From Mollicutes bacterium (GTDB taxonomy: Bacteria; Bacillota_I; Bacilli_A; Izemoplasmatales; Izemoplasmataceae), in NCBI GenBank assembly GCA_003554025.1, contig PWFC01000074.1, positions 1 to 64,000 of the forward strand: 64,000 nucleotides of DNA, given 5' to 3'. Position numbers and translations under genes: made by a program. Below are positions 1-64,000 of the stretch, piece by piece. Under the pieces are notes generated by a model. It made no database searches, was not told where the DNA came from, and saw nothing but the letters and a program-made list of their open reading frames with translations. Within the stretch, counting starts at the first letter, position 1. Every line of letters starts with the position of its first letter.

Positions 1-1
1 A

Positions 2-1450
2 CAACCTGGCCACAAACGTATCCGCAACCGCCGTAGAGAAGGGGTCGTTTAAGGACACGGAGAAATCGATGGAATCTTGGTGGAGGTCCATGGAGTTGAC
101 GCTGCCCGTAGGTTTTTGGTTGCGATCGGTGCGCACCGTTTCTTCATGGACCTTTCCATGACGGATGCCTTCGCCGTCGTCAAGGTCGTATTCCGCCCAT
201 ATCTCAAGCCGTATTTCCCGGTCGGCGAAAAATCCGTCGACGTCGAACACCGCTTGGTCTTCGGCCAAACTGGTCTGCGCAAGTTTTTCACCGCTTGTCT
301 CGTCAAAAACTCTGGCGCTGACCGATGAGGGAACGGCAATCTCATTAAGAGCCGTCGTGTCGATCGACCAAACGAGGCGCGTTTCGCTGACGCTTGTGAG
401 GGTCGTGCCCACGCCGGGCATCTCCCGTTCAAGCGTCGTAAACGTGTACGTGCCCAAACGAACGTCGCTTCTAACGCCTTCGCCGTCTTTGAGGTCGTAT
501 TCGGCCAGAATCTCTATGGTGTATTCGTTGTTGTTTAAAAGACCCGAAAAAGCCAAGCCGGAAAGGTCTTCCAAATCGAGCGCCATCGTGTCTTCGTATT
601 CGTCGTTATAAATGCGCGCCTGCAAACCGTCCTCAAGCAAAACATCCGAAGGGTCGGAGAAATCGAGGTCGAATGTGACATCGGTTTCCGAGGCTTCGAC
701 GTTCTCAATCGACGCGGCAGGCGAATCTTTGGCCAAAGTCGAAATCGGCGCGCTTGCGAACAATTCGACGTCTTCATAGACACCTTCGTCGTCGTTCAAC
801 TCGTAATCGCCGTAAGCTTTGAACGTATACTCTTTATCGCTCAACAACCCCTCAAAGGAATGGCTGCCCGGCGTAATCTCCATGCTTTTCACCACATCGT
901 CTCCGTCCATTAAATCCAAATGCCCCTCGATGAACGTATCGTCGGGGTCGGCAAGATTCAGCACAAAATTCAAAGAGTTTTCGTTTGGCGTCACGCTTTG
1001 GAGATTGATTTGCGGAGCGTCTTTCAAGATGCGGATACCGTATTGGTTGTCCTCGGTGATGTTTAGAGCTTCCACACCGTCATCTATGTATTCGATTTCA
1101 TTCAACGTATGTTCGCTGTCTCCGGGAATCGAACCGGCGTTGATGCGCAAAACGATATGTTCGTTGGTGCTTCCCTCCTCAAAGCGGCTCGCACGGAAAG
1201 AACGTCCGTGCATGCGTATGAGGTTGATGGGCAAGTTCGAAGGGTTGTCCAAAAAAATCTCCACTTCGAAGACTTCGTCCTTTTGCAAAAAGTACGGGTC
1301 GATTTCACCCTCTTCTGTGAGCGGATCGCGCCCGTTGATTTCCATACCGGTGAATGTCGGCGTAATGGTCTCGATGACCTGTTCTTCTTCACATGCGCCC
1401 AACAAGGCCGCAAACAGCAAGAAGACACCGGCCAATATCCATCGTTTCAT
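2..1450 (-). CDS. Repeat-containing surface lipoprotein (partial, C-terminus beyond window)
   Basis: An open frame of 483 codons runs from ATG at 1450 off the left edge. The first 20 residues are a lipoprotein signal: MKR, a hydrophobic stretch, then the lipobox LLGAC with the lipidated Cys at residue 20, so the protein should be anchored on the outer face of the membrane. After an acidic linker come about 100-residue repeats. The same element (AEYDLDDGEG-like, after a Tyr/Thr-rich beta strand) is visible near 781-840, 473-540 and 165-230, at roughly 300-base spacing, which suggests a chain of Ig/fibronectin-like beta domains. The Shine-Dalgarno AGGGGTG precedes the ATG. No catalytic motif is visible. 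Function is unknown; adhesion or a structural surface role is a guess. The frame was read directly from the complementary strand. Confidence 0.85.
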   Translation of the reverse strand, partial: MKRWILAGVFLLFAALLGACEEEQVIETITPTFTGMEINGRDPLTEEGEIDPYFLQKDEVFEVEIFLDNPSNLPINLIRMHGRSFRASRFEEGSTNEHIVLRINAGSIPGDSEHTLNEIEYIDDGVEALNITEDNQYGIRILKDAPQINLQSVTPNENSLNFVLNLADPDDTFIEGHLDLMDGDDVVKSMEITPGSHSFEGLLSDKEYTFKAYGDYELNDDEGVYEDVELFASAPISTLAKDSPAASIENVEASETDVTFDLDFSDPSDVLLEDGLQARIYNDEYEDTMALDLEDLSGLAFSGLLNNNEYTIEILAEYDLKDGEGVRSDVRLGTYTFTTLEREMPGVGTTLTSVSETRLVWSIDTTALNEIAVPSSVSARVFDETSGEKLAQTSLAEDQAVFDVDGFFADREIRLEIWAEYDLDDGEGIRHGKVHEETVRTDRNQKPTGSVNSMDLHQDSIDFSVSLNDPFSTAVADTFVARL

Positions 1451-1488
1451 AAACACACCCCTAACATCGTGTTGTTGCTTATAAAATT

Positions 1489-1517
1489 ATTCTATCACAA
1501 AGCCCACGCGACAACAA
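1489..1517 (-). promoter_or_regulatory. Promoter of the lipoprotein gene
   Basis: On the minus strand TTGTTG (1512-1517) and TAGAAT (1489-1494) are separated by exactly 17 bases. They lie just after the dinB stop codon, so the lipoprotein gene can be transcribed independently of dinB. Confidence 0.6.
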
Positions 1518-1520
1518 TCG

Positions 1521-2705
1521 TCATTTGTCGGTGGTCGGATCGTCGACGCCTTTTTTCAAAAGCGGTTTGTCGTAGTGGGCGTTGATGCTTTTTAGCACCT
1601 TGTCGACGTTGTCGTCGCTGGGTTTTTTCTCTTTCACTTCAAAAATGGAAAGCTGCTTGAACAACGTCTTCGTCTTTTCGACATTCGAAGTGCTCACGCC
1701 AAGCAAATGCACGGGTTTTTCTTTGTACAAATCGTCGAAGAGGCGTTCGACTTCGGTGAACATCTTGTAGAAATCGTTGGTGTGATAAGGAAATGTGAAA
1801 TGTTTCGAACGGTTCTCAAAATCGTTGAAACGCACCTGCACCGCAATCGTTTTTGCGGCCAAATCTTTGTCTTTGAGCCGCGAACTAACATTCGAACAAA
1901 GCCTTCTTAAAGCCTGCACCATCTCTTGGTATTCGTGAAGAAACCCTTCGAACGTTTTCGAGTTGCCGACGCTTTGGTGGGACTCTTGACGGGAAGGGTC
2001 GACGACGGCGCTGCCCTCGCCGTGGGCTTTGGCCAGGAAAGACTCCGTTTGGTTGCCCAAAAACGCGGCGATTTTTTGTTTGTCCTTGAAGCGAGCGAAA
2101 TCGCCGATCGTCTCAATGCCGAGCAGCTTTATTTTCGGCACCGTTTTTTTGCCGATGCCGTGCAAATCCTCAATCGGCAACGGCCACAGCTTTTTCTTGA
2201 CGTCCCGTTTGCGAAGCACGGTAATGCCAAGCGGTTTTTTCATATCCGACGCCATTTTCGCGAGAAAACGGTTGGGGCCTATGCCGATGCTCACGGGCAG
2301 TTTGTATCGTTTCAACAAGTCGCTTTGTATTTTTTTGGCCACATCGAGCGGGTGCTTGCCTTTTGTCGCTTCGGTCATGTCGAGATAGGCTTCGTCGATG
2401 GAGGCCGGTTCCATCTGTTTCGTGTATCCGGAGAGATAGTCGAAAAATAGCCGGCTGTATTTTTCATACAGGGTGAAGTTGACCGGCAAAACCTTCAGCC
2501 GAGGACACCTTTTCTTCGCTTCCATAACGGGCATGGCGCTTTTGACGCCGAATTTTCTCGCTTCATAATTCGCCGTCGTCAAAATGCCGCGGTCGCCGCC
2601 TCCGATGCCGATGGGGCGGTTTTTAAGACCCGGGTCTTCCGCTTCTTCGCAACTGGCGAAAAACGCGTTCAAATCGATGTGAAAGAGGATACGATATTTC
2701 TTCAT
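1521..2705 (-). CDS. dinB: DNA polymerase IV (Y-family translesion polymerase)
   Basis: A 394-residue Y-family polymerase, the usual length for DinB, which copies damaged templates and lacks proofreading. The catalytic acidic residues are visible: Asp11 in HIDLNAFF (the adjacent Phe pair holds the steric gate) and Asp104-Glu105 in SIDEAYLD. YEARKFGVKS, which binds the incoming nucleotide, is also present. A helix-hairpin-helix region (DLHGIGKKTV) and the little-finger domain follow. The ATG at 2705 is preceded by AAAGGAAAG. It is transcribed divergently from the small membrane protein at 2780 and ends with TGA, which confirms TGA as a stop codon here. Confidence 0.96.
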   Translation of the reverse strand: MKKYRILFHIDLNAFFASCEEAEDPGLKNRPIGIGGGDRGILTTANYEARKFGVKSAMPVMEAKKRCPRLKVLPVNFTLYEKYSRLFFDYLSGYTKQMEPASIDEAYLDMTEATKGKHPLDVAKKIQSDLLKRYKLPVSIGIGPNRFLAKMASDMKKPLGITVLRKRDVKKKLWPLPIEDLHGIGKKTVPKIKLLGIETIGDFARFKDKQKIAAFLGNQTESFLAKAHGEGSAVVDPSRQESHQSVGNSKTFEGFLHEYQEMVQALRRLCSNVSSRLKDKDLAAKTIAVQVRFNDFENRSKHFTFPYHTNDFYKMFTEVERLFDDLYKEKPVHLLGVSTSNVEKTKTLFKQLSIFEVKEKKPSDDNVDKVLKSINAHYDKPLLKKGVDDPTTDK

Positions 2706-2712
2706 AGAAAAC

Positions 2713-2741
2713 TTTCCTTTTCTGTGCTTATACGTTATAAT
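2713..2741 (+). promoter_or_regulatory. Candidate promoter for the small membrane protein
   Basis: A perfect -10 TATAAT lies at 2736-2741. The -35 position 17 bases upstream (TTTCCT) is poor. The interval between the two start codons must also carry the divergent dinB promoter, for which I see only imperfect candidates. Confidence 0.4.
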
Positions 2742-2779
2742 GAGTGTTGCGAAGCTTATTCCAACGAAGAGGTGAAAAC

Positions 2780-2953
2780 ATGCCTGAAAGCAAAAAGCGC
2801 AAAAAGAAACCGCAACCCGAACAAGAAACCATCTACGTAAACCCTTTGAAGAAAAAATGGGGAAAAGTCGTGGTCATGGTCCTTGTCGTGGCTTTCCTGC
2901 TCGGTTTGATCGCCACAACCATCGTCATTATGTATCAAGCAGTCTTTGCCTAA
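2780..2953 (+). CDS. Small single-pass membrane protein
   Basis: A 57-residue protein. ATG 2780 is chosen because GAGGTG lies 7 bases upstream; a longer in-frame start at 2744 has no ribosome-binding site. The first half is strongly basic (KKRKKKPQ), and one hydrophobic helix spans about residues 30-53. Positive-inside bias suggests a cytoplasmic N-terminus and a very short exterior tail. The architecture recalls DNA-directed RNA polymerase epsilon/YkzF-type or other tiny membrane anchors, but I do not recognise the family. It has its own -10 element and a terminator follows directly, so it is a monocistronic gene. Confidence 0.6.
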   Translation: MPESKKRKKKPQPEQETIYVNPLKKKWGKVVVMVLVVAFLLGLIATTIVIMYQAVFA

Positions 2954-2957
2954 GAAT

Positions 2958-2981
2958 AAAAAGCGCCGCGGCGCTTTTTTT
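2958..2981. terminator. Bidirectional rho-independent terminator
   Basis: The palindrome GCGCCGCGGCGC (2963-2974) is flanked by five A on the left and seven T on the right. It sits between the convergent small membrane protein gene and recN and can serve both. Confidence 0.85.
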
Positions 2982-4653
2982 ATTTGAGCAGTTCTTCGGC
3001 GCTTTGAAGAGCTGAAGTGGTCACTTCATCCGAAGAAATCATGACGGCGAGTTCGCGGATGCGTCCCTCGTGGTCGAGAGGCTTGATTTGCGCTGCGGTT
3101 CGCTCTTCGTTTGAGGTTTTGAAGATGTGGTAATGGCGGTGGGCCGCCGCGGCAACTTGCGGAAGGTGCGTAATCGCCAAAACTTGCATGTCTTTAGCGA
3201 TGGAACGCATTTTTTTGGCGACTTGCGAAGCCACATAGCCGCTGACGCCGCTGTCGATTTCGTCGAAAATCATCAAATTGAGCGTTTCTTGCCGCACCAA
3301 AAGTGTTTTGAGCGCAAGCATGATGCGCGAGAGTTCGCCGCCGCTTGCGACATTTTTCAAGGGTTTGAGAGGCTCGCCTTTGTTGGTGGTGAGGTGAAAA
3401 TCGACAGCGTCGAGACCGGAGGGTCCAAACCGTTCGGCGTCGAAACAATCTTCCGGTTCGGTTTTCTCAAAGACGATTTCGAAGGCGGCGTTTTTGAGTT
3501 CCAAATCGCCGAGTTCACTCATCAAGGCCGTTTCGATGGAGCGAGCCGTCTTTTTGCGTTGTTCGCTCAAAGAAGACGCGGCTTTCAAAAGCTCTTCGAA
3601 GCGCTCTTTCAGGCGTGTTTCGGTTTGCGCTAACAACCCGTCGTAATCGCTATAGTTTTCGAGTTCTTCTTGAATTTCTTCGCGATAATCCAGGATTTCT
3701 TCGACGCTTCTGTGGTATTTGTTTTTCAAGGTCGAAAGCGTATGTCTCCGGGTTTCGAGTTCGTCGAGTTCTTCCGGGTCGAAATCGAGGCCGTCAAGTT
3801 TTTCGGACAAAGTCTGTTTGATATCGTCGAGTTCGAAATACGCGCTTTCGACGCGGTCTTTCAATTCTTTGTAGCCCTCGTCGTAATCCGCGATGTCGCT
3901 GAGTTCTTGTGCGGCGCCGTAGGTTTCTTCTAAGACGCCCTTTTTCTCAAGCGCCGTGTAGGCGGCTTGGACCGACTGGAATATTTCGTCAAAGTTTTTT
4001 AGTGTGTTCAAACGGGATTCAATTTCTTCTTCCTCGCCTCTTGTAAGATTGTGCGCGTCGATTTCTTCAAGCTGGAAGCGAATGAGATCCATCTGTTCCA
4101 AGGTGCTTTGGCGCTTGGATTTGAGGTTTTGGTGTTCTCGGAAAACCTCAAGGTAGGCATCACGATTTGTTTGATAGGTTTCTAGCCGTTTTCCAATGGC
4201 CGAGTCGTAGCCATCAAGAAGCTCCAAGTAGGTGTCAGGATTGATGAGTCGCTTGGTGTCGTGCTGGGTGTGGATGTCGGCGATGTGTGCGGTGATTTTA
4301 CGCAACTCGCCCAACGTGATCGTCTCGCCGTTGCATTTGATGAGATTGCTTTTGTCGGCGCTGATGCGCCGCTTGATTAAGAGTTCGTCGTCTTCAAACA
4401 AGATATCGTTTTCATTCAAGACGTCTTTGACCGCTTCGTTGAGCGGCGCAAAAACCCCGCTCACTTCGGCGTGGCGTTGCCCGCTGCGCACGACTTCCTT
4501 GTCCGCGCGATCGCCTAAGAGCAGGCCGATCGCATCGATCAACAAGCTCTTGCCCGCGCCGGTTTCTCCGGTCAGAACGTTCATGCCGCCTTCAAAGGAC
4601 ACCTCAATGTTTTCTATGATGGCGAAATTTTTCACGCTAAGGTGTTTGAGCAT
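2980..4653 (-). CDS. recN: DNA repair protein RecN (SMC-like ATPase)
   Basis: A 557-residue SMC-family ATPase acting early in double-strand break repair. The start is set at ATG 4653 (MLKHLSVKNFAII), preceded by AGAGGTG; the frame stays open a few codons further upstream without an RBS. Walker A is GETGAGKS near residue 37. Then come two long coiled-coil arms rich in Glu/Lys/Arg, the signature region (ASGGELSRIMLALK) and Walker B (MIFDEIDSG) near the C-terminus. The start overlaps the end of tlyA by 17 bases, so the two are translationally coupled. The Bacillus gene order tlyA-argR-recN is kept except that argR is absent. Confidence 0.96.
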   Translation of the reverse strand: MLKHLSVKNFAIIENIEVSFEGGMNVLTGETGAGKSLLIDAIGLLLGDRADKEVVRSGQRHAEVSGVFAPLNEAVKDVLNENDILFEDDELLIKRRISADKSNLIKCNGETITLGELRKITAHIADIHTQHDTKRLINPDTYLELLDGYDSAIGKRLETYQTNRDAYLEVFREHQNLKSKRQSTLEQMDLIRFQLEEIDAHNLTRGEEEEIESRLNTLKNFDEIFQSVQAAYTALEKKGVLEETYGAAQELSDIADYDEGYKELKDRVESAYFELDDIKQTLSEKLDGLDFDPEELDELETRRHTLSTLKNKYHRSVEEILDYREEIQEELENYSDYDGLLAQTETRLKERFEELLKAASSLSEQRKKTARSIETALMSELGDLELKNAAFEIVFEKTEPEDCFDAERFGPSGLDAVDFHLTTNKGEPLKPLKNVASGGELSRIMLALKTLLVRQETLNLMIFDEIDSGVSGYVASQVAKKMRSIAKDMQVLAITHLPQVAAAAHRHYHIFKTSNEERTAAQIKPLDHEGRIRELAVMISSDEVTTSALQSAEELLK

Positions 4654-5419
4654 TCGGACACCTCTTTTCATTTATCGTCTCAAGCAAAGCTTCGACGCTT
4701 TGCCCGGGGCGTTTAGGATCGATCAAAACGAAAAATTCACGGTTTCCGCGTTTGTCTTGCCTAGGCGACTCAATCATCGCACAAGGTGCAAGACCGGCTT
4801 TCCCTAAATCCTCAAGATACCCCCGTACAATACGACGAAGCGGTTTCAATCCCTTGACAACGACCGATTTTAAAGACCTTCCGCCTTCGAACTGAGGCTT
4901 CAACAGCGCCAAAATTGTAGCGTCCTCAAAAAGTTTCGCCGCATGGAATACCATGGGGAGTCCGGATGTGAAACTGACGTCGACGATGACAACGTCGATG
5001 TCGGAAAAATCGCTCGTTTTGATGTCTAAGAAATTGGTGTTTTCCCGCAAAAGCACCCGGGAATCTTGTCGCAGGGAAGGGTCCATTTGACGATCGCCGA
5101 CATCGACGGCGTAAACTTTCTTTGCGCCGTTAGCAAGCGCGCAATCGGTAAATCCCCCGGTTGAGGAACCGACGTCGAGAATGGTTTTGTCTTTGAAATC
5201 TAGCGAAAATTGACGGAGGGCGGCTTCGAGTTTCCCCCCGCCATAACTCACATACGGGTTTTGCGCGAAGACCTCGACCAAATCGTCCTTTCGCACTCGA
5301 AACGAAGGCTTTGAGACAACGTCTCCATTCACACAAACGTGGCCGGATTTGATTTCTTGCTGGGCGCGGTGACGGGAGATAAAACCCTTGTGCGCGACCA
5401 GGTATTGATCAAGCCTCAT
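4637..5419 (-). CDS. tlyA: TlyA-family rRNA 2'-O-methyltransferase
   Basis: A 260-residue protein with the two-domain TlyA/YqxC layout. An N-terminal S4 RNA-binding domain (MRLDQYLVAHKGF, residues 1-60) is followed by an FtsJ/RrmJ-like methyltransferase domain whose SAM motif LDVGSSTGGFTD is near residue 80. Family members methylate 16S and/or 23S rRNA at the 2'-hydroxyl and were once called hemolysins. It lies between dxs and recN exactly as in Bacillus, overlapping dxs by 11 bases and recN by 17. The exact rRNA target cannot be read from sequence. Confidence 0.92.
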   Translation of the reverse strand: MRLDQYLVAHKGFISRHRAQQEIKSGHVCVNGDVVSKPSFRVRKDDLVEVFAQNPYVSYGGGKLEAALRQFSLDFKDKTILDVGSSTGGFTDCALANGAKKVYAVDVGDRQMDPSLRQDSRVLLRENTNFLDIKTSDFSDIDVVIVDVSFTSGLPMVFHAAKLFEDATILALLKPQFEGGRSLKSVVVKGLKPLRRIVRGYLEDLGKAGLAPCAMIESPRQDKRGNREFFVLIDPKRPGQSVEALLETINEKRCPNAQTP

Positions 5420-7265
5420 CGATAAGCGCCTTCATCTTTTCTAATACGTCATCGGCGCTCAGGCCGTAACGTTTTAAGAGAATATTGCGGTCGCCGTGTT
5501 CAACGAAGGCTTCCTCAAAGCCCAACGTTCGCACTTTTTCAAGAGGACGTCCTTGGCGGGCGAAATAGTGGCAGATGGCGCTGCCTAATCCGCCTTGCAA
5601 TGTGGATTCTTCATAAACGATTAAGGGTTTTTTCGGATTTACGATGTCCAAAAGCTTCTCGTCGAGAGGCTTGATGAAACGAGCGTTGATCAGCGTCACA
5701 TCGAGGTTTTCGTCCGCAATGCGGGCCCTGAGGGTCTCGACAATCTGACCGAAAGCGATGATGGTACCTTGCGAACCACCCGTGAGTTTCGTCCAGCTCT
5801 TCTCCGCGGGCACGACGTTTTCAAGCATAGAAGGGTCGAAACGGGTGTTTTCTTTCGGATAGCGGATGAAGATGGGGCCTTTGTGCTTCTCAAAGGCATA
5901 AGCGAAAAGAGAAAGAAGCTCTTCGGCGTCTTTGGGTTGGGCGATGGTCACACCGGGAATGTGCGAAAGCATCGGAATGTCGTAAAGCCCCTGATGGGTG
6001 TCGCCGTCGGCGCCAACGAGTCCGCTGCGGTCCACACCGACAACCAAGTCCGCCTTTTGCCGGGCCACATCGTGTAGGACTTGGTCGTAAGCCCTTTGCA
6101 AGAAGGTCGAATACATCGTCAAAAACACGCGGGTATTGCTCAAAGCGAGTGAACAAGAAAGCGTCATCGCCGTCGCTTCGGCGATGCCCGTGTCAATCAA
6201 CTGCTTCGGGAAGCGTTCTTGAAATGAATGCAAGTCGGACCCGCCAATCATCGCCGGCGTCACGACGTAGAATTCTTTGTCTTTTTCCGCTTTATGTTCA
6301 AGCATGCGCGCCACGACGCTGCAGTAAGGCAGCGTGTCTTTTGAGCGCCCTTTGAAAAATTCGCCGTTTTCTACGTGAAAAGGAGGCGCGCCGTGCCATT
6401 TGCCGAGTTTGTCTTGTTCGGAGGGTTCATAGCCCTTCCCTTTGACAGTGCGCACGTGGATGACGGTGGGCTGGTTGGATTTCTTCGCGACTTCAAAGGC
6501 TTTCAACAGCTGTTTGAAATCGTGTCCGTCAAGGAGTCCGTAATATTGGTAACCGAGGGATTCAAAATACGTGTGTCCGGTCAAAAATCCTTTGATGCGC
6601 TTTTCGATTTTCGACGTAAAGCCGCGAAAACGCTTCGGGACGAGACGGCTCGTCTTACGCCTGAGCGAACGATAACTTCTGCGCATGCGCAGATTTGTCA
6701 TCATGCGCGCCAAATGTCCGACGTTTTCACTAATGCTCATCTCGTTGTCGTTTAAAACGATGATGGGGTTTTTCTCCGGATAGTGACCGATGAAGTTGAG
6801 CGCTTCTAAAGCCATGCCGCTAGCGAGAGCGCCATCGCCAATCAAGGCGACGACATGGCCGATGGAGGGCTGGAAAGGCCGCGCAAACAACATGCCCGCC
6901 GCCGCGGCGATAGAGGTTGAGGAGTGTCCGGCCTCATATACGTCGTGCGGACTCTCCTCCCGCTTTAAAAATCCGCTCAAACCATCCGTTTGGCGAAGCG
7001 TCGCAAACTCGTTCGCCCGGCCCGTTAAGATTTTGTGCACGTATCCTTGGTGGCCGACGTCGAAAATAATTTTGTCTTTCGGCGAATCGAACACCTTATG
7101 CAAGGCCACGGTCAACTCCACCACGCCCATATTGCTTGAGAAGTGGCCGCCGGTTTGCGAAAGATTCTCCACTAGAAAGTTCCGAATGTCGGCGCTAAGC
7201 GCCTCGCATTCGGCAATGGAGAGGTCTTTAAGAAAATCGGGAGATTTGATGTCTTTAACGTCCAC
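5409..7265 (-). CDS. dxs: 1-deoxy-D-xylulose-5-phosphate synthase
   Basis: A thiamine-diphosphate enzyme condensing pyruvate and glyceraldehyde 3-phosphate, the entry step of the MEP isoprenoid pathway. Visible are FDVGHQGYVHK near residue 75, the ThDP/Mg site GDGALASGMALEALN, the central Glu/His region and a C-terminal transketolase domain ending before residue 618. I place the start at GTG 7265, because AAGGA lies 9 bases upstream. An in-frame TTG at 7274 abuts that SD and is unlikely. It sits between xseB and tlyA; the ispA gene that normally separates xseB from dxs in Bacillus is missing. The isoprenyl precursor is also needed by MiaA, encoded in this window. Confidence 0.93.
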   Translation of the reverse strand: MDVKDIKSPDFLKDLSIAECEALSADIRNFLVENLSQTGGHFSSNMGVVELTVALHKVFDSPKDKIIFDVGHQGYVHKILTGRANEFATLRQTDGLSGFLKREESPHDVYEAGHSSTSIAAAAGMLFARPFQPSIGHVVALIGDGALASGMALEALNFIGHYPEKNPIIVLNDNEMSISENVGHLARMMTNLRMRRSYRSLRRKTSRLVPKRFRGFTSKIEKRIKGFLTGHTYFESLGYQYYGLLDGHDFKQLLKAFEVAKKSNQPTVIHVRTVKGKGYEPSEQDKLGKWHGAPPFHVENGEFFKGRSKDTLPYCSVVARMLEHKAEKDKEFYVVTPAMIGGSDLHSFQERFPKQLIDTGIAEATAMTLSCSLALSNTRVFLTMYSTFLQRAYDQVLHDVARQKADLVVGVDRSGLVGADGDTHQGLYDIPMLSHIPGVTIAQPKDAEELLSLFAYAFEKHKGPIFIRYPKENTRFDPSMLENVVPAEKSWTKLTGGSQGTIIAFGQIVETLRARIADENLDVTLINARFIKPLDEKLLDIVNPKKPLIVYEESTLQGGLGSAICHYFARQGRPLEKVRTLGFEEAFVEHGDRNILLKRYGLSADDVLEKMKALIDEA

Positions 7266-7277
7266 GCGAATCAATCC

Positions 7278-7505
7278 TTATTCTTCTTCATCCTTGGGCA
7301 TGTCGAAATCGGTCTCTTGACCGTTTTCCATTTTCTTGGTCAAGGCTTTTTCGGCCTCTTCAAGCAAGGCGTGACAGTGTTTGCTGAGCTTGCGCCCTTC
7401 TTCGTATTTTTTTACAGCCTGATCAAGCGCCAAATCGCCTTTTTCGAGTTCCTCGACCAGTCCTTCGAGTTCTTTGAGCGCTTCTTCAAATGATTTCTTA
7501 TCCAT
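7278..7505 (-). CDS. xseB: Exodeoxyribonuclease VII small subunit
   Basis: A 75-residue helical protein of usual XseB length. The N-terminal signature FEEALKELEGLVEELEKGDL is followed by the conserved region QAVKKYEEG and an acidic tail. It pairs with XseA to form exonuclease VII, which degrades single-stranded DNA from both ends. The start overlaps the end of xseA by 8 bases, so the subunits are translationally coupled. Confidence 0.95.
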   Translation of the reverse strand: MDKKSFEEALKELEGLVEELEKGDLALDQAVKKYEEGRKLSKHCHALLEEAEKALTKKMENGQETDFDMPKDEEE

Positions 7506-8784
7506 CGCTATCCTTCTCCTTTTTATCGGTGACTTTCGCGTCTATGCGTCCGTCGTAAAATTCCATCTCGAGCGTATCGCCGACTTGAACGTCGGAAGCC
7601 CGTTTGACAATCCGCCCGTCCTTTTTCGCCAAAGTGTAGCCTTTTTCCATCAGCCCTTTCGGACTTAGAAATTTGAGCTGTTCTTCGCGCGATTCGAGCG
7701 TCTGCCTTTTTTCCTTCAAATAGAGTTGCGCGTTTCTTTGCAAGTTTTTAAGAAGCTTTTGCAGCTGTTCTTGTTCTTCTTTCAAACGTCTTTGCGGACT
7801 TAGAATCCGCAATTTGTCCCTGAGATGCTCAAGGCGTTTTTCCATCGGTTCCAAAATGCGCAGCGGGTCTTTGAGCACATAGCGGGAGGAGAGTTCGTCT
7901 AGTCTTTTCCGCCGTTCGTCCACGCGTCGTTTGAGGGCGTCTTCGTTTCGGACGCGGAGTTTGTCGATGTCGCGGTGGAGGATGTTCTGGTCGGGAACGA
8001 CGATTTCCGCGGCACCCGATGGCGTCGGGGCGCGCTTGTCGGCGACGAAATCGGCGATGGTGAAATCCGTTTCGTGTCCGACGGCGCTCACAACGGGAAT
8101 GGGGCAGTGGTAAATCGCATCCGCGACAATCTCTTCGTTGAAAGCCCAAAGGTCTTCGATGCTGCCGCCGCCTCGGCCAACGATGACGACGTCGTTTTCT
8201 TGATTTGCGCCGGCGGCTTTCAAGTTCTTGACAATCTCGTCCTTGGCCGCATCGCCTTGCACGGTTGTGGGATAAACGAGGATTTTCACCAAAGGATAGC
8301 GCCGATTGATGATGTGAATGATGTCGCGCACCGCCGCGCCGGTCGCGCTTGTCAATACGGCGATTTGTTTGGGAAACTGCGGCAGGGGCCGTTTGCGTTC
8401 TTCGGCGAAATACCCCTTCTTTTCAAGGTCCTCTTTCAATTTCAGATATTGCCGGTAAAGGTTGCCGAGACCGACTTCCTGCATGTCTTCCACGTAAATT
8501 TGATAGGACCCGGCGACTTTGAAGACGCTGACATACCCGCGGACGATGACGTTCGTCCCGTCTTCGGGGGGGAATTTCACCTTCCAGGCGTTGCCGCGAA
8601 ACATCACCGCGCGGATGGAGGCGTTGTCGTCTTTCAACGTGAAATAAAAATGTCCGCGGACATTTTTCTTGAAATTCGACACTTCTCCCTCTAAGTAAAC
8701 GTCTTGAAGGTGTTCATCGCGGTCGAATTTGTATTTGATGTAATCCGTCAGCGCGGAAACGCTCAGTGGCTTTTTCTTTTCCAT
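7498..8784 (-). CDS. xseA: Exodeoxyribonuclease VII large subunit
   Basis: A 428-residue catalytic subunit. It has an N-terminal OB-fold (residues 1-110, with LEGEVSNFK and GHFYFTLKD), a catalytic domain with AVLTSATGAAVRDI and GRGGGSIEDLWAFNEE, then a long coiled-coil region (about 270-370) that binds XseB, and a C-terminal beta tail with KGYTL. The ATG at 8784 follows nusB by 4 bases. Bacillus has folD between nusB and xseA; it is absent here, so methylene-THF dehydrogenase must be encoded elsewhere or lacking. Confidence 0.96.
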   Translation of the reverse strand: MEKKKPLSVSALTDYIKYKFDRDEHLQDVYLEGEVSNFKKNVRGHFYFTLKDDNASIRAVMFRGNAWKVKFPPEDGTNVIVRGYVSVFKVAGSYQIYVEDMQEVGLGNLYRQYLKLKEDLEKKGYFAEERKRPLPQFPKQIAVLTSATGAAVRDIIHIINRRYPLVKILVYPTTVQGDAAKDEIVKNLKAAGANQENDVVIVGRGGGSIEDLWAFNEEIVADAIYHCPIPVVSAVGHETDFTIADFVADKRAPTPSGAAEIVVPDQNILHRDIDKLRVRNEDALKRRVDERRKRLDELSSRYVLKDPLRILEPMEKRLEHLRDKLRILSPQRRLKEEQEQLQKLLKNLQRNAQLYLKEKRQTLESREEQLKFLSPKGLMEKGYTLAKKDGRIVKRASDVQVGDTLEMEFYDGRIDAKVTDKKEKDSDG

Positions 8785-8788
8785 CCTA

Positions 8789-9190
8789 TCACGCTTTCTT
8801 GAGATCGTTTTTCACGTTGTCGAGCACTTTGTTGTTGAAGGCGACATGCTTTTTGTCCCCTTCGTCGGAAAGAGAGTGGGTGATTTTAAGCGCTTCGTCG
8901 ATGACGATTTCTACAGGGGTTTGCGTCTTGGACAATTCGTAGGCCGCAAGGCGCAAAATCGCGCGGTCGACATAATTCAAACGCTTCAGGGTGTAGTGGA
9001 CGAGGTTTTTGGACAAAAGATCGTCGACTTCCTGAAGCGCCGGAATAAGGCCTTCAAGGACTTCATCAACGAAGCCGTATCCTGTCTTTTCATGGGAAAA
9101 ATCGTCGTGGATGTCCATCGTGTAGAGGCGTTCGACGATTTTTATGCGTTGTTGGTGCCTTGTGAGCTTTGTATATTTTTCTTTTTCCAT
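8789..9190 (-). CDS. nusB: Transcription antitermination factor NusB
   Basis: A 133-residue all-helical protein that binds boxA RNA with NusE (S10) and supports rRNA transcription. ATG 9190 (MEKEKYTKLTRHQQR) is preferred, with GGTG upstream; in-frame GTG and ATG codons a few residues upstream are possible alternatives. The family signature near the C-terminus, with Asp-Arg-Ala-Ile-Leu-Arg-Leu followed by ELSKTQTPVEIVIDEAL, is intact. It is the first gene of the nusB-xseA-xseB-dxs-tlyA-recN operon. Confidence 0.93.
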   Translation of the reverse strand: MEKEKYTKLTRHQQRIKIVERLYTMDIHDDFSHEKTGYGFVDEVLEGLIPALQEVDDLLSKNLVHYTLKRLNYVDRAILRLAAYELSKTQTPVEIVIDEALKITHSLSDEGDKKHVAFNNKVLDNVKNDLKKA

Positions 9191-9306
9191 AGTTTTCACC
9201 ATCACTTATGTCAATAAAAGTGTATCATATATCGGCCGAAATAAAAAGGAAAAACACCGTTTTCCCTTTTCGCAAATATCCTTGCAACCGCCCCAACAAA
9301 GACCTT

Positions 9307-9810
9307 TTAGACATCAAGGCGCTTAGTGTCCAGCGTTTCATGCGTCAAAGCGTTCTTCCATGTTGCCAAAACGGCGTCGTTTTGAAACTCCAAAAGCAAA
9401 TAGGTATCGGGGTGTTCGCCCCTTCCTTGGGACAAGGACCCGGGATTGAGCACGTAACGGTCGGCGATTTTTTGGATGTGAGGAACGTGCGTATGCCCAT
9501 GCAAGGCGAGGACGCTTTCGGATTCCAACATCCTGTAATAAAGCTTGTCGTAACCCGATTTCACCCGGTAGCGGTGACCGTGCGTCAGAAGCAAATTCCT
9601 ACCCTCTACGTTCATCACATGCTCATAGGTGAAGCCGGCGTCAAAGGGGTAGTTCCCTTTGATGGCGATGATGTCGTATTTTTGCAAGAGTTTGTGCTTG
9701 AGTTCGGAATCGCCCAAACTGATGATGAAATCGGCGGTATCGTAGTGTTCGACGATATCGGTGAACCGTTGTTTATGGCCGTGGATATCGCTCATAATCA
9801 GCAACTGCAT
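9307..9810 (-). CDS. yfcE: YfcE/MJ0936-type metallophosphoesterase
   Basis: A 167-residue single-domain phosphodiesterase. The metal-binding motifs run in the expected order: SDIHGH (residues 7-12), GDSE, GNYPFD, THGH, and HGHTH near residue 104. Family members cleave phosphodiesters with Mn or Ni; the natural substrate is unknown. In Bacillus the homologue ysnB directly follows rdgB (ysnA). Here three genes separate them, but all lie on one strand and this gene follows the ABC ATPase by 2 bases. The ATG at 9810 has AGGAGG 8 bases upstream. Confidence 0.93.
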   Translation of the reverse strand: MQLLIMSDIHGHKQRFTDIVEHYDTADFIISLGDSELKHKLLQKYDIIAIKGNYPFDAGFTYEHVMNVEGRNLLLTHGHRYRVKSGYDKLYYRMLESESVLALHGHTHVPHIQKIADRYVLNPGSLSQGRGEHPDTYLLLEFQNDAVLATWKNALTHETLDTKRLDV

Positions 9811-9812
9811 GG

Positions 9813-10520
9813 TTATCCTCCTTGTTTGTTCTCCGGGACGACGTCCAACGAGATGGTTCCGTCTTTGAGTTCGATGATGCGGTCGGCTTTTTGCGCCACT
9901 TCTTGGTCGTGGGTAATGACCACAAAAGTGGTATGGTATTTTTGATTCAATTCTCTCAAAAGCGCGTAGATGTTATCCGTTGTCGCACTGTCAAGCGAAC
10001 CCGTGGGTTCATCGGCCAAGATGATTTCGGGACGGTTGATCAGCGCGCGGGCAATCGAAACCCTTTGTTGCTGACCTCCGGACATTTCGTTTGCGGGATT
10101 GTTTTTGACGTGTTCAAGTCCGGTCAAGCGGATGAGCTCTTCGGCGTACGCTTTCGCTTTTTCATCGACACGGCCGTGCGCAATTTTGTAGGGCATCAAT
10201 ATGTTTTCAAACGCCGAGAACTCCGGCAGAAGATAATGGTGCTGAAAGATAAACCCGATGGTCTTGTTGCGCAGCATCGCCAAGGCGTTTTTGCCCATGG
10301 AGTCGGTGCGTTTGCCCAGTATTTTCACCATGCCCTCGCTCGGCTGATCCAACGTGCCGACAATGTTTAAAAGCGTGCTTTTGCCGCTTCCGCTTTGTCC
10401 GATGATGGCGGTGAAGGAGCCTTTCTCAACGGAAAACGAAAGGCCATGCAACACTTCGGTCTTGACAGCCTTGCCGTACGTTTTTTTGACGTTTTCCAAT
10501 TCCAATGCGTATTCAGCCAT
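9813..10520 (-). CDS. ABC transporter ATPase, LolD/MacB type
   Basis: A 235-residue nucleotide-binding protein with Walker A GQSGSGKST near residue 40, Q-loop (FIFQHHYLLPEFSA), signature MSGGQQQR, Walker B IILADEPTG and H-loop VITHDQEVA. The region FQHHYLLPEF is typical of the LolD/MacB/FtsE-like subfamily, which powers extrusion or mechanotransmission rather than ordinary import. It overlaps the permease gene by 8 bases, so the two form one transporter. The substrate is unknown. The unusual partner is the cobalamin-binding protein two genes upstream in the same operon. Confidence 0.94.
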   Translation of the reverse strand: MAEYALELENVKKTYGKAVKTEVLHGLSFSVEKGSFTAIIGQSGSGKSTLLNIVGTLDQPSEGMVKILGKRTDSMGKNALAMLRNKTIGFIFQHHYLLPEFSAFENILMPYKIAHGRVDEKAKAYAEELIRLTGLEHVKNNPANEMSGGQQQRVSIARALINRPEIILADEPTGSLDSATTDNIYALLRELNQKYHTTFVVITHDQEVAQKADRIIELKDGTISLDVVPENKQGG

Positions 10521-11667
10521 TGCGAATCACCTCGATGACGTTCAATCTCGCGCTGCGGCGGGCGGGAATGATTGAAGCGATCAAGCTCGCACTCACCGCG
10601 ATGGTGGCGGATATGGCGATGAAAGAAGGATTGATAAACACATTCACTACGGGATCGCCGGCCGCATCCACCGCAAACACGGTGAACGAATACGCTAGAA
10701 AGAGTCCCAATAACACGCCCAATATTGCGCCCATCAAACCCAGAATGAAGCCTTGAGCCAAAAAGATCAGACTAGCCTTCCTGTCGGTGATGCCCATGGC
10801 TTTCAAAATGCCAAGCTGTTTCGACTTTTGCAATACGGTAATGGCCAAGACGCTGGCAATCCCGAGCACGACACTAACCATTACGAACACTTGAATCATG
10901 GCGCTTGATATGCTTTGCCCCTCAAGGCCGCTCAGCAAATCTTCATTGTCCGCCTGCCATTCGTTGACGCGAAGGCCGGGAAGCGCTTCTCGCATGGTTT
11001 CGGCCAAACTCGAGGAGGCGAACACATCGTTAAGCTGCATTTCGTAGGCGCTTATGCCTTCCGTGCCAAAAAACGATTGGACGCCGGATAGGGTGCCGAC
11101 CACCCATGTTTCATTGACTTGCGCCGCACCTAGGTCGAAACTTCCCACCACCGTTACGGTATAGGTTTCAAGGCGGGGCGGGCCCAAAAACACATCGATG
11201 GAATCGCCGACTTCTTTTTCCGCAATTTTTAACAACGAAACCCCCACGACGACCTCATGGTCGCCCTCAGGCAAACGGCCTTCTTTTAAGTTGCCGGAAA
11301 AATTGTAAAGCTCATCGGCGTCTTCATAATCAAACCCGCGAAGCAATATCGGTTCGTCGTTTTCCCCAAGCAACGTCGCAGGCCCTTCGACCATGCGGTT
11401 CACAACGCCTATGTCTTCATCGAAAGAGCGCAACGTTTCATACCGCTCTTCATCGTCTTCTAAAAACGTTCCCCTCTCTTCGGCGCGAACGGTGATTTGA
11501 GCGCGGTTTCCGATGGTCGAATCGATCAAATCGTTTTGCAAACCTTGAATCAAAGATCCAATGAAGACTTGCACACTGACGCCGACCGCTATGCCTACGG
11601 TAATTAGAACCGTCTGCAGCTTTGAAGCGCCCAAAAAGCGCGCGGCAATCTTTAAAGGAAGCATCAT
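10513..11667 (-). CDS. ABC transporter permease, FtsX/MacB type
   Basis: A 384-residue permease with the MacB/LolC topology: one membrane helix at about residues 18-40, a large extracytoplasmic domain (about 45-255, with no long hydrophobic run), then three C-terminal helices (about 262-290, 308-335, 350-375) including the conserved KSKQLGILKAMGI segment. One copy would dimerise with the ATPase at 9813. Its start codon overlaps the stop of the cobalamin-binding gene as ATGA, so translation is coupled. AAGGAGG precedes the ATG pair. Confidence 0.92.
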   Translation of the reverse strand: MMLPLKIAARFLGASKLQTVLITVGIAVGVSVQVFIGSLIQGLQNDLIDSTIGNRAQITVRAEERGTFLEDDEERYETLRSFDEDIGVVNRMVEGPATLLGENDEPILLRGFDYEDADELYNFSGNLKEGRLPEGDHEVVVGVSLLKIAEKEVGDSIDVFLGPPRLETYTVTVVGSFDLGAAQVNETWVVGTLSGVQSFFGTEGISAYEMQLNDVFASSSLAETMREALPGLRVNEWQADNEDLLSGLEGQSISSAMIQVFVMVSVVLGIASVLAITVLQKSKQLGILKAMGITDRKASLIFLAQGFILGLMGAILGVLLGLFLAYSFTVFAVDAAGDPVVNVFINPSFIAISATIAVSASLIASIIPARRSARLNVIEVIRNG

Positions 11668-12296
11668 AGCGCCTCCTTGTTGGCCATCGCGACGACGGAA
11701 TCGTAGCGGTCCAAAACGTAGGCCAAAGAATCCTCAAATTTATGGGCTTCTTTCTGAAAGCCTCTTCCGGCGCCGACAATGCGTACCTTGGAAAACTTAT
11801 TTTGGACATGCTCAATGATTCGGCGGGCCTCAAACAAATGGTAGGCGTTGGAAACGCTGATTACCAAAAAATCGACACGCAGCGCGCTCAATGCGTTGTC
11901 GATGGTTTGTAGCGGCGTGTTGGCGCCTAAGTATGTCGTTCGAAAGCCTTCCAATTCCAAGAAGTGGGCGCCAACGACCGCGCCCAAATCGTGGTATTCC
12001 ATCCTGGGGCATACAACGAGCGCATGCTTGGGATTGGCTGGCGTTTTCTTCTCTTTCAAGACATGCGAATACGTCATTTCAACGAGCGTACGAACGATGG
12101 AAGTCATTTGGTGTTCGATCCAAACGCAGGCGTAGTCTTCTTCTTCGCAATGGATGGCGTTGAGGATTTTGGCGAAGACATCCTCATAAAGCTCAACCAA
12201 AGGCAGCCCATCTTCAAGCGCGTCCAATACGATGCGGGCGGCTTTTTCTTTGTTGTTGTCGCGCAAAGCGGCCTCAAGCGATTTTGTCAAATCCAT
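11664..12296 (-). CDS. Free-standing cobalamin (B12)-binding domain protein
   Basis: A 210-residue protein. Residues 1-85 form a helical cap domain of the kind preceding B12-binding folds in methionine synthase and CarH/LitR. Residues 90-205 show the corrinoid Rossmann fold: E100-x-H102-x-x-G105, where His102 would be the lower axial ligand of cobalt, then TYLGANTP, an SVS segment (147-149) and a glycine turn GAGRGF (175-180). There is no DNA-binding HTH, unlike CarH, and no methyltransferase partner nearby. It is translationally coupled to the ABC permease. It may sense cobalamin or light, or carry a corrinoid for another enzyme; the sequence does not decide. Confidence 0.85.
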   Translation of the reverse strand: MDLTKSLEAALRDNNKEKAARIVLDALEDGLPLVELYEDVFAKILNAIHCEEEDYACVWIEHQMTSIVRTLVEMTYSHVLKEKKTPANPKHALVVCPRMEYHDLGAVVGAHFLELEGFRTTYLGANTPLQTIDNALSALRVDFLVISVSNAYHLFEARRIIEHVQNKFSKVRIVGAGRGFQKEAHKFEDSLAYVLDRYDSVVAMANKEAL

Positions 12297-12336
12297 ACAC
12301 GTTCCCTTTCATTAGGTGAAACATCCGAAGTTGTGA

Positions 12337-12918
12337 TCAAAGATTCCGCAAATAGGCGATCACTTTGTCCAAACAACGTTTGCGGTGCGATATGCGCTGT
12401 TTATGGTCGAACCCCAAACTCGCTAGCGTTTCCGAATGACCGACGGGAATGAAGACGGTGTCGTAGCCAAACCCTTCTCCGCCTTCGGCGGCGGTGTGGA
12501 TATACCCGGGCAAGGTACCTTCAAACGACACTTCTTTCCCGTCTTCCAGAAGCAAAACCATCACGGTGCGAAACATGGCGTGGCGATTGGTTTTGTCCGC
12601 CATCTTGTTTAAGAGAAGCTTGTTGTTGGCGTGGTCGTCGCCTTCGTCGGAAAAGCGCTTTGACTGGACTCCGGGCGCTTTTTTCAACGCTTCCACCTCT
12701 AAGCCGGAATCGTCGGCCAAAATCATCGAAGAAGTGTGCTTTCGAAGCGCCCGCGCTTTCAATCGTGCGTTTTCCAAAAACGTCGCACCGGTTTCCCTAG
12801 GCGCTTCATACTCCTCAAAATCGACGAGACTCAACACTTCAAAGCCGAGGGATTCAAGCGGCGGCGAGATTTCTTGCAACTTGTGCTCGTTTTGGCTGGC
12901 GAGGACTATTTTTTTCAT
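12337..12918 (-). CDS. rdgB: XTP/dITP diphosphatase (HAM1/RdgB)
   Basis: A 193-residue house-cleaning nucleotide pyrophosphatase that hydrolyses dITP and XTP so that they are not incorporated into DNA. The conserved motifs are present: LASQNEHKLQEI (5-16), ADDSGLEVEAL with the catalytic Asp near residue 68, GFGYDTVFIP and the C-terminal SHR. It heads the rdgB / B12-binding / ABC permease / ABC ATPase / phosphoesterase run. The ATG at 12918 follows GAGGTGAC. Confidence 0.95.
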   Translation of the reverse strand: MKKIVLASQNEHKLQEISPPLESLGFEVLSLVDFEEYEAPRETGATFLENARLKARALRKHTSSMILADDSGLEVEALKKAPGVQSKRFSDEGDDHANNKLLLNKMADKTNRHAMFRTVMVLLLEDGKEVSFEGTLPGYIHTAAEGGEGFGYDTVFIPVGHSETLASLGFDHKQRISHRKRCLDKVIAYLRNL

Positions 12919-12931
12919 ACGTCACCTCTAC

Positions 12932-12961
12932 AAAAAAAGCCTTTCGAAAAAAGGCCTTTTT
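12932..12961 (-). terminator. Terminator after the trkA-type gene
   Basis: The stem pairs GCCTTT (12939-12944) with AAAGGC (12950-12955). On the minus strand the seven-T run (12932-12938) follows the hairpin. It separates the TrkA-type gene from rdgB. Confidence 0.7.
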
Positions 12962-13619
12962 ATTTTTCGCTCCATACGGTGAATTTCTGGAGGTCGGAAT
13001 TGGCGCCGACCAAAAGAAGCTGATCGTCTTCACGGAACACGTCGTCCGGCTTGCTGATGAGGATGTCGCCGTTTCTCTTGATGGCGACGAGATTCAAGTG
13101 GAAACGGTCGCGAAGGTCCAAATTCGCCACCGTCGTGTCGACGAGTTTCGGCGTCGCCTTGACGACGACGAAACTGTGGTTCTCGCTCAAATCGTAATAT
13201 TCAAGGATGTTGTCGGAAATCACTTGATGGGCAAGGCGCCTTCCGGTAATGCGTTCGGGTTGGATGGTTTCATCCGCGCCAAGCTTTAGCACGACTTTCT
13301 CATGGTAGGCGTTTTGCACTTTGACCGTGACTTTTTTGACGCCGATTTCTTTTAGAATCAACGTGGTCAAGATGCTGTTTTTTATGTCTTTGCCGATGGC
13401 TACGATGACATGGTCGATGCTTTGGATGCCGACCTCGCGAAGCGCGGATTCGTCGGATGTGTCCAATACAACGGCATGCGTCGCCACTTTTGCCATTTTC
13501 GCGATGCGGTCTTGATTGTTGTCGATCACCAAAACCTCGTGGCCGCTTTTGATCAGTTCTTCAACAACGCTCAAACCGAAACGGCCGAGTCCGATTACCG
13601 CAAACGTTTTCTTCGCCAT
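12960..13619 (-). CDS. ktrA: TrkA/KtrA-type K+ channel regulatory protein
   Basis: A 219-residue cytoplasmic regulator with an N-terminal RCK/TrkA-N Rossmann domain. It carries GLGRFGLSV (residues 11-19), the acidic ribose-binding end of strand 2 (VIDNNQDR) and a C-terminal TrkA-C domain from about residue 135. It would bind ATP/ADP or NAD(H) and gate a KtrB/TrkH potassium channel. No channel subunit gene is adjacent, so the partner is elsewhere. The start is ATG 13619 with GGTGAT upstream. It is monocistronic between its own promoter and terminator. Length fits KtrA, not the double-length TrkA. Confidence 0.9.
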   Translation of the reverse strand: MAKKTFAVIGLGRFGLSVVEELIKSGHEVLVIDNNQDRIAKMAKVATHAVVLDTSDESALREVGIQSIDHVIVAIGKDIKNSILTTLILKEIGVKKVTVKVQNAYHEKVVLKLGADETIQPERITGRRLAHQVISDNILEYYDLSENHSFVVVKATPKLVDTTVANLDLRDRFHLNLVAIKRNGDILISKPDDVFREDDQLLLVGANSDLQKFTVWSEK

Positions 13620-13670
13620 GATGCATCACCACTTTCTCTGCGAATGGCTGAGGATTGAATTCTTGACACT

Positions 13671-13698
13671 ATAATATCACAAAGTTTGCCCTTGTCAA
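13671..13698 (-). promoter_or_regulatory. Promoter of the ktrA-type gene
   Basis: On the minus strand a perfect TTGACA (13693-13698) is followed after 16 bases by TATTAT (13671-13676). Confidence 0.6.
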
Positions 13699-13719
13699 TG
13701 AGAATGTCGCACATATGGG

Positions 13720-13748
13720 TTTTTCCCACGTGAAGCTTGTGGTATAAT
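13720..13748 (+). promoter_or_regulatory. Candidate promoter of the CPBP protease gene
   Basis: A perfect TATAAT lies at 13743-13748, with a weak -35 (TTTTTC, 13720-13725). A short inverted repeat, TGGG-TTTT-TCCCA, overlaps the -35 region and could be an operator. Confidence 0.45.
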
Positions 13749-13772
13749 GTCCTAAGATGGAGTTGATATGGT

Positions 13773-14504
13773 ATGAAAATCAAAAAAAAGCCCTTGGACA
13801 AGCAAATATTGTTGACCTACGTCATATCATTGGTCGTGGTGTACGCTTTTCAGCTCACCGTCATGGTGATTTTTCCGCGCATATTTGAAGACGAAGCGTT
13901 GATGATCACCTTTTCCTCGCTAAGCAATCTCGCCTGGTATGCGGCGGTCACCGCCATCGTCGTCCATTTGGCCTACATCTATCTTTTCAAAAACCAGTGG
14001 ACCTACTTCAAAGAAAACCCGCGCCGCTCATGGGGATTGATCGCCTTGGCAATCGGGCTGATGTTCGCGGCCAACATGCTCACCTCTAGCATCTTTCAGC
14101 TTGCCGGACATGATACGACCGCAGAAAACCAAGCGGCCCTTGAAATGCTTTTAGGGGGCGCATGGCACGATATCCTCGCGCTTGTCTTGTTTGCCGGTTT
14201 TTTTGCGCCTGTCCTTGAAGAGTTGGTTTTTAGAAGAGGGCTTTATTCGCTCTTTTTCAAAAAATACGGGAACTTGGCCGCAATCTTGCTCAACAGCCTC
14301 GTTTTCGCCTTGCTTCATTTCCTAAACGATTTGGAGTTCGTCGTTCAAGACCCCATCCGCGTGTTAAACCTTTTTCCGTATCTGTCCTTAGGCATCATTT
14401 TGTCTTTCATATATTATTATTCGGGCAAAATGATTTTCGTCGTCATCTTCGCCCATATGATTTGGAACATTTTGCAGTTGACGCTCATGTTCACGGTCCT
14501 TTAA
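13773..14504 (+). CDS. CPBP family intramembrane metalloprotease
   Basis: A 243-residue integral membrane protein with about seven hydrophobic segments. The CPBP (Rce1-like, formerly Abi/CAAX) motifs are clear: EELVFRR near residue 150, FALLHF near residue 190 and a late His in FAHMIWN near residue 230, which together form the metal/glutamate active site in the membrane. Bacterial members process peptides or anti-sigma factors, or give bacteriocin self-immunity; nothing nearby identifies a substrate. Its 3' end overlaps the convergent ankyrin gene by 4 bases and no terminator is visible between them. Confidence 0.9.
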   Translation: MKIKKKPLDKQILLTYVISLVVVYAFQLTVMVIFPRIFEDEALMITFSSLSNLAWYAAVTAIVVHLAYIYLFKNQWTYFKENPRRSWGLIALAIGLMFAANMLTSSIFQLAGHDTTAENQAALEMLLGGAWHDILALVLFAGFFAPVLEELVFRRGLYSLFFKKYGNLAAILLNSLVFALLHFLNDLEFVVQDPIRVLNLFPYLSLGIILSFIYYYSGKMIFVVIFAHMIWNILQLTLMFTVL

Positions 14505-15643
14505 TGGAAGAACTGTTTTTGAACGCTTGCATCCGACGTTTTGAGAAGCCTTTTCGCAGGTTTGTCCAAAACGTCTTTTTTCTTGTCTTTCAACAGTTCA
14601 ATCGCTTTGAGATTCTTAAACAGGATGGCGTAGAAAATGGCGCTATGCCCGAACGCATCAATGTCAAAAGCGGAAACGCCACTCTCCAAAAGCGCTTTGA
14701 TAAGATCTATATCTCCATTTAAAAGCGCGTAAAAAAGCGGCTTGTTGTAGAAGCAATCTTTCTGGTCGATGCCTCTACGCATTTTAATCAGCGCTTCGGC
14801 TTCGTCATAACGCCCTTTTCGCAGCGCTTTGTGCAAAGGAAGGGACCCGAGATTCTCGCGAATTTTTGGGCGGTTTTCGAAACGGTAAAGCTGCATGGAA
14901 ACGTCGCCGGCTTCTTGCGCGTAAGCAAACGCGTCGTTTTGGAAACGATCCTGTTCGGAAGGCGAAAGCCCGTAAAAAAGAAGGTTGTCGACCATCGCGT
15001 TGTCGCTTCGTTTCGAAGCTTCGTGCAAAGGCGAAACGCCGTAGAGGTTTTTGATGTAGGGGGTGAGCTTTTCTTCAAACAGCCTTTTTTGCATCGGCAA
15101 CGTTCCATAGGCGGCCACCGCATGGTGCAACGTGTCTCGCTGCGCGGAAAAGGCAAATGGATTGGCTCCGGCGTCAAGCAGATATTCAAACACTTCGCGT
15201 TTTTTGCTGCGGACGGCATGGAAAGCGACAGAAAGGCCCTCTTTGTCGCGGATGGACAAATCGGCGCCCGCATTCAAAAGCGTCTCGACGGTCTTCAAAT
15301 CGCCTTTTCTTGCCGCAAACATCAAAGGCGTGATGCCTTTTTTGTTGCGGGCGTCGATTGCGGCGTCTTTTTGAAGAAGCGCAGAGACCATGTCCGCTTC
15401 TCCTATGTAGGCCGCCGCATGCAAAGGCGTGTCTTTGAAATGGTTTTCTTGATTCACGCTTAAACCGCGTTCTAGCAAATACGCAAAAACGCGGTGCACT
15501 TTTTGCCGGATTGCGTAAAACAACAAATTTTGACCGCGCGTGTCGCATGCGAACAAATCGAATTGTTCCAACGCGTCGAAATCCTCGCCTAACAAAGCGT
15601 CAAGCAGATTCTCGTCTAGATACTCGTTCGGTTCCACATTCAC
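14501..15643 (-). CDS. Ankyrin-repeat protein
   Basis: A 380-residue protein made almost wholly of ankyrin repeats: about nine units of 33 residues with the TPLHAAA / NxxGxTPLMxAA pattern, such as DTPLHAAAYIGEADMV and ITPLMFAARKGDLKTV. There is no signal peptide, membrane helix or enzymatic domain, so it is probably a cytoplasmic protein-binding scaffold. The start is likely GTG 15643, directly preceded by AAGGTG; GTG 15637 is an alternative. It stands alone between convergent CPBP and the HU gene's terminator. The repeats are degenerate in DNA sequence, so this is not a recent expansion. Confidence 0.9.
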   Translation of the reverse strand: MNVEPNEYLDENLLDALLGEDFDALEQFDLFACDTRGQNLLFYAIRQKVHRVFAYLLERGLSVNQENHFKDTPLHAAAYIGEADMVSALLQKDAAIDARNKKGITPLMFAARKGDLKTVETLLNAGADLSIRDKEGLSVAFHAVRSKKREVFEYLLDAGANPFAFSAQRDTLHHAVAAYGTLPMQKRLFEEKLTPYIKNLYGVSPLHEASKRSDNAMVDNLLFYGLSPSEQDRFQNDAFAYAQEAGDVSMQLYRFENRPKIRENLGSLPLHKALRKGRYDEAEALIKMRRGIDQKDCFYNKPLFYALLNGDIDLIKALLESGVSAFDIDAFGHSAIFYAILFKNLKAIELLKDKKKDVLDKPAKRLLKTSDASVQKQFFH

Positions 15644-15676
15644 CCACCACCTTCAATAAAAAAAGTACCACATTCG

Positions 15677-15713
15677 AAAAAAAAATACCATATTTCTATG
15701 GTATTTTTTTTTT
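15677..15713. terminator. Bidirectional terminator after the HU gene
   Basis: A nine-A run, TACCATA, a TTTC loop, TATGGTA, then ten T form a near-perfect inverted repeat. On the minus strand it ends the HU transcript. Confidence 0.85.
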
Positions 15714-15724
15714 ATTGAAGCGTT

Positions 15725-15997
15725 TTAGCGGACTGCGTCTTTCAAGACTTTTCCGGCTTTGAAAGCAGGTGATTTTTGCGCAGGGATAGAAATCGAATCG
15801 CCGGTTCTCGGGTTGTGACCTACACGTGGTTTGCGTTCTCTAACTTCAAAAGTTCCAAACCCAGTCAATACAACTTTGTCGCCTTTGACCAAAGAATCTT
15901 GGATGGCGCCGAGTGTAGCGTTGAGAGCTGCTTCTGCATCTTTCTTAGTAAGACCTGATACTTCTGCAATTTTTGCAACCAATTCTGTCTTGTTCAT
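15725..15997 (-). CDS. hup: DNA-binding protein HU
   Basis: A 90-residue HU/IHF-family nucleoid protein of exactly the usual length. Signature regions are NKTELVAKIAEVSGL, DKVVLTGFGTFEV and the DNA-binding arm RKPRVGHNPRTG with the intercalating Pro. It follows gpsA's operon position as in Bacillus (der-gpsA-spoIVA-hbs), with spoIVA absent. It has its own strong promoter and terminator, as expected for an abundant protein. The SD AGGAGG is about 12 bases before the ATG, slightly long. Confidence 0.97.
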   Translation of the reverse strand: MNKTELVAKIAEVSGLTKKDAEAALNATLGAIQDSLVKGDKVVLTGFGTFEVRERKPRVGHNPRTGDSISIPAQKSPAFKAGKVLKDAVR

Positions 15998-16033
15998 CGT
16001 TCCAATTCCCTCCTCATTTGATTTACTAAGCTC

Positions 16034-16062
16034 ATTATAGCAAGTCGTTAGAGGGTTTGCAA
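16034..16062 (-). promoter_or_regulatory. Promoter of the HU gene
   Basis: On the minus strand TTGCAA (16057-16062), a 17-base spacer and a perfect TATAAT (16034-16039). Confidence 0.75.
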
Positions 16063-16108
16063 GGAAATCAAGCCCATTTTGAGAAAAAAATCAAGTTTTT
16101 TTCCCTTT

Positions 16109-17110
16109 TTAAGGCTTTCTTTCGGGTTTAGACTCGCGGGAGAGAAGTTGCGCAAAGGCTTTTCTCGGCTCCACGCGGTCAAAAACGACATCGTGGATGG
16201 CGTTGATGATGGGGGTGTCGATGTTGCGCGCTTTCGCTAGGGCGTAGGCGGCTTCGCAGGTGCGAATTCCTTCTACAACCATCGTCATGGAATCTAGCGT
16301 CTCGTGCAGATTCTTGCCGGAACCTATTTTTAAGCCGGCTTGAAAGTTTCGGGAATGCTCGCTCGTGCACGTGACAAACAAGTCTCCAATTCCGGATAGA
16401 CCCATCAAGGCGTCTTTGCTGGCGTCTAGGGCTTCATAGATTTTGCCCATTTCCACAAGGCCCCTTGTAATCAAAGCCGCTAAAGCGTTGTCGCCATGGC
16501 CTTGGCCTTTGGCGATGCCGGCGGCGAGGGCGAATATGTTTTTGAGCGCGCCGCCTAATTCGACGCCTTTCAAATCGGTACTTGAATACACGCGGAAGTA
16601 TTTTTTGTTGTGGAAGAGATTTTGCACATAACAAGCGTCTTCAAAACGTTCGGAGGCGCTTGTGATCAGCGTCGTCATTCCGCGGATGACTTCTTCGGCG
16701 TGGCTAGGTCCGCTCAAAGCCACAAACCCCTTAAAATATTCCGGCGGAACCATCTCTTGAAGAATTTCGGAATTCCGCTTGAACGTTGCGGGTTCTATGC
16801 CTTTGGCGGCGTTGATAATGAGCTTCTTGTTGTTGAGGGGGGGCAAAACGTCTTCGATGGCCTTTCTTAAAACTTTGGTCGGCACGGCAAACAGCAAAAT
16901 GTCTGCGAAAGCCATCGATTCCTTCAAATCGTCTGTCGCTTTGATTCCTTCGGGAATCGTAATGTTCAGTTGCATGCACAAATGATTTTCGTTGACGCTT
17001 TGGATGATTTTTGGGTTGACATCGTAGACAAGCACATCGTGGTTGTTGTCGCTTAATACTTTGGATAGGGCGAGTCCCCAGGACCCACCGCCGATGACGC
17101 TCACTTTCAT
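16109..17110 (-). CDS. gpsA: Glycerol-3-phosphate dehydrogenase [NAD(P)+]
   Basis: A 333-residue GpsA, usual length, reducing dihydroxyacetone phosphate to sn-glycerol 3-phosphate for phospholipids. It carries the Rossmann motif GGGSWG (7-12), the substrate loop AAKGIE, LSGPSHAEEV and the catalytic Lys region GALKNIFALAAGI. PgsA, also in this window, uses a glycerol-phosphate product downstream. It follows der by one base, and its SD GGAGGCG lies inside the der 3' end. Confidence 0.96.
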   Translation of the reverse strand: MKVSVIGGGSWGLALSKVLSDNNHDVLVYDVNPKIIQSVNENHLCMQLNITIPEGIKATDDLKESMAFADILLFAVPTKVLRKAIEDVLPPLNNKKLIINAAKGIEPATFKRNSEILQEMVPPEYFKGFVALSGPSHAEEVIRGMTTLITSASERFEDACYVQNLFHNKKYFRVYSSTDLKGVELGGALKNIFALAAGIAKGQGHGDNALAALITRGLVEMGKIYEALDASKDALMGLSGIGDLFVTCTSEHSRNFQAGLKIGSGKNLHETLDSMTMVVEGIRTCEAAYALAKARNIDTPIINAIHDVVFDRVEPRKAFAQLLSRESKPERKP

Positions 17111-17111
17111 G

Positions 17112-18419
17112 CTATTCGCGCCTCCTCAATAGGATTTTGATGGGAATGCCGCGAAAGCCGAAGGCTTCGCGGATACGGTTTTTCAAATACCGTTCGTAGC
17201 TGAAGTGCATCCATTCGGTGTTGTTGACAAAAAGAATGAAAGTCGGAGGTTTGGTTCCGACCTGCGTGGCGTAATACCCTTTGATGACGCCGCCGTTATG
17301 ACTTTTGGGAGGATTGGAATGGAAAGCGTCGACGATGATGTCGTTCAAAACCGAGGTTTGGACGCGCTTGGAATAATCCTCATACATCTCCCGGATTACG
17401 GGAAACAAAGTGTTGATGCGCGCTTTGGTCAGGGCGGAAAGGAAAATGACCGGCGCTTTGTGCAGAAATTGAAAATGCGAAAGAATCTCTTTTTCCCAGC
17501 GGTTCATGGTGCGGGTGTCCTTTTCAATGGCGTCCCATTTGTTTACGACGATGATGACCGGCTTGCCGGCCTCAAGCGCATAACCGGCAATCTTCTTGTC
17601 CTGTTCGATGATGCCTTGGGTCGCGTCGATCAGCACTAAAGCGATGTCGCTTCGTTCGATGGCGCTAAGCGCGCGCAGTACGCTATATTTCTCGGCGTTT
17701 TCGTAAACTTTGCCTCTTTTTCGCAGACCCGCGGTGTCGATGACGACGTATTCCTGGCCGTCTTTTTCGAAAATGGAGTCGACCGCGTCGCGGGTTGTGC
17801 GTTCGATTTCGCTGACGATGACGCGTTCTTCTTGCAAAAGTGCGTTCATCAGAGAACTTTTGCCGACGTTCGGGCGGCCAATCAGCGAAAGCTTGATGGT
17901 GTCTTCTTCGTATGGGTCGGGCATGGATTCGGGCAAGATGCTCACCACTTTGTCAAGCAGATCGCCGGTGCCCGTCCCGTGTTCGCTGCTGATGGCAATG
18001 GGGTCGCCTAGACCGAGCGCGTAAAACTCGTACAAAGTATCTTTAAGCGAAACGTCGTCGACTTTGTTGACGGCCAAAACGACAGGCGTATCGGCCTTGT
18101 AAAGCATGCGGGCGATAAACGCGTCTTCATCGGTAAGACCGGTGCGCACATCGACGACGAACACGATGACGTCCGCTTCGTCGATGGCGATTTCCGTCTG
18201 CGCTTTGATGTCGTGAATAAAAGGGGCATCGTCAAAATCGATGCCCCCGGTGTCGATGATATTGAAGGTGCGTGTCAGCCATTCCGCCTTCGCGTATAGG
18301 CGATCGCGGGTCAAACCGGGTGTTTCATCGGTAATGGCAAGGCGTTCGCCGATGATACGGTTGAAAAGTGTGGATTTGCCGACGTTGGGTCGGCCCACGA
18401 TGGCGACGGATGGAATCAT
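17112..18419 (-). CDS. der: GTPase Der (EngA), ribosome assembly
   Basis: A 435-residue protein with the diagnostic two tandem GTPase domains. Both carry GRPNVGKS (near residues 8 and 180), DTxG switch elements (DTGGIDFDD and DTAGLRKRG) and NKxD motifs (NKVDD, NKWDA). A C-terminal KH-like domain follows (about 355-435). Der is essential for 50S subunit maturation. It lies between rpsA and gpsA as in Bacillus. Confidence 0.97.
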
Positions 18420-18432
18420 AGGCCTTCATCCT

Positions 18433-19815
18433 CTATTTTTTCAAGTCTTTGAATTTCTCGGCGAAAAGTTCTCCGAGCGTTTGCGACTGGTCGGATTTGT
18501 TTTCGCTTTTTAAGTGTTTCTTGTATTCGTCACGGACTTTCTTGCTGTCGTAGGCTTTCTTGCTGACAACCATTTGCCAGTTTTCTTTGTTGAACTTGAG
18601 TACGATGGCGTTGATGACGTCGCCTTCGCTGAAGACGTCGCCAACTTGATCGACGTGGGATTCCTGAATTTCGGAAATCGGCAGGAACGCTTCGACGCCG
18701 TTGGTTTCGATCAAAGCGCCGCGAGGCTGAAGTTCTTTGACTTCGCCGGAGATTTCATCGCCGATTTTGACGTCGACATCTTCCCAAGGATTGTATTCAA
18801 GGTGTTTTTTCGAAAGACGCATCTTGCGGTTTTCAGCGTCGATGGAAAGAATCTGGACTTCAATCTCGTCGCCGACGTTTACGTTGCCGGCCAAATTGAA
18901 ACGGGGGTTCCACGAATAGTCGTTTTTATGGACGATGCCGGCCACGTCGCGTTCGACTTCGACTAGGATGCCAAATTGCATCTTCTTGACGACTTTTCCC
19001 TGAACGCGGTCGCCGGGCTTGTGATTTTCGGCGAATTTCTCCCATGGGGAAGGCTCTAAGGCTTTCATGGAAAGCGAACGTTTGTCGCCGTCTTCGCCAA
19101 TAATCTTGACTTTGACGGTGTCGCCTTCTTTGACGACGTCGCTAGGCTTTTTGATGCGATGATGCGACATCTCGGAAATGTGCAAAAGCCCTTCGACTTT
19201 GTCAAAACGTACGAATGCGCCGTAAGGAGCGAGCTTTTGTACGGTGCCTTCTAAAACGTCGCCTTCGTTGATGTTTTTCAGCTCTTCTTGCTTCTTGATT
19301 TTCTCTTGGTCGCGTTGCACGGCACGGTGGGAGACCACAATCTTGAAGCGGTTGTTTTTGCGGCCGATTTCGATAATCTTTATCGGGATGGTCTTGCCCA
19401 CGTAAGGTTGGAAATCCTCGGTATACTCCATGGAAACCTCGCTTTTTGGCATGAACATGTCAAACCCGTGCGCGCGGACCTTCAATCCGCCTTTTAAGAC
19501 GCTGCGGACGGTGGCTTCCAACACTTCGTCGCTTTCGAATTTATTTTGAAGTTCCTCGAACAGTTCTTGTTGTTCGATTTCAACGCGGGAGAGCAAAACA
19601 ATGCCCGCTTCGTCGTCTTTCTTTTGAACGACGGCTTCGATTTCATCGCCTTTTTTGACGACGTCGTGGGCCGTGTCCACGTCTAAACGAGTCAATCTGT
19701 CAAGGTAGATGGTCCCTTCGGTCGAATAACCGATGTCGACGATGACCTCGTTGTCCTTGACGTCGTAAACGGTGCCTTTTACTGTCTTTCCTTCTTCAAT
19801 GTTCTTGATCTTCAT
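18433..19815 (-). CDS. rpsA: S1-domain RNA-binding protein (ribosomal protein S1 homologue), five S1 domains
   Basis: A 460-residue protein built from five consecutive S1 (OB-fold) domains at about 5-75, 92-165, 182-250, 265-340 and 350-425. Domains 3-5 carry the typical pattern (for example GTVQKLAPYGAFV and LLHISEMSH). It probably helps mRNA binding on the ribosome. Bacillus YpfD in the same position after cmk has four domains and about 380 residues, so this is a longer variant. Its start overlaps the stop of cmk by 4 bases. Confidence 0.9.
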   Translation of the reverse strand: MKIKNIEEGKTVKGTVYDVKDNEVIVDIGYSTEGTIYLDRLTRLDVDTAHDVVKKGDEIEAVVQKKDDEAGIVLLSRVEIEQQELFEELQNKFESDEVLEATVRSVLKGGLKVRAHGFDMFMPKSEVSMEYTEDFQPYVGKTIPIKIIEIGRKNNRFKIVVSHRAVQRDQEKIKKQEELKNINEGDVLEGTVQKLAPYGAFVRFDKVEGLLHISEMSHHRIKKPSDVVKEGDTVKVKIIGEDGDKRSLSMKALEPSPWEKFAENHKPGDRVQGKVVKKMQFGILVEVERDVAGIVHKNDYSWNPRFNLAGNVNVGDEIEVQILSIDAENRKMRLSKKHLEYNPWEDVDVKIGDEISGEVKELQPRGALIETNGVEAFLPISEIQESHVDQVGDVFSEGDVINAIVLKFNKENWQMVVSKKAYDSKKVRDEYKKHLKSENKSDQSQTLGELFAEKFKDLKK

Positions 19816-20471
19816 GATAATCTACCTCTCTTAACTTTCGATTCTATGGTTTTTACGACATCTTCGATGCGCATGTTCGATGTGTCGATGACAACGGCAT
19901 CGTCAGCCGGTTTGAGCGGACTGTGGGAACGGTTGGTGTCAAAATCGTCGCGGGCGATGATTTCCCGCTTCAAATCCTCTAAAGGAATGTGTATTCCGTG
20001 TTCTTCGTTTTCTTTGAACCTGCGCGAAGCGCGGGTTGCGACATCGGCGGTTAGAAAAAACTTGTAGTCGGCGCCTGGAAGGACGTTATAGCCTATGTCT
20101 CTTCCGTCCATGACGACGTTTAGGTTTTCCGCAAGTTCACGTTGCCGTTCGACAAGTTTGTGGCGGACCCGACGATGCGAAGAAACGAGGGAAACGTTGT
20201 TGGAGACCTCACGGGAACGGATATCCTTGCTGACATCCTCCCCATCCATGTGCAAGTCCCCTTTTTTATAGTCAAAACGCGTTTGATCGAGGAAATCAAA
20301 AGCGTTTTCGTCGTTAAGGTCAATGTTTAACTGCATCGCTTTCAATGTAATGGCGCGATACATCGCGCCAGTGTCTATGTAAGTGAAGTCAAATAGCTTC
20401 GCCACCAGTTTCGCGATGGTGCTCTTTCCGGCCCCGGCGGGGCCATCAATAGCTATTTGCATAGTTTTCAT
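19812..20471 (-). CDS. cmk: Cytidylate kinase
   Basis: A 219-residue NMP kinase phosphorylating CMP and dCMP. It has a P-loop GPAGAGKST (10-18), DTGAMYRAITL (nucleoside-binding), DGRDIG and RASRRFKE. ATG 20471 (MKTMQIAID) is chosen because GAGGTG is 6 bases upstream; the frame stays open for 18 more codons without an RBS. It heads the cmk-rpsA-der-gpsA operon. Confidence 0.95.
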   Translation of the reverse strand: MKTMQIAIDGPAGAGKSTIAKLVAKLFDFTYIDTGAMYRAITLKAMQLNIDLNDENAFDFLDQTRFDYKKGDLHMDGEDVSKDIRSREVSNNVSLVSSHRRVRHKLVERQRELAENLNVVMDGRDIGYNVLPGADYKFFLTADVATRASRRFKENEEHGIHIPLEDLKREIIARDDFDTNRSHSPLKPADDAVVIDTSNMRIEDVVKTIESKVKRGRLS

Positions 20472-20604
20472 CGGATCACCTCGTTTCAAACCAACACCAT
20501 TATACCACATATGCTTTGTTTTCAATAACCCTATTTTATTTCATTTGGACGAAGATTTCAAAGGTTGTTCACAACTTATTTATTTTAACAAAAATATTTG
20601 TTTC

Positions 20605-20633
20605 TTGATAATGAAAACGCTTTTTGTTATACT
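20605..20633 (+). promoter_or_regulatory. Promoter of hppA with a cre-like element in the spacer
   Basis: TTGATA (20605-20610), 17 bases and TATACT (20628-20633). The spacer holds TGAAAACGCTTTTT (20612-20625), which matches the cre consensus at 12 of 14 positions; the terminal CA is TT. The leader that follows contains a small hairpin (CAAATC/GATTTG, 20644-20661) and two GATATATT direct repeats (20694 and 20709). Confidence 0.65.
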
Positions 20634-20736
20634 TTAAGAAGGTCAAATCCTTTGCGATTTGTTTTATTTTCTTTGATTTGGCACCGTTTCTTTGATATAT
20701 TAACGAAGATATATTGACAACAGGTTGGTGATAATT

Positions 20737-22749
20737 ATGAACATCCCCATGAACAGCATCGTCGGCATCGCACTGGTTTTCAGTGTCATTGCCATGCTTT
20801 ACGCGCTCGCGCTTTTTATCAAAATCAAACGCATTGAAAAAGGCGTTCCTCGCGTAATTGAAATATCAGGTTATATCCGAGAAGGCGCAATGGCCTTCAT
20901 GGCTCGCCAATATAAGATTCTAAGCGTCTTTGTCGTCGTTCTTTTTGTGATTATCGGTTTCGCAATCGATTTTTATACCGCTGGGGCTTTCGCTTTTGGA
21001 GCTTTGTTGAGCGCTCTTGCCGGTTATCTCGGCATGAGAGGCGCCATCGCTTCGAATTCCCGGACGGCCACCAGCGCACAAAAAGAAGGTATGAACAAAG
21101 CCTTAGACGTCGCCTTTAGCGGCGGCGCGGTCATGGGCATGTCCGTCGTTGGGCTCGGCTTGACGGGCCTTATCCTATATTATTTGGCGGGCACCTTTTT
21201 GTTCAATCTCGAATTGCAACACACCTTTGATGTCATGACCGGTTTCGCCTTAGGCGCATCAAGCATTGCCCTCTTCGCCCGTGTGGGCGGCGGCATCTAC
21301 ACAAAAGCCGCCGATGTCGGCGCCGATTTGGTCGGAAAAATCGAAGCCGGCATCCCTGAGGACGACCCCCGAAACCCCGCCGTCATCGCCGATAACGTCG
21401 GCGACAACGTCGGCGATGTGGCCGGCATGGGCGCAGATCTGTTCGAATCATATGTCGGATCGCTGATTTCGGCCATCACCTTAGGCATGTTCTGGCTGGG
21501 TGCGGAAGGCGCGCTGTTTCCAATCTTTTTGGCCGCTTTCGGCATCATCGCTTCCATCTTAGGAACGATGACCATCCGCACCAAAGAAGCGGATTCGCCG
21601 CACAAGGTGTTGAAAAAAGGCACCTATGTCGCCGGTGGATTGTTTATCATCTTTGCGCTCTTCCTCACTTGGTTTTACGTGCAAAACGGCTACTTCGAAA
21701 ACTACGGACCCTTTTTAGCGATTATCGCCGGGCTTTTCGTCGGCATCATGATCGGTCTCATCACGGAAATTTATACGTCGAGCGAATACAAAAAAGTCAA
21801 AGACATCGCCAAACAATCGGAAACGGGACACGCCACGAACATCATCGGCGGTCTCTCGATCGGCATGGAATCCACGGCGGTACCCATTATATTGATCAGC
21901 GTCGTTATCGTCATCTCCTACCATGTCGCCGGACTTTACGGCATCGCCTTGAGTGCGGTCGGCATGCTCTCGACAACCGGCATGACCATCGCCATTGACG
22001 CATACGGCCCCATCGCGGACAACGCCGGCGGCATCGCCGAAATGTCGAACATGGACAAAAGCGTCCGGGAAATCACCGACAAGCTCGACAGCGTCGGCAA
22101 CACCACCGCCGCCATCGGCAAAGGATTCGCAATTGGCAGCGCCGCGTTAACGTCTCTCGCTCTCTTTAGCGCTTTTGTGCAAGCTGCGGGGCTCGACAGC
22201 ATCGACATTGCGACGCCCGCGGTCATTGTCGGCATACTTGTCGGAGCGATGATGCCCTTCCTTTTCAGCTCTCTCACCATGAGCAGCGTCGGACGGGCGG
22301 CGTCGAAGATGATCGACGAAGTGCGCCGACAGTTCCGCGACATGCCCGGCATCATGAACAAAACGCAAAAGCCCGATTATGCTCGCTGTGTGGACATATC
22401 GACCAAAGCCGCCCTGCAAGAGATGGTCGCCCCGGGATTGCTAGCGGTGGCCACACCCCTCATCGTGGGCTTCACTTTGGGCCCCGAAGCGCTCGGCGGA
22501 TTGCTTGCGGGCGCGCTTGCAAGCGGCATCAGCATGGCCATCTTCATGGCCAACAGCGGCGGCGCTTGGGACAACGCCAAAAAATTCATTGAAGAGGGCC
22601 ACCACGGCAATCGCGGCGGATTCGCCCACAAGGCGAGCGTCACCGGCGATACGGTCGGGGATCCCTTCAAAGATACGAGCGGCCCATCCATCAACATTTT
22701 AATCAAACTGATGACCATCATTTCCTTGGTCTTCGCGGTATTGATGTAA
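20737..22749 (+). CDS. hppA: Membrane-bound ion-translocating pyrophosphatase
   Basis: A 670-residue integral membrane enzyme with about 16 hydrophobic helices. It hydrolyses cytoplasmic pyrophosphate and pumps H+ and/or Na+ out. The catalytic signature is intact near residues 200-220 ([19 protein letters not shown]), as is the C-terminal acidic pair region [25 protein letters not shown] carries Ala where K+-independent enzymes have Lys, so this is a K+-dependent type. Whether it moves H+ or Na+ cannot be settled by eye. ATG 20737 is chosen over TTG 20725, with GGTGAT upstream. It is monocistronic, with its own promoter and terminator. Confidence 0.96.
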
Positions 22750-22756
22750 TCCAATT

Positions 22757-22793
22757 AAAAACGAGGCGATTATTGAGTCGCCTCGTTTTTTTT
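22757..22793. terminator. Terminator between hppA and the convergent membrane-protein gene
   Basis: CGAGGCGA and TCGCCTCG form a stem flanked by five A and eight T, usable in both directions. Confidence 0.9.
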
Positions 22794-23291
22794 GCGGAAG
22801 GGTTTCGTTTGGATGCGTTTGGTGACACTTTGATAGATGACAATTGCCGCTTTGATCAAAATCAAAATCAAGAGGACATAGGCGCTTACGTCTTGAGCGA
22901 CGGGTTGGCCGTCGACATAGACGCTTTTCATCAAGACTCCCTCAACATGCAGATTCTCTTGCAGGCCCTGCAAATCCGTCAATTGCGAAAGGAAATTGAA
23001 TTTGGCAAGCAAGACCAAGCCGAATCCATATATGAGGGTGAGCGACTTGTCTTTTTTTAAGACCAAATACGCCAAAAACAAGATGTATAGGGCAAAAAGA
23101 ACGGGGTAGTACGTGTAGCTCTCTCCGGTCGATAGGTTTTCAAAATGCATTACGAACCACCGAGAGGGCACTTCCGCCTCTGAAAACACACCGGCGGAAG
23201 TCAAGGGGAAGGCGAGGGTGAAAACCATATGGACCGCAAAAAGCGAAGCCAAAATCAAAAGGTCTTTTTGAAACATATTCAGTTTCTTCAT
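22770..23291 (-). CDS. Uncharacterised four-helix membrane protein
   Basis: A 173-residue protein that I do not recognise. Hydrophobic segments lie at about 12-30, 62-80, 84-102 and 136-155. An external loop of about 30 residues follows helix 1 (TSAGVFSEAEVPSRWF), another lies between helices 3 and 4, and the tail is basic (KRIQTKPFRKKNE). The ATG at 23291 has AAGGGTG upstream. A TACAAT -10 element (23330-23335) suggests its own promoter, because rluB upstream ends in a terminator. The last codons overlap the shared terminator. Confidence 0.75.
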   Translation of the reverse strand: MKKLNMFQKDLLILASLFAVHMVFTLAFPLTSAGVFSEAEVPSRWFVMHFENLSTGESYTYYPVLFALYILFLAYLVLKKDKSLTLIYGFGLVLLAKFNFLSQLTDLQGLQENLHVEGVLMKSVYVDGQPVAQDVSAYVLLILILIKAAIVIYQSVTKRIQTKPFRKKNEATQ

Positions 23292-23385
23292 CGGGCACCC
23301 TTCTTTCCTCAGCTAGTTCACCATGTATGATTGTACCACACATTCATGTTTTTAAAACCCGTCTTTTTTAGTAAACGGTTGCAAG

Positions 23386-23426
23386 AAAAAAGCGCCTGAC
23401 CTTTTATAAAGAAAAGGTGTGGGCGC
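23386..23426 (-). terminator. Terminator after rluB
   Basis: A two-part stem: GCGCC (23392-23396) pairs with GGCGC (23422-23426), and ACCTTTT pairs with AAAAGGT inside it. On the minus strand a six-T run follows. Confidence 0.75.
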
Positions 23427-23454
23427 CAAAAACGGTTATCACAACGTGAAGGCG

Positions 23455-24195
23455 CTATTTCGCGCCGGCGCGGCGACGTTCCCGGTCGATGAGCACGCGC
23501 AGCTTTTTGAGTTCGTGGATTTTCACCCGGCGATGGCCGCCGCGGGATAGGTCGTCCAACGTCAAAAACGCAAACCGGATGCGTTTGAGTTTGAGCACCT
23601 CGTGGTCGAAATGTTCAAACATCTTCTTGATGTGGTGGTATTTGCCTTCGGTGATGACAAGGTTGAGCTTGGTGCGCTGTTTTTGTTTGTTGTATTTCAC
23701 TTTGCGGATTTTCGCGGGCTTGGTCATTTGTCCTTCCAAGGTGATTCCGCGGCGAATCTTGCGGGAGGTTTCTTTGCGCAAGAAGCCGTTGACGGTGACT
23801 TCGTATTCTTTTTCGATGTTGTAGCGAGGATGGGTGAGCGCCGCCGTCAAATCGCCGTCGTTCGTCATCAAAAGGACGCCCGAGGAATCGTAGTCGAGCC
23901 GTCCGACAGGGTATATGCGTTTTGAGGAAGGCACGAGATCCTTGACGGTCTTGCGTCCTTTTTCGTCTTTGACCGTTGAAACGTAGCCTTCGGGTTTGTA
24001 CAAAAGATAATAGACTTTGTCCTCATAGCTTATGGGATGGCCATCGACGGTGATGGTGTCGGATGGCGACGCTTTTTCCCCTAAAGCCTGCACGGTGCGC
24101 CCGTTCACTTTGACGCGTCCGCCCGTGATCAATTTTTCCGCTTTGCGGCGGGAACAAAGCCCGCTTTGCGCGATGAGTTTCTGAATGCGTTCCAT
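23455..24195 (-). CDS. rluB: 23S rRNA pseudouridine synthase, RsuA/RluB family
   Basis: A 246-residue enzyme. The N-terminal S4 domain (ERIQKLIAQSGLCSRRKAE) is followed by the synthase domain with the catalytic Asp in GRLDYDSSGVLLMTNDG near residue 102. The family isomerises uridines in 23S (RluB) or 16S (RsuA) rRNA. The RluB assignment rests on length and on the Bacillus-type homologue (YpuL-like) and is moderately sure. The basic C-terminal tail (RRRAGAK) is typical. It is the last gene of the efp-CNNM-rluB run. Confidence 0.9.
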   Translation of the reverse strand: MERIQKLIAQSGLCSRRKAEKLITGGRVKVNGRTVQALGEKASPSDTITVDGHPISYEDKVYYLLYKPEGYVSTVKDEKGRKTVKDLVPSSKRIYPVGRLDYDSSGVLLMTNDGDLTAALTHPRYNIEKEYEVTVNGFLRKETSRKIRRGITLEGQMTKPAKIRKVKYNKQKQRTKLNLVITEGKYHHIKKMFEHFDHEVLKLKRIRFAFLTLDDLSRGGHRRVKIHELKKLRVLIDRERRRAGAK

Positions 24196-24203
24196 AATGC
24201 CTC

Positions 24204-25544
24204 CTACTCTTCTTCCAACACCGGTTCGACAAGCATATGGACATACTTGATGCGGCGTTCTTTGATTTCTTTGATGATGAACGTCAAATCGAACATTTTG
24301 GCGTCCTCTTCGTGGTCGTAAGAGATCATCGTCTGGCGGAGGGTGTATTTCATGTCCACCTCGGGCAACGATTCAAAGCGTTCAAACAACCAACTTCCAA
24401 GCGTTTTTTCGTTTTTCGACGGCGCTTCGCCCAAGTTGAGCTCCTCAAAGAGATCGCCAAGTTCGATGTCGGCGTTGACGCCGTATTCGTGAGGGCCGAC
24501 TTGTTTCAAAAATTCGTCGTCGATGTCGTCGTGCTCGTCGTAAATCTCTCCGACCAATTCCTCGATGGCGTCTTCCATGGTCACGATGCCGCTGGTGCCG
24601 CCGAATTCGTCGCTGACGATGGCGAGATGCGAATTTTCCCGCTGCAACGTTTCAATCAAGGTGTCGGCCCGCATCGACTTCGACACATAGACCGGCGGTT
24701 TCATGATGTTGCGGATGTCGATGGGGAGCTTTTTGATAAGATGCGTAAAGAAATCGCGCTCGTTCAAAATGCCGACGATGGTGTCGCGGTCGCCCTCGTA
24801 AACGGGCAAACGCGAAAACTGGTTCTCAAAGAATTTTTCGAGTACCGAATCGACATCCTCATCGACCGAAATGGCGACCATGTCCACACGAGGGGTCATG
24901 ATTTCATACACTTTCTTCTCATCAAGGTCCAAAACGCTTTGAAGCATCTCCGCTTCTTCCTCGTCGATTGAACCCTCTTCCTCCATCGTATCGATGATGG
25001 TTTCCAGTTCGCCTTCGCTAACACTGATGGTTACGCGGCTGTCTTCTTTCAAAAACAGGTTCTTGATTTTCAAAAACACGAGCGTGAGCGGCAAAAGCAG
25101 TTTCATGATCACAAGCAGTGGCCCGCTGATCTTAATGGCGATCTGGTTCGAATACATTTTGGCGAAACTTTTGGGAATGATTTCCCCAAAGATTAGAATG
25201 ATGGTCGTCATCACGGCGGTGTTGAAGATGGTGACCAACGTTTCTTGGTCAATGAAAATCCGTGCGAAAATGCCGGCGCTCACGGTCGCAAGCGCGACAT
25301 TGGCGAGGTTGTTGCCGACAAGTATGGTCGTCAAAGCCCGGTCGAAGCGTTCGTGAATCCAAAAAGCTTTCCTGCTGCCCTTTTTCCCCTCCTCGATATA
25401 ATTCTTCATCCGAATAGGGTTCAAAGAGGAAAACACCGTTCCGCTCATGGAGAAAAAACTTGATACCATCAAGAGTATGAACAGCAAAACGAAGCTGAAC
25501 GGGGGAATCTCCGCTTGTGCGAGCAAGAACGAACTATAATCCAA
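24204..25544 (-). CDS. CNNM/CorC-family (DUF21-CBS-CorC_HlyC) membrane protein
   Basis: A 446-residue protein with the full three-domain layout. A DUF21/CNNM membrane domain has about four hydrophobic segments in residues 1-175. A pair of CBS domains follows (about 215-335, with YEIMTPRVDM and FGGTSGIVTMEDAIEELVG), then a C-terminal CorC/HlyC FAD-like domain. Family members are implicated in Mg2+ or Co2+ export and were formerly annotated as hemolysins. The likely start is TTG 25544, with AGGAG 9 bases upstream and no nearby ATG. It lies between efp and rluB with short gaps. Confidence 0.9.
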   Translation of the reverse strand: MDYSSFLLAQAEIPPFSFVLLFILLMVSSFFSMSGTVFSSLNPIRMKNYIEEGKKGSRKAFWIHERFDRALTTILVGNNLANVALATVSAGIFARIFIDQETLVTIFNTAVMTTIILIFGEIIPKSFAKMYSNQIAIKISGPLLVIMKLLLPLTLVFLKIKNLFLKEDSRVTISVSEGELETIIDTMEEEGSIDEEEAEMLQSVLDLDEKKVYEIMTPRVDMVAISVDEDVDSVLEKFFENQFSRLPVYEGDRDTIVGILNERDFFTHLIKKLPIDIRNIMKPPVYVSKSMRADTLIETLQRENSHLAIVSDEFGGTSGIVTMEDAIEELVGEIYDEHDDIDDEFLKQVGPHEYGVNADIELGDLFEELNLGEAPSKNEKTLGSWLFERFESLPEVDMKYTLRQTMISYDHEEDAKMFDLTFIIKEIKERRIKYVHMLVEPVLEEE

Positions 25545-25559
25545 TGGGACTCACTCCTC

Positions 25560-26123
25560 TTAGGCCTTGGCGCTGTATTTTCCGGTTTCGGTGTTTACGA
25601 CGATCTTTTCGCCTTCGTTGATGAACAAAGGCACCTGGATTTTGTATCCGGTTTCCAACACGGCGTCCTTTGTGGTGTTTGTGACCGTGTTTCCACGCAC
25701 GCCCGGGACGGTCTCGATGACTTCAAGCGTCACTTTCTCGGGCAGTTCGACGCCCAATATCTCGTTTTCGAAGAAACGAATCTCGACGTCCATGTTTTCG
25801 ACGAGGAAATTGCGTTCGTACTCGATTTGTTTGACGTTTATTTCCAACTGCTCGAACGTTTCTTTGTTCATGAACACGTATGTGTCGCCATCGGCGTAGA
25901 TGAACTGCATGGGACGGCGATCGATCAAGGCGGTCTCCACTTTTTCTCCGGCGCGCCAGGTCTTTTCGGTGATGGTTCCGGTGCGCAAATTGCGGAGCTT
26001 GCTGCGGACGAACGCGCTGCCCTTTCCGGGTTTTACGTGCTGAAACTCGATGATTTGGTACAAGTTGCCGTTATGTTGGATGGTTAGTCCTGTTTTGAAA
26101 TCGTTGCTAGTAATCATGCTCAT
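25560..26123 (-). CDS. efp: Elongation factor P
   Basis: A 187-residue three-domain protein that rescues ribosomes stalled on polyproline. The tip of domain I reads KPGKGSAFVR. The conserved Lys is at residue 34 by my count, the position that is modified in other bacteria; no modification enzyme (EpmA/B, YmfI) is in view. ATG 26123 has AGGAGTG upstream. It has its own promoter despite lying in a run of minus-strand genes. Confidence 0.97.
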   Translation of the reverse strand: MSMITSNDFKTGLTIQHNGNLYQIIEFQHVKPGKGSAFVRSKLRNLRTGTITEKTWRAGEKVETALIDRRPMQFIYADGDTYVFMNKETFEQLEINVKQIEYERNFLVENMDVEIRFFENEILGVELPEKVTLEVIETVPGVRGNTVTNTTKDAVLETGYKIQVPLFINEGEKIVVNTETGKYSAKA

Positions 26124-26146
26124 GCTATCACTCCTAAATATGCCTT

Positions 26147-26175
26147 ATTATACTGACTTTCTCATAGGTTGTCCA
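26147..26175 (-). promoter_or_regulatory. Promoter of efp
   Basis: On the minus strand TGGACA (26170-26175), 17 bases and a perfect TATAAT (26147-26152). Confidence 0.75.
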
Positions 26176-26179
26176 TACT

Positions 26180-27214
26180 CTACGCCCGTCTTTCGAACCA
26201 AGCGTCTTTTTCTAGTTTGTTGAATCCCAAGATGGCGGACTTGAAAGTGAATCGAACGCGTTTCTTGCTAGCGCCCGCCGCCAGCGTCAAATCAAGACTC
26301 ATTCGTTCTTCTAACGGTTTGAAATCCGCCTCGAACACATCGGTCTTGCGGGCCACTTTCTTCAAAGTGTCAAACCCTGTCCCAAGCAACTCCACATCGG
26401 CGGGCTTGGTTTTGCCCAAGTTGAAAATTTCCACATGCATGACGTTTTCAAAAATCATCACCGCTTCATCGGTTTTCTTGGCGTTGAAATCGGTGTTGTC
26501 GGGATGGTTCTTTTTCAAATCCACGTGGGAAAGTTCGAAAACCGCATGCTTCTTATCGACAAAACGGACCTTGTCAATCGTGGTGCCATAAAGCGAAATG
26601 TCGTCAAGATACCCGGGAGTCAAATTGAAATACGACTCCGAAAACGTTTCGATCAAGGTCGAGGTTTGCTTGTCAAAGGAAGGTTTGTGCATTTCCACAT
26701 CGACTTCGTCGTAGTCGAAGACAACTTTGTAAGGTTTTCTCGATTGTTTGAAATGCCCTTCGTAATTGAAAATCCTTTTTAAAACCTCCAGTTCGGAGGG
26801 ATACTTCGACAAAGGAATGCGCAACGTCCTACGCTTGGTGTGTATTTTCAACACGTTGCGACGTGAATGTTTGACTTTCTTGACGTCGCGGTACATGACA
26901 AGCTTGTACATGCGCAAAACGTTTTGCCTTGCGAAAGCGTCTTCGCAGATGACCACGCGATTCGTGGTTTTCAAATGGATGTACAAAAGCGGGCCAAGGC
27001 CGAACACGGCGCCCACCACGGCCATATACGTCAACGGAAGGTATTCGCTATCGACAACGTTTAAAAGTTCAAGAACGCTGTATACGAGCATCGTTAGGAA
27101 TATCCCAAGCAAAAGAAAGGCCCATTTGTTTATGGGAACTTTCTTTTTAAACACCTTGTAGCTTTCCAGCGGTTTTTGCGTTCGCTTCAAGTATTGTTTC
27201 ATCAAACGTTTCAT
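26180..27214 (-). CDS. Uncharacterised membrane-anchored protein
   Basis: A 344-residue protein that I do not recognise. A basic N-terminus (MKRLMKQYLKRTQ) is followed by two hydrophobic helices at about 30-50 and 62-82, with a short loop between. About 260 hydrophilic residues follow with alternating beta-type pattern, probably cytoplasmic: the segment right after helix 2 resembles a PH-like/YdbT type fold (VVICEDAFARQNVLRMYKLV, then basic strands). The ATG at 27214 has AGGGGGA upstream, and the gene follows the small membrane protein at 27225 by 10 bases. No catalytic signature is visible. Confidence 0.75.
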   Translation of the reverse strand: MKRLMKQYLKRTQKPLESYKVFKKKVPINKWAFLLLGIFLTMLVYSVLELLNVVDSEYLPLTYMAVVGAVFGLGPLLYIHLKTTNRVVICEDAFARQNVLRMYKLVMYRDVKKVKHSRRNVLKIHTKRRTLRIPLSKYPSELEVLKRIFNYEGHFKQSRKPYKVVFDYDEVDVEMHKPSFDKQTSTLIETFSESYFNLTPGYLDDISLYGTTIDKVRFVDKKHAVFELSHVDLKKNHPDNTDFNAKKTDEAVMIFENVMHVEIFNLGKTKPADVELLGTGFDTLKKVARKTDVFEADFKPLEERMSLDLTLAAGASKKRVRFTFKSAILGFNKLEKDAWFERRA

Positions 27215-27224
27215 CGCGGTCCCC

Positions 27225-27530
27225 CTAGTTGATCACGGCATAAAGCAACGCCAGAAAAAGCAGGCTCAACACGGCGCCCACAGGTGGCAAAAAAAGCGTT
27301 TTGTACCATTGCTTGCGTCGAAAGGAATCTTCTTTATACACGAAAACGTTCAAAAGAACGGCGGTTATAATCAGCAAAGGCCAAAGCATAAGGGCCAACG
27401 CCATCAATAGATTCCCCACAAACGGGGCGCTACCGAAGCCGGCGTTGAAACCAAGGGCAAACGTGGGAATTGTCAAAAAACCGACAATCACTCCGACAAT
27501 GTAGGGAAAACCCCGTTTCAATTTTTGCAT
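27225..27530 (-). CDS. Small three-helix membrane protein
   Basis: A 101-residue protein that I do not recognise. Hydrophobic segments lie at about 10-30, 38-62 and 80-100, with a basic loop (KEDSFRRKQWYK) between helices 2 and 3. ATG 27530 is favoured because AGGTGATG lies directly upstream; the frame is open three codons further. It probably shares a transcript with the following membrane-anchored protein, so the two may work together. Confidence 0.65.
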   Translation of the reverse strand: MQKLKRGFPYIVGVIVGFLTIPTFALGFNAGFGSAPFVGNLLMALALMLWPLLIITAVLLNVFVYKEDSFRRKQWYKTLFLPPVGAVLSLLFLALLYAVIN

Positions 27531-27565
27531 GCACATCACCTAATAAAGCGGTTTTCAATAAAAAC

Positions 27566-27594
27566 ATTATACCACATTCCCCCAAAGAAAGAAA
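27566..27594 (-). promoter_or_regulatory. Promoter of the two-gene membrane-protein operon
   Basis: On the minus strand a perfect TATAAT (27566-27571) with a weak -35 TTTCTT (27589-27594) at 17 bases. Confidence 0.5.
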
Positions 27595-27622
27595 CGATAG
27601 CGAGGAAATCGCGGGAAATAAA

Positions 27623-27651
27623 TTGACACACGAGCGAGGGTTTCTTATAAT
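27623..27651 (+). promoter_or_regulatory. Consensus promoter of the rhodanese gene
   Basis: A perfect TTGACA (27623-27628), 17-base spacer and perfect TATAAT (27646-27651): the only full sigma-A consensus promoter I found in the window. Confidence 0.85.
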
Positions 27652-27674
27652 ACTTGCGAGTAGGAGTGAGATTT

Positions 27675-28076
27675 ATGGAAATATTGTATTACGTCTTCCC
27701 GGTCGTGTTCGGTTTGTTGTTAGGCATTTTCCTTTCAAAGCGTTTTGGTCCGCAAGCGCACAAGAAAAACGAAAACCTCGTCGTCTTAGAATGGCCCGAA
27801 TTCAAAAAGAACATGCGCAAAGGCCAATTGATCGACATCCGCAAACAAGACGAAGTCGAAAAAGATAAAATCAAGGGGGCGCGGAACTTTTCGCTTCGGG
27901 TCTTAAAAAGCAAGCACCAGACCAAAGTCCGCAAAGACCTTCCCCTGTATCTTTACTGCAACAACGGCAAGAAATCCTACAAAGCCGGAAACGTGTTGTT
28001 GAAAAAAGGCTTTAAGAAAGTCTACATCCTAAAAGGCGGTTTCCCCGCCACTAAAATGACCTTTGAAGAAAACTAG
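27675..28076 (+). CDS. Membrane-anchored rhodanese-domain protein
   Basis: A 133-residue protein. One N-terminal hydrophobic helix (about 3-22) anchors a cytoplasmic rhodanese domain (about 35-125). LIDIRKQDE is the usual strand, and the active loop CNNGKKS supplies the catalytic Cys near residue 95, so sulfurtransferase or persulfide-carrier activity is plausible. ATG 27675 is preferred over an in-frame GTG 21 bases upstream because TAGGAGTGAG precedes it. It resembles Bacillus YqhL-like anchored rhodaneses. It is monocistronic. Confidence 0.9.
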   Translation: MEILYYVFPVVFGLLLGIFLSKRFGPQAHKKNENLVVLEWPEFKKNMRKGQLIDIRKQDEVEKDKIKGARNFSLRVLKSKHQTKVRKDLPLYLYCNNGKKSYKAGNVLLKKGFKKVYILKGGFPATKMTFEEN

Positions 28077-28078
28077 TG

Positions 28079-28107
28079 AAAACGGACGAATGCACGTCCG
28101 TTTTTTT
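28079..28107. terminator. Terminator after the rhodanese gene
   Basis: AACGGAC (28081-28087) pairs with GTCCG plus following T; seven T close it. The convergent gene at 28114 ends immediately beyond. Confidence 0.8.
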
Positions 28108-28113
28108 ATGGAT

Positions 28114-28473
28114 TTACGATTCGTTTTCGCAAAGCTCAATCGATTCAAAGACGAACTCGCTGACATCGCCGCGTGCGCTTTCAAGACGGAGATGAAGACC
28201 GTCGTCCTCACGACGGATGTCCAAATCGTGAATGATGAACAAGTTGTCCTTGTGCTCGCGAGAGGTGAAGTCGATTTCATAGACGTTGTTGAGTTGGAGT
28301 GTCACCAACGTATCCTTGTTTAAGGAAGGATTGTTGTCGGAAAGGATTTCAATGAACAGCGAAACTCTCTCTTTCGTAAAGACGGCCTTTTTCAAAAAGC
28401 CGTCGTGAAAAATCGGCGGCCCGCCCAGTTTTTTGGCGAGTTTTGTCTTTTTGATGACGTCGATTTCGTACAT
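28114..28473 (-). CDS. Small uncharacterised soluble protein
   Basis: A 119-residue acidic protein starting MYEIDVIKKTKLAKKLGG; ATG 28473 has GGGAGTGATG upstream, while seven upstream in-frame codons have no RBS. The predicted pattern is mostly beta strands (TLVTLQLNNVYEIDF, DNLFIIHDLDIR). There is no signal, membrane helix or known motif. It lies 51 bases downstream of the OYE-family reductase and is probably cotranscribed with it. Confidence 0.65.
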   Translation of the reverse strand: MYEIDVIKKTKLAKKLGGPPIFHDGFLKKAVFTKERVSLFIEILSDNNPSLNKDTLVTLQLNNVYEIDFTSREHKDNLFIIHDLDIRREDDGLHLRLESARGDVSEFVFESIELCENES

Positions 28474-28524
28474 GAGCATCACTCCCGCCCTCATTATATC
28501 GCGGCTTCAAAACGCGGGCAAGCC

Positions 28525-29622
28525 CTAAAAAGAATACCCCTTTTCTTCAAAGCGTTTGCGGTTCTTCTTCATGCGATTGTACAAAGGCTTGGGAAGCGTT
28601 TCACGGTCAAACGTGGTCTTAGGCGTTTCTCCTTCATAGACTTTCTTTCCCCACCGCGGGTCGGCCAGCAAAGAAACACCGGCGGCGAAGAAATCGTAGC
28701 CGAGCGACTCGGCGTGCCGCAAGTCCTCTCTCGTACGGATGTTTCCCGAAGCCATTAGCGGTTTTTTACCGTCAAGGACGTTACGGAATTCAACGACAAG
28801 GGGCGTTTGGTTCTGTTCGTCGCGTATCGAGGATTGATTGTAACGTTGCAAGGAAACATGGACATAGTCCACGGGCGTTTGTTTCAGGAATTTCAACAGT
28901 TCTTTCGTGTGTTCCATCGTGATGCCGTCTTCTTCGAGTTCTTCGGGCGAAAACCGGTACCCCAAAATGAAAGGACGTTCGCTATAATTCTCAATGACTT
29001 CCTTCACACCATCGACGATGGCGCCGATGAAGCGCAACCGTTTTTCCAACGTGCCCCCGTATGCATCGGTGCGGATGTTGGAATGCGGCGAGAAAAACTG
29101 TTGCAGCAAATACGTGTTCGCGCCATGCAACTCGACGCCGTCAAACCCGGCGCGAAGCGCGCGCAAGGCGGCCACCTTGAAATCTTCAATCGTAGCCTCT
29201 ATGTCGGAAACGTCCATGGCGCGGGGCGTTACCGCCCCTTTTCTAGGCGCTTTGACGGCGCTTGCGGAAACGATCGCGCTTTTATCTTCGTATAAGGACG
29301 GGTCGTTCATTCTCCCGCCGTGATGCAATTGCGCGATGGCTTTCGCCCCGCCGTTTTGAATGGTGCGCACCAACTCTGACATCGGCTCCACAAACGTATC
29401 GTCTTTGAGCGTGATTTGACGGTGAAACGCCTGGGCGTATTCGTTCACACTGATGGCGGGGCTGATAACCATCCCCACATCCAAACTTCTTCTTTCCAAA
29501 TAGTCGAGTTCCTCTTGCGACGGCGTGAGATCCTCGTTGGCGCTATAGGTCGTCATCGGGGCCATCGCCAAGCGATTCTTCAAGGCGATGCCCCCTAATT
29601 TCGCGTTCTCGAACGCTTTCAT
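28525..29622 (-). CDS. NADH:flavin oxidoreductase, Old Yellow Enzyme family
   Basis: A 365-residue FMN-dependent TIM-barrel enzyme. It starts FENAKLGGIALKNRLAMAPM. The substrate-binding pair is in QLHHGGRM, FDGVELHGANTYLLQQF follows, and SGNIRTREDL plus GYDFFAAGVSLLADPRW bind FMN phosphate at the C-terminus. There is no second iron-sulfur/FAD module, so it is the short OYE type (YqjM/NamA-like) that reduces activated C=C bonds. The physiological substrate is unknown. The ATG at 29622 has AGGAGGG upstream and its own promoter. It is divergent from tnaA. Confidence 0.93.
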   Translation of the reverse strand: MKAFENAKLGGIALKNRLAMAPMTTYSANEDLTPSQEELDYLERRSLDVGMVISPAISVNEYAQAFHRQITLKDDTFVEPMSELVRTIQNGGAKAIAQLHHGGRMNDPSLYEDKSAIVSASAVKAPRKGAVTPRAMDVSDIEATIEDFKVAALRALRAGFDGVELHGANTYLLQQFFSPHSNIRTDAYGGTLEKRLRFIGAIVDGVKEVIENYSERPFILGYRFSPEELEEDGITMEHTKELLKFLKQTPVDYVHVSLQRYNQSSIRDEQNQTPLVVEFRNVLDGKKPLMASGNIRTREDLRHAESLGYDFFAAGVSLLADPRWGKKVYEGETPKTTFDRETLPKPLYNRMKKNRKRFEEKGYSF

Positions 29623-29645
29623 ATAGCATCCCTCCTTCTAATAAA

Positions 29646-29674
29646 ATTATAGCACGCCTGAAAGCCTCTCACAA
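29646..29674 (-). promoter_or_regulatory. Promoter of the OYE-family gene
   Basis: On the minus strand TTGTGA (29669-29674), 17 bases and a perfect TATAAT (29646-29651). Confidence 0.7.
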
Positions 29675-29705
29675 AGAAAGCGCAACGAAGCAGTTTTAAG
29701 AAACC

Positions 29706-29734
29706 GTTTTCATTTGCCGTGGTTTCATGTATAA
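29706..29734 (+). promoter_or_regulatory. Promoter of tnaA
   Basis: A perfect -10 TATAAT (29729-29734) with a weak -35 TTTTCA (29706-29711) at 17 bases, suggesting a promoter that needs activation. The leader is only about 30 bases, too short for a TnaC-type leader peptide. Confidence 0.55.
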
Positions 29735-29742
29735 TGATACAT
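29725..29742 (+). promoter_or_regulatory. Inverted repeat over the tnaA -10 (possible operator)
   Basis: CATGTAT-AATG-ATACATG is a perfect 7-base inverted repeat with a 4-base gap that spans the -10 element and the expected start point. Confidence 0.45.
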
Positions 29743-29770
29743 GGTGATTTACATAGGAAAGGATGAGACC

Positions 29771-31153
29771 ATGAAAAACGATTACGCCGCGGAACCTTAC
29801 CGTATCAAAGCCGTAGAACCCATCAAGAAAACCACAAGAGACAAACGTGAAACCTTGCTTGAAAACGCAGGGTACAACCCTTTCGCGCTTAAAAGCGAAG
29901 ATGTTTACATCGATCTTTTGACCGATTCCGGCACCGGCGCCATGAGCGACCGCCAATGGGGCGCTCTCATGCAAGGCGACGAAGCGTACGCCGGAAGCAA
30001 AAGCTTCTTCCGTCTCGAAGGCGTCGTTCAGCACATCACGCAATACAAATATTTCATCCCCACCCATCAAGGTAGAGGCGCCGAACAAGTGGCCTTGCCC
30101 TATTTTGTGAAAAAAGAAGGCATGGCGTTCATCTCGAACATGCATTTCGACACCACTCGGGCCCACGTCGAACTCACCGGCGCCCGCGCCATAGACTGCG
30201 TCATCGAAGAATGCTTCGACACTTCCACCTACCACCCCTTCAAAGGCAACTTTGACCTGAAAAAACTCCGCCGCATCATCGAAGAACGCGGAGCCGAAAA
30301 CATCGCCGGCATCATCACCACCATCACCAACAACTCCTCCGGCGGGCAGCCCGTAAGCCTAGAAAACCAAATGGCGGTCCGAAACATCGCCGACGAATAC
30401 AACATTCCCCTAATCATCGACGGCGCGCGTCATGCGGAAAACGCCTATTTTATCAAACAACGCGAAAAAGGCTATGAAGACGAAAGCGTTTTGAACATTA
30501 CCCGCAAGCAACTCGCGCTCGGCGACATCTTCCTCATGAGCGCCAAAAAAGACGGACTCGTCAACATGGGCGGCGTCATCGCCATCAAAGACGACGAAGC
30601 GCTCTACGAGTACTGCCGTACCCGCATCGTGCCCTTAGAGGGTTTTCCCACTTACGGCGGGATGAGCGGACGCGACATGGAAGCGATGGCCGTCGGACTT
30701 GAAGAAGCGCTTGACGAGGAGTACTTGAGGCACAGGATCGACCAAGTCCGCTACCTCGGCGACCGCCTCCGCAAAGCCGGCGTTCCCATCCAATACCCAA
30801 CAGGGGGCCACGCCGTCTTCGTCGACTGCAAAGCCATCGCGCCTCACATTCCCTACCACCAGTTTCCGGCGCAAAGCGTCGTCAACGCCCTATACCTTGA
30901 AACCGGAGTCCGCGCCGTTGAAATCGGGTCCTTCCTGCTAGGGCGCGACCCCGACACCAAAGAAAACCTGCAAAGCCCTCTTGAATTCATGCGCCTCACC
31001 ATTCCCCGCCGAACGTATACCTACAAGCACTTGGACGTTGTCGCCGAGGGCGTCGTCAAAGTCTACCAAAACCGCGACAAACTACGCGGTCTTACGTTCA
31101 CCTACGAACCCCCCGTCTTGCGTCACTTCACCGCAAAACTCAAACCCCTGTAA
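29771..31153 (+). CDS. tnaA: Tryptophanase
   Basis: A 460-residue PLP enzyme splitting L-tryptophan to indole, pyruvate and ammonia. The PLP Lys is K260 in MSAKKD. The tryptophanase/tyrosine phenol-lyase question is settled by active-site residues: VRAVEIGSF has Ile385 where phenol-lyases have Arg, and LRHFTAKL has His452 where phenol-lyases have Phe. [10 protein letters not shown] also follows tryptophanase. ATG 29771 is chosen with AAAGGATG upstream; a GTG ten codons upstream lacks an RBS. No tryptophan permease is adjacent. It ends in its own terminator, so the buk operon is separate. Confidence 0.95.
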
Positions 31154-31176
31154 AAAAGCGCCAAGCGCGCTTTTTT
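31152..31176 (+). terminator. Terminator after tnaA
   Basis: AAAAAAGCGC, a CAAGC loop and GCGCTTTTTT; the stem begins in the stop codon. Confidence 0.75.
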
Positions 31177-31214
31177 GCGTTTCAGCGGTTCTCTTGATTT
31201 TTTCCGAATGGGTG

Positions 31215-31243
31215 TTGTTGTGAAAACGCTAACATGTTATAAT
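31215..31243 (+). promoter_or_regulatory. Promoter of the buk-ptb-bcd-pckA-aminotransferase operon
   Basis: TTGTTG (31215-31220), 17 bases and a perfect TATAAT (31238-31243). Confidence 0.75.
31221..31234 (+). promoter_or_regulatory. cre site (CcpA operator) within the buk promoter spacer
   Basis: TGAAAACGCTAACA matches every position of the Gram-positive catabolite-responsive element consensus TGWAANCGNTNWCA. It fills the spacer between -35 and -10, a position where bound CcpA would block RNA polymerase. The ccpA gene itself is not in this window. Confidence 0.7.
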
Positions 31244-31280
31244 CAAAATTGTTGTTAAAAAACCACTCAAGGAGGACATT

Positions 31281-32351
31281 ATGGCTTATAAGATTTTAGC
31301 GATCAACCCGGGTTCGACCAGCACGAAAATCGCCCTGTTCAACAACGAAATTTGTGATTTCAAGACCACCATCAAACACGATGTGGATGAAATCGCCCAA
31401 TACAAAAACATCTTCGACCAATACGACTTCCGCAAGGAAGCGATCGCCAACCCCCTCAAACAGCAAAACATCAAATTCAGCGAACTAGACGCCGTCGTCG
31501 GACGAGGCGGCATGCTCAAACCCATCGAAAGCGGCACATACGCCGTAAACGACGCAATGGTAGACTACATGAGGCGCGCCGTTCGCGGCGAGCACGCTTC
31601 GAATCTAGGCTGCGTCATCGCCAAAGAAATCGCCGACGCGCAAAACATCCCCGCGTTCATCGTCGACCCCGTAGCCGTCGACGAAATGGACGACATCGCC
31701 CGCGTCACCGGCATGCCTGAAATCGAACGCCAAAGCCTGTTTCATGCGTTGAACCAAAAAGCGGTCGGCCTAAAAGCCGCCGAAGATTTGGACAAATCTT
31801 ACAAAGACTTGAATCTGATCATCGCCCACCTAGGCGGCGGCATCAGCGTCGGCATCCACCAAAAAGGCCGCGTCGTCGACGTCAACAACGCGTTAGACGG
31901 CGATGGGCCCATGTCGCCCGAACGCAGCGGCGGCGTCCCATTAGGCCCTCTTTACAAGATGTGTTTCAGCGGAAAATACACCCTTGAAGACATCAAGCGC
32001 AAAAACTATGGCCGCGGCGGCTTAGTGGCGCATCTTGGCACAAACGACGGCTTTGAAATCGCCAAACGCATTCAAGACGGCGACGAAAAAGCCAAATTCG
32101 TCTTCGATGCCATGTGCTACCAAATCGCCAAAGAAATCGGCAGCGGCGCCACCGTCTTAAAAGGCCAAGTTGACGCCGTCATCCTCACAGGCGGGCTAGC
32201 CTACGACAAATATCTCGTCAAACAAATCAAAGCACGCACCGGCTTCATCGCAAACACGCTCGTCTATCCCGGCGAAGACGAAATGGAAGCCCTCTCCCTA
32301 GGGGCCTTGCGAGTTCTCAAAGGGGAAGAAAAACCGAAAACCTACCAATAA
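31281..32351 (+). CDS. buk: Butyrate kinase
   Basis: A 356-residue acetokinase-superfamily enzyme that makes ATP from butyryl- or branched-chain acyl-phosphate. It shows the N-terminal INPGSTSTKIA motif (8-18), the ADP-binding region HLGGGISVGIHQKG near residue 185 and ILTGGLAYDKYL near residue 300. The length matches Buk, not the roughly 400-residue acetate kinase. AAGGAGGAC precedes the ATG. It is the first gene of a five-gene operon, followed by ptb after 12 bases. Confidence 0.95.
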   Translation: MAYKILAINPGSTSTKIALFNNEICDFKTTIKHDVDEIAQYKNIFDQYDFRKEAIANPLKQQNIKFSELDAVVGRGGMLKPIESGTYAVNDAMVDYMRRAVRGEHASNLGCVIAKEIADAQNIPAFIVDPVAVDEMDDIARVTGMPEIERQSLFHALNQKAVGLKAAEDLDKSYKDLNLIIAHLGGGISVGIHQKGRVVDVNNALDGDGPMSPERSGGVPLGPLYKMCFSGKYTLEDIKRKNYGRGGLVAHLGTNDGFEIAKRIQDGDEKAKFVFDAMCYQIAKEIGSGATVLKGQVDAVILTGGLAYDKYLVKQIKARTGFIANTLVYPGEDEMEALSLGALRVLKGEEKPKTYQ

Positions 32352-32363
32352 AGAGGTGACATT

Positions 32364-33266
32364 ATGAAAAGCATGGACGATCTGATCGCAAAAGCGAAAA
32401 CACAATCCACAAAGACTTTGGTCGTCGCCATGGCCGACGACCCCCATGTCTTAGAAGCCGTCGAAATGGCTCGCAAAGAAGGCATCGTCAAAGCCATCCT
32501 TGTCGGCGACAAAATCGGCATCAAAGAAACGCTGAACGATTTGAACATCGACCCGAGCCAATACACCATCGAACACGAAACCGACCCGGACAGAGCCTGC
32601 TATAAGGCCGTCCGCCACGTCAGCAAACACCCGGGTCATTTTTTGATGAAAGGCCATGTGGACACTTCCGTGATTCTCAAAGCCGCCCTCACAAAAGAAG
32701 ACGGCTTAAGAACCGGCAAAAGACTTTCACACGTAAGCGTCATTGAAATCCCCACCTACCACAAACTGTTGCTGATGAGCGACGGCGCGATGAACATAAA
32801 ACCGACCGTCGATGAAAAGCAAGAAATTATCGAAAACGCGATCACCATCGCACAAGCCGTCGGCATCAAAAAACCCGGCGTCGGTTGCATCGCCGCCGTG
32901 GAAAAAGTGAATCCCAAAATGCAAGCGACCCTCGACGCGCAAGAACTCATCGACCGCAACCGCCGCGGGGCCATCAAAAACGCCATCGTCGACGGACCGT
33001 TCGCGCTCGACAACGCCATCAACAAAGACGCCGCCGAACACAAAGGCATCACAAGCCCCATCGCCGGCGACGTCGACATTCTATTGATGCCGCAAATCGA
33101 AAGCGGCAACGTCTTCTACAAAAGCATGATGTTTCTCGCCAACGCCAAAAGCGCAAGCGTCATCGCCGGTGCGAAAAAACCCATCGTTTTGACAAGCCGC
33201 GCCGATTCGAACCTCAGCAAATTTTATTCGATCGCATTGTCCGCTCTGGTTGCGGACACTAAATAA
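32364..33266 (+). CDS. ptb: Phosphate butyryltransferase
   Basis: A 300-residue phosphotransacylase that converts (branched) acyl-CoA and phosphate to acyl-phosphate, the substrate of Buk. Conserved regions are VVAMADDPHVLEAV (23-36), HFLMKGHVDTS near residue 96, and the C-terminal PIVLTSRADS. The length matches Ptb of clostridia and Bacillus. The gene order buk-ptb is the reverse of the clostridial ptb-buk. GAGGTGAC precedes the ATG. Confidence 0.95.
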   Translation: MKSMDDLIAKAKTQSTKTLVVAMADDPHVLEAVEMARKEGIVKAILVGDKIGIKETLNDLNIDPSQYTIEHETDPDRACYKAVRHVSKHPGHFLMKGHVDTSVILKAALTKEDGLRTGKRLSHVSVIEIPTYHKLLLMSDGAMNIKPTVDEKQEIIENAITIAQAVGIKKPGVGCIAAVEKVNPKMQATLDAQELIDRNRRGAIKNAIVDGPFALDNAINKDAAEHKGITSPIAGDVDILLMPQIESGNVFYKSMMFLANAKSASVIAGAKKPIVLTSRADSNLSKFYSIALSALVADTK

Positions 33267-33291
33267 TACAATAAAATTAAGGAGTGCGTGT

Positions 33292-34413
33292 ATGAAAAAG
33301 AAAAACGATTTTACCAACGAGGTGTTTTCCTACACCAATGAAGGCTTCGAGCAAATCATCTATTTCCACAACAAATCCACCGGTCTCAAAGGCATCACTT
33401 GCATTCACGATACCCGTTTAGGCCCCTCTTGCGGGGGAACTCGCTTTTACAATTACGAAAGCGAAGAGGAAGCGCTCTACGACGTAACACGCCTCGCCAA
33501 AGGCATGACGTACAAAAACGCCGCGGCCGGCCTTGACATCGGCGGCTGCAAAACCGTCATCATCGGCGATCCGAAAAAACTCAAAAGCGAAGAGTTCTTC
33601 CGTGCCTACGGACGCTATATCCAAAGCCTCAAAGGCCGCGTCTACACCGGACAGGACATGAACATCACCCTCAAAGATTGCGAACACATGGACAAAGAAA
33701 CCGATTATGTCTCCGGCGTTCTTCGCAAAGGCGCAGGCAGCACCACCATCCTAACCGCTTATGGCACCTATGTCGGCATGAAAGCCGCCGTCAAGGAAAA
33801 ATACGGACAAGACAACCTAGACGGCCTCACCATCGCCTTCCAGGGCGTCGGTTCCGTCGTGCAAGAAATGGTCAAACACCTTAAAAAGCACGACTTGCGC
33901 CGCGTGTATTTCACCGACATCGACCAAGAAAAAGTCGAACAGTTCAAAAAGCTCCTGCCACTCGCCACCTACGTCGAACCCGATGAAATCTACGGAAAGA
34001 AATGCGAAATTTTCTCCCCCAACGCCATCGGCGCCATCATCAACGACGAAACCATCCCGCAACTCAAAGCCGACATCATCGCCGGAGCGGCGAACAACGT
34101 CTTAGAAGACGAAGACAAACACGGCAAGATGCTTGAAGAAAAAGGCATACTCTACGCGCCCGACTTCGTCATCAACGCCGGCGGCGTCATCAACGTCTAC
34201 CATGAAATGGTCGGCTATCACGAACCCTCCGCCATCCAGACGACCGAAGGCATCTACGACCGTCTGATGGAAATCTTCAAAATCAGCAAAGAAGAAAATA
34301 TTCCTACTTTCAAAGCGGCCAACATCATGGCCGAACGGCGTATCCAAAGGCTCATCGACATGCGACAAGACACCGTAGACACACGCCAACGCTTCCAATG
34401 GAACATTGAATAA
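33292..34413 (+). CDS. bcd: Leucine/branched-chain amino acid dehydrogenase
   Basis: A 373-residue member of the Glu/Leu/Phe/Val dehydrogenase superfamily, close in layout to leucine dehydrogenase. It has LGPSCGGTRFY (substrate carboxylate), KGMTYKNAAAGLDIGG with the catalytic Lys near residue 80-90, the nucleotide motif FQGVGSVVQE near residue 195 and INAGGVINVYHE near residue 305. It deaminates Leu/Ile/Val to the 2-oxoacids with NAD+. With Ptb and Buk this parallels the Bacillus ptb-bcd-buk segment of the bkd operon, but no 2-oxoacid dehydrogenase genes follow. ATG 33292 has AAGGAGTG upstream. Exact amino acid preference is an inference. Confidence 0.9.
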   Translation: MKKKNDFTNEVFSYTNEGFEQIIYFHNKSTGLKGITCIHDTRLGPSCGGTRFYNYESEEEALYDVTRLAKGMTYKNAAAGLDIGGCKTVIIGDPKKLKSEEFFRAYGRYIQSLKGRVYTGQDMNITLKDCEHMDKETDYVSGVLRKGAGSTTILTAYGTYVGMKAAVKEKYGQDNLDGLTIAFQGVGSVVQEMVKHLKKHDLRRVYFTDIDQEKVEQFKKLLPLATYVEPDEIYGKKCEIFSPNAIGAIINDETIPQLKADIIAGAANNVLEDEDKHGKMLEEKGILYAPDFVINAGGVINVYHEMVGYHEPSAIQTTEGIYDRLMEIFKISKEENIPTFKAANIMAERRIQRLIDMRQDTVDTRQRFQWNIE

Positions 34414-34431
34414 TAGAAAGGATGTCCTCAC

Positions 34432-36072
34432 ATGGCAACCACTAGCAAACTGCCCCGTGAAAAGATAGGAAAATCCTCCCCCAAGCTTTTCAGTAGAATC
34501 CGCACCACCTTAGAAACCGTCTACCATCAAAACAACGTACTCAGAGTCCATAATTTGGAAGAAGCCTACAACCTCGCCAAAAACTCTCCGGGCACCATCG
34601 TCAGCGACCTGCCGGTTTACCGGCCCGAAGACATGGGGCTCCCCGCGGACGCGAAAGTTCTTCTTTTCAACGACGGCGCCATCACCGGCCGCCAAGCGCA
34701 AGCGCGACGCCTAATCAACGACGAGAACCGCGAGGAATACGCCAAAATTCTTCGCGAAGCCGTCTACGAGTCCCGCTACCGCATGCTTTACCACGCCACA
34801 TGCGTCATCGGCCTCGACGAGAGCTTCACGGTCAAAGCCCACCTTCTCATTCCCGAAGGGTTTGAAAATACGCTTTATTCGTGGATGCTCAATTTCCAGA
34901 CCATGACCGATGAGATCAAGGCGATGTATAAGGATTCCAAGCCGTTTGACGAAGGCGACATCATCCTCTACTCCGACCCCGATTATTTCGTTGAAGGCTT
35001 CGACAGCGGCCTTTCGCTGTTCGACCGCGAACACAACTGCGCGGCGCTTCTTGGCATGCGCTATTTCGGCGAACACAAAAAAGGGTCGCTCACCATGGCT
35101 TGGTCCATCGCGAGCCGTCAAAACTTCACCGCCTGTCACGGCGGCTTGAAACGTTTGACGCGAAGCGGAAAAGACCCCTTTGTCATGGGCGTCTTCGGGC
35201 TTTCGGGCAGCGGGAAGTCAACCATCACCCACGCCAAGCACGAAGGCAAATACGACATCACGGTTCTTCACGACGACGCCTTCATCATCAACAACGACGA
35301 CCTCTCGACCGTCTCGATGGAACCCTCTTATTTTGACAAAGTCCAAGATTATCCGACGAAAAGTTCCGACAACCGCTTCTTGCTCACCATGCAAAACGTC
35401 GGCGCCACAAGAGACGAAGACGGTCTCATCGTCCCCATCACCGAAGACATCCGCAACGGCAACGGCCGCGCCGTCAAATCGATGTTTTGGACGCCCGACC
35501 GCAAATACGCGTTCAAAGAGAAATTCAACGCCCTCTTTTGGATCATGAAAGACGACCCCCTGCCGCCGGTTTTGAAAGTTGAAGACCCCACGCTCGCCTC
35601 CACTTTCGGCGCCACTTTGGCCACCAAACGCACCAGCGCCGAACACGGAGCCGACCCGAACAAGCTCGCGTTCTCCCCTTACGCCAATCCTTTCAGGCTC
35701 TATCCGCTTGAACAGGATTTCAAGCGGTTCAAGGACCTCTTTGAAAACCACGGCGTCGATTGCTACATCATCAACACCGGTTTCTTCGGCGAGAAAAAAA
35801 TCCCGCCGAAGGTCACCTTGTCGATCGTCGAAAAGATTGCCGATGGAACCTTGGCCTTAAAGCCTTTCGGCCCATACGAAAATCTCTCTTACTCGCCCAT
35901 CGAAGGCTACGATCCGAATTTCGACGACAAAACCTACCACGACAATTTGACCAAGCGCATGCAAGGGCGTCTTGATTTCATCGAGGCGCAAAAAGACGAA
36001 GAAGTGTTGCCCAAAGAAGCCCATAAAGCGCTCAAAAACTTGATAAAATCCGGGGAACGTGACAAAAAATGA
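34432..36072 (+). CDS. pckA: Phosphoenolpyruvate carboxykinase (ATP), divergent
   Basis: A 546-residue protein matching the ATP-type PEPCK length and core. The P-loop GLSGSGKST lies near residue 262 (the usual motif is GLSGTGKTT), followed by an HDDAF metal segment near residue 282, SMFWTPDR, an arginine-rich adenine region FSPYANPFRLYP, and the C-terminal LKPFGPYENLSYSPIEGY. It interconverts oxaloacetate + ATP with PEP + CO2 + ADP; in fermenters it often runs toward oxaloacetate and makes ATP. Motif spacing is unlike E. coli PckA, so a shifted substrate is possible. It is in the same operon as the acyl kinase genes, and ATGA couples it to the aminotransferase. Confidence 0.8.
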   Translation: MATTSKLPREKIGKSSPKLFSRIRTTLETVYHQNNVLRVHNLEEAYNLAKNSPGTIVSDLPVYRPEDMGLPADAKVLLFNDGAITGRQAQARRLINDENREEYAKILREAVYESRYRMLYHATCVIGLDESFTVKAHLLIPEGFENTLYSWMLNFQTMTDEIKAMYKDSKPFDEGDIILYSDPDYFVEGFDSGLSLFDREHNCAALLGMRYFGEHKKGSLTMAWSIASRQNFTACHGGLKRLTRSGKDPFVMGVFGLSGSGKSTITHAKHEGKYDITVLHDDAFIINNDDLSTVSMEPSYFDKVQDYPTKSSDNRFLLTMQNVGATRDEDGLIVPITEDIRNGNGRAVKSMFWTPDRKYAFKEKFNALFWIMKDDPLPPVLKVEDPTLASTFGATLATKRTSAEHGADPNKLAFSPYANPFRLYPLEQDFKRFKDLFENHGVDCYIINTGFFGEKKIPPKVTLSIVEKIADGTLALKPFGPYENLSYSPIEGYDPNFDDKTYHDNLTKRMQGRLDFIEAQKDEEVLPKEAHKALKNLIKSGERDKK

Positions 36073-37325
36073 AGCATTTCGTCAGCGAAAACGTACACGA
36101 CCAAGCGATCATCGATGTCGTCTTCGAAGCCAGCCAAGGGGCGATGAAAGCCATCGAGACCCACGGCGAAGACAACGTCGTCAACGGCGTATTCGGCGCC
36201 TATTTCCGTGAAAAAGGCGGTCTTTTGACGTTCGATTCCATTTACCGAACCTTCGACAAAATCGAAGATTTCCACAAAGCCCGCTACGCGGCCAGCATCT
36301 CCGGCGCGCCCGAATTCCAAAAAGGCATACGCCACTGGCTCTTCGAAAGCGCAGGCCTTGAAGTGCCCTGTGAAATCGTCGCCACCCCGGGCGGCACCGG
36401 CGCACTCTCAAGCACCGTCAAAAACGCGCTTTCTCCCGGAGACACGGTCATCCATCCCGACATAGGCTGGGGCCCATACAAAACCATCGCTTTGCAACAC
36501 GGCATGGACATCGAACACTACACCCTCTTCGAGGGCGACCGTTTCAATTTGGACAGTTTTAAAAGCGTCTGCAAAAAAGTGATGGACAAACAAGGCAAAG
36601 TGTTGGTGTTCATCAACGACCCCTGCCAAAACCCGACCGGCTACACCATGCTTGCAAGCGAGTGGGACGAGCTGCTCGATTATGTGAACGAATTGAGCGA
36701 CAAAGGCCCCGTCATCTTGCTGCACGACATCGCCTATATCGATTTCACCCATCTCGGCAACGACTACAAAAAGCACTTCGAACGCTATAAGCACATGAGA
36801 GAAAACGTGTTGAGCGTCATCGCCTTCAGCGCCTCAAAAACCATGACCGCCTACGGCATGCGCATCGGCGCGCAAGTGATGATTTCCAACAACGAAACCG
36901 AACTATCCCGCTTCAAAAACGCCTGCGCGAACACCGCGCGCGGCGTATGGTCCACGGTAAACAACGGCGGCATGCGTCTTTTCAGCGAACTGGCGCTCAA
37001 CCCCGAAGTCAAGGAAGCCTACATGAAAGAAAAGGGCGAATATTTGGAACTTTTGCGCGAACGCGCCAAAATTTTCATCCAAGAGGCGAAAGAGAGCGGA
37101 CTTCCTATCTATCCCTACAAAGAAGGGTTTTTCGTCACCCTTCGCATCGACAACGCGGCCGTAAAAAACGCGTTGCATCTCGCGCTGAAAGAACACAACA
37201 TCTTTTTCGTCAATGTTTATGGAGGGTTGCGCGTAGCCATATGCTCGATTCCGAAAGCCAAACTTTGCGGATTGGCCAAACGCGTCAAGGCCGTCTACGA
37301 CGACGTCCTTGAAAAACACAGTTGA
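36069..37325 (+). CDS. Class I/II PLP aminotransferase
   Basis: A 418-residue fold-type I aminotransferase. The order is TPGGTGALSSTVKNAL near residue 100 (phosphate cup), NDPCQNPTGYT near residue 187, HDIAYIDF near residue 222 and the PLP Lys in FSASKTMTAYGMRIG near residue 258. The C-terminal Arg region is GGLRVAICSIP. The family type is close to aromatic/aspartate aminotransferases (TyrB/AspC class). Its start overlaps the pckA stop by 4 bases, so it may supply oxaloacetate (from aspartate) to PckA or process the 2-oxoacids of the operon; both are inference. Confidence 0.88.
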   Translation: MKHFVSENVHDQAIIDVVFEASQGAMKAIETHGEDNVVNGVFGAYFREKGGLLTFDSIYRTFDKIEDFHKARYAASISGAPEFQKGIRHWLFESAGLEVPCEIVATPGGTGALSSTVKNALSPGDTVIHPDIGWGPYKTIALQHGMDIEHYTLFEGDRFNLDSFKSVCKKVMDKQGKVLVFINDPCQNPTGYTMLASEWDELLDYVNELSDKGPVILLHDIAYIDFTHLGNDYKKHFERYKHMRENVLSVIAFSASKTMTAYGMRIGAQVMISNNETELSRFKNACANTARGVWSTVNNGGMRLFSELALNPEVKEAYMKEKGEYLELLRERAKIFIQEAKESGLPIYPYKEGFFVTLRIDNAAVKNALHLALKEHNIFFVNVYGGLRVAICSIPKAKLCGLAKRVKAVYDDVLEKHS

Positions 37326-37333
37326 CCATGCAC

Positions 37334-37364
37334 AAAACCGCGCCTTAAGTGGCGCGGTTTTTTT
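37334..37364 (+). terminator. Terminator of the buk operon
   Basis: AAAACCGCGCC, TTAAGT loop, GGCGCGG and seven T. Confidence 0.9.
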
Positions 37365-37370
37365 GTGCAT

Positions 37371-37403
37371 GAAAAAAGGAATGCCAAGACTCTTGGCATT
37401 CCT
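37371..37403 (-). terminator. Terminator of the hyd operon
   Basis: A 12-base stem AGGAATGCCAAG/CTTGGCATTCCT with a 3-base loop; on the minus strand a six-T run follows. It stands back-to-back with the buk-operon terminator. Confidence 0.85.
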
Positions 37404-37427
37404 AAAATATGTTTGCGCTTTGAAGCT

Positions 37428-39182
37428 TCAGATTCTTTCTTTGGCGCTATAGGTCGTATGCAGCAAGTCCTTCGCCCGTTTCGAACCGGGGCTTCCGAGG
37501 AAATCCTTGTAGACTTTCTTGACCATCGGATTTTCATGGGACTTGCGCAATTCGGTGCCGAGGTCGATTTTGTAAATGGATTCTGCGCGTTTTTTGAGGA
37601 TGTTTGAATCGCCGTGGTGGTAAGGCTGTCCGCCGCCCCCGATGCAACCGCCCGGGCAAGCCATGATTTCGATGGCGTCGAAATGGCTCTTGCCGTCGCG
37701 GATTTCTTCAAGCAACTTACGGGCGTTGCCGAGTTCGTGGGCGATGCCGATGCGCAGTTTCGTGCCGTTCATTTCTATGGTCGCCTCGCGGATGCCGTCG
37801 ATGCCGCGGAGGTCTTTGAAATCGACTTGTTTGAGTTCTTTGCCGGTCACCATTTCGTAAGCGGTACGGCTTGCGGCTTCGATGACGCCGCCGGTGGTGC
37901 CGAAGATGGCGGCGGCGCCGGTCGATTCGCCAAGCAGCTGATCGAAGGTGCCATCGCGCAAGGTGTTGAAATCGATGGCCGCTTCTTTGATCATGCGGGC
38001 GAGTTCGCGCGTGGTGAGGACGTAGTCGACGTTGTAGTGGCCTTCAACGGAAAGTTCCTCGCGCGCCGCTTCCGCTTTTTTAGCGATGCAAGGCATGATT
38101 GAGACCATGGTGATGTCTTCGGGGTCGATGTTGTTTTGCTCGGCGTAATAGGTCTTGGCGAGCGATCCGACCATGGATTGCGGCGATTTGCATGTAGAAG
38201 GGACGTCTAATAGCTCGGGGAACTGCTGTTCGATGAACTGCACCCAAGCGGGGCAGCACGAAGTGAGCATGGGCAGGGGACCGTCTTTTTCGATTCTGTC
38301 GACAAGTTCTTTCGCTTCTTCGACAATGGTCAAGTCGGCGCCGAAATTGGTGTCGAAGACGGTGTCAAACCCTAGGCGTCTCAATGCGCTCACGACTTTG
38401 CCGGTCGAAATTTCTCCGGGGTCGTAGCCGAACTCTTCGCCAAGCGCGACGCGGACGGCGGGAGCGACTTGCACGATGACGTGCTTTTTCGGATTGTTCA
38501 AACGTTTCCAGACTTTCGAGGACGCGTCCATCTCCGCAAGCGCGCCGGTCGGGCAAACCGATACGCATTGTCCGCAGTATGTACAGCTAGTGTCGCCCAT
38601 ATCCATATGGAAGGCGGTGGCGACAACCACGTCGAACCCGCGTTTGAGCGGCGATAGGACGCCGACGGTTTGCACGTCGTTGCACATGGTGATGCAACGG
38701 CGGCACATGATGCATTTGTTCGGGTCTTTATGGATCGCTTGCGATGTGGTGTCGATGGGGTGCTGCATCTTTTCGCCTTGATAGTGGATTTCTTTGATGT
38801 TCATCTCATGGGCGAGACTTTGCAGTTCGCAATCGAGGTTCTTGACGCATGTCAGGCAATCTTGCGGATGGTTGGAAAGGAGTAGTTCAAGCGAGGTGCG
38901 TCTTCCCATGACGGCTTTCATCGAATCGGTCTCGATTTTCATGCCGTCATAGACTTCTTGCGAACAAGAAGGGACGAGACGACCGCTGTTGTCGTCTTCT
39001 ACGACGCAAACGCGGCAGTTGGCCGATTGGTTGACCGCGTTCAAGTCGTGAAGGTTCAAATGACAGAGGGTGGGGATGTGCACGCCGGCTTTCGCCGCGG
39101 CGTCTAGGACGGAAGTGCCTTTTTCCACCGTAATTTCCATGCCGTTGACCGTACAGTTGATCATTTTATCGATTAATTTCAT
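37428..39182 (-). CDS. hydA: [FeFe] hydrogenase catalytic subunit (HydA/HndD type)
   Basis: A 584-residue group A [FeFe] hydrogenase. Clusters in order: [2Fe-2S] with Cys40, 56, 59, 73; His-Cys3 [4Fe-4S] (H105, C109, C112, C118); two [4Fe-4S] motifs around 157-167 and 200-210; then the H-cluster domain with TSCCPAW (C309, C310), MPCIAKK (C364) and ACPGGCIGGGGQP (C509, C513). All key cysteines are present, so it should be active. Maturases HydEFG are not in the window. It is 13 bases after hydB and the last gene of hydC-hydB-hydA, which matches electron-bifurcating NADH/ferredoxin hydrogenases. AGGAGAGG precedes the ATG. Confidence 0.97.
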   Translation of the reverse strand: MKLIDKMINCTVNGMEITVEKGTSVLDAAAKAGVHIPTLCHLNLHDLNAVNQSANCRVCVVEDDNSGRLVPSCSQEVYDGMKIETDSMKAVMGRRTSLELLLSNHPQDCLTCVKNLDCELQSLAHEMNIKEIHYQGEKMQHPIDTTSQAIHKDPNKCIMCRRCITMCNDVQTVGVLSPLKRGFDVVVATAFHMDMGDTSCTYCGQCVSVCPTGALAEMDASSKVWKRLNNPKKHVIVQVAPAVRVALGEEFGYDPGEISTGKVVSALRRLGFDTVFDTNFGADLTIVEEAKELVDRIEKDGPLPMLTSCCPAWVQFIEQQFPELLDVPSTCKSPQSMVGSLAKTYYAEQNNIDPEDITMVSIMPCIAKKAEAAREELSVEGHYNVDYVLTTRELARMIKEAAIDFNTLRDGTFDQLLGESTGAAAIFGTTGGVIEAASRTAYEMVTGKELKQVDFKDLRGIDGIREATIEMNGTKLRIGIAHELGNARKLLEEIRDGKSHFDAIEIMACPGGCIGGGGQPYHHGDSNILKKRAESIYKIDLGTELRKSHENPMVKKVYKDFLGSPGSKRAKDLLHTTYSAKERI

Positions 39183-39195
39183 CTTCTACCCTCTC

Positions 39196-41019
39196 CTATG
39201 GTTTGATGATTGCGTCTTTGGGGCAAACGTCGTAACAAGCCCCGCAGGCGATGCATTCGGATTCGTCAATCGTATGCGCTTGACGGACATCGCCGCTGAT
39301 GCAGTCGGTGGGACACACACGCTTGCATTTCGTACAGCCGATACATTTTTCCGGATCGACGCTGTATTTGGTTTTTTTGGTTCTATAGGCGTAGGCTTCG
39401 TATTCTTCGGCGAAGTATTCCATCGTCGAAAGTACGGGATTCGGAGCGCTTTGGCCAAGGCCGCAAAGCGAAGAGCTCTGAATGTTTTCGCCCAAAGTGC
39501 GCAACCTTTCGAGATCGTCGGGGTCGCCTTCCATGTTGGTCAGTCTTTCGAGGATTTCATACATGCGCTTAGTGCCGATGCGGCACGGGGTGCATTTTCC
39601 GCAGGATTCGTCCTGGGTGAAATCCAAATAGAATTTGGCGATTTCCACCATGTCGCTGTCTTCGTCCATGACAATCATGCCGCCCGAGCCCATCATCGCG
39701 CCGATGGAATCGAGAGAATCGTAGTCGATGGGTGTGTCGAAATACTCTTCGGTGATGACTCCCCCGCTTGGACCGCCAATCTGGATGGCTTTGATGTCCT
39801 TGCCATCGGGGTGCCCTCCGCCAATCTCAAAGACGATTTCACGGAACGTTGTCCCCATGGGCACTTCGACAAGGCCGATGTTTCGGACGTTACCGGCAAG
39901 GGCGAACACTTTCGTGCCTTTGGATTCTTCGGTGCCGATGGATGAGAACCACTTCGCGCCTTTGCGAAGAATGACGGGAATGTTGGCGAGGGTTTCGACG
40001 TTGTTCACCGTGGAAGGCTTGCCACGATAGCCTTTTTGCGAGGGGAATGGCGGTTTGGTGGATGGTTCGCCGCGTTGCCCTTCCATCGAATGGATGAGGG
40101 CGGTTTCTTCACCGCAAACAAAAGCTCCTGCGCCGAGTTTGATTTCTAAATCGAAATCAAAGCCCGAGTTGAAGATGTTCTCGCCTAGGAATCCGTATTC
40201 GCGGGCGTCTTCAATCGCCTTGCGCAACGGTTCAATGGAAGTGGCGTATTCGGCGCGAATATAAATGAGACCTTCTTTGGCGCCCGTAGCGTACCCGCCG
40301 ATGACCATCGCTTCGATCAAGGCGTGCGGGTCGCCTTCGATGATGCTTCTGTCCATGAATGCGCCCGGATCGCCTTCGTCGGCGTTGCAGATCATATATT
40401 TTTCATCGCTTTTCTCTTGGAGCGTAAAGCCCCATTTCATACCGGTTGAAAACCCGCCGCCGCCACGACCGCGCAGGCCGCTTTCCTTGATGATGTCCAC
40501 GACATCTTGCGGAGAGTTTTCCGCTAGCACGGTGGCAAGAGCTTCATAACCGTCGTTTTGCACGTAATGCTCGATGTTCCAAGGGTCGATGCTGCCGCAA
40601 TTGAGAAGCGCGATACGTTTTTGCTTTTTGTAGAAATCCATGTTCTTGGCGGCTTTGATGATTTCGTTTCTCTTTGGGTCGGTGTATAAAAGACGTTCAA
40701 CCGTTTCACCATTAAGCAAATGCTTTTCGACAATCTCGTCGACGTCGTCGAGATGCACTTTTACATAGGTGATTTCTTCGGGTTCCATCAAAAGCAAGGG
40801 CCCTTGTCCGCAAAGGCGGACACAGCCGGTGCGAACGAGTTCGACTTTGGTGTCAAGGCTGTGTTTCTCGATTTGTTCTTTGAGACGCTCGATGATCAAA
40901 TCGCTGTCGCTCGATAGACACGATGTCCCCGCGCAAGCGAGAATGCGGATGGTTTTTGTGTCGGGCGAAGGAATGTTATCTTTCCATTTTTTCAACGCGT
41001 CAAGGGATTCAACTCGCAT
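39196..41019 (-). CDS. hydB: NADH-binding subunit of the bifurcating hydrogenase (HydB, NuoF-like)
   Basis: A 607-residue diaphorase subunit. An N-terminal thioredoxin-like [2Fe-2S] domain (C29, C34, C66, C70) is followed by the NuoF module with FMN/NADH motifs (LRGRGGGGFSTGMKWGF and CNADEGDPGAF), a [4Fe-4S] site SCGKCTPCRIGT, and a C-terminal bacterial ferredoxin domain with two clusters (CIGCTKCKRVCP and CIACGACYDVCP). ATG 41019 is chosen because GAGGTG is upstream; the frame is open 48 codons further through hydC, which is a shadow. It oxidises NADH, passing electrons to HydA. Confidence 0.96.
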   Translation of the reverse strand: MRVESLDALKKWKDNIPSPDTKTIRILACAGTSCLSSDSDLIIERLKEQIEKHSLDTKVELVRTGCVRLCGQGPLLLMEPEEITYVKVHLDDVDEIVEKHLLNGETVERLLYTDPKRNEIIKAAKNMDFYKKQKRIALLNCGSIDPWNIEHYVQNDGYEALATVLAENSPQDVVDIIKESGLRGRGGGGFSTGMKWGFTLQEKSDEKYMICNADEGDPGAFMDRSIIEGDPHALIEAMVIGGYATGAKEGLIYIRAEYATSIEPLRKAIEDAREYGFLGENIFNSGFDFDLEIKLGAGAFVCGEETALIHSMEGQRGEPSTKPPFPSQKGYRGKPSTVNNVETLANIPVILRKGAKWFSSIGTEESKGTKVFALAGNVRNIGLVEVPMGTTFREIVFEIGGGHPDGKDIKAIQIGGPSGGVITEEYFDTPIDYDSLDSIGAMMGSGGMIVMDEDSDMVEIAKFYLDFTQDESCGKCTPCRIGTKRMYEILERLTNMEGDPDDLERLRTLGENIQSSSLCGLGQSAPNPVLSTMEYFAEEYEAYAYRTKKTKYSVDPEKCIGCTKCKRVCPTDCISGDVRQAHTIDESECIACGACYDVCPKDAIIKP

Positions 41020-41524
41020 GTTTTTCACCTCGTTTGTAACGGCGAATGATGTCGTCGACTTCGTTGATTTTGACGTTGCCGTAAACTTTTTCGTTGATTG
41101 TGACAACCGGAGCCAATCCGCAAGCGCCGATGCAGCGTACGTCTTGGACCGTAAACAATCCATCGTCGCTCATCTTGCCTTTTTGCGAATCCGTAAGCTC
41201 CAAAATGCGGTCAAGCACCTTTTCGGCACCCTTGACGAAACAAGCGGTCCCCATGCAAACGCTGACCGTGTATTTTCCGCGAGGTTCTTCGCTAAAAAGC
41301 GAATAAAACGTGACCACGCCGTTGACTTTCGCCGAAGGCATGTCGAGTTGCTTGGCAATATACCATTGCAGGTTCTTCGGCAAATAACCAAAAATCTGTT
41401 GCGCATGGTGCAGCACGTGAATGAGCTGTTCTTCCTTGTTTCCACTAAGATTGTCAATGTACGCGTCGATCTTTTTAAGACCGTCGGAATCGAGCGTACT
41501 CGTATCGAGAATTTCTTTTCGCAT
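41009..41524 (-). CDS. hydC: NuoE-like [2Fe-2S] subunit of the hydrogenase (HydC)
   Basis: A 171-residue thioredoxin-fold subunit with C90, C95, C131 and C135 as [2Fe-2S] ligands, in VCMGTACFV and CIGACGLAP. It is the usual length of NuoE/HydC. ATG 41524 is preceded by AAGGAGG; upstream in-frame codons lie in the promoter region. It overlaps hydB by 11 bases and is the first gene of the operon. Confidence 0.96.
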   Translation of the reverse strand: MRKEILDTSTLDSDGLKKIDAYIDNLSGNKEEQLIHVLHHAQQIFGYLPKNLQWYIAKQLDMPSAKVNGVVTFYSLFSEEPRGKYTVSVCMGTACFVKGAEKVLDRILELTDSQKGKMSDDGLFTVQDVRCIGACGLAPVVTINEKVYGNVKINEVDDIIRRYKRGEKHAS

Positions 41525-41557
41525 AAGCGCCCTCCTTGAACTTGAAATGCCACTTAA

Positions 41558-41586
41558 ATTGTAATTCAATAGCGCCCAAAAGTAAA
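41558..41586 (-). promoter_or_regulatory. Promoter of the hydCBA operon
   Basis: On the minus strand TTTACT (41581-41586), 17 bases and TACAAT (41558-41563). Confidence 0.65.
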
Positions 41587-41624
41587 TATATTTCGGGCAA
41601 AAAACCAAAGAAAATGCTTACATT

Positions 41625-41655
41625 TGTATTACAATTTTTCTGTATTACAATTTTT
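41625..41655. repeat. Tandem operator-like direct repeat upstream of the hyd promoter
   Basis: Two exact copies of TGTATTACAATTTTT (41625-41639 and 41641-41655) lie with a 16-base period. Each holds an inverted repeat TGTA-T-TACA (the first extends to TTGTATTACAA). They are about 40 bases upstream of the -35, between the miaA terminator and the hyd promoter. Confidence 0.6.
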
Positions 41656-41677
41656 GTGTTTCAGGTTGCGTTTGGAT

Positions 41678-41706
41678 AAAAAAAGAGCATCTGTTTTGAT
41701 GCTCTT
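41678..41706 (-). terminator. Terminator after miaA
   Basis: AAGAGCATC and GATGCTCTT form a stem with a six-base loop; on the minus strand a seven-T tract follows. It begins in the miaA stop codon. Confidence 0.85.
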
Positions 41707-42607
41707 ACCCAATATTTTTACATTTTCTTTCTATAATGGAAGCCGCTTCTTCGACCGTTTTCTCAAACGACGTTTCTTCAACGCTCAGCCAATGAGCGTC
41801 AAACTGATTTTTGAAGTAAGTGTATTGGCGTTTGGCGTATTGGCGGGAATGGATTACGATGCGCTTTTTGGCTTCTTCTAAAGAGATGCGACCGTCCAAA
41901 TACGCGAAGCACTCTTTGTATCCGATGGCCTCTTCCGCTTTGCTTGGACGTTGGTGATAGAGTCTAACCGCTTCTGCAAGCAAGCCCTCTTCGAACATGG
42001 TTTCGACGCGTTCTTCAATGCGCCTATGCAGGGCTTCCCTTGGCATGTGCAAAGCAATCATCACGTAGTCGTAAAGTTTGCGCTCCCCGCGCGCTTCTTC
42101 ACCGATGGGGTTTTCTCGTTTGGCGCGGCTTAAAGCGTGCAAGAGGCGTTTGCGGTTGTTCGGATGGATGTTGGATGCGGCTTTTGGGTCCGTTTTTTTC
42201 AGTTTTTCGTACAATGCGGTGTTTTCATAGTTGGCAAGTTCGGCTTCGAACGCTTTGTCGCGGTAGGTGTTTTCAAAACGGAAATCGTGCAAGACGCTCT
42301 TTTGGTAAAAGCCGGTGCCTCCGACCAAAAACGGAAGCTTTCCGCGTTTTTGAATGTCTTCAAATGCGGCGCGGGCGTCCTTTTGGAAATTGGCGACGCT
42401 GTATTCTTCCGAAGGTTCGACAAGATCGAGTAGATGATGGGAAACTTCTTTTTGTTCGGCAGGGCTTGCTTTTGCGCTGCCGATGTCGAGCCCTTTATAG
42501 ATTTGCACGCTGTCGGCGGAAACGATTTCTCCGTCGAAACGTTTGGCCAAGGCGATGGCGAGCTTGGTTTTCCCGACCCCGGTCGGTCCGACAATGGAGA
42601 CAATCAT
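41705..42607 (-). CDS. miaA: tRNA dimethylallyltransferase
   Basis: A 300-residue enzyme adding a dimethylallyl group to the N6 of A37 in tRNAs reading UNN codons. It has a P-loop GPTGVGKTKLAIALA (7-21), SADSVQIYKGLDIGSAK (34-50), LVGGTGFYQKS near residue 98 and NNRKRLLHAL near residue 150. Its prenyl donor comes from the MEP pathway started by Dxs. It overlaps mutL by 4 bases and ends the operon with a terminator. MiaB, which adds the methylthio group to its product, is encoded upstream in the same cluster. Confidence 0.97.
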   Translation of the reverse strand: MIVSIVGPTGVGKTKLAIALAKRFDGEIVSADSVQIYKGLDIGSAKASPAEQKEVSHHLLDLVEPSEEYSVANFQKDARAAFEDIQKRGKLPFLVGGTGFYQKSVLHDFRFENTYRDKAFEAELANYENTALYEKLKKTDPKAASNIHPNNRKRLLHALSRAKRENPIGEEARGERKLYDYVMIALHMPREALHRRIEERVETMFEEGLLAEAVRLYHQRPSKAEEAIGYKECFAYLDGRISLEEAKKRIVIHSRQYAKRQYTYFKNQFDAHWLSVEETSFEKTVEEAASIIERKCKNIG

Positions 42608-44346
42608 GACTGAACCCTTTGAAACATGGTTTCAAGTTCGTGAGTGCTGAAAGAAAGGATGGTCGGCCTTCCGTGGGGGCAGGTAAAGGGGTTTTCGCAA
42701 CGGTCGAGATCTTCAATCAATCGGTCGATTTCGTGCTTGTTGATGTATTTGTTGGCGCGAACGCTGTGTTTGCAGGCCAAATCGGCGGCGACTTTGTCGA
42801 TCATTTTTGAAACCGAAACTTCTTCTTCCGCAAGCAACAACCGCACCATGCGTTCTGCGTATTCTTCCTCTTCGCCTTCTTTGAACCAGTGCGGGTGGGA
42901 GTGGATCGACAAGGTGGTGTCGTCTTTGACTTCGGTGTGCAATCCGAATGAAAGGAGGGTTTCCTTGATGGATTCGTGCGCGAGAATCTCCCGGTTTGAA
43001 AGCGAGAGGTCAAAAGGCGTCAAAAGATTTCGAACCGTTGGTGTTTCTCGGCTCATAGCCGCGATGTATTGTTCGTAGCGAATGCGTTCCGCCGCGGCGT
43101 GCTGGTCCACGATGTAAAGTGCGTTTTCGTCTTGAAACAAAAGATAAGTCCCGAAACTTTGGCCGATGTAGGAGAGGTAGGGCAGCCGCTTATTCTTCTT
43201 AGACGCGGGTTCTTCTTGTGTTTTTTCAGGCGTTGGTGGCGGGGCGGGGGTTTCTTCGACCTTGCTTGGCCTTTCGCTTTGGCGTTCCTTCGCTTGTGTG
43301 AAATCGAAACCGGATTGTTCGGGCGCGGGTTGTTCGCGGCGTTCAACCATGGGTATAAGATCTTCACTCTTCAACCTGGAGGCAAGCGTCGATTCGATCA
43401 GTTTCCTGAGTTCCGCTTCTTCGGTGAATTTCACCGAGAGCTTTTGCGGGTGGATGTTCACATCGACAAGCAATGGATCGACTTCAATCTCCAAATAAAG
43501 AATCGGGAACTTGTGCACTGGAAGGTATGTCCGATACGCCGAAAGAGCGGCGTTTAAGAGCTTGTTGTTGTGGATGATTCGACGATTGGTGATCAAGGTC
43601 ATGTGTTGGCGCGAAGAACGGGTGTGCGAGGGTTTGGACATATAGCCCTTGATTTTGAAATACTGGTTTTTGTTTTCAAAGGCCAACATGTTTTTGATCA
43701 CATCAAGAGGGTAGATTTGGTGGAGGACTTTCAAAACGTCGTTGTCTCCTTGCGTTTTTAAAAGCGTTTTGCCGTTGTTGGTCAAAGTGAAGGCAATATG
43801 CGGATGCGACAAGGCGATTTTGTTGACGTAATCGACGACGAAAGAGAGCTCCCGTTGTGCGCTTTTTAAGTGTTTCAAACGAGCCGGGGTGTTGTAAAAA
43901 AGGTCTTTGATGAGGATTTTGGTCCCTTTTCTGGCTTCGCCTTTTTCTTCGGAGACGATGTCGCCGTTACGAACCACTATGCGGTCGCCGGATTGTTCGT
44001 TCAAAGAGGCGTCGACTTCTACTTTTGCGACGCTTGCGATGCTTGGCAGCGCTTCGCCACGAAACCCCAAACTGCCGATGTGATGGAGGTCGTGGTGGGT
44101 CTTGATTTTGCTGGTGGCGTGACGTTTGAAGGCCATGCGCAAATCGTCTTTGTCCATGCCCTCGCCATCGTCTAACACCGTGATTTCACGGAATCCCGCT
44201 TCGCGCAAGTGCACTTCGACGCTTTTGGCGCTGGCGTCGATGGCGTTTTCAAGCAGTTCTTTCACGACGCTGGCCATGTTTTCAACCACTTCGCCGGCGG
44301 CGATCATGTTTGATAGCGTTTCATCAAGTTGGCGAATCTTACCCAT
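42604..44346 (-). CDS. mutL: DNA mismatch repair protein MutL
   Basis: A 580-residue GHKL ATPase with N-terminal ATPase motifs (IAAGEVVENMASVVKEL near 18-34, DDGEGM near 60, GFRGEALPSI near 95). The C-terminal domain keeps the endonuclease signature DQHAAAERIRYE plus ACKHS and CPHGRP, so this is a nicking MutL as in organisms without MutH. ATG 44346 (MGKIRQLDE) follows AAGGTGG; the 11 codons upstream are unlikely to be translated. Confidence 0.96.
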   Translation of the reverse strand: MGKIRQLDETLSNMIAAGEVVENMASVVKELLENAIDASAKSVEVHLREAGFREITVLDDGEGMDKDDLRMAFKRHATSKIKTHHDLHHIGSLGFRGEALPSIASVAKVEVDASLNEQSGDRIVVRNGDIVSEEKGEARKGTKILIKDLFYNTPARLKHLKSAQRELSFVVDYVNKIALSHPHIAFTLTNNGKTLLKTQGDNDVLKVLHQIYPLDVIKNMLAFENKNQYFKIKGYMSKPSHTRSSRQHMTLITNRRIIHNNKLLNAALSAYRTYLPVHKFPILYLEIEVDPLLVDVNIHPQKLSVKFTEEAELRKLIESTLASRLKSEDLIPMVERREQPAPEQSGFDFTQAKERQSERPSKVEETPAPPPTPEKTQEEPASKKNKRLPYLSYIGQSFGTYLLFQDENALYIVDQHAAAERIRYEQYIAAMSRETPTVRNLLTPFDLSLSNREILAHESIKETLLSFGLHTEVKDDTTLSIHSHPHWFKEGEEEEYAERMVRLLLAEEEVSVSKMIDKVAADLACKHSVRANKYINKHEIDRLIEDLDRCENPFTCPHGRPTILSFSTHELETMFQRVQS

Positions 44347-44420
44347 AGCAACCACCTTTTCCGTTTTCGTCCTAGTCATTTTATCACGTTTTCACGCAAT
44401 TTCACAGTGAGTCTTTTGTG

Positions 44421-44449
44421 TTGTGGTTTCTTCTTTCCTCTTGTATAAT
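44421..44449 (+). promoter_or_regulatory. Promoter of the DUF3137-like gene
   Basis: TTGTGG (44421-44426), 17 bases and a perfect TATAAT (44444-44449). The start point falls next to the SD, giving a leader under 20 bases. Confidence 0.7.
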
Positions 44450-44471
44450 ACACTTTGAAGGAGCGATGCTT

Positions 44472-45305
44472 ATGAAAACGCCCGACGAATTCCAAAAAGC
44501 CAAGTATTCTCACGAAAAACGCTTCATATTCGCACAATCCCTTTTGCTTCTCAGCGTTGTTTTCCTGCTGGTCAGCGTAATCGTCAACCCGTATTTCTTC
44601 ATCGTGACCGCCATTATGCTCGGCCTCGGGTTTTTGATGAGGACGCACAGCAAGGAAGAACTTCGAAAAATCGAAGTGTCTTTCCTAAACAAAGTGTTCA
44701 AGCCCCGCCTCGAACAAAGAATCTCCGGAACCTTTTTGCCCGACCAAGGCCTTCCGAAAACCTTTTTCGAAGGCATGAGGGTTCTTCCCTTAGAAGAGGT
44801 CTACGTTTCCAAACAGCGCATCCAAGGGCAAATCGGTGAGATCGATTATAAAATCGCGTACGTGAAATTCGAACCTTTCAAAAAGAAATTCCGCGGCTTC
44901 GAATCGCAAATCGCCACTTTCTCGGGAAAGGTCTTTCACGCCGTGTTTCCAAGTGCGTCCGAAGAGGAAATACTCCTTCACAACAAACCCACAGAAAAGG
45001 CTGAAAACGCGCATGAACGGGAAGGGTATTTCATCGAAACGGGCGACGTTCTTCTCGCAAAGAGCCTTTTTGAAGAAGAAACCTTCAAAAAAATCAAAAC
45101 GTTTCTGGATTTTTACCGCAGCAAAACCGAGTTCCGTCTCCAATCCAACCACCTCATCGTCTTGGTCCACGACTACAAGCCCTTCATCACCACCGAACTG
45201 GGCCATCCGCTTTCCGAGGGGCACACCGAGCGCGTCATCGAAAACATCGCGCGTTTCGTTGAGTTGTTAAACGCCTTGCAAAACGACACGACCGTCTTCA
45301 AATAA
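44472..45305 (+). CDS. DUF3137-like membrane-anchored protein
   Basis: A 277-residue protein with two hydrophobic helices near the N-terminus (about 18-36 and 40-58, short turn between), then a 215-residue cytoplasmic region. The layout and the final part (TTELGHPLSEGHTERVIENI) resemble DUF3137/galanin-like bacterial proteins of unknown function; this family call is from memory of the pattern, not a search. ATG 44472 is selected because AAGGAG is 8 bases upstream, better than ATG 44466. It is a lone plus-strand gene between mutL and mutS. Confidence 0.7.
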   Translation: MKTPDEFQKAKYSHEKRFIFAQSLLLLSVVFLLVSVIVNPYFFIVTAIMLGLGFLMRTHSKEELRKIEVSFLNKVFKPRLEQRISGTFLPDQGLPKTFFEGMRVLPLEEVYVSKQRIQGQIGEIDYKIAYVKFEPFKKKFRGFESQIATFSGKVFHAVFPSASEEEILLHNKPTEKAENAHEREGYFIETGDVLLAKSLFEEETFKKIKTFLDFYRSKTEFRLQSNHLIVLVHDYKPFITTELGHPLSEGHTERVIENIARFVELLNALQNDTTVFK

Positions 45306-45337
45306 ATAAACGCATATCGATCGATATGCGTTTATTT
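45304..45337. terminator. Perfect palindromic terminator between convergent genes
   Basis: A 17-base inverted repeat without a loop, centred on CGATCG, with T-rich ends on both strands. It serves the DUF3137-like gene and mutS and overlaps both stop codons. Confidence 0.75.
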
Positions 45338-47894
45338 ATTTGCGGTTTTTCAAGTCCTCTTTCAGTTTGTATAAAGTCGTCAGCGCTTCGATTGGTTTCA
45401 TTTCGTCGAGGTCGAGCGACTCTAAACGCTTGAAGGCCGCTTCATAAGGGGACGGCTTTTTTTCTTCAACCTCTTGCAACGTGAAGAGATTGGGCGTGGT
45501 CGTCGAGTCCGCGCGGCCGTTTTTTTCTAACGATTGAAGAATCTTCTCGCTTCGTCGAATCAAGGAAGGGGGGAGCTTCGCGAGCGAGGCGACGTTGATG
45601 CCATAAGAACGGTCCGCCTTCCCTTTTTCGACTTTGTGGTGGAACTTGATGGCGCCCTCGATTTCTTCGGCGCTCACGTGAATGTTTCGAAGGCGGGAGA
45701 GATGTTCCTCTAGGTCGGTCAGTTCGTGGTAATGCGTGGAAAAAAGCGTTTTGGCGCCGATTTTTTCGTGAATGTACTCGATGATGGCCTGCGCAAGAGC
45801 CATGCCGTCGTAGGTGGACGTGCCTCGGCCAATCTCGTCAAAGAGTATGAGCGAAGAGGCGGTCGCGTTTTTGATGGCGTGGTTCGCATCCAGCATTTCG
45901 ACCATGAATGTCGATTTTCCGCTGATCAGATCGTCGCTTGCGCCGATGCGGGTGAACAGCTGGTCGAAAATGGGAAGCTTCGCGCGTTTTGCCGGCACAA
46001 ACGAGCCGATTTGGGCCATGATGGCGGAGATGGCCAACTGACGCATATAGGTCGATTTTCCGCTCATGTTCGGGCCGGTGATCAGGAGGATGTCGACGTG
46101 TTCGTCCATGAAGATGTCGTTGGGAATGAAGGTCTCCTCCAAAACTTTTTCGACGACCGGATGGCGGGAATCGGCGATGTCGATGGTGTCGTTTTCGCTG
46201 ATTGTGGGGCGGGCGAGATCATAGGCCTCGCTCGCTTCGCTGAGCGAGAGAAACATGTCGACTTCGCTTAAAATTTCCGCGTTTTTTTGCAGCGCGGGGA
46301 TGTGTTTTCGGATGACGTCGCGCAAGGCGATGAACAGCTCGTATTCCCGCTGCACGCTTTTTTCTTCGCTGGAGAGGATGATTTTTTCCTTCTCTTTCAG
46401 CGCTTCGGTGATGTAGCGTTCGGCGTTGGCGAGGGTTTGTTTGCGGGTGTAGCCGAACTCGTCTTTGACGTTGGCGATTTGGCCCTTGGGCACTTCGATG
46501 TAATAGCCGAAGACGCGGTTGTATCCGACCTTGAGCTTTTTGATGCCGGTTCGTTTTCGTTCTTCTTGCTCTAAGTTTTTCAACCATTCGCTGATGTTCA
46601 AGTGCACATCGCGGAGTTCGTCCAACGTTTCGTCGTACCCTTCTTTGAACATGTTCCCTTCTTTGATGGTGATGGGGACATCGTCTTGCAAGGCGTTGTT
46701 CAGTTCGCCGGTGATTGTGTTTAAGGGATCGATCGAAGCGCTCAAAAATTCGCTGTATTCAAGATGGAGGCTTTTTAGGCGGCTTTGAAAATCGGGCAAT
46801 ATATTCAGGCTTTTGCGAAGCTGCACGAGGTCTTTGGCGTTGGCGTTTCCATAAGAGATGCGTCCGACGATGCGTTCAAGGTCGTAGACGTTTTTGAGGA
46901 GTTCTTTGAGTTCGCTGCGGACGATGAACTCCTTGTTCAGCGTTTCGACAAAGTCGTAACGGGTTTCCAAAATGTCCTTGTTTAAAAGGGGGCGGAGAAT
47001 TTGGCGTTTAAGATAGCGCGCCCCCATGGCGGTCGTCGTTTTGTTCAACAGCCAGTAAAGAGAACCGTTTTCCTTGTTTTTGATCATGGTGCGGACAAGT
47101 TCTAGGTGGCGAATGGTGTTCGCGTCCATCTTCATCGCCGAAGAAGCTTCGATGTGCTTGACTTCTTTGAGATGGAGCAGGTTCCTTTTTTGGGTGTTGA
47201 TGATGTAGCTCAAAAGGCGACGCACCGTTTTTTGCTCTTGCGGAGTAGGCAGGTGGTCGTATAGATGGGTGAAGGCGTCGGGGACTTCGGTGTCGTTGTG
47301 GATGGAGACGGTAATGCCTTCGTGTTCGGTGTATTGCTGGATGTAGCTTCTTTCAAAAGCGTGGCCGACAACAATCTCGCGGACTTGCAACGTCGAAAGT
47401 TCGCCGATGAGAGCGCTGGCGTCCTTGGGAATCTTGAGCCCATACATTTCCCCGGTCGACACGTTCAAATAACCGAGCGTATAAAAATAATCGGAAAGGC
47501 CAATGGCCGCGATGAAATATTCCTCAGCGTCGCTGTCCTCGACGTTCGTCCCCGGAGTGACGACGCGTACGATTTCCCTTTTGACGATGGTTTTTGCGCT
47601 TTTGGGGTCTTCGACCTGCTCGCAGATGGCCACTTTGTAGCCCTTGTCGACTAGGCGGTTGATGTAGGACTCGCTGGCGTGGTGGGGGACGCCGCACATG
47701 GGCACCCGTTCGTCGTTGCCTCCATCGCGGGAAGTGAGCTGAATCTCGAGTTCGCGGCTGGCGACGTATGCGTCTTCAAAAAACATTTCGTAAAAATCGC
47801 CCAGCCTAAAAAAGACTATAGTGTCCTTATAGTCTTCTTTTATGGTGAGATATTGTTGCATCATCGGTGTGTATTTGGTTTTGTCGATAGCCAT
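45336..47894 (-). CDS. mutS: DNA mismatch repair protein MutS
   Basis: An 852-residue MutS1. The mismatch-binding N-terminus has the Phe-x-Glu of RLGDFYEMFF (near residues 33-37). The lever/clamp domains are followed by the ATPase with Walker A GPNMSGKST near residue 600, and DEIGRGTSTYDG. The C-terminus carries the short MutL/beta-clamp region. ATG 47894 (MAIDKTKYTP) has AAGGTG upstream. An open frame runs 168 codons further, but it overlaps the next gene in another frame and reads as a low-complexity Arg/His-rich shadow. It is followed on the other side of the DUF3137-like gene by mutL, as in Bacillus. Confidence 0.96.
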   Translation of the reverse strand: MAIDKTKYTPMMQQYLTIKEDYKDTIVFFRLGDFYEMFFEDAYVASRELEIQLTSRDGGNDERVPMCGVPHHASESYINRLVDKGYKVAICEQVEDPKSAKTIVKREIVRVVTPGTNVEDSDAEEYFIAAIGLSDYFYTLGYLNVSTGEMYGLKIPKDASALIGELSTLQVREIVVGHAFERSYIQQYTEHEGITVSIHNDTEVPDAFTHLYDHLPTPQEQKTVRRLLSYIINTQKRNLLHLKEVKHIEASSAMKMDANTIRHLELVRTMIKNKENGSLYWLLNKTTTAMGARYLKRQILRPLLNKDILETRYDFVETLNKEFIVRSELKELLKNVYDLERIVGRISYGNANAKDLVQLRKSLNILPDFQSRLKSLHLEYSEFLSASIDPLNTITGELNNALQDDVPITIKEGNMFKEGYDETLDELRDVHLNISEWLKNLEQEERKRTGIKKLKVGYNRVFGYYIEVPKGQIANVKDEFGYTRKQTLANAERYITEALKEKEKIILSSEEKSVQREYELFIALRDVIRKHIPALQKNAEILSEVDMFLSLSEASEAYDLARPTISENDTIDIADSRHPVVEKVLEETFIPNDIFMDEHVDILLITGPNMSGKSTYMRQLAISAIMAQIGSFVPAKRAKLPIFDQLFTRIGASDDLISGKSTFMVEMLDANHAIKNATASSLILFDEIGRGTSTYDGMALAQAIIEYIHEKIGAKTLFSTHYHELTDLEEHLSRLRNIHVSAEEIEGAIKFHHKVEKGKADRSYGINVASLAKLPPSLIRRSEKILQSLEKNGRADSTTTPNLFTLQEVEEKKPSPYEAAFKRLESLDLDEMKPIEALTTLYKLKEDLKNRK

Positions 47895-47908
47895 GTTCTC
47901 ACACCTTC

Positions 47909-48898
47909 TTATAAGAGATCGAGCAACACGACGGCAACCGCGGCGGCGACGATGATGAGCGCAATGAGGACATTGCGGTACATGCGGCGGCGCTTGCGGC
48001 GCTGCAACGTGTAACGGTGTGCGATTTCCTCGAATTTTGTATTGTATAGGTATTCTTCGATGTTGATGCCTTCGAAGATTTTGGCGTGGTCTTCTTGGAC
48101 GGGCACGTTTTGCTTTTTGCGTTTCAAGAGGATGAATTCGATCATGTCGACCTTTTTGAGTTCTATGGAGATGTTGATGCCTTTTTCTTTGGCGTGGCGT
48201 TCGAGTTCGAGAATGGATTTTTTGCGCAGTTCTTCTTGTTCGGCGTCGTTCAAATCGAGCTTCAAAGCGATGATTTCGATGAGCTGTTGCTTGTTGATGC
48301 GCCGGGGGATTTGCACCCCGTGCTTCTTGCCGAGGTCGCGGACGTCGTTCATGGTCGTGGCTTGAATCAACACGTCCCGGGCTTCTTTTTCCCGGCACCC
48401 TTCAAAATAGCCTTCCGGTTCAAAATAAATCTCACGCAGGTTCGCCGTAAGGGTTTCGTAAGACTCCTGTTCGCTGCGTTGGTGTTTCATCGTCAAATTT
48501 TGCAGCCGCACAAACTCTAGGTTGTTGATGCCAAGTTCGTTACGGTTGTGGATGATGATGTGCCAAAAATCCTTCTTGTATTCACGGACATTGATGGAAA
48601 CGCCATAGCTTTCCGCTAGGCGTTCAAGCTGAAAAACGGTAAAGGAATCGAACCACTTGAGACGGTGTCTCATCTCATCGGAAAACTTGTCGTCGTTTTC
48701 GGCGTTGGCGATGACGGGGGCGATGTTTTTACGAATGAGGGCTTTGTGCAAATAGTTCGGCAAATAGATTTCTTTGTTTTTCAAATATTTGATGATTTCT
48801 TCGGAAGGGATTACAGAAAAAGAATCGATCAACTTGTCGATGCGGACCTTTTTGTTGTTCAGCTCAATCGTTTCGTCTTTGCGGATGGGTCCTGTCAT
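47909..48898 (-). CDS. Tail-anchored protein with helix-extension-helix (Rho_N/SAP-like) repeats
   Basis: A 329-residue protein that I cannot assign to a named family. Three segments fit the pattern L-x-x-L-A-x-x-x-G-[VI]-x-x-x-x-x-x-K-x-x-h-x-x-I-[IL], typical of Rho N-terminal, SAP or HeH nucleic-acid-binding motifs: about 89-117, 186-212 and 229-257. A strongly basic stretch RRKRRR (300-305) is followed by one C-terminal helix (309-327) and the end of the chain, so it should be tail-anchored with its body in the cytoplasm. ATG 48898 has AAGGAGGG upstream. It lies where Bacillus has cotE, between ymcA and mutS. It may tether DNA or RNA to the membrane. Confidence 0.75.
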   Translation of the reverse strand: MTGPIRKDETIELNNKKVRIDKLIDSFSVIPSEEIIKYLKNKEIYLPNYLHKALIRKNIAPVIANAENDDKFSDEMRHRLKWFDSFTVFQLERLAESYGVSINVREYKKDFWHIIIHNRNELGINNLEFVRLQNLTMKHQRSEQESYETLTANLREIYFEPEGYFEGCREKEARDVLIQATTMNDVRDLGKKHGVQIPRRINKQQLIEIIALKLDLNDAEQEELRKKSILELERHAKEKGINISIELKKVDMIEFILLKRKKQNVPVQEDHAKIFEGINIEEYLYNTKFEEIAHRYTLQRRKRRRMYRNVLIALIIVAAAVAVVLLDLL

Positions 48899-48980
48899 GA
48901 AAAGCCCTCCTTCGCCCGTTTTCTTCATTATACACGAAAAAGAACTTGTAATCAATGCAAAGTGAGGCTACAAGTGCTTT

Positions 48981-49310
48981 TCAGCGTGTTTCAAAATCGA
49001 GGCACAACGCGTCTTCAATCATCCGATAAAGCATCCGGATTTCCTCGTTCAACTGTTCTTGCAACACCAAGTACTGATGAATGAGCGGGTGTTTTGACAG
49101 GTCTTCCCTCAACGTTTCATACGCCTTTTCTTCCTTCGCAAAATCTTGCTTTCGGTGCTTGGCCCGTACGTATCGTTTTTGCGCTTCTAGTAAGTCTTCG
49201 TACTGGTTCGAAAGCTTCTCGTCGGAGAGAATCCGCGCTTCGATGGCGCGATATTCCTTTACGAGAGGTTCTTCTTGCAAAGCTTCAATCAACGCTTCGA
49301 GCGATTTCAT
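48981..49310 (-). CDS. ymcA: YlbF/YmcA-family protein (RNase Y-associated)
   Basis: A 109-residue helical protein of the Com_YlbF family, with the typical IEALQEEPLVKEYRAIEARI start and a central coiled coil. In Bacillus YmcA, YlbF and YaaT form an iron-sulfur complex that directs RNase Y; no conserved Cys cluster is obvious here beyond one Cys near the end. It keeps the Bacillus position directly after miaB, overlapping it by 4 bases, and rny is a few genes upstream. ATG 49310 has GGGGAG upstream. Confidence 0.85.
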   Translation of the reverse strand: MKSLEALIEALQEEPLVKEYRAIEARILSDEKLSNQYEDLLEAQKRYVRAKHRKQDFAKEEKAYETLREDLSKHPLIHQYLVLQEQLNEEIRMLYRMIEDALCLDFETR

Positions 49311-50743
49311 AAACGCTCCCCTTTCATAAACCACGTTTTGGCTTCGACGATGCGCACATCGACAATCCTGCCCACAAGCGAGGCGTCCCCTTCAAAGTGG
49401 ACCAACTTGTTGTGGGGGGAATAGCCGGCCAACATGTTGGAATCTTGCTTGCTTTTGCCGTCGACAAGGACGGAGACCACTTCACCCACAAAACGTTCGT
49501 GGCCTTTTTTGTAACCTTCGTTCACAAGTTCCATCAACGTTTGGAGGCGTTCTTTTTTTGCGTCCATCGGCGTGTGGTCGGGGTATTTCGCCGAAGGCGT
49601 CCCCTTGCGTGGCGAATAGATGAAAGTGAAAGCTCCCTCAAACTCGGACTCTTTCACAAGCGAAAGGGTTTCTTCGAAGTCTTCTTGTTCTTCTCCGGGA
49701 AAACCGACGATCAAATCGGTCGTGATCGAGACGCCGGGAATGGCTTCTTTAAGCTTGCCGATTAAAGTCAAGAACGATTCCCGGGTGTATTTGCGGTTCA
49801 TTTTTTTGAGGATTTTGTTGCTGCCCGATTGTACGGGAAGATGAATATGCGGCATCATGTTGCCGCCCTTGGCAAGCGCGGCTATCGCCGCATCGTCAAA
49901 GTCGTTCGGATGCGAAGTGGTGAACCGGACACGGGCGATGGGCTTTTCGTTCAAGGCGTTCAACAAGTCCGCAAACGTATAGTCGCGCGCAGAAAAATCG
50001 CGACCGTAAGCGTTCACGTTTTGGCCAAGAAGCGTAATTTCCTTGTAGCCTTCCTCAACCAATGCGTCCACTTCTTCCAAAATCGCTTCCGGAGAACGCG
50101 AACGCTCTTTCCCGCGAGTGTAGGGTACGACGCAATATGTGCAAAACTCGTCGCATCCGAACATGATGTTCACCCAGGCTTTGGTTGGATGGGCGCGTTT
50201 TTTCGGCATCGCCTCGACGATGGAGCCTTCATCGCTTAAAACTTCGACGACGCGTTCTTTGTTCAAGACCGCGTTTTCTAAGATCTCGGGAAGACGATGG
50301 ATGTTGTGGGTGCCAAAGACAATGTCGACGTAAGGGTAATCTTTTAGCAGCCTATCCATCACGGATTCGTCTTGCGGCATGCACCCGCATATCCCTAGCA
50401 ACAAATCGGGATTGTGGCGCTTGTATTGTTTCAAACGGCCCAGTTCGCCGAAAACACGGTTTTCGGCGTTTGCACGGATAACGCAAGTGTTCAGCAAAAT
50501 CACATCGGCGGTTTCCTCGCCGGCAGCTTCTTTAAAACCTAGGCTTTCAAAAATGCCTTTTATCGCTTCGCTGTCGGCTTCGTTCCCCTGGCATCCATAG
50601 GTCGCAAGATGGTATGTGCGGCCTTTGCCGATGTTTTTGAGCGTTGTGTGCCGGTCGAAATCGATGATTGGCGTTTGGCCTTGCTTCCTTTTTCGGGCGC
50701 GTTTGAAAGAAGGGGTTTTGTAATATTCTTCGTAAAGGGTCAT
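49307..50743 (-). CDS. miaB: tRNA-2-methylthio-N6-dimethylallyladenosine synthase
   Basis: A 478-residue radical-SAM methylthiotransferase that converts i6A37 to ms2i6A37. The N-terminal UPF0004 domain has Cys in TYGCQGNEAD, LLNTCVIR and GICGCMPQD (second cluster). The radical-SAM core has CDEFCTYCVVP near residue 195, followed by a C-terminal TRAM domain. It works after MiaA, encoded four genes downstream in the same cluster. It overlaps ymcA by 4 bases and is preceded by ymdB. Confidence 0.96.
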   Translation of the reverse strand: MTLYEEYYKTPSFKRARKRKQGQTPIIDFDRHTTLKNIGKGRTYHLATYGCQGNEADSEAIKGIFESLGFKEAAGEETADVILLNTCVIRANAENRVFGELGRLKQYKRHNPDLLLGICGCMPQDESVMDRLLKDYPYVDIVFGTHNIHRLPEILENAVLNKERVVEVLSDEGSIVEAMPKKRAHPTKAWVNIMFGCDEFCTYCVVPYTRGKERSRSPEAILEEVDALVEEGYKEITLLGQNVNAYGRDFSARDYTFADLLNALNEKPIARVRFTTSHPNDFDDAAIAALAKGGNMMPHIHLPVQSGSNKILKKMNRKYTRESFLTLIGKLKEAIPGVSITTDLIVGFPGEEQEDFEETLSLVKESEFEGAFTFIYSPRKGTPSAKYPDHTPMDAKKERLQTLMELVNEGYKKGHERFVGEVVSVLVDGKSKQDSNMLAGYSPHNKLVHFEGDASLVGRIVDVRIVEAKTWFMKGERL

Positions 50744-50754
50744 GGTATCACCTG

Positions 50755-51513
50755 TTAATCGCTAATATTTATGGTTTCGATGGCGCCTTTTTCGGTATCG
50801 ATAAAGACCCCGTTCAGTTGCACGGTGTTTGTGACCTCGGGCGTCAAACGGTGCGGGATGCCCGTGGTGAACCGTTTCAAAACTTTGTCGCGGTCGGCGC
50901 CCAATATGCCATATTTGGCGCCGCACATGCCGGCGTCCGTAATGTAATAGGTGCCTTTAGGGAGCCGCATGGCATCGTTTGTCGCAACGTGGGTGTGGGT
51001 GCCGATGACGGCGTCGACACGGCCGTCGAGATAATGGGCGATGGCGAGTTTCTCGCTGGTCGCCTCGGCGTGCAAATCGACGACGATACAGTCCGCCTCA
51101 AGGCCGGCCAAAACGTCGTCAAGCGTTTCGAAAGGATTGTTCAAAGGGTCGCCCATGAATATGCGCCCCATAATCTGTATCAAAACGATTTTTTGGTTGT
51201 TGTAGTTGATCTCAATGAATCCTTTACCGGGTGTGGTTTTCGGATAGTTGAGCGGACGGACGATGTTGGATTCCTCGATATAATCGAGAAGCTCTTTTTT
51301 GGAAAACGAATGGTTGCCGAGGGTCACAGCGTGCGCGCCGAATTCCATCAGGCGCTTATAGTCACGCTTTCTAAGACCCAGACCTTCGGAGACGTTTTCA
51401 CCGTTGATGAAAAACACATCGTAGGGATAACGAGATTTCACTTCGGGCAAGAATTTTTCAAGAGCTTTCAACCCGGCTTCGCCGTAGACGTCGCCTAAAA
51501 ACAATATTCGCAT
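50755..51513 (-). CDS. ymdB: YmdB-family metallophosphoesterase
   Basis: A 252-residue calcineurin-like phosphodiesterase of the YmdB family (about 264 residues in Bacillus), where it hydrolyses cyclic nucleotides such as 2',3'-cAMP and affects RNase Y regulation and biofilm/nanotube choice. Metal motifs are LGDVYGEAG (6-14), NGENVSEG near 38, LGNHSFSK near 66, VDLHAEATSEK near 148 and GTHTHVATND near 176. It lies near rny as in Bacillus but is separated by a Nudix gene. Confidence 0.94.
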   Translation of the reverse strand: MRILFLGDVYGEAGLKALEKFLPEVKSRYPYDVFFINGENVSEGLGLRKRDYKRLMEFGAHAVTLGNHSFSKKELLDYIEESNIVRPLNYPKTTPGKGFIEINYNNQKIVLIQIMGRIFMGDPLNNPFETLDDVLAGLEADCIVVDLHAEATSEKLAIAHYLDGRVDAVIGTHTHVATNDAMRLPKGTYYITDAGMCGAKYGILGADRDKVLKRFTTGIPHRLTPEVTNTVQLNGVFIDTEKGAIETINISD

Positions 51514-52032
51514 TCAATTCCTCTCCTTTAAGAGCCCGAAATACTCCGCAAAATTCAAAAGCTCCGCATAATTCCAAAACCGTTTTTCTTCAACCATCCG
51601 CAGAATGTCCGCATGCGATGCGAATTGCACATCCATCACTTCTTCTGAGTCGGGCGAAAGCTGCTCAAGCGCCACGTCTTTTCGGGCGTGATAGACGTGG
51701 GTAATGGTGTTGTAGCCTTTGTGCGAGGTCACAATTCGTGCCCTTTTTTCCAGTTCGTCTTCACTAAGCGAAAGGCCGAGTTCTTCCTTTGTTTCGCGAA
51801 CAGCCGCCTCAAGGGGCGCTTCTTGATGGTTGGGGATGCCGCTTACGACCGCCCATTGATGGGGGATGGGATCCGTCTTTTTCGCACGGCGCTGTATAAG
51901 GAACTTCCCTTCGCTGTTTTCAATCCAAACATGGACGACTAAAAAATATTCGCCGGGTTTCAAGGACTGTCCTCGCAGCGCGACTTTGTTCAAGTAGTGA
52001 CCTTCTTCTGTGTAAAGATCAAAATATTCCAT
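51514..52032 (-). CDS. Nudix hydrolase (IPP isomerase/YfcD-like)
   Basis: A 172-residue Nudix protein. The box is intact: Gly, five residues, Glu, seven residues, then RETKEELGL, near residues 71-93. The region before it (LNKVALRGQSLKPGEYFLVVHVWIENSEG, shortened here to its key part VVHVWIEN) resembles YfcD/isopentenyl-diphosphate isomerase-like Nudix enzymes, but the catalytic Cys/Glu set of IDI is not evident, so the substrate is unknown. ATG 52032 has AAGGTG upstream; three further codons are open. It is inserted between ymdB and rny compared with Bacillus and abuts ymdB. Confidence 0.88.
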   Translation of the reverse strand: MEYFDLYTEEGHYLNKVALRGQSLKPGEYFLVVHVWIENSEGKFLIQRRAKKTDPIPHQWAVVSGIPNHQEAPLEAAVRETKEELGLSLSEDELEKRARIVTSHKGYNTITHVYHARKDVALEQLSPDSEEVMDVQFASHADILRMVEEKRFWNYAELLNFAEYFGLLKERN

Positions 52033-52046
52033 GGCAATCACCTTCT

Positions 52047-52074
52047 AAAAAGCCTTCCGGTACCGGAAGGCTTT
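52047..52074 (-). terminator. Terminator after rny
   Basis: A 13-base perfect palindrome (AAAGCCTTCCGGT/ACCGGAAGGCTTT) followed on the minus strand by TTTTT. The Nudix gene's SD lies just downstream, so some read-through is likely. Confidence 0.75.
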
Positions 52075-52079
52075 CCATG

Positions 52080-53636
52080 TTATTTGGCGACATCCTGAGC
52101 GCGAGTCTCACGAATGACGGTGACCTTGATGGTCCCGGGATAGGATAGTTGTTTCTCAATATCCGCTTTAATGTCGCGAGCAAGTTTATGCGCAAGCGTA
52201 TCGTCAACCTTATCCGGTTTGACTAGGACACGAACTTCGCGTCCCGCCTGAATGGCGTAGGCTTGTTCGACGCCTTCGTGCTTTGACGAGACGGATTCGA
52301 GCTGCTCAAGGCGCTTGATGTAATTGTCGAGCGATTCGCTTCTCGCGCCGGGTCGCGCTGCGCTTAGAGCGTCGGAAGCGGCGACCAATACGCCAATTAG
52401 CGTTTCAGCCTCAACTTCGCCGTGGTGTGAACGGATTGCATCAAGCACGGCTTTTGGTTCTTTGTAACGGGCGGCGGTGTTTTCACCGATTTCCACATGC
52501 GAGCCTTCGACTTCATGGTCGACAGCCTTGCCGATATCATGCAACAATGCGGCTCTGCGGGCAAGAATCTCGTCCTCGCCAATCTCTGCGGCGAGTTTTC
52601 CGGCCAAAAAGGCGCATTCTATCGAATGTTGCAAGACATTTTGGCCGTAGCTTGTGCGGAAATGAAGACGGCCTAAAAGCTTCACTAAGTCAGGATGGAT
52701 TTTCCCGATGCCGACTTCGAAGACGGCTTCTTCGCCTTTGTCGCGAATGAAGCGGTCGACTTCTTCACGCATCTTCTCCACTACCTCTTCAATGCGGCCG
52801 GGATGGATGCGTCCGTCGCTGACAAGCGCCTCAAGAGAACGCTTGGCGATTTCACGGCGCACCGGGTCAAAACCGCTTAGGACAACGGCTTCCGGGGTGT
52901 CGTCAATGATAAGGTCGACACCTGTGAGCGCCTCAATGGTACGAATGTTTCGGCCTTCTCGTCCGATGATTCGGCCTTTCATATCGTCGTTTGGCAACGA
53001 AACAACACTGACGGTTCCTTCGCTGGTGACATCTTGGGCGTATTTCTGCATGGCGGACGCCATCAGTTGTTTCGATTTTTTGTCAACTTCATTCTTAGCT
53101 TTCTCTTCTTCTTCTTTAATGAATTGCGCAATTTCCTGACTCATCTCTGATTCTACTCGTTTGAAAATTAGTTCTTTCGCTTCATCGCTTGTGTATCCGG
53201 CGATGGATTCCAGTTTTTCGTTTTGTTCTTCAATTAAGCGGTCCAGTTTGCTGTTCTTGTCTTCGAGGGAGCGTTTCTTTTGTTCGATAGACTCTTCTTT
53301 ACGGTCGATGTTGGATTCGCGCTTGTCCAAATTGACAGCGCGATTGTCCAATACTTTTTCTCTTTGAAAAAGCTTGTTCTCCTGATTGGAGATTTCCTTT
53401 TTACGTTCTTTGATTTCTTCATCAAAATCTTTGCGTAAATTGTGAATCTCCTGTTTGGTTTCCAATAATGATTGTTTTTTGTTTTGTTCAGCGTTTTTTA
53501 TTGCGTCATCGACGATCTTTTTCGCTTGAGTCTGGGCTTTGTCAAAGCCCTTTTCTACAACAATGGCCCGGATGACAATACCGGCCACAATCCCCACGAT
53601 TAACAATAGCAAACCGGAGACAATTAATTCAATCAT
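52080..53636 (-). CDS. rny: Ribonuclease Y
   Basis: A 518-residue membrane-anchored endoribonuclease that starts mRNA decay in Firmicutes. An N-terminal helix (about 3-23) is followed by a long Glu/Lys/Arg coiled coil (about 30-190), a KH domain with [15 protein letters not shown] near residue 222, and the HD domain [21 protein letters not shown] (shown here by its HD pair near residue 363). The length matches Bacillus Rny. It has its own promoter and an SD GGAGG. YmcA and YmdB, both tied to RNase Y in Bacillus, lie in the same cluster. Confidence 0.97.
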
Positions 53637-53740
53637 ATTAATTCCTCCGTTTCAGCTATGGGCTTGTGAATATGTGACTATAAAAACACCTTTCGATTAA
53701 GGCATTCTAAAGCAATGAGTAGAAACAAAGTTACTTATTC

Positions 53741-53770
53741 ATTATACCTTAGCGCCTTCGCAAAAGTCAA
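53741..53770 (-). promoter_or_regulatory. Promoter of rny
   Basis: On the minus strand TTGACT (53765-53770), 18 bases and a perfect TATAAT (53741-53746). The leader is about 100 bases; I see no strong structure in it. Confidence 0.75.
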
Positions 53771-53805
53771 ACAATATTCTTTGTCCAATGCCCCCAGAGG
53801 TCCAT

Positions 53806-53833
53806 AAAAAACCCGCCTGCGTCCGCAGGCGGG
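53806..53833 (-). terminator. Terminator after recA
   Basis: A 10-base GC-rich stem CCCGCCTGCG/CGCAGGCGGG with a two-base loop; six T follow on the minus strand. Confidence 0.92.
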
Positions 53834-53841
53834 GAACTATG

Positions 53842-54834
53842 TCAAATGTTGAGTTTTTCACGGATTTGCGTTTCAAGGCTTTCCAATAGTTCGGTGTTCT
53901 CACGCAAGTATTTCTTGACGTTCTCGCGACCTTGGCCGATTTTCTCGTCATTATAAGAAAACCACGAACCGCTTTTCTTGAGGAAATCGTATTCTACGGC
54001 CAAATCGATAATCTCACCGGTGCGGGAGATGCCTTCGCCGTAAACCAAATCGACTTCAGCGGTTTTAAAGGGCGGGGCAACTTTGTTTTTGACGACTTTG
54101 ATTTTGGTGCGGTTGCCGATGATGTCGTTGCCGATTTTCAACTGTTCGCTGCGGCGGATTTCGACTCGGACGCTGCTGTAAAATTTGAGCGCACGCCCAC
54201 CGGGGGTGGTTTCAGGATTGCCGAACATGATGCCGACTTTTTCGCGAATCTGGTTGATGAACACGGCGGTCGTGTTGGATTTGCTGATGGCGCCGGAAAG
54301 TTTACGCATGGCTTGGCTCATGAGCCGAGCCTGCAATCCGACATGGCTGCTCCCCATGTCGCCGCGAATTTCCGCTTCGGGCACTAACGCCGCAACGCTG
54401 TCGACAACAACGATGTCGACGGCACCGCTACGAATCAGAGCTTCGGTAATCTCTAAGGCCTGTTCGCCGGTGTCAGGCTGCGAAATGATCAAGTTGTCGA
54501 TGTCGACGCCAAGTGCACGAGCGTATTTCGGGTCAAGCGCGTGTTCGGCGTCGATGAACGCCGCGTACCCGCCTTCCTTTTGCGCCTGGGCGATGGCGTG
54601 CAGGGCAAAAGTGGTTTTGCCCGAGGATTCGGGGCCGTATATTTCCACAATTCTTCCACGGGGATATCCTCCGATGCCTAACGCCTGATCAAGCGCCAAC
54701 GAACCGCTAGGCACTGTGTCGATATCCTTGGCCATGTCATCGTCTCCTAAAATCATGACCGATCCTTTTCCATGGGCTTTTTCAATGTCTTTCATGGCTT
54801 GGTCCAATGCTTTTTGTCGATCGTTTTTAGCCAC
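53842..54834 (-). CDS. recA: Recombinase RecA
   Basis: A 330-residue RecA with Walker [10 protein letters not shown] near residue 69, the catalytic Glu/Walker B region ([13 protein letters not shown]), loop L2 with NQIREKVG and a C-terminal domain shorter than in E. coli. The start codon is GTG 54834, with GGGAGG 8 bases upstream. I see no Gram-positive SOS box (GAAC-N4-GTTC) in the 54 bases between pgsA and recA. cinA, which usually sits between pgsA and recA in Bacillus, is absent. Confidence 0.97.
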
Positions 54835-54888
54835 ACGTAACGCCTCCCTTTCATAGATAATAGTAGTGTGGTGCGAGGGGTTTTTCTT

Positions 54889-55443
54889 TTATTTTTCCGG
54901 TGCGATGGAAGAAATGTTTCGCACGATGTATTCAACGCCGGAGACGACGGTCAAAAATGTCGCCACATAAAGGATGATTGCCCCAAACGGCACGGTCGTA
55001 TAAGAATCGGCGTGAAACAGAAGCAAAATGACGGCAACGAGTGTCGATGCGGTTTTGTATTTGCCGAGTTTGCTAGCGGCGATGACCGCTCCATCGCCTA
55101 CAACGATCAAACGAAGGCCGGTGACAATGAGTTCACGCGACAAAATGACAAAAACGACCCACATCGGCACGAAATTGATGTCCATCAACATCAAAAGCGC
55201 GGCCATGACCAAAAGCTTGTCGGCCAAAGGATCCAAGAACTTCCCAAAGGTCGTCACGATGTCGTGTTTGCGGGCGATGTGACCGTCGATGAAATCGGTC
55301 AATGAAGCGATCACGAACAAAACGGCGATGGACAGCGAATAAGCGTTCAACGCTTCTCCGCGCTCCGGGTCCAAATAAAAAAGCACTATGATGAAAGGAA
55401 TGAAAAGCACGCGTGCCACCGTGATTTTGTTCGGCAAGTTCAT
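54889..55443 (-). CDS. pgsA: CDP-diacylglycerol-glycerol-3-phosphate 3-phosphatidyltransferase
   Basis: A 184-residue membrane enzyme making phosphatidylglycerol phosphate. The CDP-alcohol phosphotransferase motif D-x2-D-G-x2-A-R-x8-G-x3-D-x3-D is intact (DFIDGHIAR then GKFLDPLAD, near residues 49-73). There are about five hydrophobic helices. ATG 55443 has GAGGTG upstream. The pgsA-recA order is as in Bacillus. Its substrate glycerol 3-phosphate is made by GpsA of this window. Confidence 0.95.
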   Translation of the reverse strand: MNLPNKITVARVLFIPFIIVLFYLDPERGEALNAYSLSIAVLFVIASLTDFIDGHIARKHDIVTTFGKFLDPLADKLLVMAALLMLMDINFVPMWVVFVILSRELIVTGLRLIVVGDGAVIAASKLGKYKTASTLVAVILLLFHADSYTTVPFGAIILYVATFLTVVSGVEYIVRNISSIAPEK

Positions 55444-55514
55444 CGTAATCACCTCAAAACTGATTATACCACAAAGCACCGCCGCTCACAATGAAAAAGG
55501 GCGGGGCGATGGGG

Positions 55515-56234
55515 TTATTCGTCTTTCATTTCAACGTTGTGATACACCGCTTGCACATCGTCGACATCGTTCAAAAGCCGCATGAGCTTTTCAAAGAGGG
55601 CGTACTCCTCGTCGCTTAGTTCGACGGTGTTTTGCGGATACCATCCGGAGTTCGAATACAGTATCTCGACATCTTGTTCGCGAAGCGTCCTTTCAATGGC
55701 GTCGTGCGCGGTGCCCGCGGCGGTAAGGAAAATGCCCTCTTCATCGGTCTCGATGTCGTAGAGTTCGATATCCTCCGCAAACAGCGTTTCTAAGACGTCA
55801 TCTTCGTCGATGCCTTTGATATGCAGTTTCGCGAGGTGGTCGTACATATGTTCAACCGAGCCTTTGACGCCGATTTTCGACCCGATTTTGGTGAAGCAAT
55901 AACGGACGTCGCTGACGGTGCGATTGACGTTGTCGGTGAGCGCATCGATCAAAAAGGCGCTTCCTCCGGGGCCGAACCCCTCATAGCGGGCGGTCTCAAA
56001 ATCTTCGCCTCCCTTTTCCTGCGCTTTTTTCAAATTGCGTTCGACGACATCGTTGGGGACGTCGTCTTTTTTCGCGCGCTCAAGCAAATGTTTCAAAGCG
56101 TGGTTGGTTTCGACGTTCACCCCGCCTTCTTTGGCTTTCATGTAAATTGCTTTGCCGTAGCGGGCGTAGAGCTTGCTGCGTTTGAGATGCGTTTTTTGCA
56201 TCGCTTCTTTGCGCACTTCGAATTTTCTTCCCAT
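55515..56234 (-). CDS. yebC: YebC/PmpR-family protein (TACO1-like)
   Basis: A 239-residue protein of the YebC family, YeeN-type N-terminus (MGRKFEVRKEAMQKT). Conserved segments are NVETNHALKHLLERAK, YEGFGPGG near residue 90 and a C-terminal acidic domain. The family has been described as transcriptional regulators; later work ties members to translation of proline-rich sequences, which would fit with EF-P here. ATG 56234 has AAGGTG upstream. Confidence 0.92.
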   Translation of the reverse strand: MGRKFEVRKEAMQKTHLKRSKLYARYGKAIYMKAKEGGVNVETNHALKHLLERAKKDDVPNDVVERNLKKAQEKGGEDFETARYEGFGPGGSAFLIDALTDNVNRTVSDVRYCFTKIGSKIGVKGSVEHMYDHLAKLHIKGIDEDDVLETLFAEDIELYDIETDEEGIFLTAAGTAHDAIERTLREQDVEILYSNSGWYPQNTVELSDEEYALFEKLMRLLNDVDDVQAVYHNVEMKDE

Positions 56235-56288
56235 AATCATCACCTTTTCGTAAGTCCACAAGCATTATACCGCAATGCTTTTAAGCGT

Positions 56289-57146
56289 TCAATCGTTTTC
56301 TTTGAGCTCCGTTTTGTCTTTTTTCAAGTTGACGCGGCCTTCTTTGTATAGTCTTCCAAGCGCCCTTTTGAAAGCCGCTTTGCTCATATGGAAGGTTTCG
56401 AAGATTTCTTGCGGGTCGCTTTTGTCGGTAAAGGGCATCGGGTTGTTCTTCTTAAGATACTCATAAATTCTAAGCGCGTCGCCTTCTAACATGTTCTCCT
56501 TTTGTTCGATGAGGGTTCCGTTATAACGGAGTTCGTCTTTGACGACGCTCACCGTCACCTTAAGCTCTTCGCCAAGACGGTGCTCTTTTCGGGTGTGTTT
56601 GTAAAACACGAATACCTCATGGCCCTCTTCTGTGAAAAGCACAAGTCCCTCGTCCGCAAGATACACTACGTGCGCCGACACTTTCTCGCCTTTTTCAAGT
56701 GGCTTTTCGGCCTTTTTGTGGTCGAAAAGCGTGAAGCGTTTTACCAAAGAAGCCACCATTTGACGGCGCGAAGCTTTCAGACGGCAATAAAGGCGGTCGC
56801 CTATTTTCGGCCATTGCTTGTTTAAAGGAGGCAGTTCGTCAAGAGAAACCAGCATGTCCTTCGATAGGCCGATATCGACAAACACCCCCAAAGAATCCTT
56901 GCGTTCGACAACGTCGACAAAATCGGCGCGGTAAATATCGATCTTCGGCGTGCGCATATCGGCAATAAGACCTTTTTTGTGGTCGATGTAGACAAACGCC
57001 TCGATTTTGTCGCCTTCTTTCAACGTCCCTTGAATCCCTTCGTTTGGCATGAACACTTTTGCCTCGGGGTGCTGCAAAATCACACCGCCCGTTTCTCTTT
57101 TCATCACCGTAAACAAATTCGTCGTTCCGATTACTAGTTCACTCAT
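56289..57146 (-). CDS. cvfB: CvfB-like S1-domain RNA-binding protein
   Basis: A 285-residue protein with three S1-like OB domains (about 1-65, 67-130, 140-210) and a C-terminal winged-helix segment (about 225-280, with MPFTDKSDPQEIFETF). This is the CvfB/YitL layout, an RNA-binding regulator of virulence genes in Staphylococcus. ATG 57146 has GAGGTG upstream; 27 more open codons include the promoter and are not used. A TATAAT at 57165-57170 could start its transcript just upstream. Confidence 0.9.
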   Translation of the reverse strand: MSELVIGTTNLFTVMKRETGGVILQHPEAKVFMPNEGIQGTLKEGDKIEAFVYIDHKKGLIADMRTPKIDIYRADFVDVVERKDSLGVFVDIGLSKDMLVSLDELPPLNKQWPKIGDRLYCRLKASRRQMVASLVKRFTLFDHKKAEKPLEKGEKVSAHVVYLADEGLVLFTEEGHEVFVFYKHTRKEHRLGEELKVTVSVVKDELRYNGTLIEQKENMLEGDALRIYEYLKKNNPMPFTDKSDPQEIFETFHMSKAAFKRALGRLYKEGRVNLKKDKTELKEND

Positions 57147-57221
57147 GGCTTTCACCTCGTGAAAATTATAACAAAATTTTCTTCCGATTACACGAAAGAC
57201 AGCCTTCTTTTCAAGCGTTTC

Positions 57222-57250
57222 TTTCAAGTGCGGGAAAAATACGCTATACT
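57222..57250 (+). promoter_or_regulatory. Promoter of the M1-like peptidase gene
   Basis: TTTCAA (57222-57227), 17 bases and TATACT (57245-57250). Confidence 0.6.
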
Positions 57251-57280
57251 GAATATACAGAACAATGCAGGAGGCGAATC

Positions 57281-58522
57281 ATGAAAATCACAAACCACGA
57301 CCTGTTTCTTTCCATCACTCCGGACAAACATTTCTTAGAAGCCAAGGACACCATATACTTCGATGGTGTCTGCGACTTTGTGGAGTTGCATCTTGGCAAC
57401 CGCTGCACCATTCATAAAGCCTACACAAAAAGCGGCGAAGTGCCCTTTGAAGCGGTGCATACGCACAAATTCACAACGGTTTACCGTTTCCAGCCGAACC
57501 ACGACTCGTTAACCATCGAATACGAAGGCCTTTTTGACCGTTTCAAAGGCTATGGAGTATGCGCCATCCACAAACATTGCGTCGAACTTTCCGGCTTCGG
57601 CTTCTTCTTCCCGACCATAGAAAAAAATTCGCAACTCGAGCGTTTTACCTATTCGCTTGAAGTAGCGCTGCCAAACTCTTGGCGCGTCGTCGCCCCCGAC
57701 GACAGGGACATCCAAAACATTCCCGAAGACGAACGGCGTTTTCACTTCCAAAACCACAAGATCGAAGACATTCTCGTATGCGCCTCCCCCGATTACAAAC
57801 GGCATCACCGAAAGAGTTTGACCATGATTCTTCCAAAACTCGACCCCTCTGTCGCAAAGGGCATGTTAAAAGATTTCGAAAACTCCGTCGATTTGTGCAC
57901 GGAAACTTTTGGAAAGCTGCGTTCGGGCATGACCACAACCGGCATCGTCTCCCCCCGTGGAGAAGGTTCGCAGGAGTGGGGATATGAACGGGGGCATCTA
58001 TGGGTCATCGGCGATTTGTTTTTACAATACGCTTGCGCCAACGACTGGCGTTTCGGAGGACTCAAGAAATCCCTTGCCCTTCACGAAACCATCCATTCGT
58101 GGATTGGCATCGGCGTGAAAATGCCCATCTATCTGGCCGAGGCCATCACCCAATACTGCGAAGTCGTCTTGACGCAAAAAATCTATCAAGAAGCCGGACT
58201 CGACCGACGCTACTTCGCCTGGTACGAAGAACGTCTGCTTGAAAAAATCAAAGAAAAAGATTTTGCTCCCGCTTCACTCGATGTCACGGACGACCACTAC
58301 GCCTTTTGGTATTTGAAAGGATCGCTCGCTTTTTACGACTTGGAAAAACGCGTGGGAAGAAAGCGTCTTCTTTTGGCTTTCAACGATCTTTACCAAAACC
58401 ACCACGGAACCTTCCTTGACGAAAGCGATGTGAGAACCGCGCTCGAAAAATCCCTCGACCTTCCGTTAAAACGGTTCTTCGACCATTGGATGCACACACC
58501 GGGATATAAGCCCCTTCATTAA
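57281..58522 (+). CDS. Compact M1-like zinc metallopeptidase
   Basis: A 413-residue gluzincin-type protein. An N-terminal all-beta region (1-175) resembles the M1 saddle domain. The zinc site is HETIH (268-272) followed by Trp274 and Glu287 in YLAEAITQY. Only 14 residues separate His272 and Glu287, against 18 in standard M1 enzymes. A Tyr near W343-Y344-LKG matches the catalytic Tyr region. The GAMEN exopeptidase loop is not recognisable, so N-terminal peptide anchoring may differ. There is no signal peptide, so it is probably cytoplasmic. AGGAGGCG precedes the ATG. It is a single-gene transcript. Confidence 0.8.
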   Translation: MKITNHDLFLSITPDKHFLEAKDTIYFDGVCDFVELHLGNRCTIHKAYTKSGEVPFEAVHTHKFTTVYRFQPNHDSLTIEYEGLFDRFKGYGVCAIHKHCVELSGFGFFFPTIEKNSQLERFTYSLEVALPNSWRVVAPDDRDIQNIPEDERRFHFQNHKIEDILVCASPDYKRHHRKSLTMILPKLDPSVAKGMLKDFENSVDLCTETFGKLRSGMTTTGIVSPRGEGSQEWGYERGHLWVIGDLFLQYACANDWRFGGLKKSLALHETIHSWIGIGVKMPIYLAEAITQYCEVVLTQKIYQEAGLDRRYFAWYEERLLEKIKEKDFAPASLDVTDDHYAFWYLKGSLAFYDLEKRVGRKRLLLAFNDLYQNHHGTFLDESDVRTALEKSLDLPLKRFFDHWMHTPGYKPLH

Positions 58523-58549
58523 GTTTCTGCAGCTTTCGCTACGCGGGGA

Positions 58550-58578
58550 TTGCTTTTTCAAATGCGATTTGATAAAAT
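58550..58578 (+). promoter_or_regulatory. Promoter of rpsT
   Basis: TTGCTT (58550-58555), 17 bases and TAAAAT (58573-58578). Confidence 0.6.
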
Positions 58579-58610
58579 ATACCCGCTTGCATAAATGGAG
58601 GTGAGAATAT

Positions 58611-58871
58611 ATGGCAAACATGGCACAACAAAGAAAACGCGTACGTCAGGACGTGCAAAAGCGTCGCCAACACCGGATGTTCAAACAAAGTTTGAAGACG
58701 GCTATGAAAAACGTGGAAAATAACGTTGAAAAAGGCGACAAGTCTCAAGCTGAAATCGCGCTCAATCGCGCTCATAAGAAGCTGGACAAGGCCTTGTCAA
58801 AAGGCATCCACAAGAAAAACTATGTAGCGCGTAACAAATCACGCCTGCAAAAGCGTGTCAATACATTGTAA
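58611..58871 (+). CDS. rpsT: 30S ribosomal protein S20
   Basis: An 86-residue basic three-helix protein of usual S20 length, binding 16S rRNA. Signature segments are QQRKRVRQDVQKRRQH and KGIHKKNYVARNKSRLQK. The SD GGAGGTGAG is strong. It is convergent with holA, the arrangement known from Bacillus (holA/yqeN next to rpsT). Confidence 0.97.
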   Translation: MANMAQQRKRVRQDVQKRRQHRMFKQSLKTAMKNVENNVEKGDKSQAEIALNRAHKKLDKALSKGIHKKNYVARNKSRLQKRVNTL

Positions 58872-58902
58872 AAAATCTATTCCCCGGGGAATAGATTTTT
58901 TT
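58871..58902. terminator. Terminator between rpsT and holA
   Basis: A perfect 15-base inverted repeat AAAAATCTATTCCCC/GGGGAATAGATTTTT with seven T on the plus strand and a five-A start, usable by both convergent genes. Confidence 0.9.
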
Positions 58903-58906
58903 ATGT

Positions 58907-59872
58907 TCATGTGCCGAGAATAAAGAGCTCCAGCGCCATTTTTTTGTCCACACGGCCACTTTTGATGGAATAATCGAGGTGTTCAAGTTCGCGTAGATGG
59001 TGCTCGATTTTGTCTTTGGGGACGCTTTTCGCGTTTTGGACCATATAGTAGGCTCTGCCGCTTTTTACGTTTAAGTAGCGCTGGATTTCGTCTTGCGACT
59101 TGCCTTGGTCGAGCAGCGTCTTGACTTGGAGCATCTCGCGGAATTTGTTGACGACGATGCCTAAGATGCGCAAAGGGTCTTCGCTATACATTATCAAGTC
59201 GTGATAGACTTCCAAAGCTCTTTTATGGTTTCGTTCCAACATGGCGTTGGTGATCTCATAGACGTTGTCTTCGATGTTGCGGGTGATGACCCGTTCCACG
59301 GTGTCTTTGTCGATGGTGCTTTCACCTTGGGCGTATAGAAGAAGCTTTTTCACTTCTTGAAAGGCGAGTTCGGTGCTGCTTTGAATGCGTTTCATGAGCT
59401 CCTGCAGGGCATCGTTTTCGATGTGCACGCCCGCGTTTGCGATTTGACGCTTGACCCAACCCGCAAGATCCTGGGCGCTTTTAAGCTTGCACTCGACGAT
59501 TTCCGCCGTTTCTTTGAGCACTTTGACGAGTTCTTTGCGTCCATCCAACCTTTGGGCGGGGACCGTCAAGATGAAAATGGTCGATTCCGATGGGTTTTTC
59601 AGATATTCCAACAAATAGCCTTCGTCTTGTTCTAACGCTTTTTTGGGAGGGTGCGTACCAAGAAAATGCGCGTTTTTTGCGACCACAACCTTCTGTTCGC
59701 TCATAAAAGGGATGGTCATGGCGTCGTTGATGGCGTCGCGGATGGGGGTTTCCTCACAATCGTAGATGGTCACGTTGTAGTCGTCGACTTCGTATTTTTT
59801 GATCAGCTGGCCGATTTTGCTACGGATGTGGAAGCTGTCTTCGCCGTAAAAGACCATGATGTTTTCTTGCAT
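58907..59872 (-). CDS. holA: DNA polymerase III delta subunit
   Basis: A 321-residue clamp-loader subunit that opens the beta clamp. The N-terminus (MVFYGEDSFHIRSKIGQL) and the region TIPFMSEQKVVVAKNAHFL, shown here by its core SEQKVVV near residue 58, fit HolA/YqeN. A C-terminal helical domain (about 210-321) follows. GAGGTGATG precedes the ATG. It follows comEC after 38 bases, as in Bacillus. Confidence 0.93.
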   Translation of the reverse strand: MQENIMVFYGEDSFHIRSKIGQLIKKYEVDDYNVTIYDCEETPIRDAINDAMTIPFMSEQKVVVAKNAHFLGTHPPKKALEQDEGYLLEYLKNPSESTIFILTVPAQRLDGRKELVKVLKETAEIVECKLKSAQDLAGWVKRQIANAGVHIENDALQELMKRIQSSTELAFQEVKKLLLYAQGESTIDKDTVERVITRNIEDNVYEITNAMLERNHKRALEVYHDLIMYSEDPLRILGIVVNKFREMLQVKTLLDQGKSQDEIQRYLNVKSGRAYYMVQNAKSVPKDKIEHHLRELEHLDYSIKSGRVDKKMALELFILGT

Positions 59873-59910
59873 GTCATCACCTCATTCCCATTATAGCATA
59901 CGCTTTTCTT

Positions 59911-61956
59911 TTAAAAAGCGGTTTTTTGAAATCGGCGCTGAAAAAGGTAACGAAAACGGACGCTCCCGTCTTCATCGACACGATACAGGCCGATGTTCAG
60001 CGCTTCATAACGCCTCATGATGTCCGGGTGCGGATGGTCAAAACGCGAGTTCCAATGCGCGCTGACCAGCGCTTCTCTTGGAGAGACGGCTTCTAAAAAG
60101 GGGGGCATTGAGGACGTGATGGACCCGTGGTGAGGCACTTTGAGAATATCCGCTTCCAAACGATGGTTGTCTAGGATGGTCCGTTCCCTCGGAGTCTCGA
60201 TATCCCCTGTGAACAGATAGGATTCGCCGCCCACATGAACCCTCATAACCAGTGACCTGTCGTTTTCCCCGGGGTGGTCGAATTCCAAGGGGAAAACATA
60301 AAGCGCAAGGTTTCCGCAAGCAATCTTTTGGTTTTCATAAGGCGCGGAATTTTGGTTCGTAATCGTGTGGCCGATGGGGAAACGCCGCGCCACGCTTTCA
60401 TAACCGCCGTAATGATCATAATGCTTATGCGTGATGAACACATAGTCCAAATGCCGGAGGTTCAGCCTTGACAAAGCGTTGGCCAAAGACTCCCTTCGGT
60501 CGCTTTCGCCCGTATCGATCAAGACGTTGCAGCGATGGTGCGCGTCGCGAATCAAGAACGCGTCGCCTTTGACCGGAAACATCGTCACTTCCTGATAGGG
60601 CTGCAAATAAGGCGAATAGGCAACGAGCGTCAAAAACAATCCCAGCGACACGAAGGAATATCCCCATGGTTTCTTCTCGGTCAAACGCACAAAAAAAAGA
60701 TACAGCAAAACGAAATAAACAAACGTCCAAAACCCCGCGGGAATATAAAGGCGCATCAAAAACAAATCCAAAGCGTCGAGCCGCAAAAGACTGCCCTCGA
60801 ACACGTCGACCAAAACCATAAACGCGTCTTCCAAAAAAGGGAACAAAAAAAGGATATACGCGCCCGGCAAAAACAAAAGCACGAAAAACCAAACGTAAAG
60901 GACGTTGATGAACACCGTGAAAACATTCACGGAATACTGCATCGAGAGCACCACGGGAAGCGACGTCAAAAAAGCGACAAGCGACACACAAAAACTCTGT
61001 GAGAGCGGGCTTTTTCCGGATAATCGCTTCCTCGAAAGCAAAATCGCAAAGCTCACCGAAAAGCTCAGTTGATACCCGGCATGGAAGGGCGAAAACGGAT
61101 TAAGCGCCAACAGCGCAAGCGTAAGATACGACAACGCATCCACGGCGGAAAAACCCCAGCCAAAACGCTTATTCGCCAGCAAAAACACCGCCAGAAAAGA
61201 CGCCCTCAGCACCGAAGCCGAAAACCCCGTCAAAAACAAAAACCCAAACAAAAAAATCGCCACAAGGCTGTCAACGAACACAGAGTCTAAAAGAAACAGT
61301 CGCAGCGTCTTATAAAAAGCGAACGCCAGCAGCGACACATGAAGCCCCGATACCGCAAAAAGATGCATCAACCCCGCTTTGGAAACGCGCGCGATCGTGT
61401 CTTCGTCGAAGCCGCCTCGTTCCGCCAAAACAAACGCTTCAACATAAGGGCGGCTTCCGTCAAAACGGGTTTGCACATAACGATGGATTTCTCTGCGCAG
61501 CGAATACACCGAAAACCCGCTTTCATGCGGAAGCAACTCGGTTGCATAAACGACGCCGTTGAGGCCCTCTCCGCGGAGATGCCGTTGATAATCGAAATCG
61601 CCAAAATACCCTGAAGGTTCGGCCTCTTGCGCCTTTCCGATAACGACCACGCGATCCCCCGGCGCATACGCGCCCGCCTCTTCGTGAAACACCAACAACC
61701 TTGTCCCTTGGGCGTCAACGCCCATCCTAGGATGTTCGCGCTCCGCCTCGACAAACAACACCATCGCTTCATGACGAGAATTCTCGGGAAGCGGATTGTG
61801 CCCATGAAACCGCAAAAACGCGACGAACACGACCAAAACAACGATGCCGCTCAAGCGCCAATCCAAGAAAGCAAGACGCGCAACCATCAAAGCGGCAACC
61901 GCAAAAAGCCACGGATGCGAAAACGCGTACACCGCAAGCACCGCAGGCACAACCAT
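59911..61956 (-). CDS. comEC: DNA uptake channel protein ComEC
   Basis: A 681-residue membrane protein taking single-stranded DNA across the membrane during transformation. It has two N-terminal helices, an OB-like external domain, the competence domain (about 180-440, many helices, including HLFAVSGLHVSLLAF), and a C-terminal metallo-beta-lactamase domain with THKHYDHYGG near residue 525 and TGDIETPRE. ATG 61956 is my best start; the upstream frame overlaps comEA and gives an Arg-rich sequence, and the SD (AAGGAACGGGG) is only fair. comEB is absent, as in many relatives. It follows comEA by 16 bases. Confidence 0.9.
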   Translation of the reverse strand: MVVPAVLAVYAFSHPWLFAVAALMVARLAFLDWRLSGIVVLVVFVAFLRFHGHNPLPENSRHEAMVLFVEAEREHPRMGVDAQGTRLLVFHEEAGAYAPGDRVVVIGKAQEAEPSGYFGDFDYQRHLRGEGLNGVVYATELLPHESGFSVYSLRREIHRYVQTRFDGSRPYVEAFVLAERGGFDEDTIARVSKAGLMHLFAVSGLHVSLLAFAFYKTLRLFLLDSVFVDSLVAIFLFGFLFLTGFSASVLRASFLAVFLLANKRFGWGFSAVDALSYLTLALLALNPFSPFHAGYQLSFSVSFAILLSRKRLSGKSPLSQSFCVSLVAFLTSLPVVLSMQYSVNVFTVFINVLYVWFFVLLFLPGAYILFLFPFLEDAFMVLVDVFEGSLLRLDALDLFLMRLYIPAGFWTFVYFVLLYLFFVRLTEKKPWGYSFVSLGLFLTLVAYSPYLQPYQEVTMFPVKGDAFLIRDAHHRCNVLIDTGESDRRESLANALSRLNLRHLDYVFITHKHYDHYGGYESVARRFPIGHTITNQNSAPYENQKIACGNLALYVFPLEFDHPGENDRSLVMRVHVGGESYLFTGDIETPRERTILDNHRLEADILKVPHHGSITSSMPPFLEAVSPREALVSAHWNSRFDHPHPDIMRRYEALNIGLYRVDEDGSVRFRYLFQRRFQKTAF

Positions 61957-61972
61957 AAGGTGCCCCGTTCCT

Positions 61973-62503
61973 TTAAACAGTGATAAACTCCGCAATCTTT
62001 TCAAGCGTGGCCTCGCCGATGCCGCTGACTTTGGTAATCTCTTCAATTTCTGTGAAAAATCCGTTTTTCTGGCGGTAATCGATGATCGATTGCGCCGTCG
62101 CTTCGCCTATGTTTGGCAGCGACGAGAGCGCTTCGAGGTCCGCGGTGTTGATGTTGATGAGCCCTTCGTCGTCCGAAACGTCCTCTTCAAATCCGGGAAC
62201 GACGTATTCCCTTCCATCAAGCACCACTTTGCTTTGGTTGATGCGGGCGAGATCGGCCTCACCCGTCACACCGCCCGCCATGGCAATGACCTGAAACAAG
62301 CGCGTCCCCTCATCGACACGGTATACGCCGGGCTTCAACACTTCCCCCTTCAAGTCGATGTAGACATCGTCGGCCTCTTTTGCCGGTTCTTCTTCGACAA
62401 ACAAAGGTGGGGCCGACGAAGTGTTTTTGTTGTCAAACGCAAGCGCCGCACATACCAACACCGCCACAACCACAAAAACGGCCACTTTGATTTTTCTTTC
62501 CAT
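61973..62503 (-). CDS. comEA: DNA receptor ComEA
   Basis: A 176-residue membrane-anchored DNA-binding protein. One N-terminal helix (about 5-22) and a flexible linker are followed by an SLBB/oligomerisation domain (YIDLKGEVLKPGVYRV, GGVTGEADL) and two helix-hairpin-helix motifs at the C-terminus (NINTADLEALSSLPNIG, then VSGIGEATLEKI). It binds incoming duplex DNA and hands it to ComEC. Its SD AAAGGGG lies in the 3' arm of the terminator of the upstream rsfS operon. Confidence 0.95.
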   Translation of the reverse strand: MERKIKVAVFVVVAVLVCAALAFDNKNTSSAPPLFVEEEPAKEADDVYIDLKGEVLKPGVYRVDEGTRLFQVIAMAGGVTGEADLARINQSKVVLDGREYVVPGFEEDVSDDEGLININTADLEALSSLPNIGEATAQSIIDYRQKNGFFTEIEEITKVSGIGEATLEKIAEFITV

Positions 62504-62550
62504 AAAAAACCGCCCCTTTCGCTTAATGATTCTCAGAAAGGGGCGGTTTT
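62503..62550 (-). terminator. Terminator after rsfS overlapping the comEA ribosome-binding site
   Basis: A 15-base stem AAAACCGCCCCTTTC/GAAAGGGGCGGTTTT with a 15-base loop; six T close it on the minus strand, immediately followed by the comEA ATG (62501-62503). Confidence 0.85.
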
Positions 62551-62557
62551 GCTTTCG

Positions 62558-62902
62558 TTATTCGATATTTTCGATTTCGATGCGGGGCACATCGTGCCAC
62601 ATCTTTTCTATATTGTAATACGCCCGTTCTTCGCGGGTGAAAATGTTCACAATCAAGTCGCCGCCATCAAGCAAAATCCATTTTGCTTCGGGGCCTCCTT
62701 CGCTTTTGAAAGGCGTATGGCCTTTCTCGTCGAACGCTTTTTTCAAGCGGGCCATGCCGGCTTTCAACTGGCGGGGATTGTTGGCGCTTGAGAGAACGAC
62801 ATAATCGAAAAAGGGCGAAGTCTTTCTCATGTCGAAGACGACGATGTCGCTAATTTTCACATCTTGGAGCGTGTCAATGGTCAGCTGCAGTTTTTCATCC
62901 AT
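62558..62902 (-). CDS. rsfS: Ribosomal silencing factor RsfS
   Basis: A 114-residue protein of usual RsfS (YbeB/YqeL) length that binds L14 and blocks subunit joining in starvation. The segments DIVVFDMRKTSPFFDYVV and WILLDGGDLIVNIF are typical. ATG 62902 (MDEKLQL) has GAGGGAAAG upstream; the 70 codons upstream are a frame shadow of yqeK. It overlaps yqeK by 8 bases. The comER/yqeM genes that follow in Bacillus are missing. Confidence 0.95.
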   Translation of the reverse strand: MDEKLQLTIDTLQDVKISDIVVFDMRKTSPFFDYVVLSSANNPRQLKAGMARLKKAFDEKGHTPFKSEGGPEAKWILLDGGDLIVNIFTREERAYYNIEKMWHDVPRIEIENIE

Positions 62903-63473
62903 TCGCTTTCCCTCTTTCTTGATAGTATTCGCGTGCTTTATAGGCGGCATCCGGAATGAATCCGCCTTCTTCTTCAAACAACCGGATGGAATTGTCCATG
63001 GCTTGGTATACGGCCTTGTCAAGATTTTCAAAGGCAATCTTGCGCACCCTTTTGCAGGCTTCGTACGGTCGATTGGGTTCAATGTAGTCACTGATGAACA
63101 CAATCTTTTCAAGCGGCGTCATCGCTTCTCGGCCGATGGTGTGCGATTCGATCGACCGCAAGAGGTCCTGATCGTCAATGCCGTAACGCTCATACGCGAA
63201 CACGGCGGCGCTAAAAGCATGGTAAAGGGGCGGTGCGTACTCATTTAGCACTTCTTCTTTGTAATGGCGAACGATCATCCGCTTGTGCACTTCTTGGGAG
63301 CAGTGTTTGGTCATATCGTGAAGCAAAGCCGCCATTGCGGCTTTGCGCTTGTCGATTTTATGGATGCGAGCCAGTTGCAAGGCCGTGGCCAAAACGCCGT
63401 AAACATGGGCCTTGCGCTCGCTGTCGCCGGCAAAAGTGGCTTCTACGTCGGCTTTGATGCGCCAAAGCGTCAT
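62895..63473 (-). CDS. yqeK: YqeK-family HD-domain Ap4A hydrolase
   Basis: A 192-residue HD-domain phosphohydrolase. The motifs are RKAHVYGV (first His), LLHDMTKHCS (HD pair near residue 51), and later His residues near HAFSA and SIESHTIG. YqeK proteins cleave diadenosine tetraphosphate symmetrically. It overlaps yqeH by 4 bases and rsfS by 8. In Bacillus nadD lies directly upstream of yqeK; it is absent here, so nicotinate nucleotide adenylyltransferase must be encoded elsewhere or replaced. Confidence 0.93.
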   Translation of the reverse strand: MTLWRIKADVEATFAGDSERKAHVYGVLATALQLARIHKIDKRKAAMAALLHDMTKHCSQEVHKRMIVRHYKEEVLNEYAPPLYHAFSAAVFAYERYGIDDQDLLRSIESHTIGREAMTPLEKIVFISDYIEPNRPYEACKRVRKIAFENLDKAVYQAMDNSIRLFEEEGGFIPDAAYKAREYYQERGKANG

Positions 63474-64000
63474 ATGAGCGCCTCGCGGTGATAGGGGGTA
63501 ATCTCTTTAGGGGCGTACACGCGAAGCACGCCGATGCCTTTGACGCTCACAAAACCGAGTCCGGGAAAGATGATGTCGGTTTTGGTGTCGCGTTTCAATG
63601 GAATCTGGTTGACGCGGAAATCCATCGGCTCCTCTCCTTCAAAAGGCGGCACCAGCAAATGGTGAAGATGCTTGTCGTAGAAATTGTCGGCGTTGATCAT
63701 TTTCGTGCGGTGCAAGGGCACGTCGTTTCCGCAATAAAACACGAATTGCGAAGGGAGTCCTTTCAAAAAGTCGATGCGAACGAGGCCGCCGATGAAAATC
63801 GTCTGGTTGACTTCGAGCTGATACACTCTGGGGTTGATTTCCTTCCTCGGTTGAATTTTCTTGAGCGCATCCCCCGAGAGAATCTGGAAAAAATGGTTCT
63901 TCTTGAACAAACCCGGAGTGTCATAGACATTGATGTCGTCGAAGGGAATTTCGATGAACCCCTGTGTCGTGCCGGGGGCGAAAAACGTGGTGATCGGTTC
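63470..64000 (-). CDS. yqeH: Ribosome-assembly GTPase YqeH (partial, N-terminus beyond window)
   Basis: The last 176 residues of a gene entering from the right edge; no start is visible in the window. The first residues continue a GTPase domain (PGTTQGFIEI, then G3 motif DTPGL about 30 residues in). The C-terminal half is the beta-rich YqeH domain (VNQTIFIGGLVRIDFLKG and FYCGNDVPLHRTKM). YqeH is a circularly permuted GTPase needed for 30S assembly. aroE and yqeI, which separate it from yqeK/nadD in Bacillus, are missing. Confidence 0.92.
   Translation of the reverse strand, partial: EPITTFFAPGTTQGFIEIPFDDINVYDTPGLFKKNHFFQILSGDALKKIQPRKEINPRVYQLEVNQTIFIGGLVRIDFLKGLPSQFVFYCGNDVPLHRTKMINADNFYDKHLHHLLVPPFEGEEPMDFRVNQIPLKRDTKTDIIFPGLGFVSVKGIGVLRVYAPKEITPYHREALI

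Follow-up and report, generated by a model that had tools for sequence, protein, structure and literature searches.

A CarH-type cobalamin-binding protein is encoded together with a LolCDE-like type VII ABC system in Izemoplasmataceae and related families

Introduction

What does a stand-alone cobalamin-binding protein do in one gene unit with a membrane ABC machine? Cobalamin is known as an enzyme cofactor, a riboswitch ligand and a photoreceptor chromophore. In the window analyzed here, a stretch of 64,000 nucleotides from an Izemoplasmataceae genome (contig PWFC01000074.1), a B12-binding protein is encoded with a permease and an ATPase between two housekeeping genes. We asked whether this arrangement is conserved among relatives, and what kind of sensor, carrier or regulator the B12 protein might be.

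Results

The locus comprises the following features.

12337-12918, minus strand: rdgB (Ham1; PF01725, 187 bits), housekeeping flank outside the module
11664-12296, minus strand: stand-alone CarH-type cobalamin-binding protein, 210 aa (PF02310)
11664-11667, minus strand: ATGA stop/start overlap of the B12 gene and the permease gene, read from the sequence
10513-11667, minus strand: LolC/E-like permease (FtsX/MacB superfamily, type VII ABC), 384 aa (FtsX and MacB_PCD)
10513-10520, minus strand: overlap of the permease and ATPase genes, 8 bases, read from the sequence
9813-10520, minus strand: LolD-like ABC ATPase, 235 aa (ABC_tran; best NCBIfam model LolD)
9307-9810, minus strand: yfcE phosphodiesterase (TIGR00040), housekeeping flank outside the module

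An earlier note, made from the sequence alone, had read a three-gene unit (hereafter, the trio) between rdgB and yfcE, and both the coordinates and the Pfam and NCBIfam models agree with it: the B12-binding domain scored 44 bits against a cut-off of 32, the permease 55 bits for FtsX and 43 bits for MacB_PCD, the ATPase 120 bits for ABC_tran, and YfcE 78 bits against a cut-off of 56. The ATGA overlap reported there is present, with AAGGAGG lying just upstream of it inside the B12 gene. The note was also right that the B12 protein lacks a DNA-binding domain and that no corrinoid methyltransferase lies nearby; Pfam recognized PF02310 alone within the 210 aa, with no HTH or MerR domain, and no gene for such a methyltransferase was found at the locus or among the annotated neighbors of the trio. 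The vicinity of the trio was searched at 12 loci for cobalamin riboswitches and other RNAs, and only two tRNAs emerged.

The order B12 gene, permease, ATPase was kept in all 35 extended loci from relatives, spanning at least six families, and the overlaps were mostly present: the spacing between B12 gene and permease was −4 or −1 in 26 of the 35 relatives, and that between permease and ATPase was −8 in 33. An ABC permease adjoined the B12 gene in every relative locus read. The flanks varied by family (trkA–rdgB/yfcE–nusB–xseA; MscS/tRNA synthetases; pgsA–recA; HAAS/Hsp20), the recurrent ones being housekeeping genes. For Izemoplasmataceae, the earlier description of the trio as inserted between rdgB and yfcE is correct, as these two genes are directly adjacent in 15/24 trio-less relatives, among them a congeneric one with a gap of 99 bases. 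Among 395 genomes of the class, the B12 protein was found in 38 and the matching permease in 38, with both in 37; one exception is a contig edge, and the other is a decaying locus in which the B12 gene was lost and the ATPase truncated. The earlier note had called for a count of conserved pairs and held that a pair found only in this genome would speak against its idea; the pair occurs in at least 37 genomes. Linkage, co-occurrence and co-loss thus strongly support functional coupling of the B12 protein to the FtsX/MacB-type machine.

Trio-type matches were confined to the class among 392 genomes drawn from the phylum. Other phyla were covered only via plasmid and viral collections: no relatives were found on viral contigs, and the plasmid collection yielded only distant cobalamin proteins, neither of the two inspected adjoining such a permease. 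A wide contig scan with a single B12 protein as the query returned one near relative only, PUOX01000025.1. Distances of the B12 protein and of the permease correlated with r 0.77, a value that carries no species-tree control and is not counted as evidence.

AlphaFold predicted a four-helix cap and a B12-binding Rossmann fold for the B12 protein (pLDDT 96), and Foldseek placed the cobalamin-binding domain of CtMerR, the photocobilins and CarH (PDB 5C8A, 8JBS and 8J2W for CarH/LitR, CtMerR and photocobilins) as its best matches; these are also its best sequence relatives. Across an alignment of 40 trio B12 proteins, E61, H62, E100, H102, G124, P128, S147 and G177 were invariant, so that the EH cap motif (E61-H62), the cobalt-ligating histidine of ExH (E100-x-H102) and GxxxP are all retained. 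The corrinoid fold proposed from the sequence is intact, as is its ligand set, and the protein probably binds cobalamin. R69 was likewise present in 40/40, at a position where CarH-type paralogues have glutamine. The trio protein shares the cap, the Rossmann fold and the EH, ExH and GxxxP motifs with CarH/LitR, CtMerR and photocobilins but, unlike them, has no DNA-binding, GGDEF or bilin domain, and its partner is a membrane machine. No hydrophobic leader was seen in the sequence or the model, and the protein is therefore presumed to be cytoplasmic.

With B12 photoreceptors as the closest folds, and with EH, the lower histidine and GxxxP conserved, the protein might genuinely sense light, as CarH and AerR do; photolysis of AdoCbl or MeCbl would then change its state, and light would switch the ABC machine. 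We consider this unlikely. The experimentally derived photoreceptor signature consists of GxxW, EH, GxxH and GxxxP (PMC11796333), of which GxxW and GxxH are absent from trio B12 proteins. The position of CarH Trp131 (position 52) is tryptophan in 0/40 trio proteins, as against 7/8 CarH-type paralogues; AerR, too, keeps this protecting tryptophan. A separate protein with an intact W-x9-EH motif is encoded in the same genome, its gene followed by a GGDEF gene, and a congeneric MAG is labelled B1Sed10, which probably denotes sediment. The B12/GGDEF pair of these genomes offers a parallel to the trio, with the same sensor fold and an output gene next door, although its sensor is larger (316-362 aa) and its output is a diguanylate cyclase. 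A B12 sensor and GGDEF gene pair also occurs in Ilyobacter.

Beside and just after the Trp131 position lie Cys50 and Cys57, conserved in 39/40 proteins; the pair is missing from L088, the most divergent member. Judging from the alignment, these cysteines would lie near the upper face of cobalt. The absence of CarH Trp131/His132, together with two conserved cysteines nearby, makes a redox or thiol switch likelier than adenosylcobalamin photolysis. A signal carried by cobalamin state or redox looks likelier than green light of the classical kind. Of the cobalamin- or light-responsive control first suggested for this locus, the coupling of B12 protein and machine is strongly supported, and the light half is weakened.

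The permease, originally called MacB-type, does belong to the FtsX/MacB superfamily but is better described as LolC/E/LolF-like. Its best PDB sequence relatives were LolF (126 bits), LolE and LolC, and LolCDE topped its fold matches. With an FtsX and MacB_PCD permease, a type VII fold and a cognate ATPase, the system has the features of a type VII ABC complex. It differs from LolCDE in having one permease gene rather than LolC plus LolE, in the added B12 protein and in scores far below the equivalog cut-offs (permease against lolCE, 122.6 versus 362.45; ATPase against LolD, 257.5 bits versus 307.75). Because there is a single permease gene, the permease presumably acts as a homodimer. LolA, the chaperone of the Lol system, was not found in the genome, which is 92% complete (PF03548 unmatched). 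Neither permease nor ATPase carries an extra domain marking a docking site, and trio-specific conserved permease residues, considered as such a site, fell mostly in transmembrane segments and were uninformative.

The heme exporter HrtBA, which was also among the Foldseek matches, has a permease of type VII, and the trio is confined to relatives with other B12-domain proteins: it was absent from 11/11 genomes without any such protein and present in 26/50 others (Fisher p ~0.0015, uncorrected for kinship). Both points would suit a trio that handles a corrinoid, the machine releasing or taking up a cobamide or tetrapyrrole and the B12 protein handing it over in the cytoplasm. This role appears improbable, since the trio is missing from about half of B12-using relatives, the 12 loci are devoid of a cobalamin riboswitch, the annotated neighbors include no B12 uptake or salvage genes, the permease matches LolC/E best and not HrtB, and cobalamin is hydrophilic. 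The trio was also considered as a substitute for the BtuC/FecCD importer and rejected, as the presence patterns are not mutually exclusive.

The B12 domain might instead have ceased to bind cobalamin and only hold the ABC complex together as a protein-protein scaffold, and B12-independent CarH relatives do exist, namely CarA (PMC9304148) and class II LitR (PMC9758184). The invariance of the cobalamin-contact motif residues in 40/40 proteins and the restriction of the trio to B12-using relatives leave this reading little chance. Slighter still is the prospect of a corrinoid carrier whose methyl or alkyl group, accepted by the cysteines, would modify a substrate or else the transporter itself. 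The fold is common to corrinoid carrier proteins (7xcn and 3ezx are among its relatives), and the conserved thiols would lie near the expected upper cobalt face; however, annotated neighbors held no methyltransferase or radical-SAM gene, the lower-ligand motif is ExHxxG instead of DxHxxG, CarH-type sequences outscored carriers, and the pyl_corrinoid model gave 23 bits, below its cut-off of 215.3. Bacterial operons may join unrelated genes, but mere operon sharing by three proteins of unrelated function is already disfavored and very improbable, given a gene order kept though every flank changes, co-occurrence in 37/38 and joint absence with clean junctions.

Discussion

The constant pairing of a B12 sensor-like protein with a lipoprotein-releasing-type pump across families suggests that B12 would switch a membrane machine, not a gene or a metabolic enzyme. 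From the computed gene order, linkage, co-occurrence, co-loss, fold and ligand residues, we infer a model with binding, contact, sensing, switch chemistry and substrate as its conjectural parts. We give an even chance to the reading that the trio encodes a type VII ABC machine and, in the cytoplasm, a cobalamin sensor that sets its activity. In this model, the permease, probably as a homodimer, and the LolD-like ATPase would form the type VII complex, which, driven by ATP, would act on the outer side of the membrane, pulling on a substrate or extruding it; the candidate is a lipid, lipoprotein or amphiphile. The B12 protein would contact this complex as its cytoplasmic regulatory partner, holding cobalamin on His102 beneath the four-helix cap. 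A change in the cobalamin (bound or free, alkylated or not, or in cobalt oxidation state) would alter the cap and thereby permit or block ATPase activity, possibly by a switch of redox or thiol-ligand type on the upper side of the cobalt.

The model has precedents. A redox-linked switch of the upper ligand drives the conformational change of CarH (PMC10442372). AerR, a B12 protein devoid of DNA-binding activity, has its target in a partner protein transcribed along with it (PMC9144470). The trio protein resembles PpaA/AerR as a stand-alone B12 domain encoded with a partner, which for PpaA/AerR is the transcription factor CrtJ/PpsR and for the trio presumably the type VII ABC complex. In MlaFEDB, a small cytoplasmic protein, MlaB, regulates the ABC ATPase (PMC7367683), and similar control is presumed for the trio; MlaB, however, is no cofactor sensor but a STAS domain, and the Mla permease is of another ABC type.

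None of the papers found in our searches describes a type VII ABC system with a B12 protein coupled to it, in line with the initial impression that the combination is undescribed. In the fuller proposal, an ABC complex would possess a regulatory subunit dedicated to cobalamin binding, and the chemical state of that B12 would gate ATP-driven extrusion by way of a ligand switch that is capped by cysteines and independent of photochemistry. This proposal is tentative and somewhat less probable than not. The invariant His102 and Arg69 and the Cys50/Cys57 pair make it directly testable, and the B12 subunit could be put to use in switching membrane processes by cobalamin or by redox. If the proposal is true, direct control of membrane extrusion would join the roles of cobalamin, through a post-translational B12 signaling route in which neither riboswitches nor transcription factors take part, and the type VII ABC family, for which control from the cytoplasm is little understood, would gain a built-in sensor that can be read by color and ATPase rate.

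Gene order and architecture

The minus strand of the window carries, in this order, trkA, rdgB, the B12 protein gene, the permease gene, the ATPase gene, yfcE, nusB and xseA, the last two names being assigned by eye:

12337-12918, minus strand, rdgB
11664-12296, minus strand, B12 protein gene (sole match PF02310)
10513-11667, minus strand, permease gene (matches FtsX and MacB_PCD)
9813-10520, minus strand, ATPase gene (matches ABC_tran)
9307-9810, minus strand, yfcE

The stop codon of the B12 gene overlaps the permease start in an ATGA, an AAGGAGG ribosome site lies within the 3′ end of the B12 gene, and the permease and ATPase genes overlap by 8 bases. Coordinates, domain matches and the ATGA overlap thus confirmed the gene set and arrangement described in the earlier note. 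At 14501-15643 on the minus strand, the window also encodes a 380-residue protein that looks ankyrin-repeat-like by eye, in a genome of 1.5 Mb.

The three genes are shared, gained and lost as a unit

A set of 41 related genomes yielded 18 clear B12-protein orthologues, each of them followed by the permease and ATPase. In a survey of 395 genomes of the class, with thresholds of E < 1e-45 for the trio-type B12 protein and E < 1e-80 for the permease, each was found in 38 genomes and both in 37 (Fisher test, 1e-49, uncorrected for kinship). The two exceptions account for themselves. One (G294) has its B12 gene at a contig edge; the other (G098) retains the permease (L118:6880-8227) with no B12 gene before it or found elsewhere in the genome, and its ATPase frame ends after 64 residues beside an ORF at the contig end resembling transposon TnpB by eye. 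This orphan locus is a decaying copy of the unit. In a further genome (G021), an intact B12 gene and ATPase accompany a permease split into two frames (L053:7281-8430), apparently through a frameshift at about residues 319-325. Within a phylum-wide draw of 392 genomes, the trio type occurred inside its own class only.

The order B12 gene, permease, ATPase was constant in all 35 extended loci read besides the window, with the 8-base permease/ATPase overlap in 33 and a B12/permease overlap of 4 or 1 bases in 26; some of the remaining spacings reflect automatic start-codon choice. The flanks varied. In Izemoplasmataceae the trio mostly separates rdgB from yfcE; a second family of the order has it flanked by an MscS channel gene and tRNA synthetase genes, a third has it downstream of pgsA-recA, and in a fourth its neighbours are a HAAS-domain gene and an Hsp20 gene. 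Among 24 trio-less genomes with rdgB, yfcE directly adjoined it in 15, one of which (G002), a member of the source genus, has a gap of 99 bases. Constant order, varying flanks and closed junctions together indicate that the trio was gained or lost as a block, and it is independent of its genomic surroundings. The proposed coupling of a B12 protein to an FtsX/MacB-type ABC system is therefore strongly supported by the 37 shared genomes, the fixed order and the block gain or loss.

The rdgB-yfcE gap measured ~330 bases in one of the 24 trio-less genomes and ~700 bases in seven (L128, L131, L132, L134, L135, L137 and L138); the junction may be a site that accepts different genes. In G147 (L100:5858-10908) the trio adjoins a B12/GGDEF sensor pair and in G346 (L108:5842-10053) a 7TM-GGDEF gene, a hint that the unit is connected with c-di-GMP in this family.

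The transporter is related to LolCDE

The nearest NCBIfam models were LolD for the ATPase (257 bits; cut-off 307.75) and lolCE for the permease (122.6 bits; cut-off 362.45). Both scores fall under the cut-offs, marking the two proteins as relatives rather than members of these families. In the PDB, the permease family is closest in sequence to LolF, LolE and LolC, and a predicted permease model (pLDDT 82) matched LolCDE best, then MacB, with HrtB lower down. Related units at L119:4117-7227, L120:2408-5473 and L121:5208-8297 comprise one LolD-like ATPase flanked by two different permeases, with no B12 gene found; they are possibly an older heterodimeric form.

The B12 protein retains cobalamin-ligand residues and lacks part of the light signature

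Foldseek ranked the cobalamin domains of CtMerR, photocobilins and CarH highest for the AlphaFold model of the B12 protein (pLDDT 96). Glu61-His62, Glu100, His102, Gly124, Pro128, Ser147 and Gly177 were invariant in 40 trio proteins, and nearly all are common to CarH-type proteins of the same genomes. Since these residues form the His-on ligand set, the protein likely binds cobalamin.

Other positions set the family apart from CarH-type proteins. The Trp131 position of CarH is Trp in 0/40 trio proteins versus 7/8 CarH-type paralogues. Cys50, one or two residues N-terminal of that position in alignments, and Cys57, which precedes Glu61 by four residues on a shared predicted helix, occur in 39 of 40; the exception, L088, is the most divergent member. 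Arg69 on this helix (Gln in paralogues), Asn150 and Tyr152 (both rare or absent there) are present in all 40. The published light signature comprises GxxW, EH, GxxH and GxxxP (PMC11796333), of which trio proteins have only EH and GxxxP. Light-responsive control, also suggested in the earlier note, is accordingly doubtful. CarH requires a redox-linked switch to His132 as its upper ligand in order to change conformation (PMC10442372); a cysteine could, purely by analogy, play the part of His132 in the trio protein.

Other cobalamin-related genes in trio-bearing genomes

Nearly all trio-bearing genomes encode a cobalamin adenosyltransferase. The trio was present in 0/11 relatives without a B12-domain protein versus 26/50 others, the 11 spanning two genera only. 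In the source genome itself, a B12 sensor gene adjoins a GGDEF gene, so split sensor-output pairs are probably used by these organisms. Two of its contigs (C23 and C25; L055 and L056) carry diverged copies of one cluster, encoding a CarH-like B12 sensor with an intact W-x9-EH, a GGDEF protein and ORFs named by eye as small acylphosphatase-like, radical-SAM-like and MEMO/AmmeMemoRadiSam-like; the copies reflect either a strain mixture or a duplication.

A proposed cobalamin-set type VII ABC machine

Type VII ABC complexes such as MacB, LolCDE and FtsEX transmit force across the membrane, and substrates are extruded or released on its outer side. MacB has been reviewed (PMC5985334). MlaB-MlaF offers a precedent for an ABC ATPase controlled by a small protein (PMC7367683), and AerR-CrtJ one for a B12 protein that has no DNA-binding activity and controls a partner protein (PMC9144470). 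Translated just before the permease, a cytoplasmic B12 protein would be favourably positioned for binding to the ATPase or the coupling helix. Given the kinship with LolCDE, a lipid, lipoprotein or amphiphile is our first guess for the substrate; LolA was not found in the source genome, leaving Lol-route transfer to an outer membrane unsupported. We found no prior description of such a B12 protein-permease-ATPase unit in the openly accessible literature. In our reading, the three genes encode a type VII ABC machine whose inferred function would be set by a cobalamin sensor, the signal probably being cobalamin state or redox rather than light.
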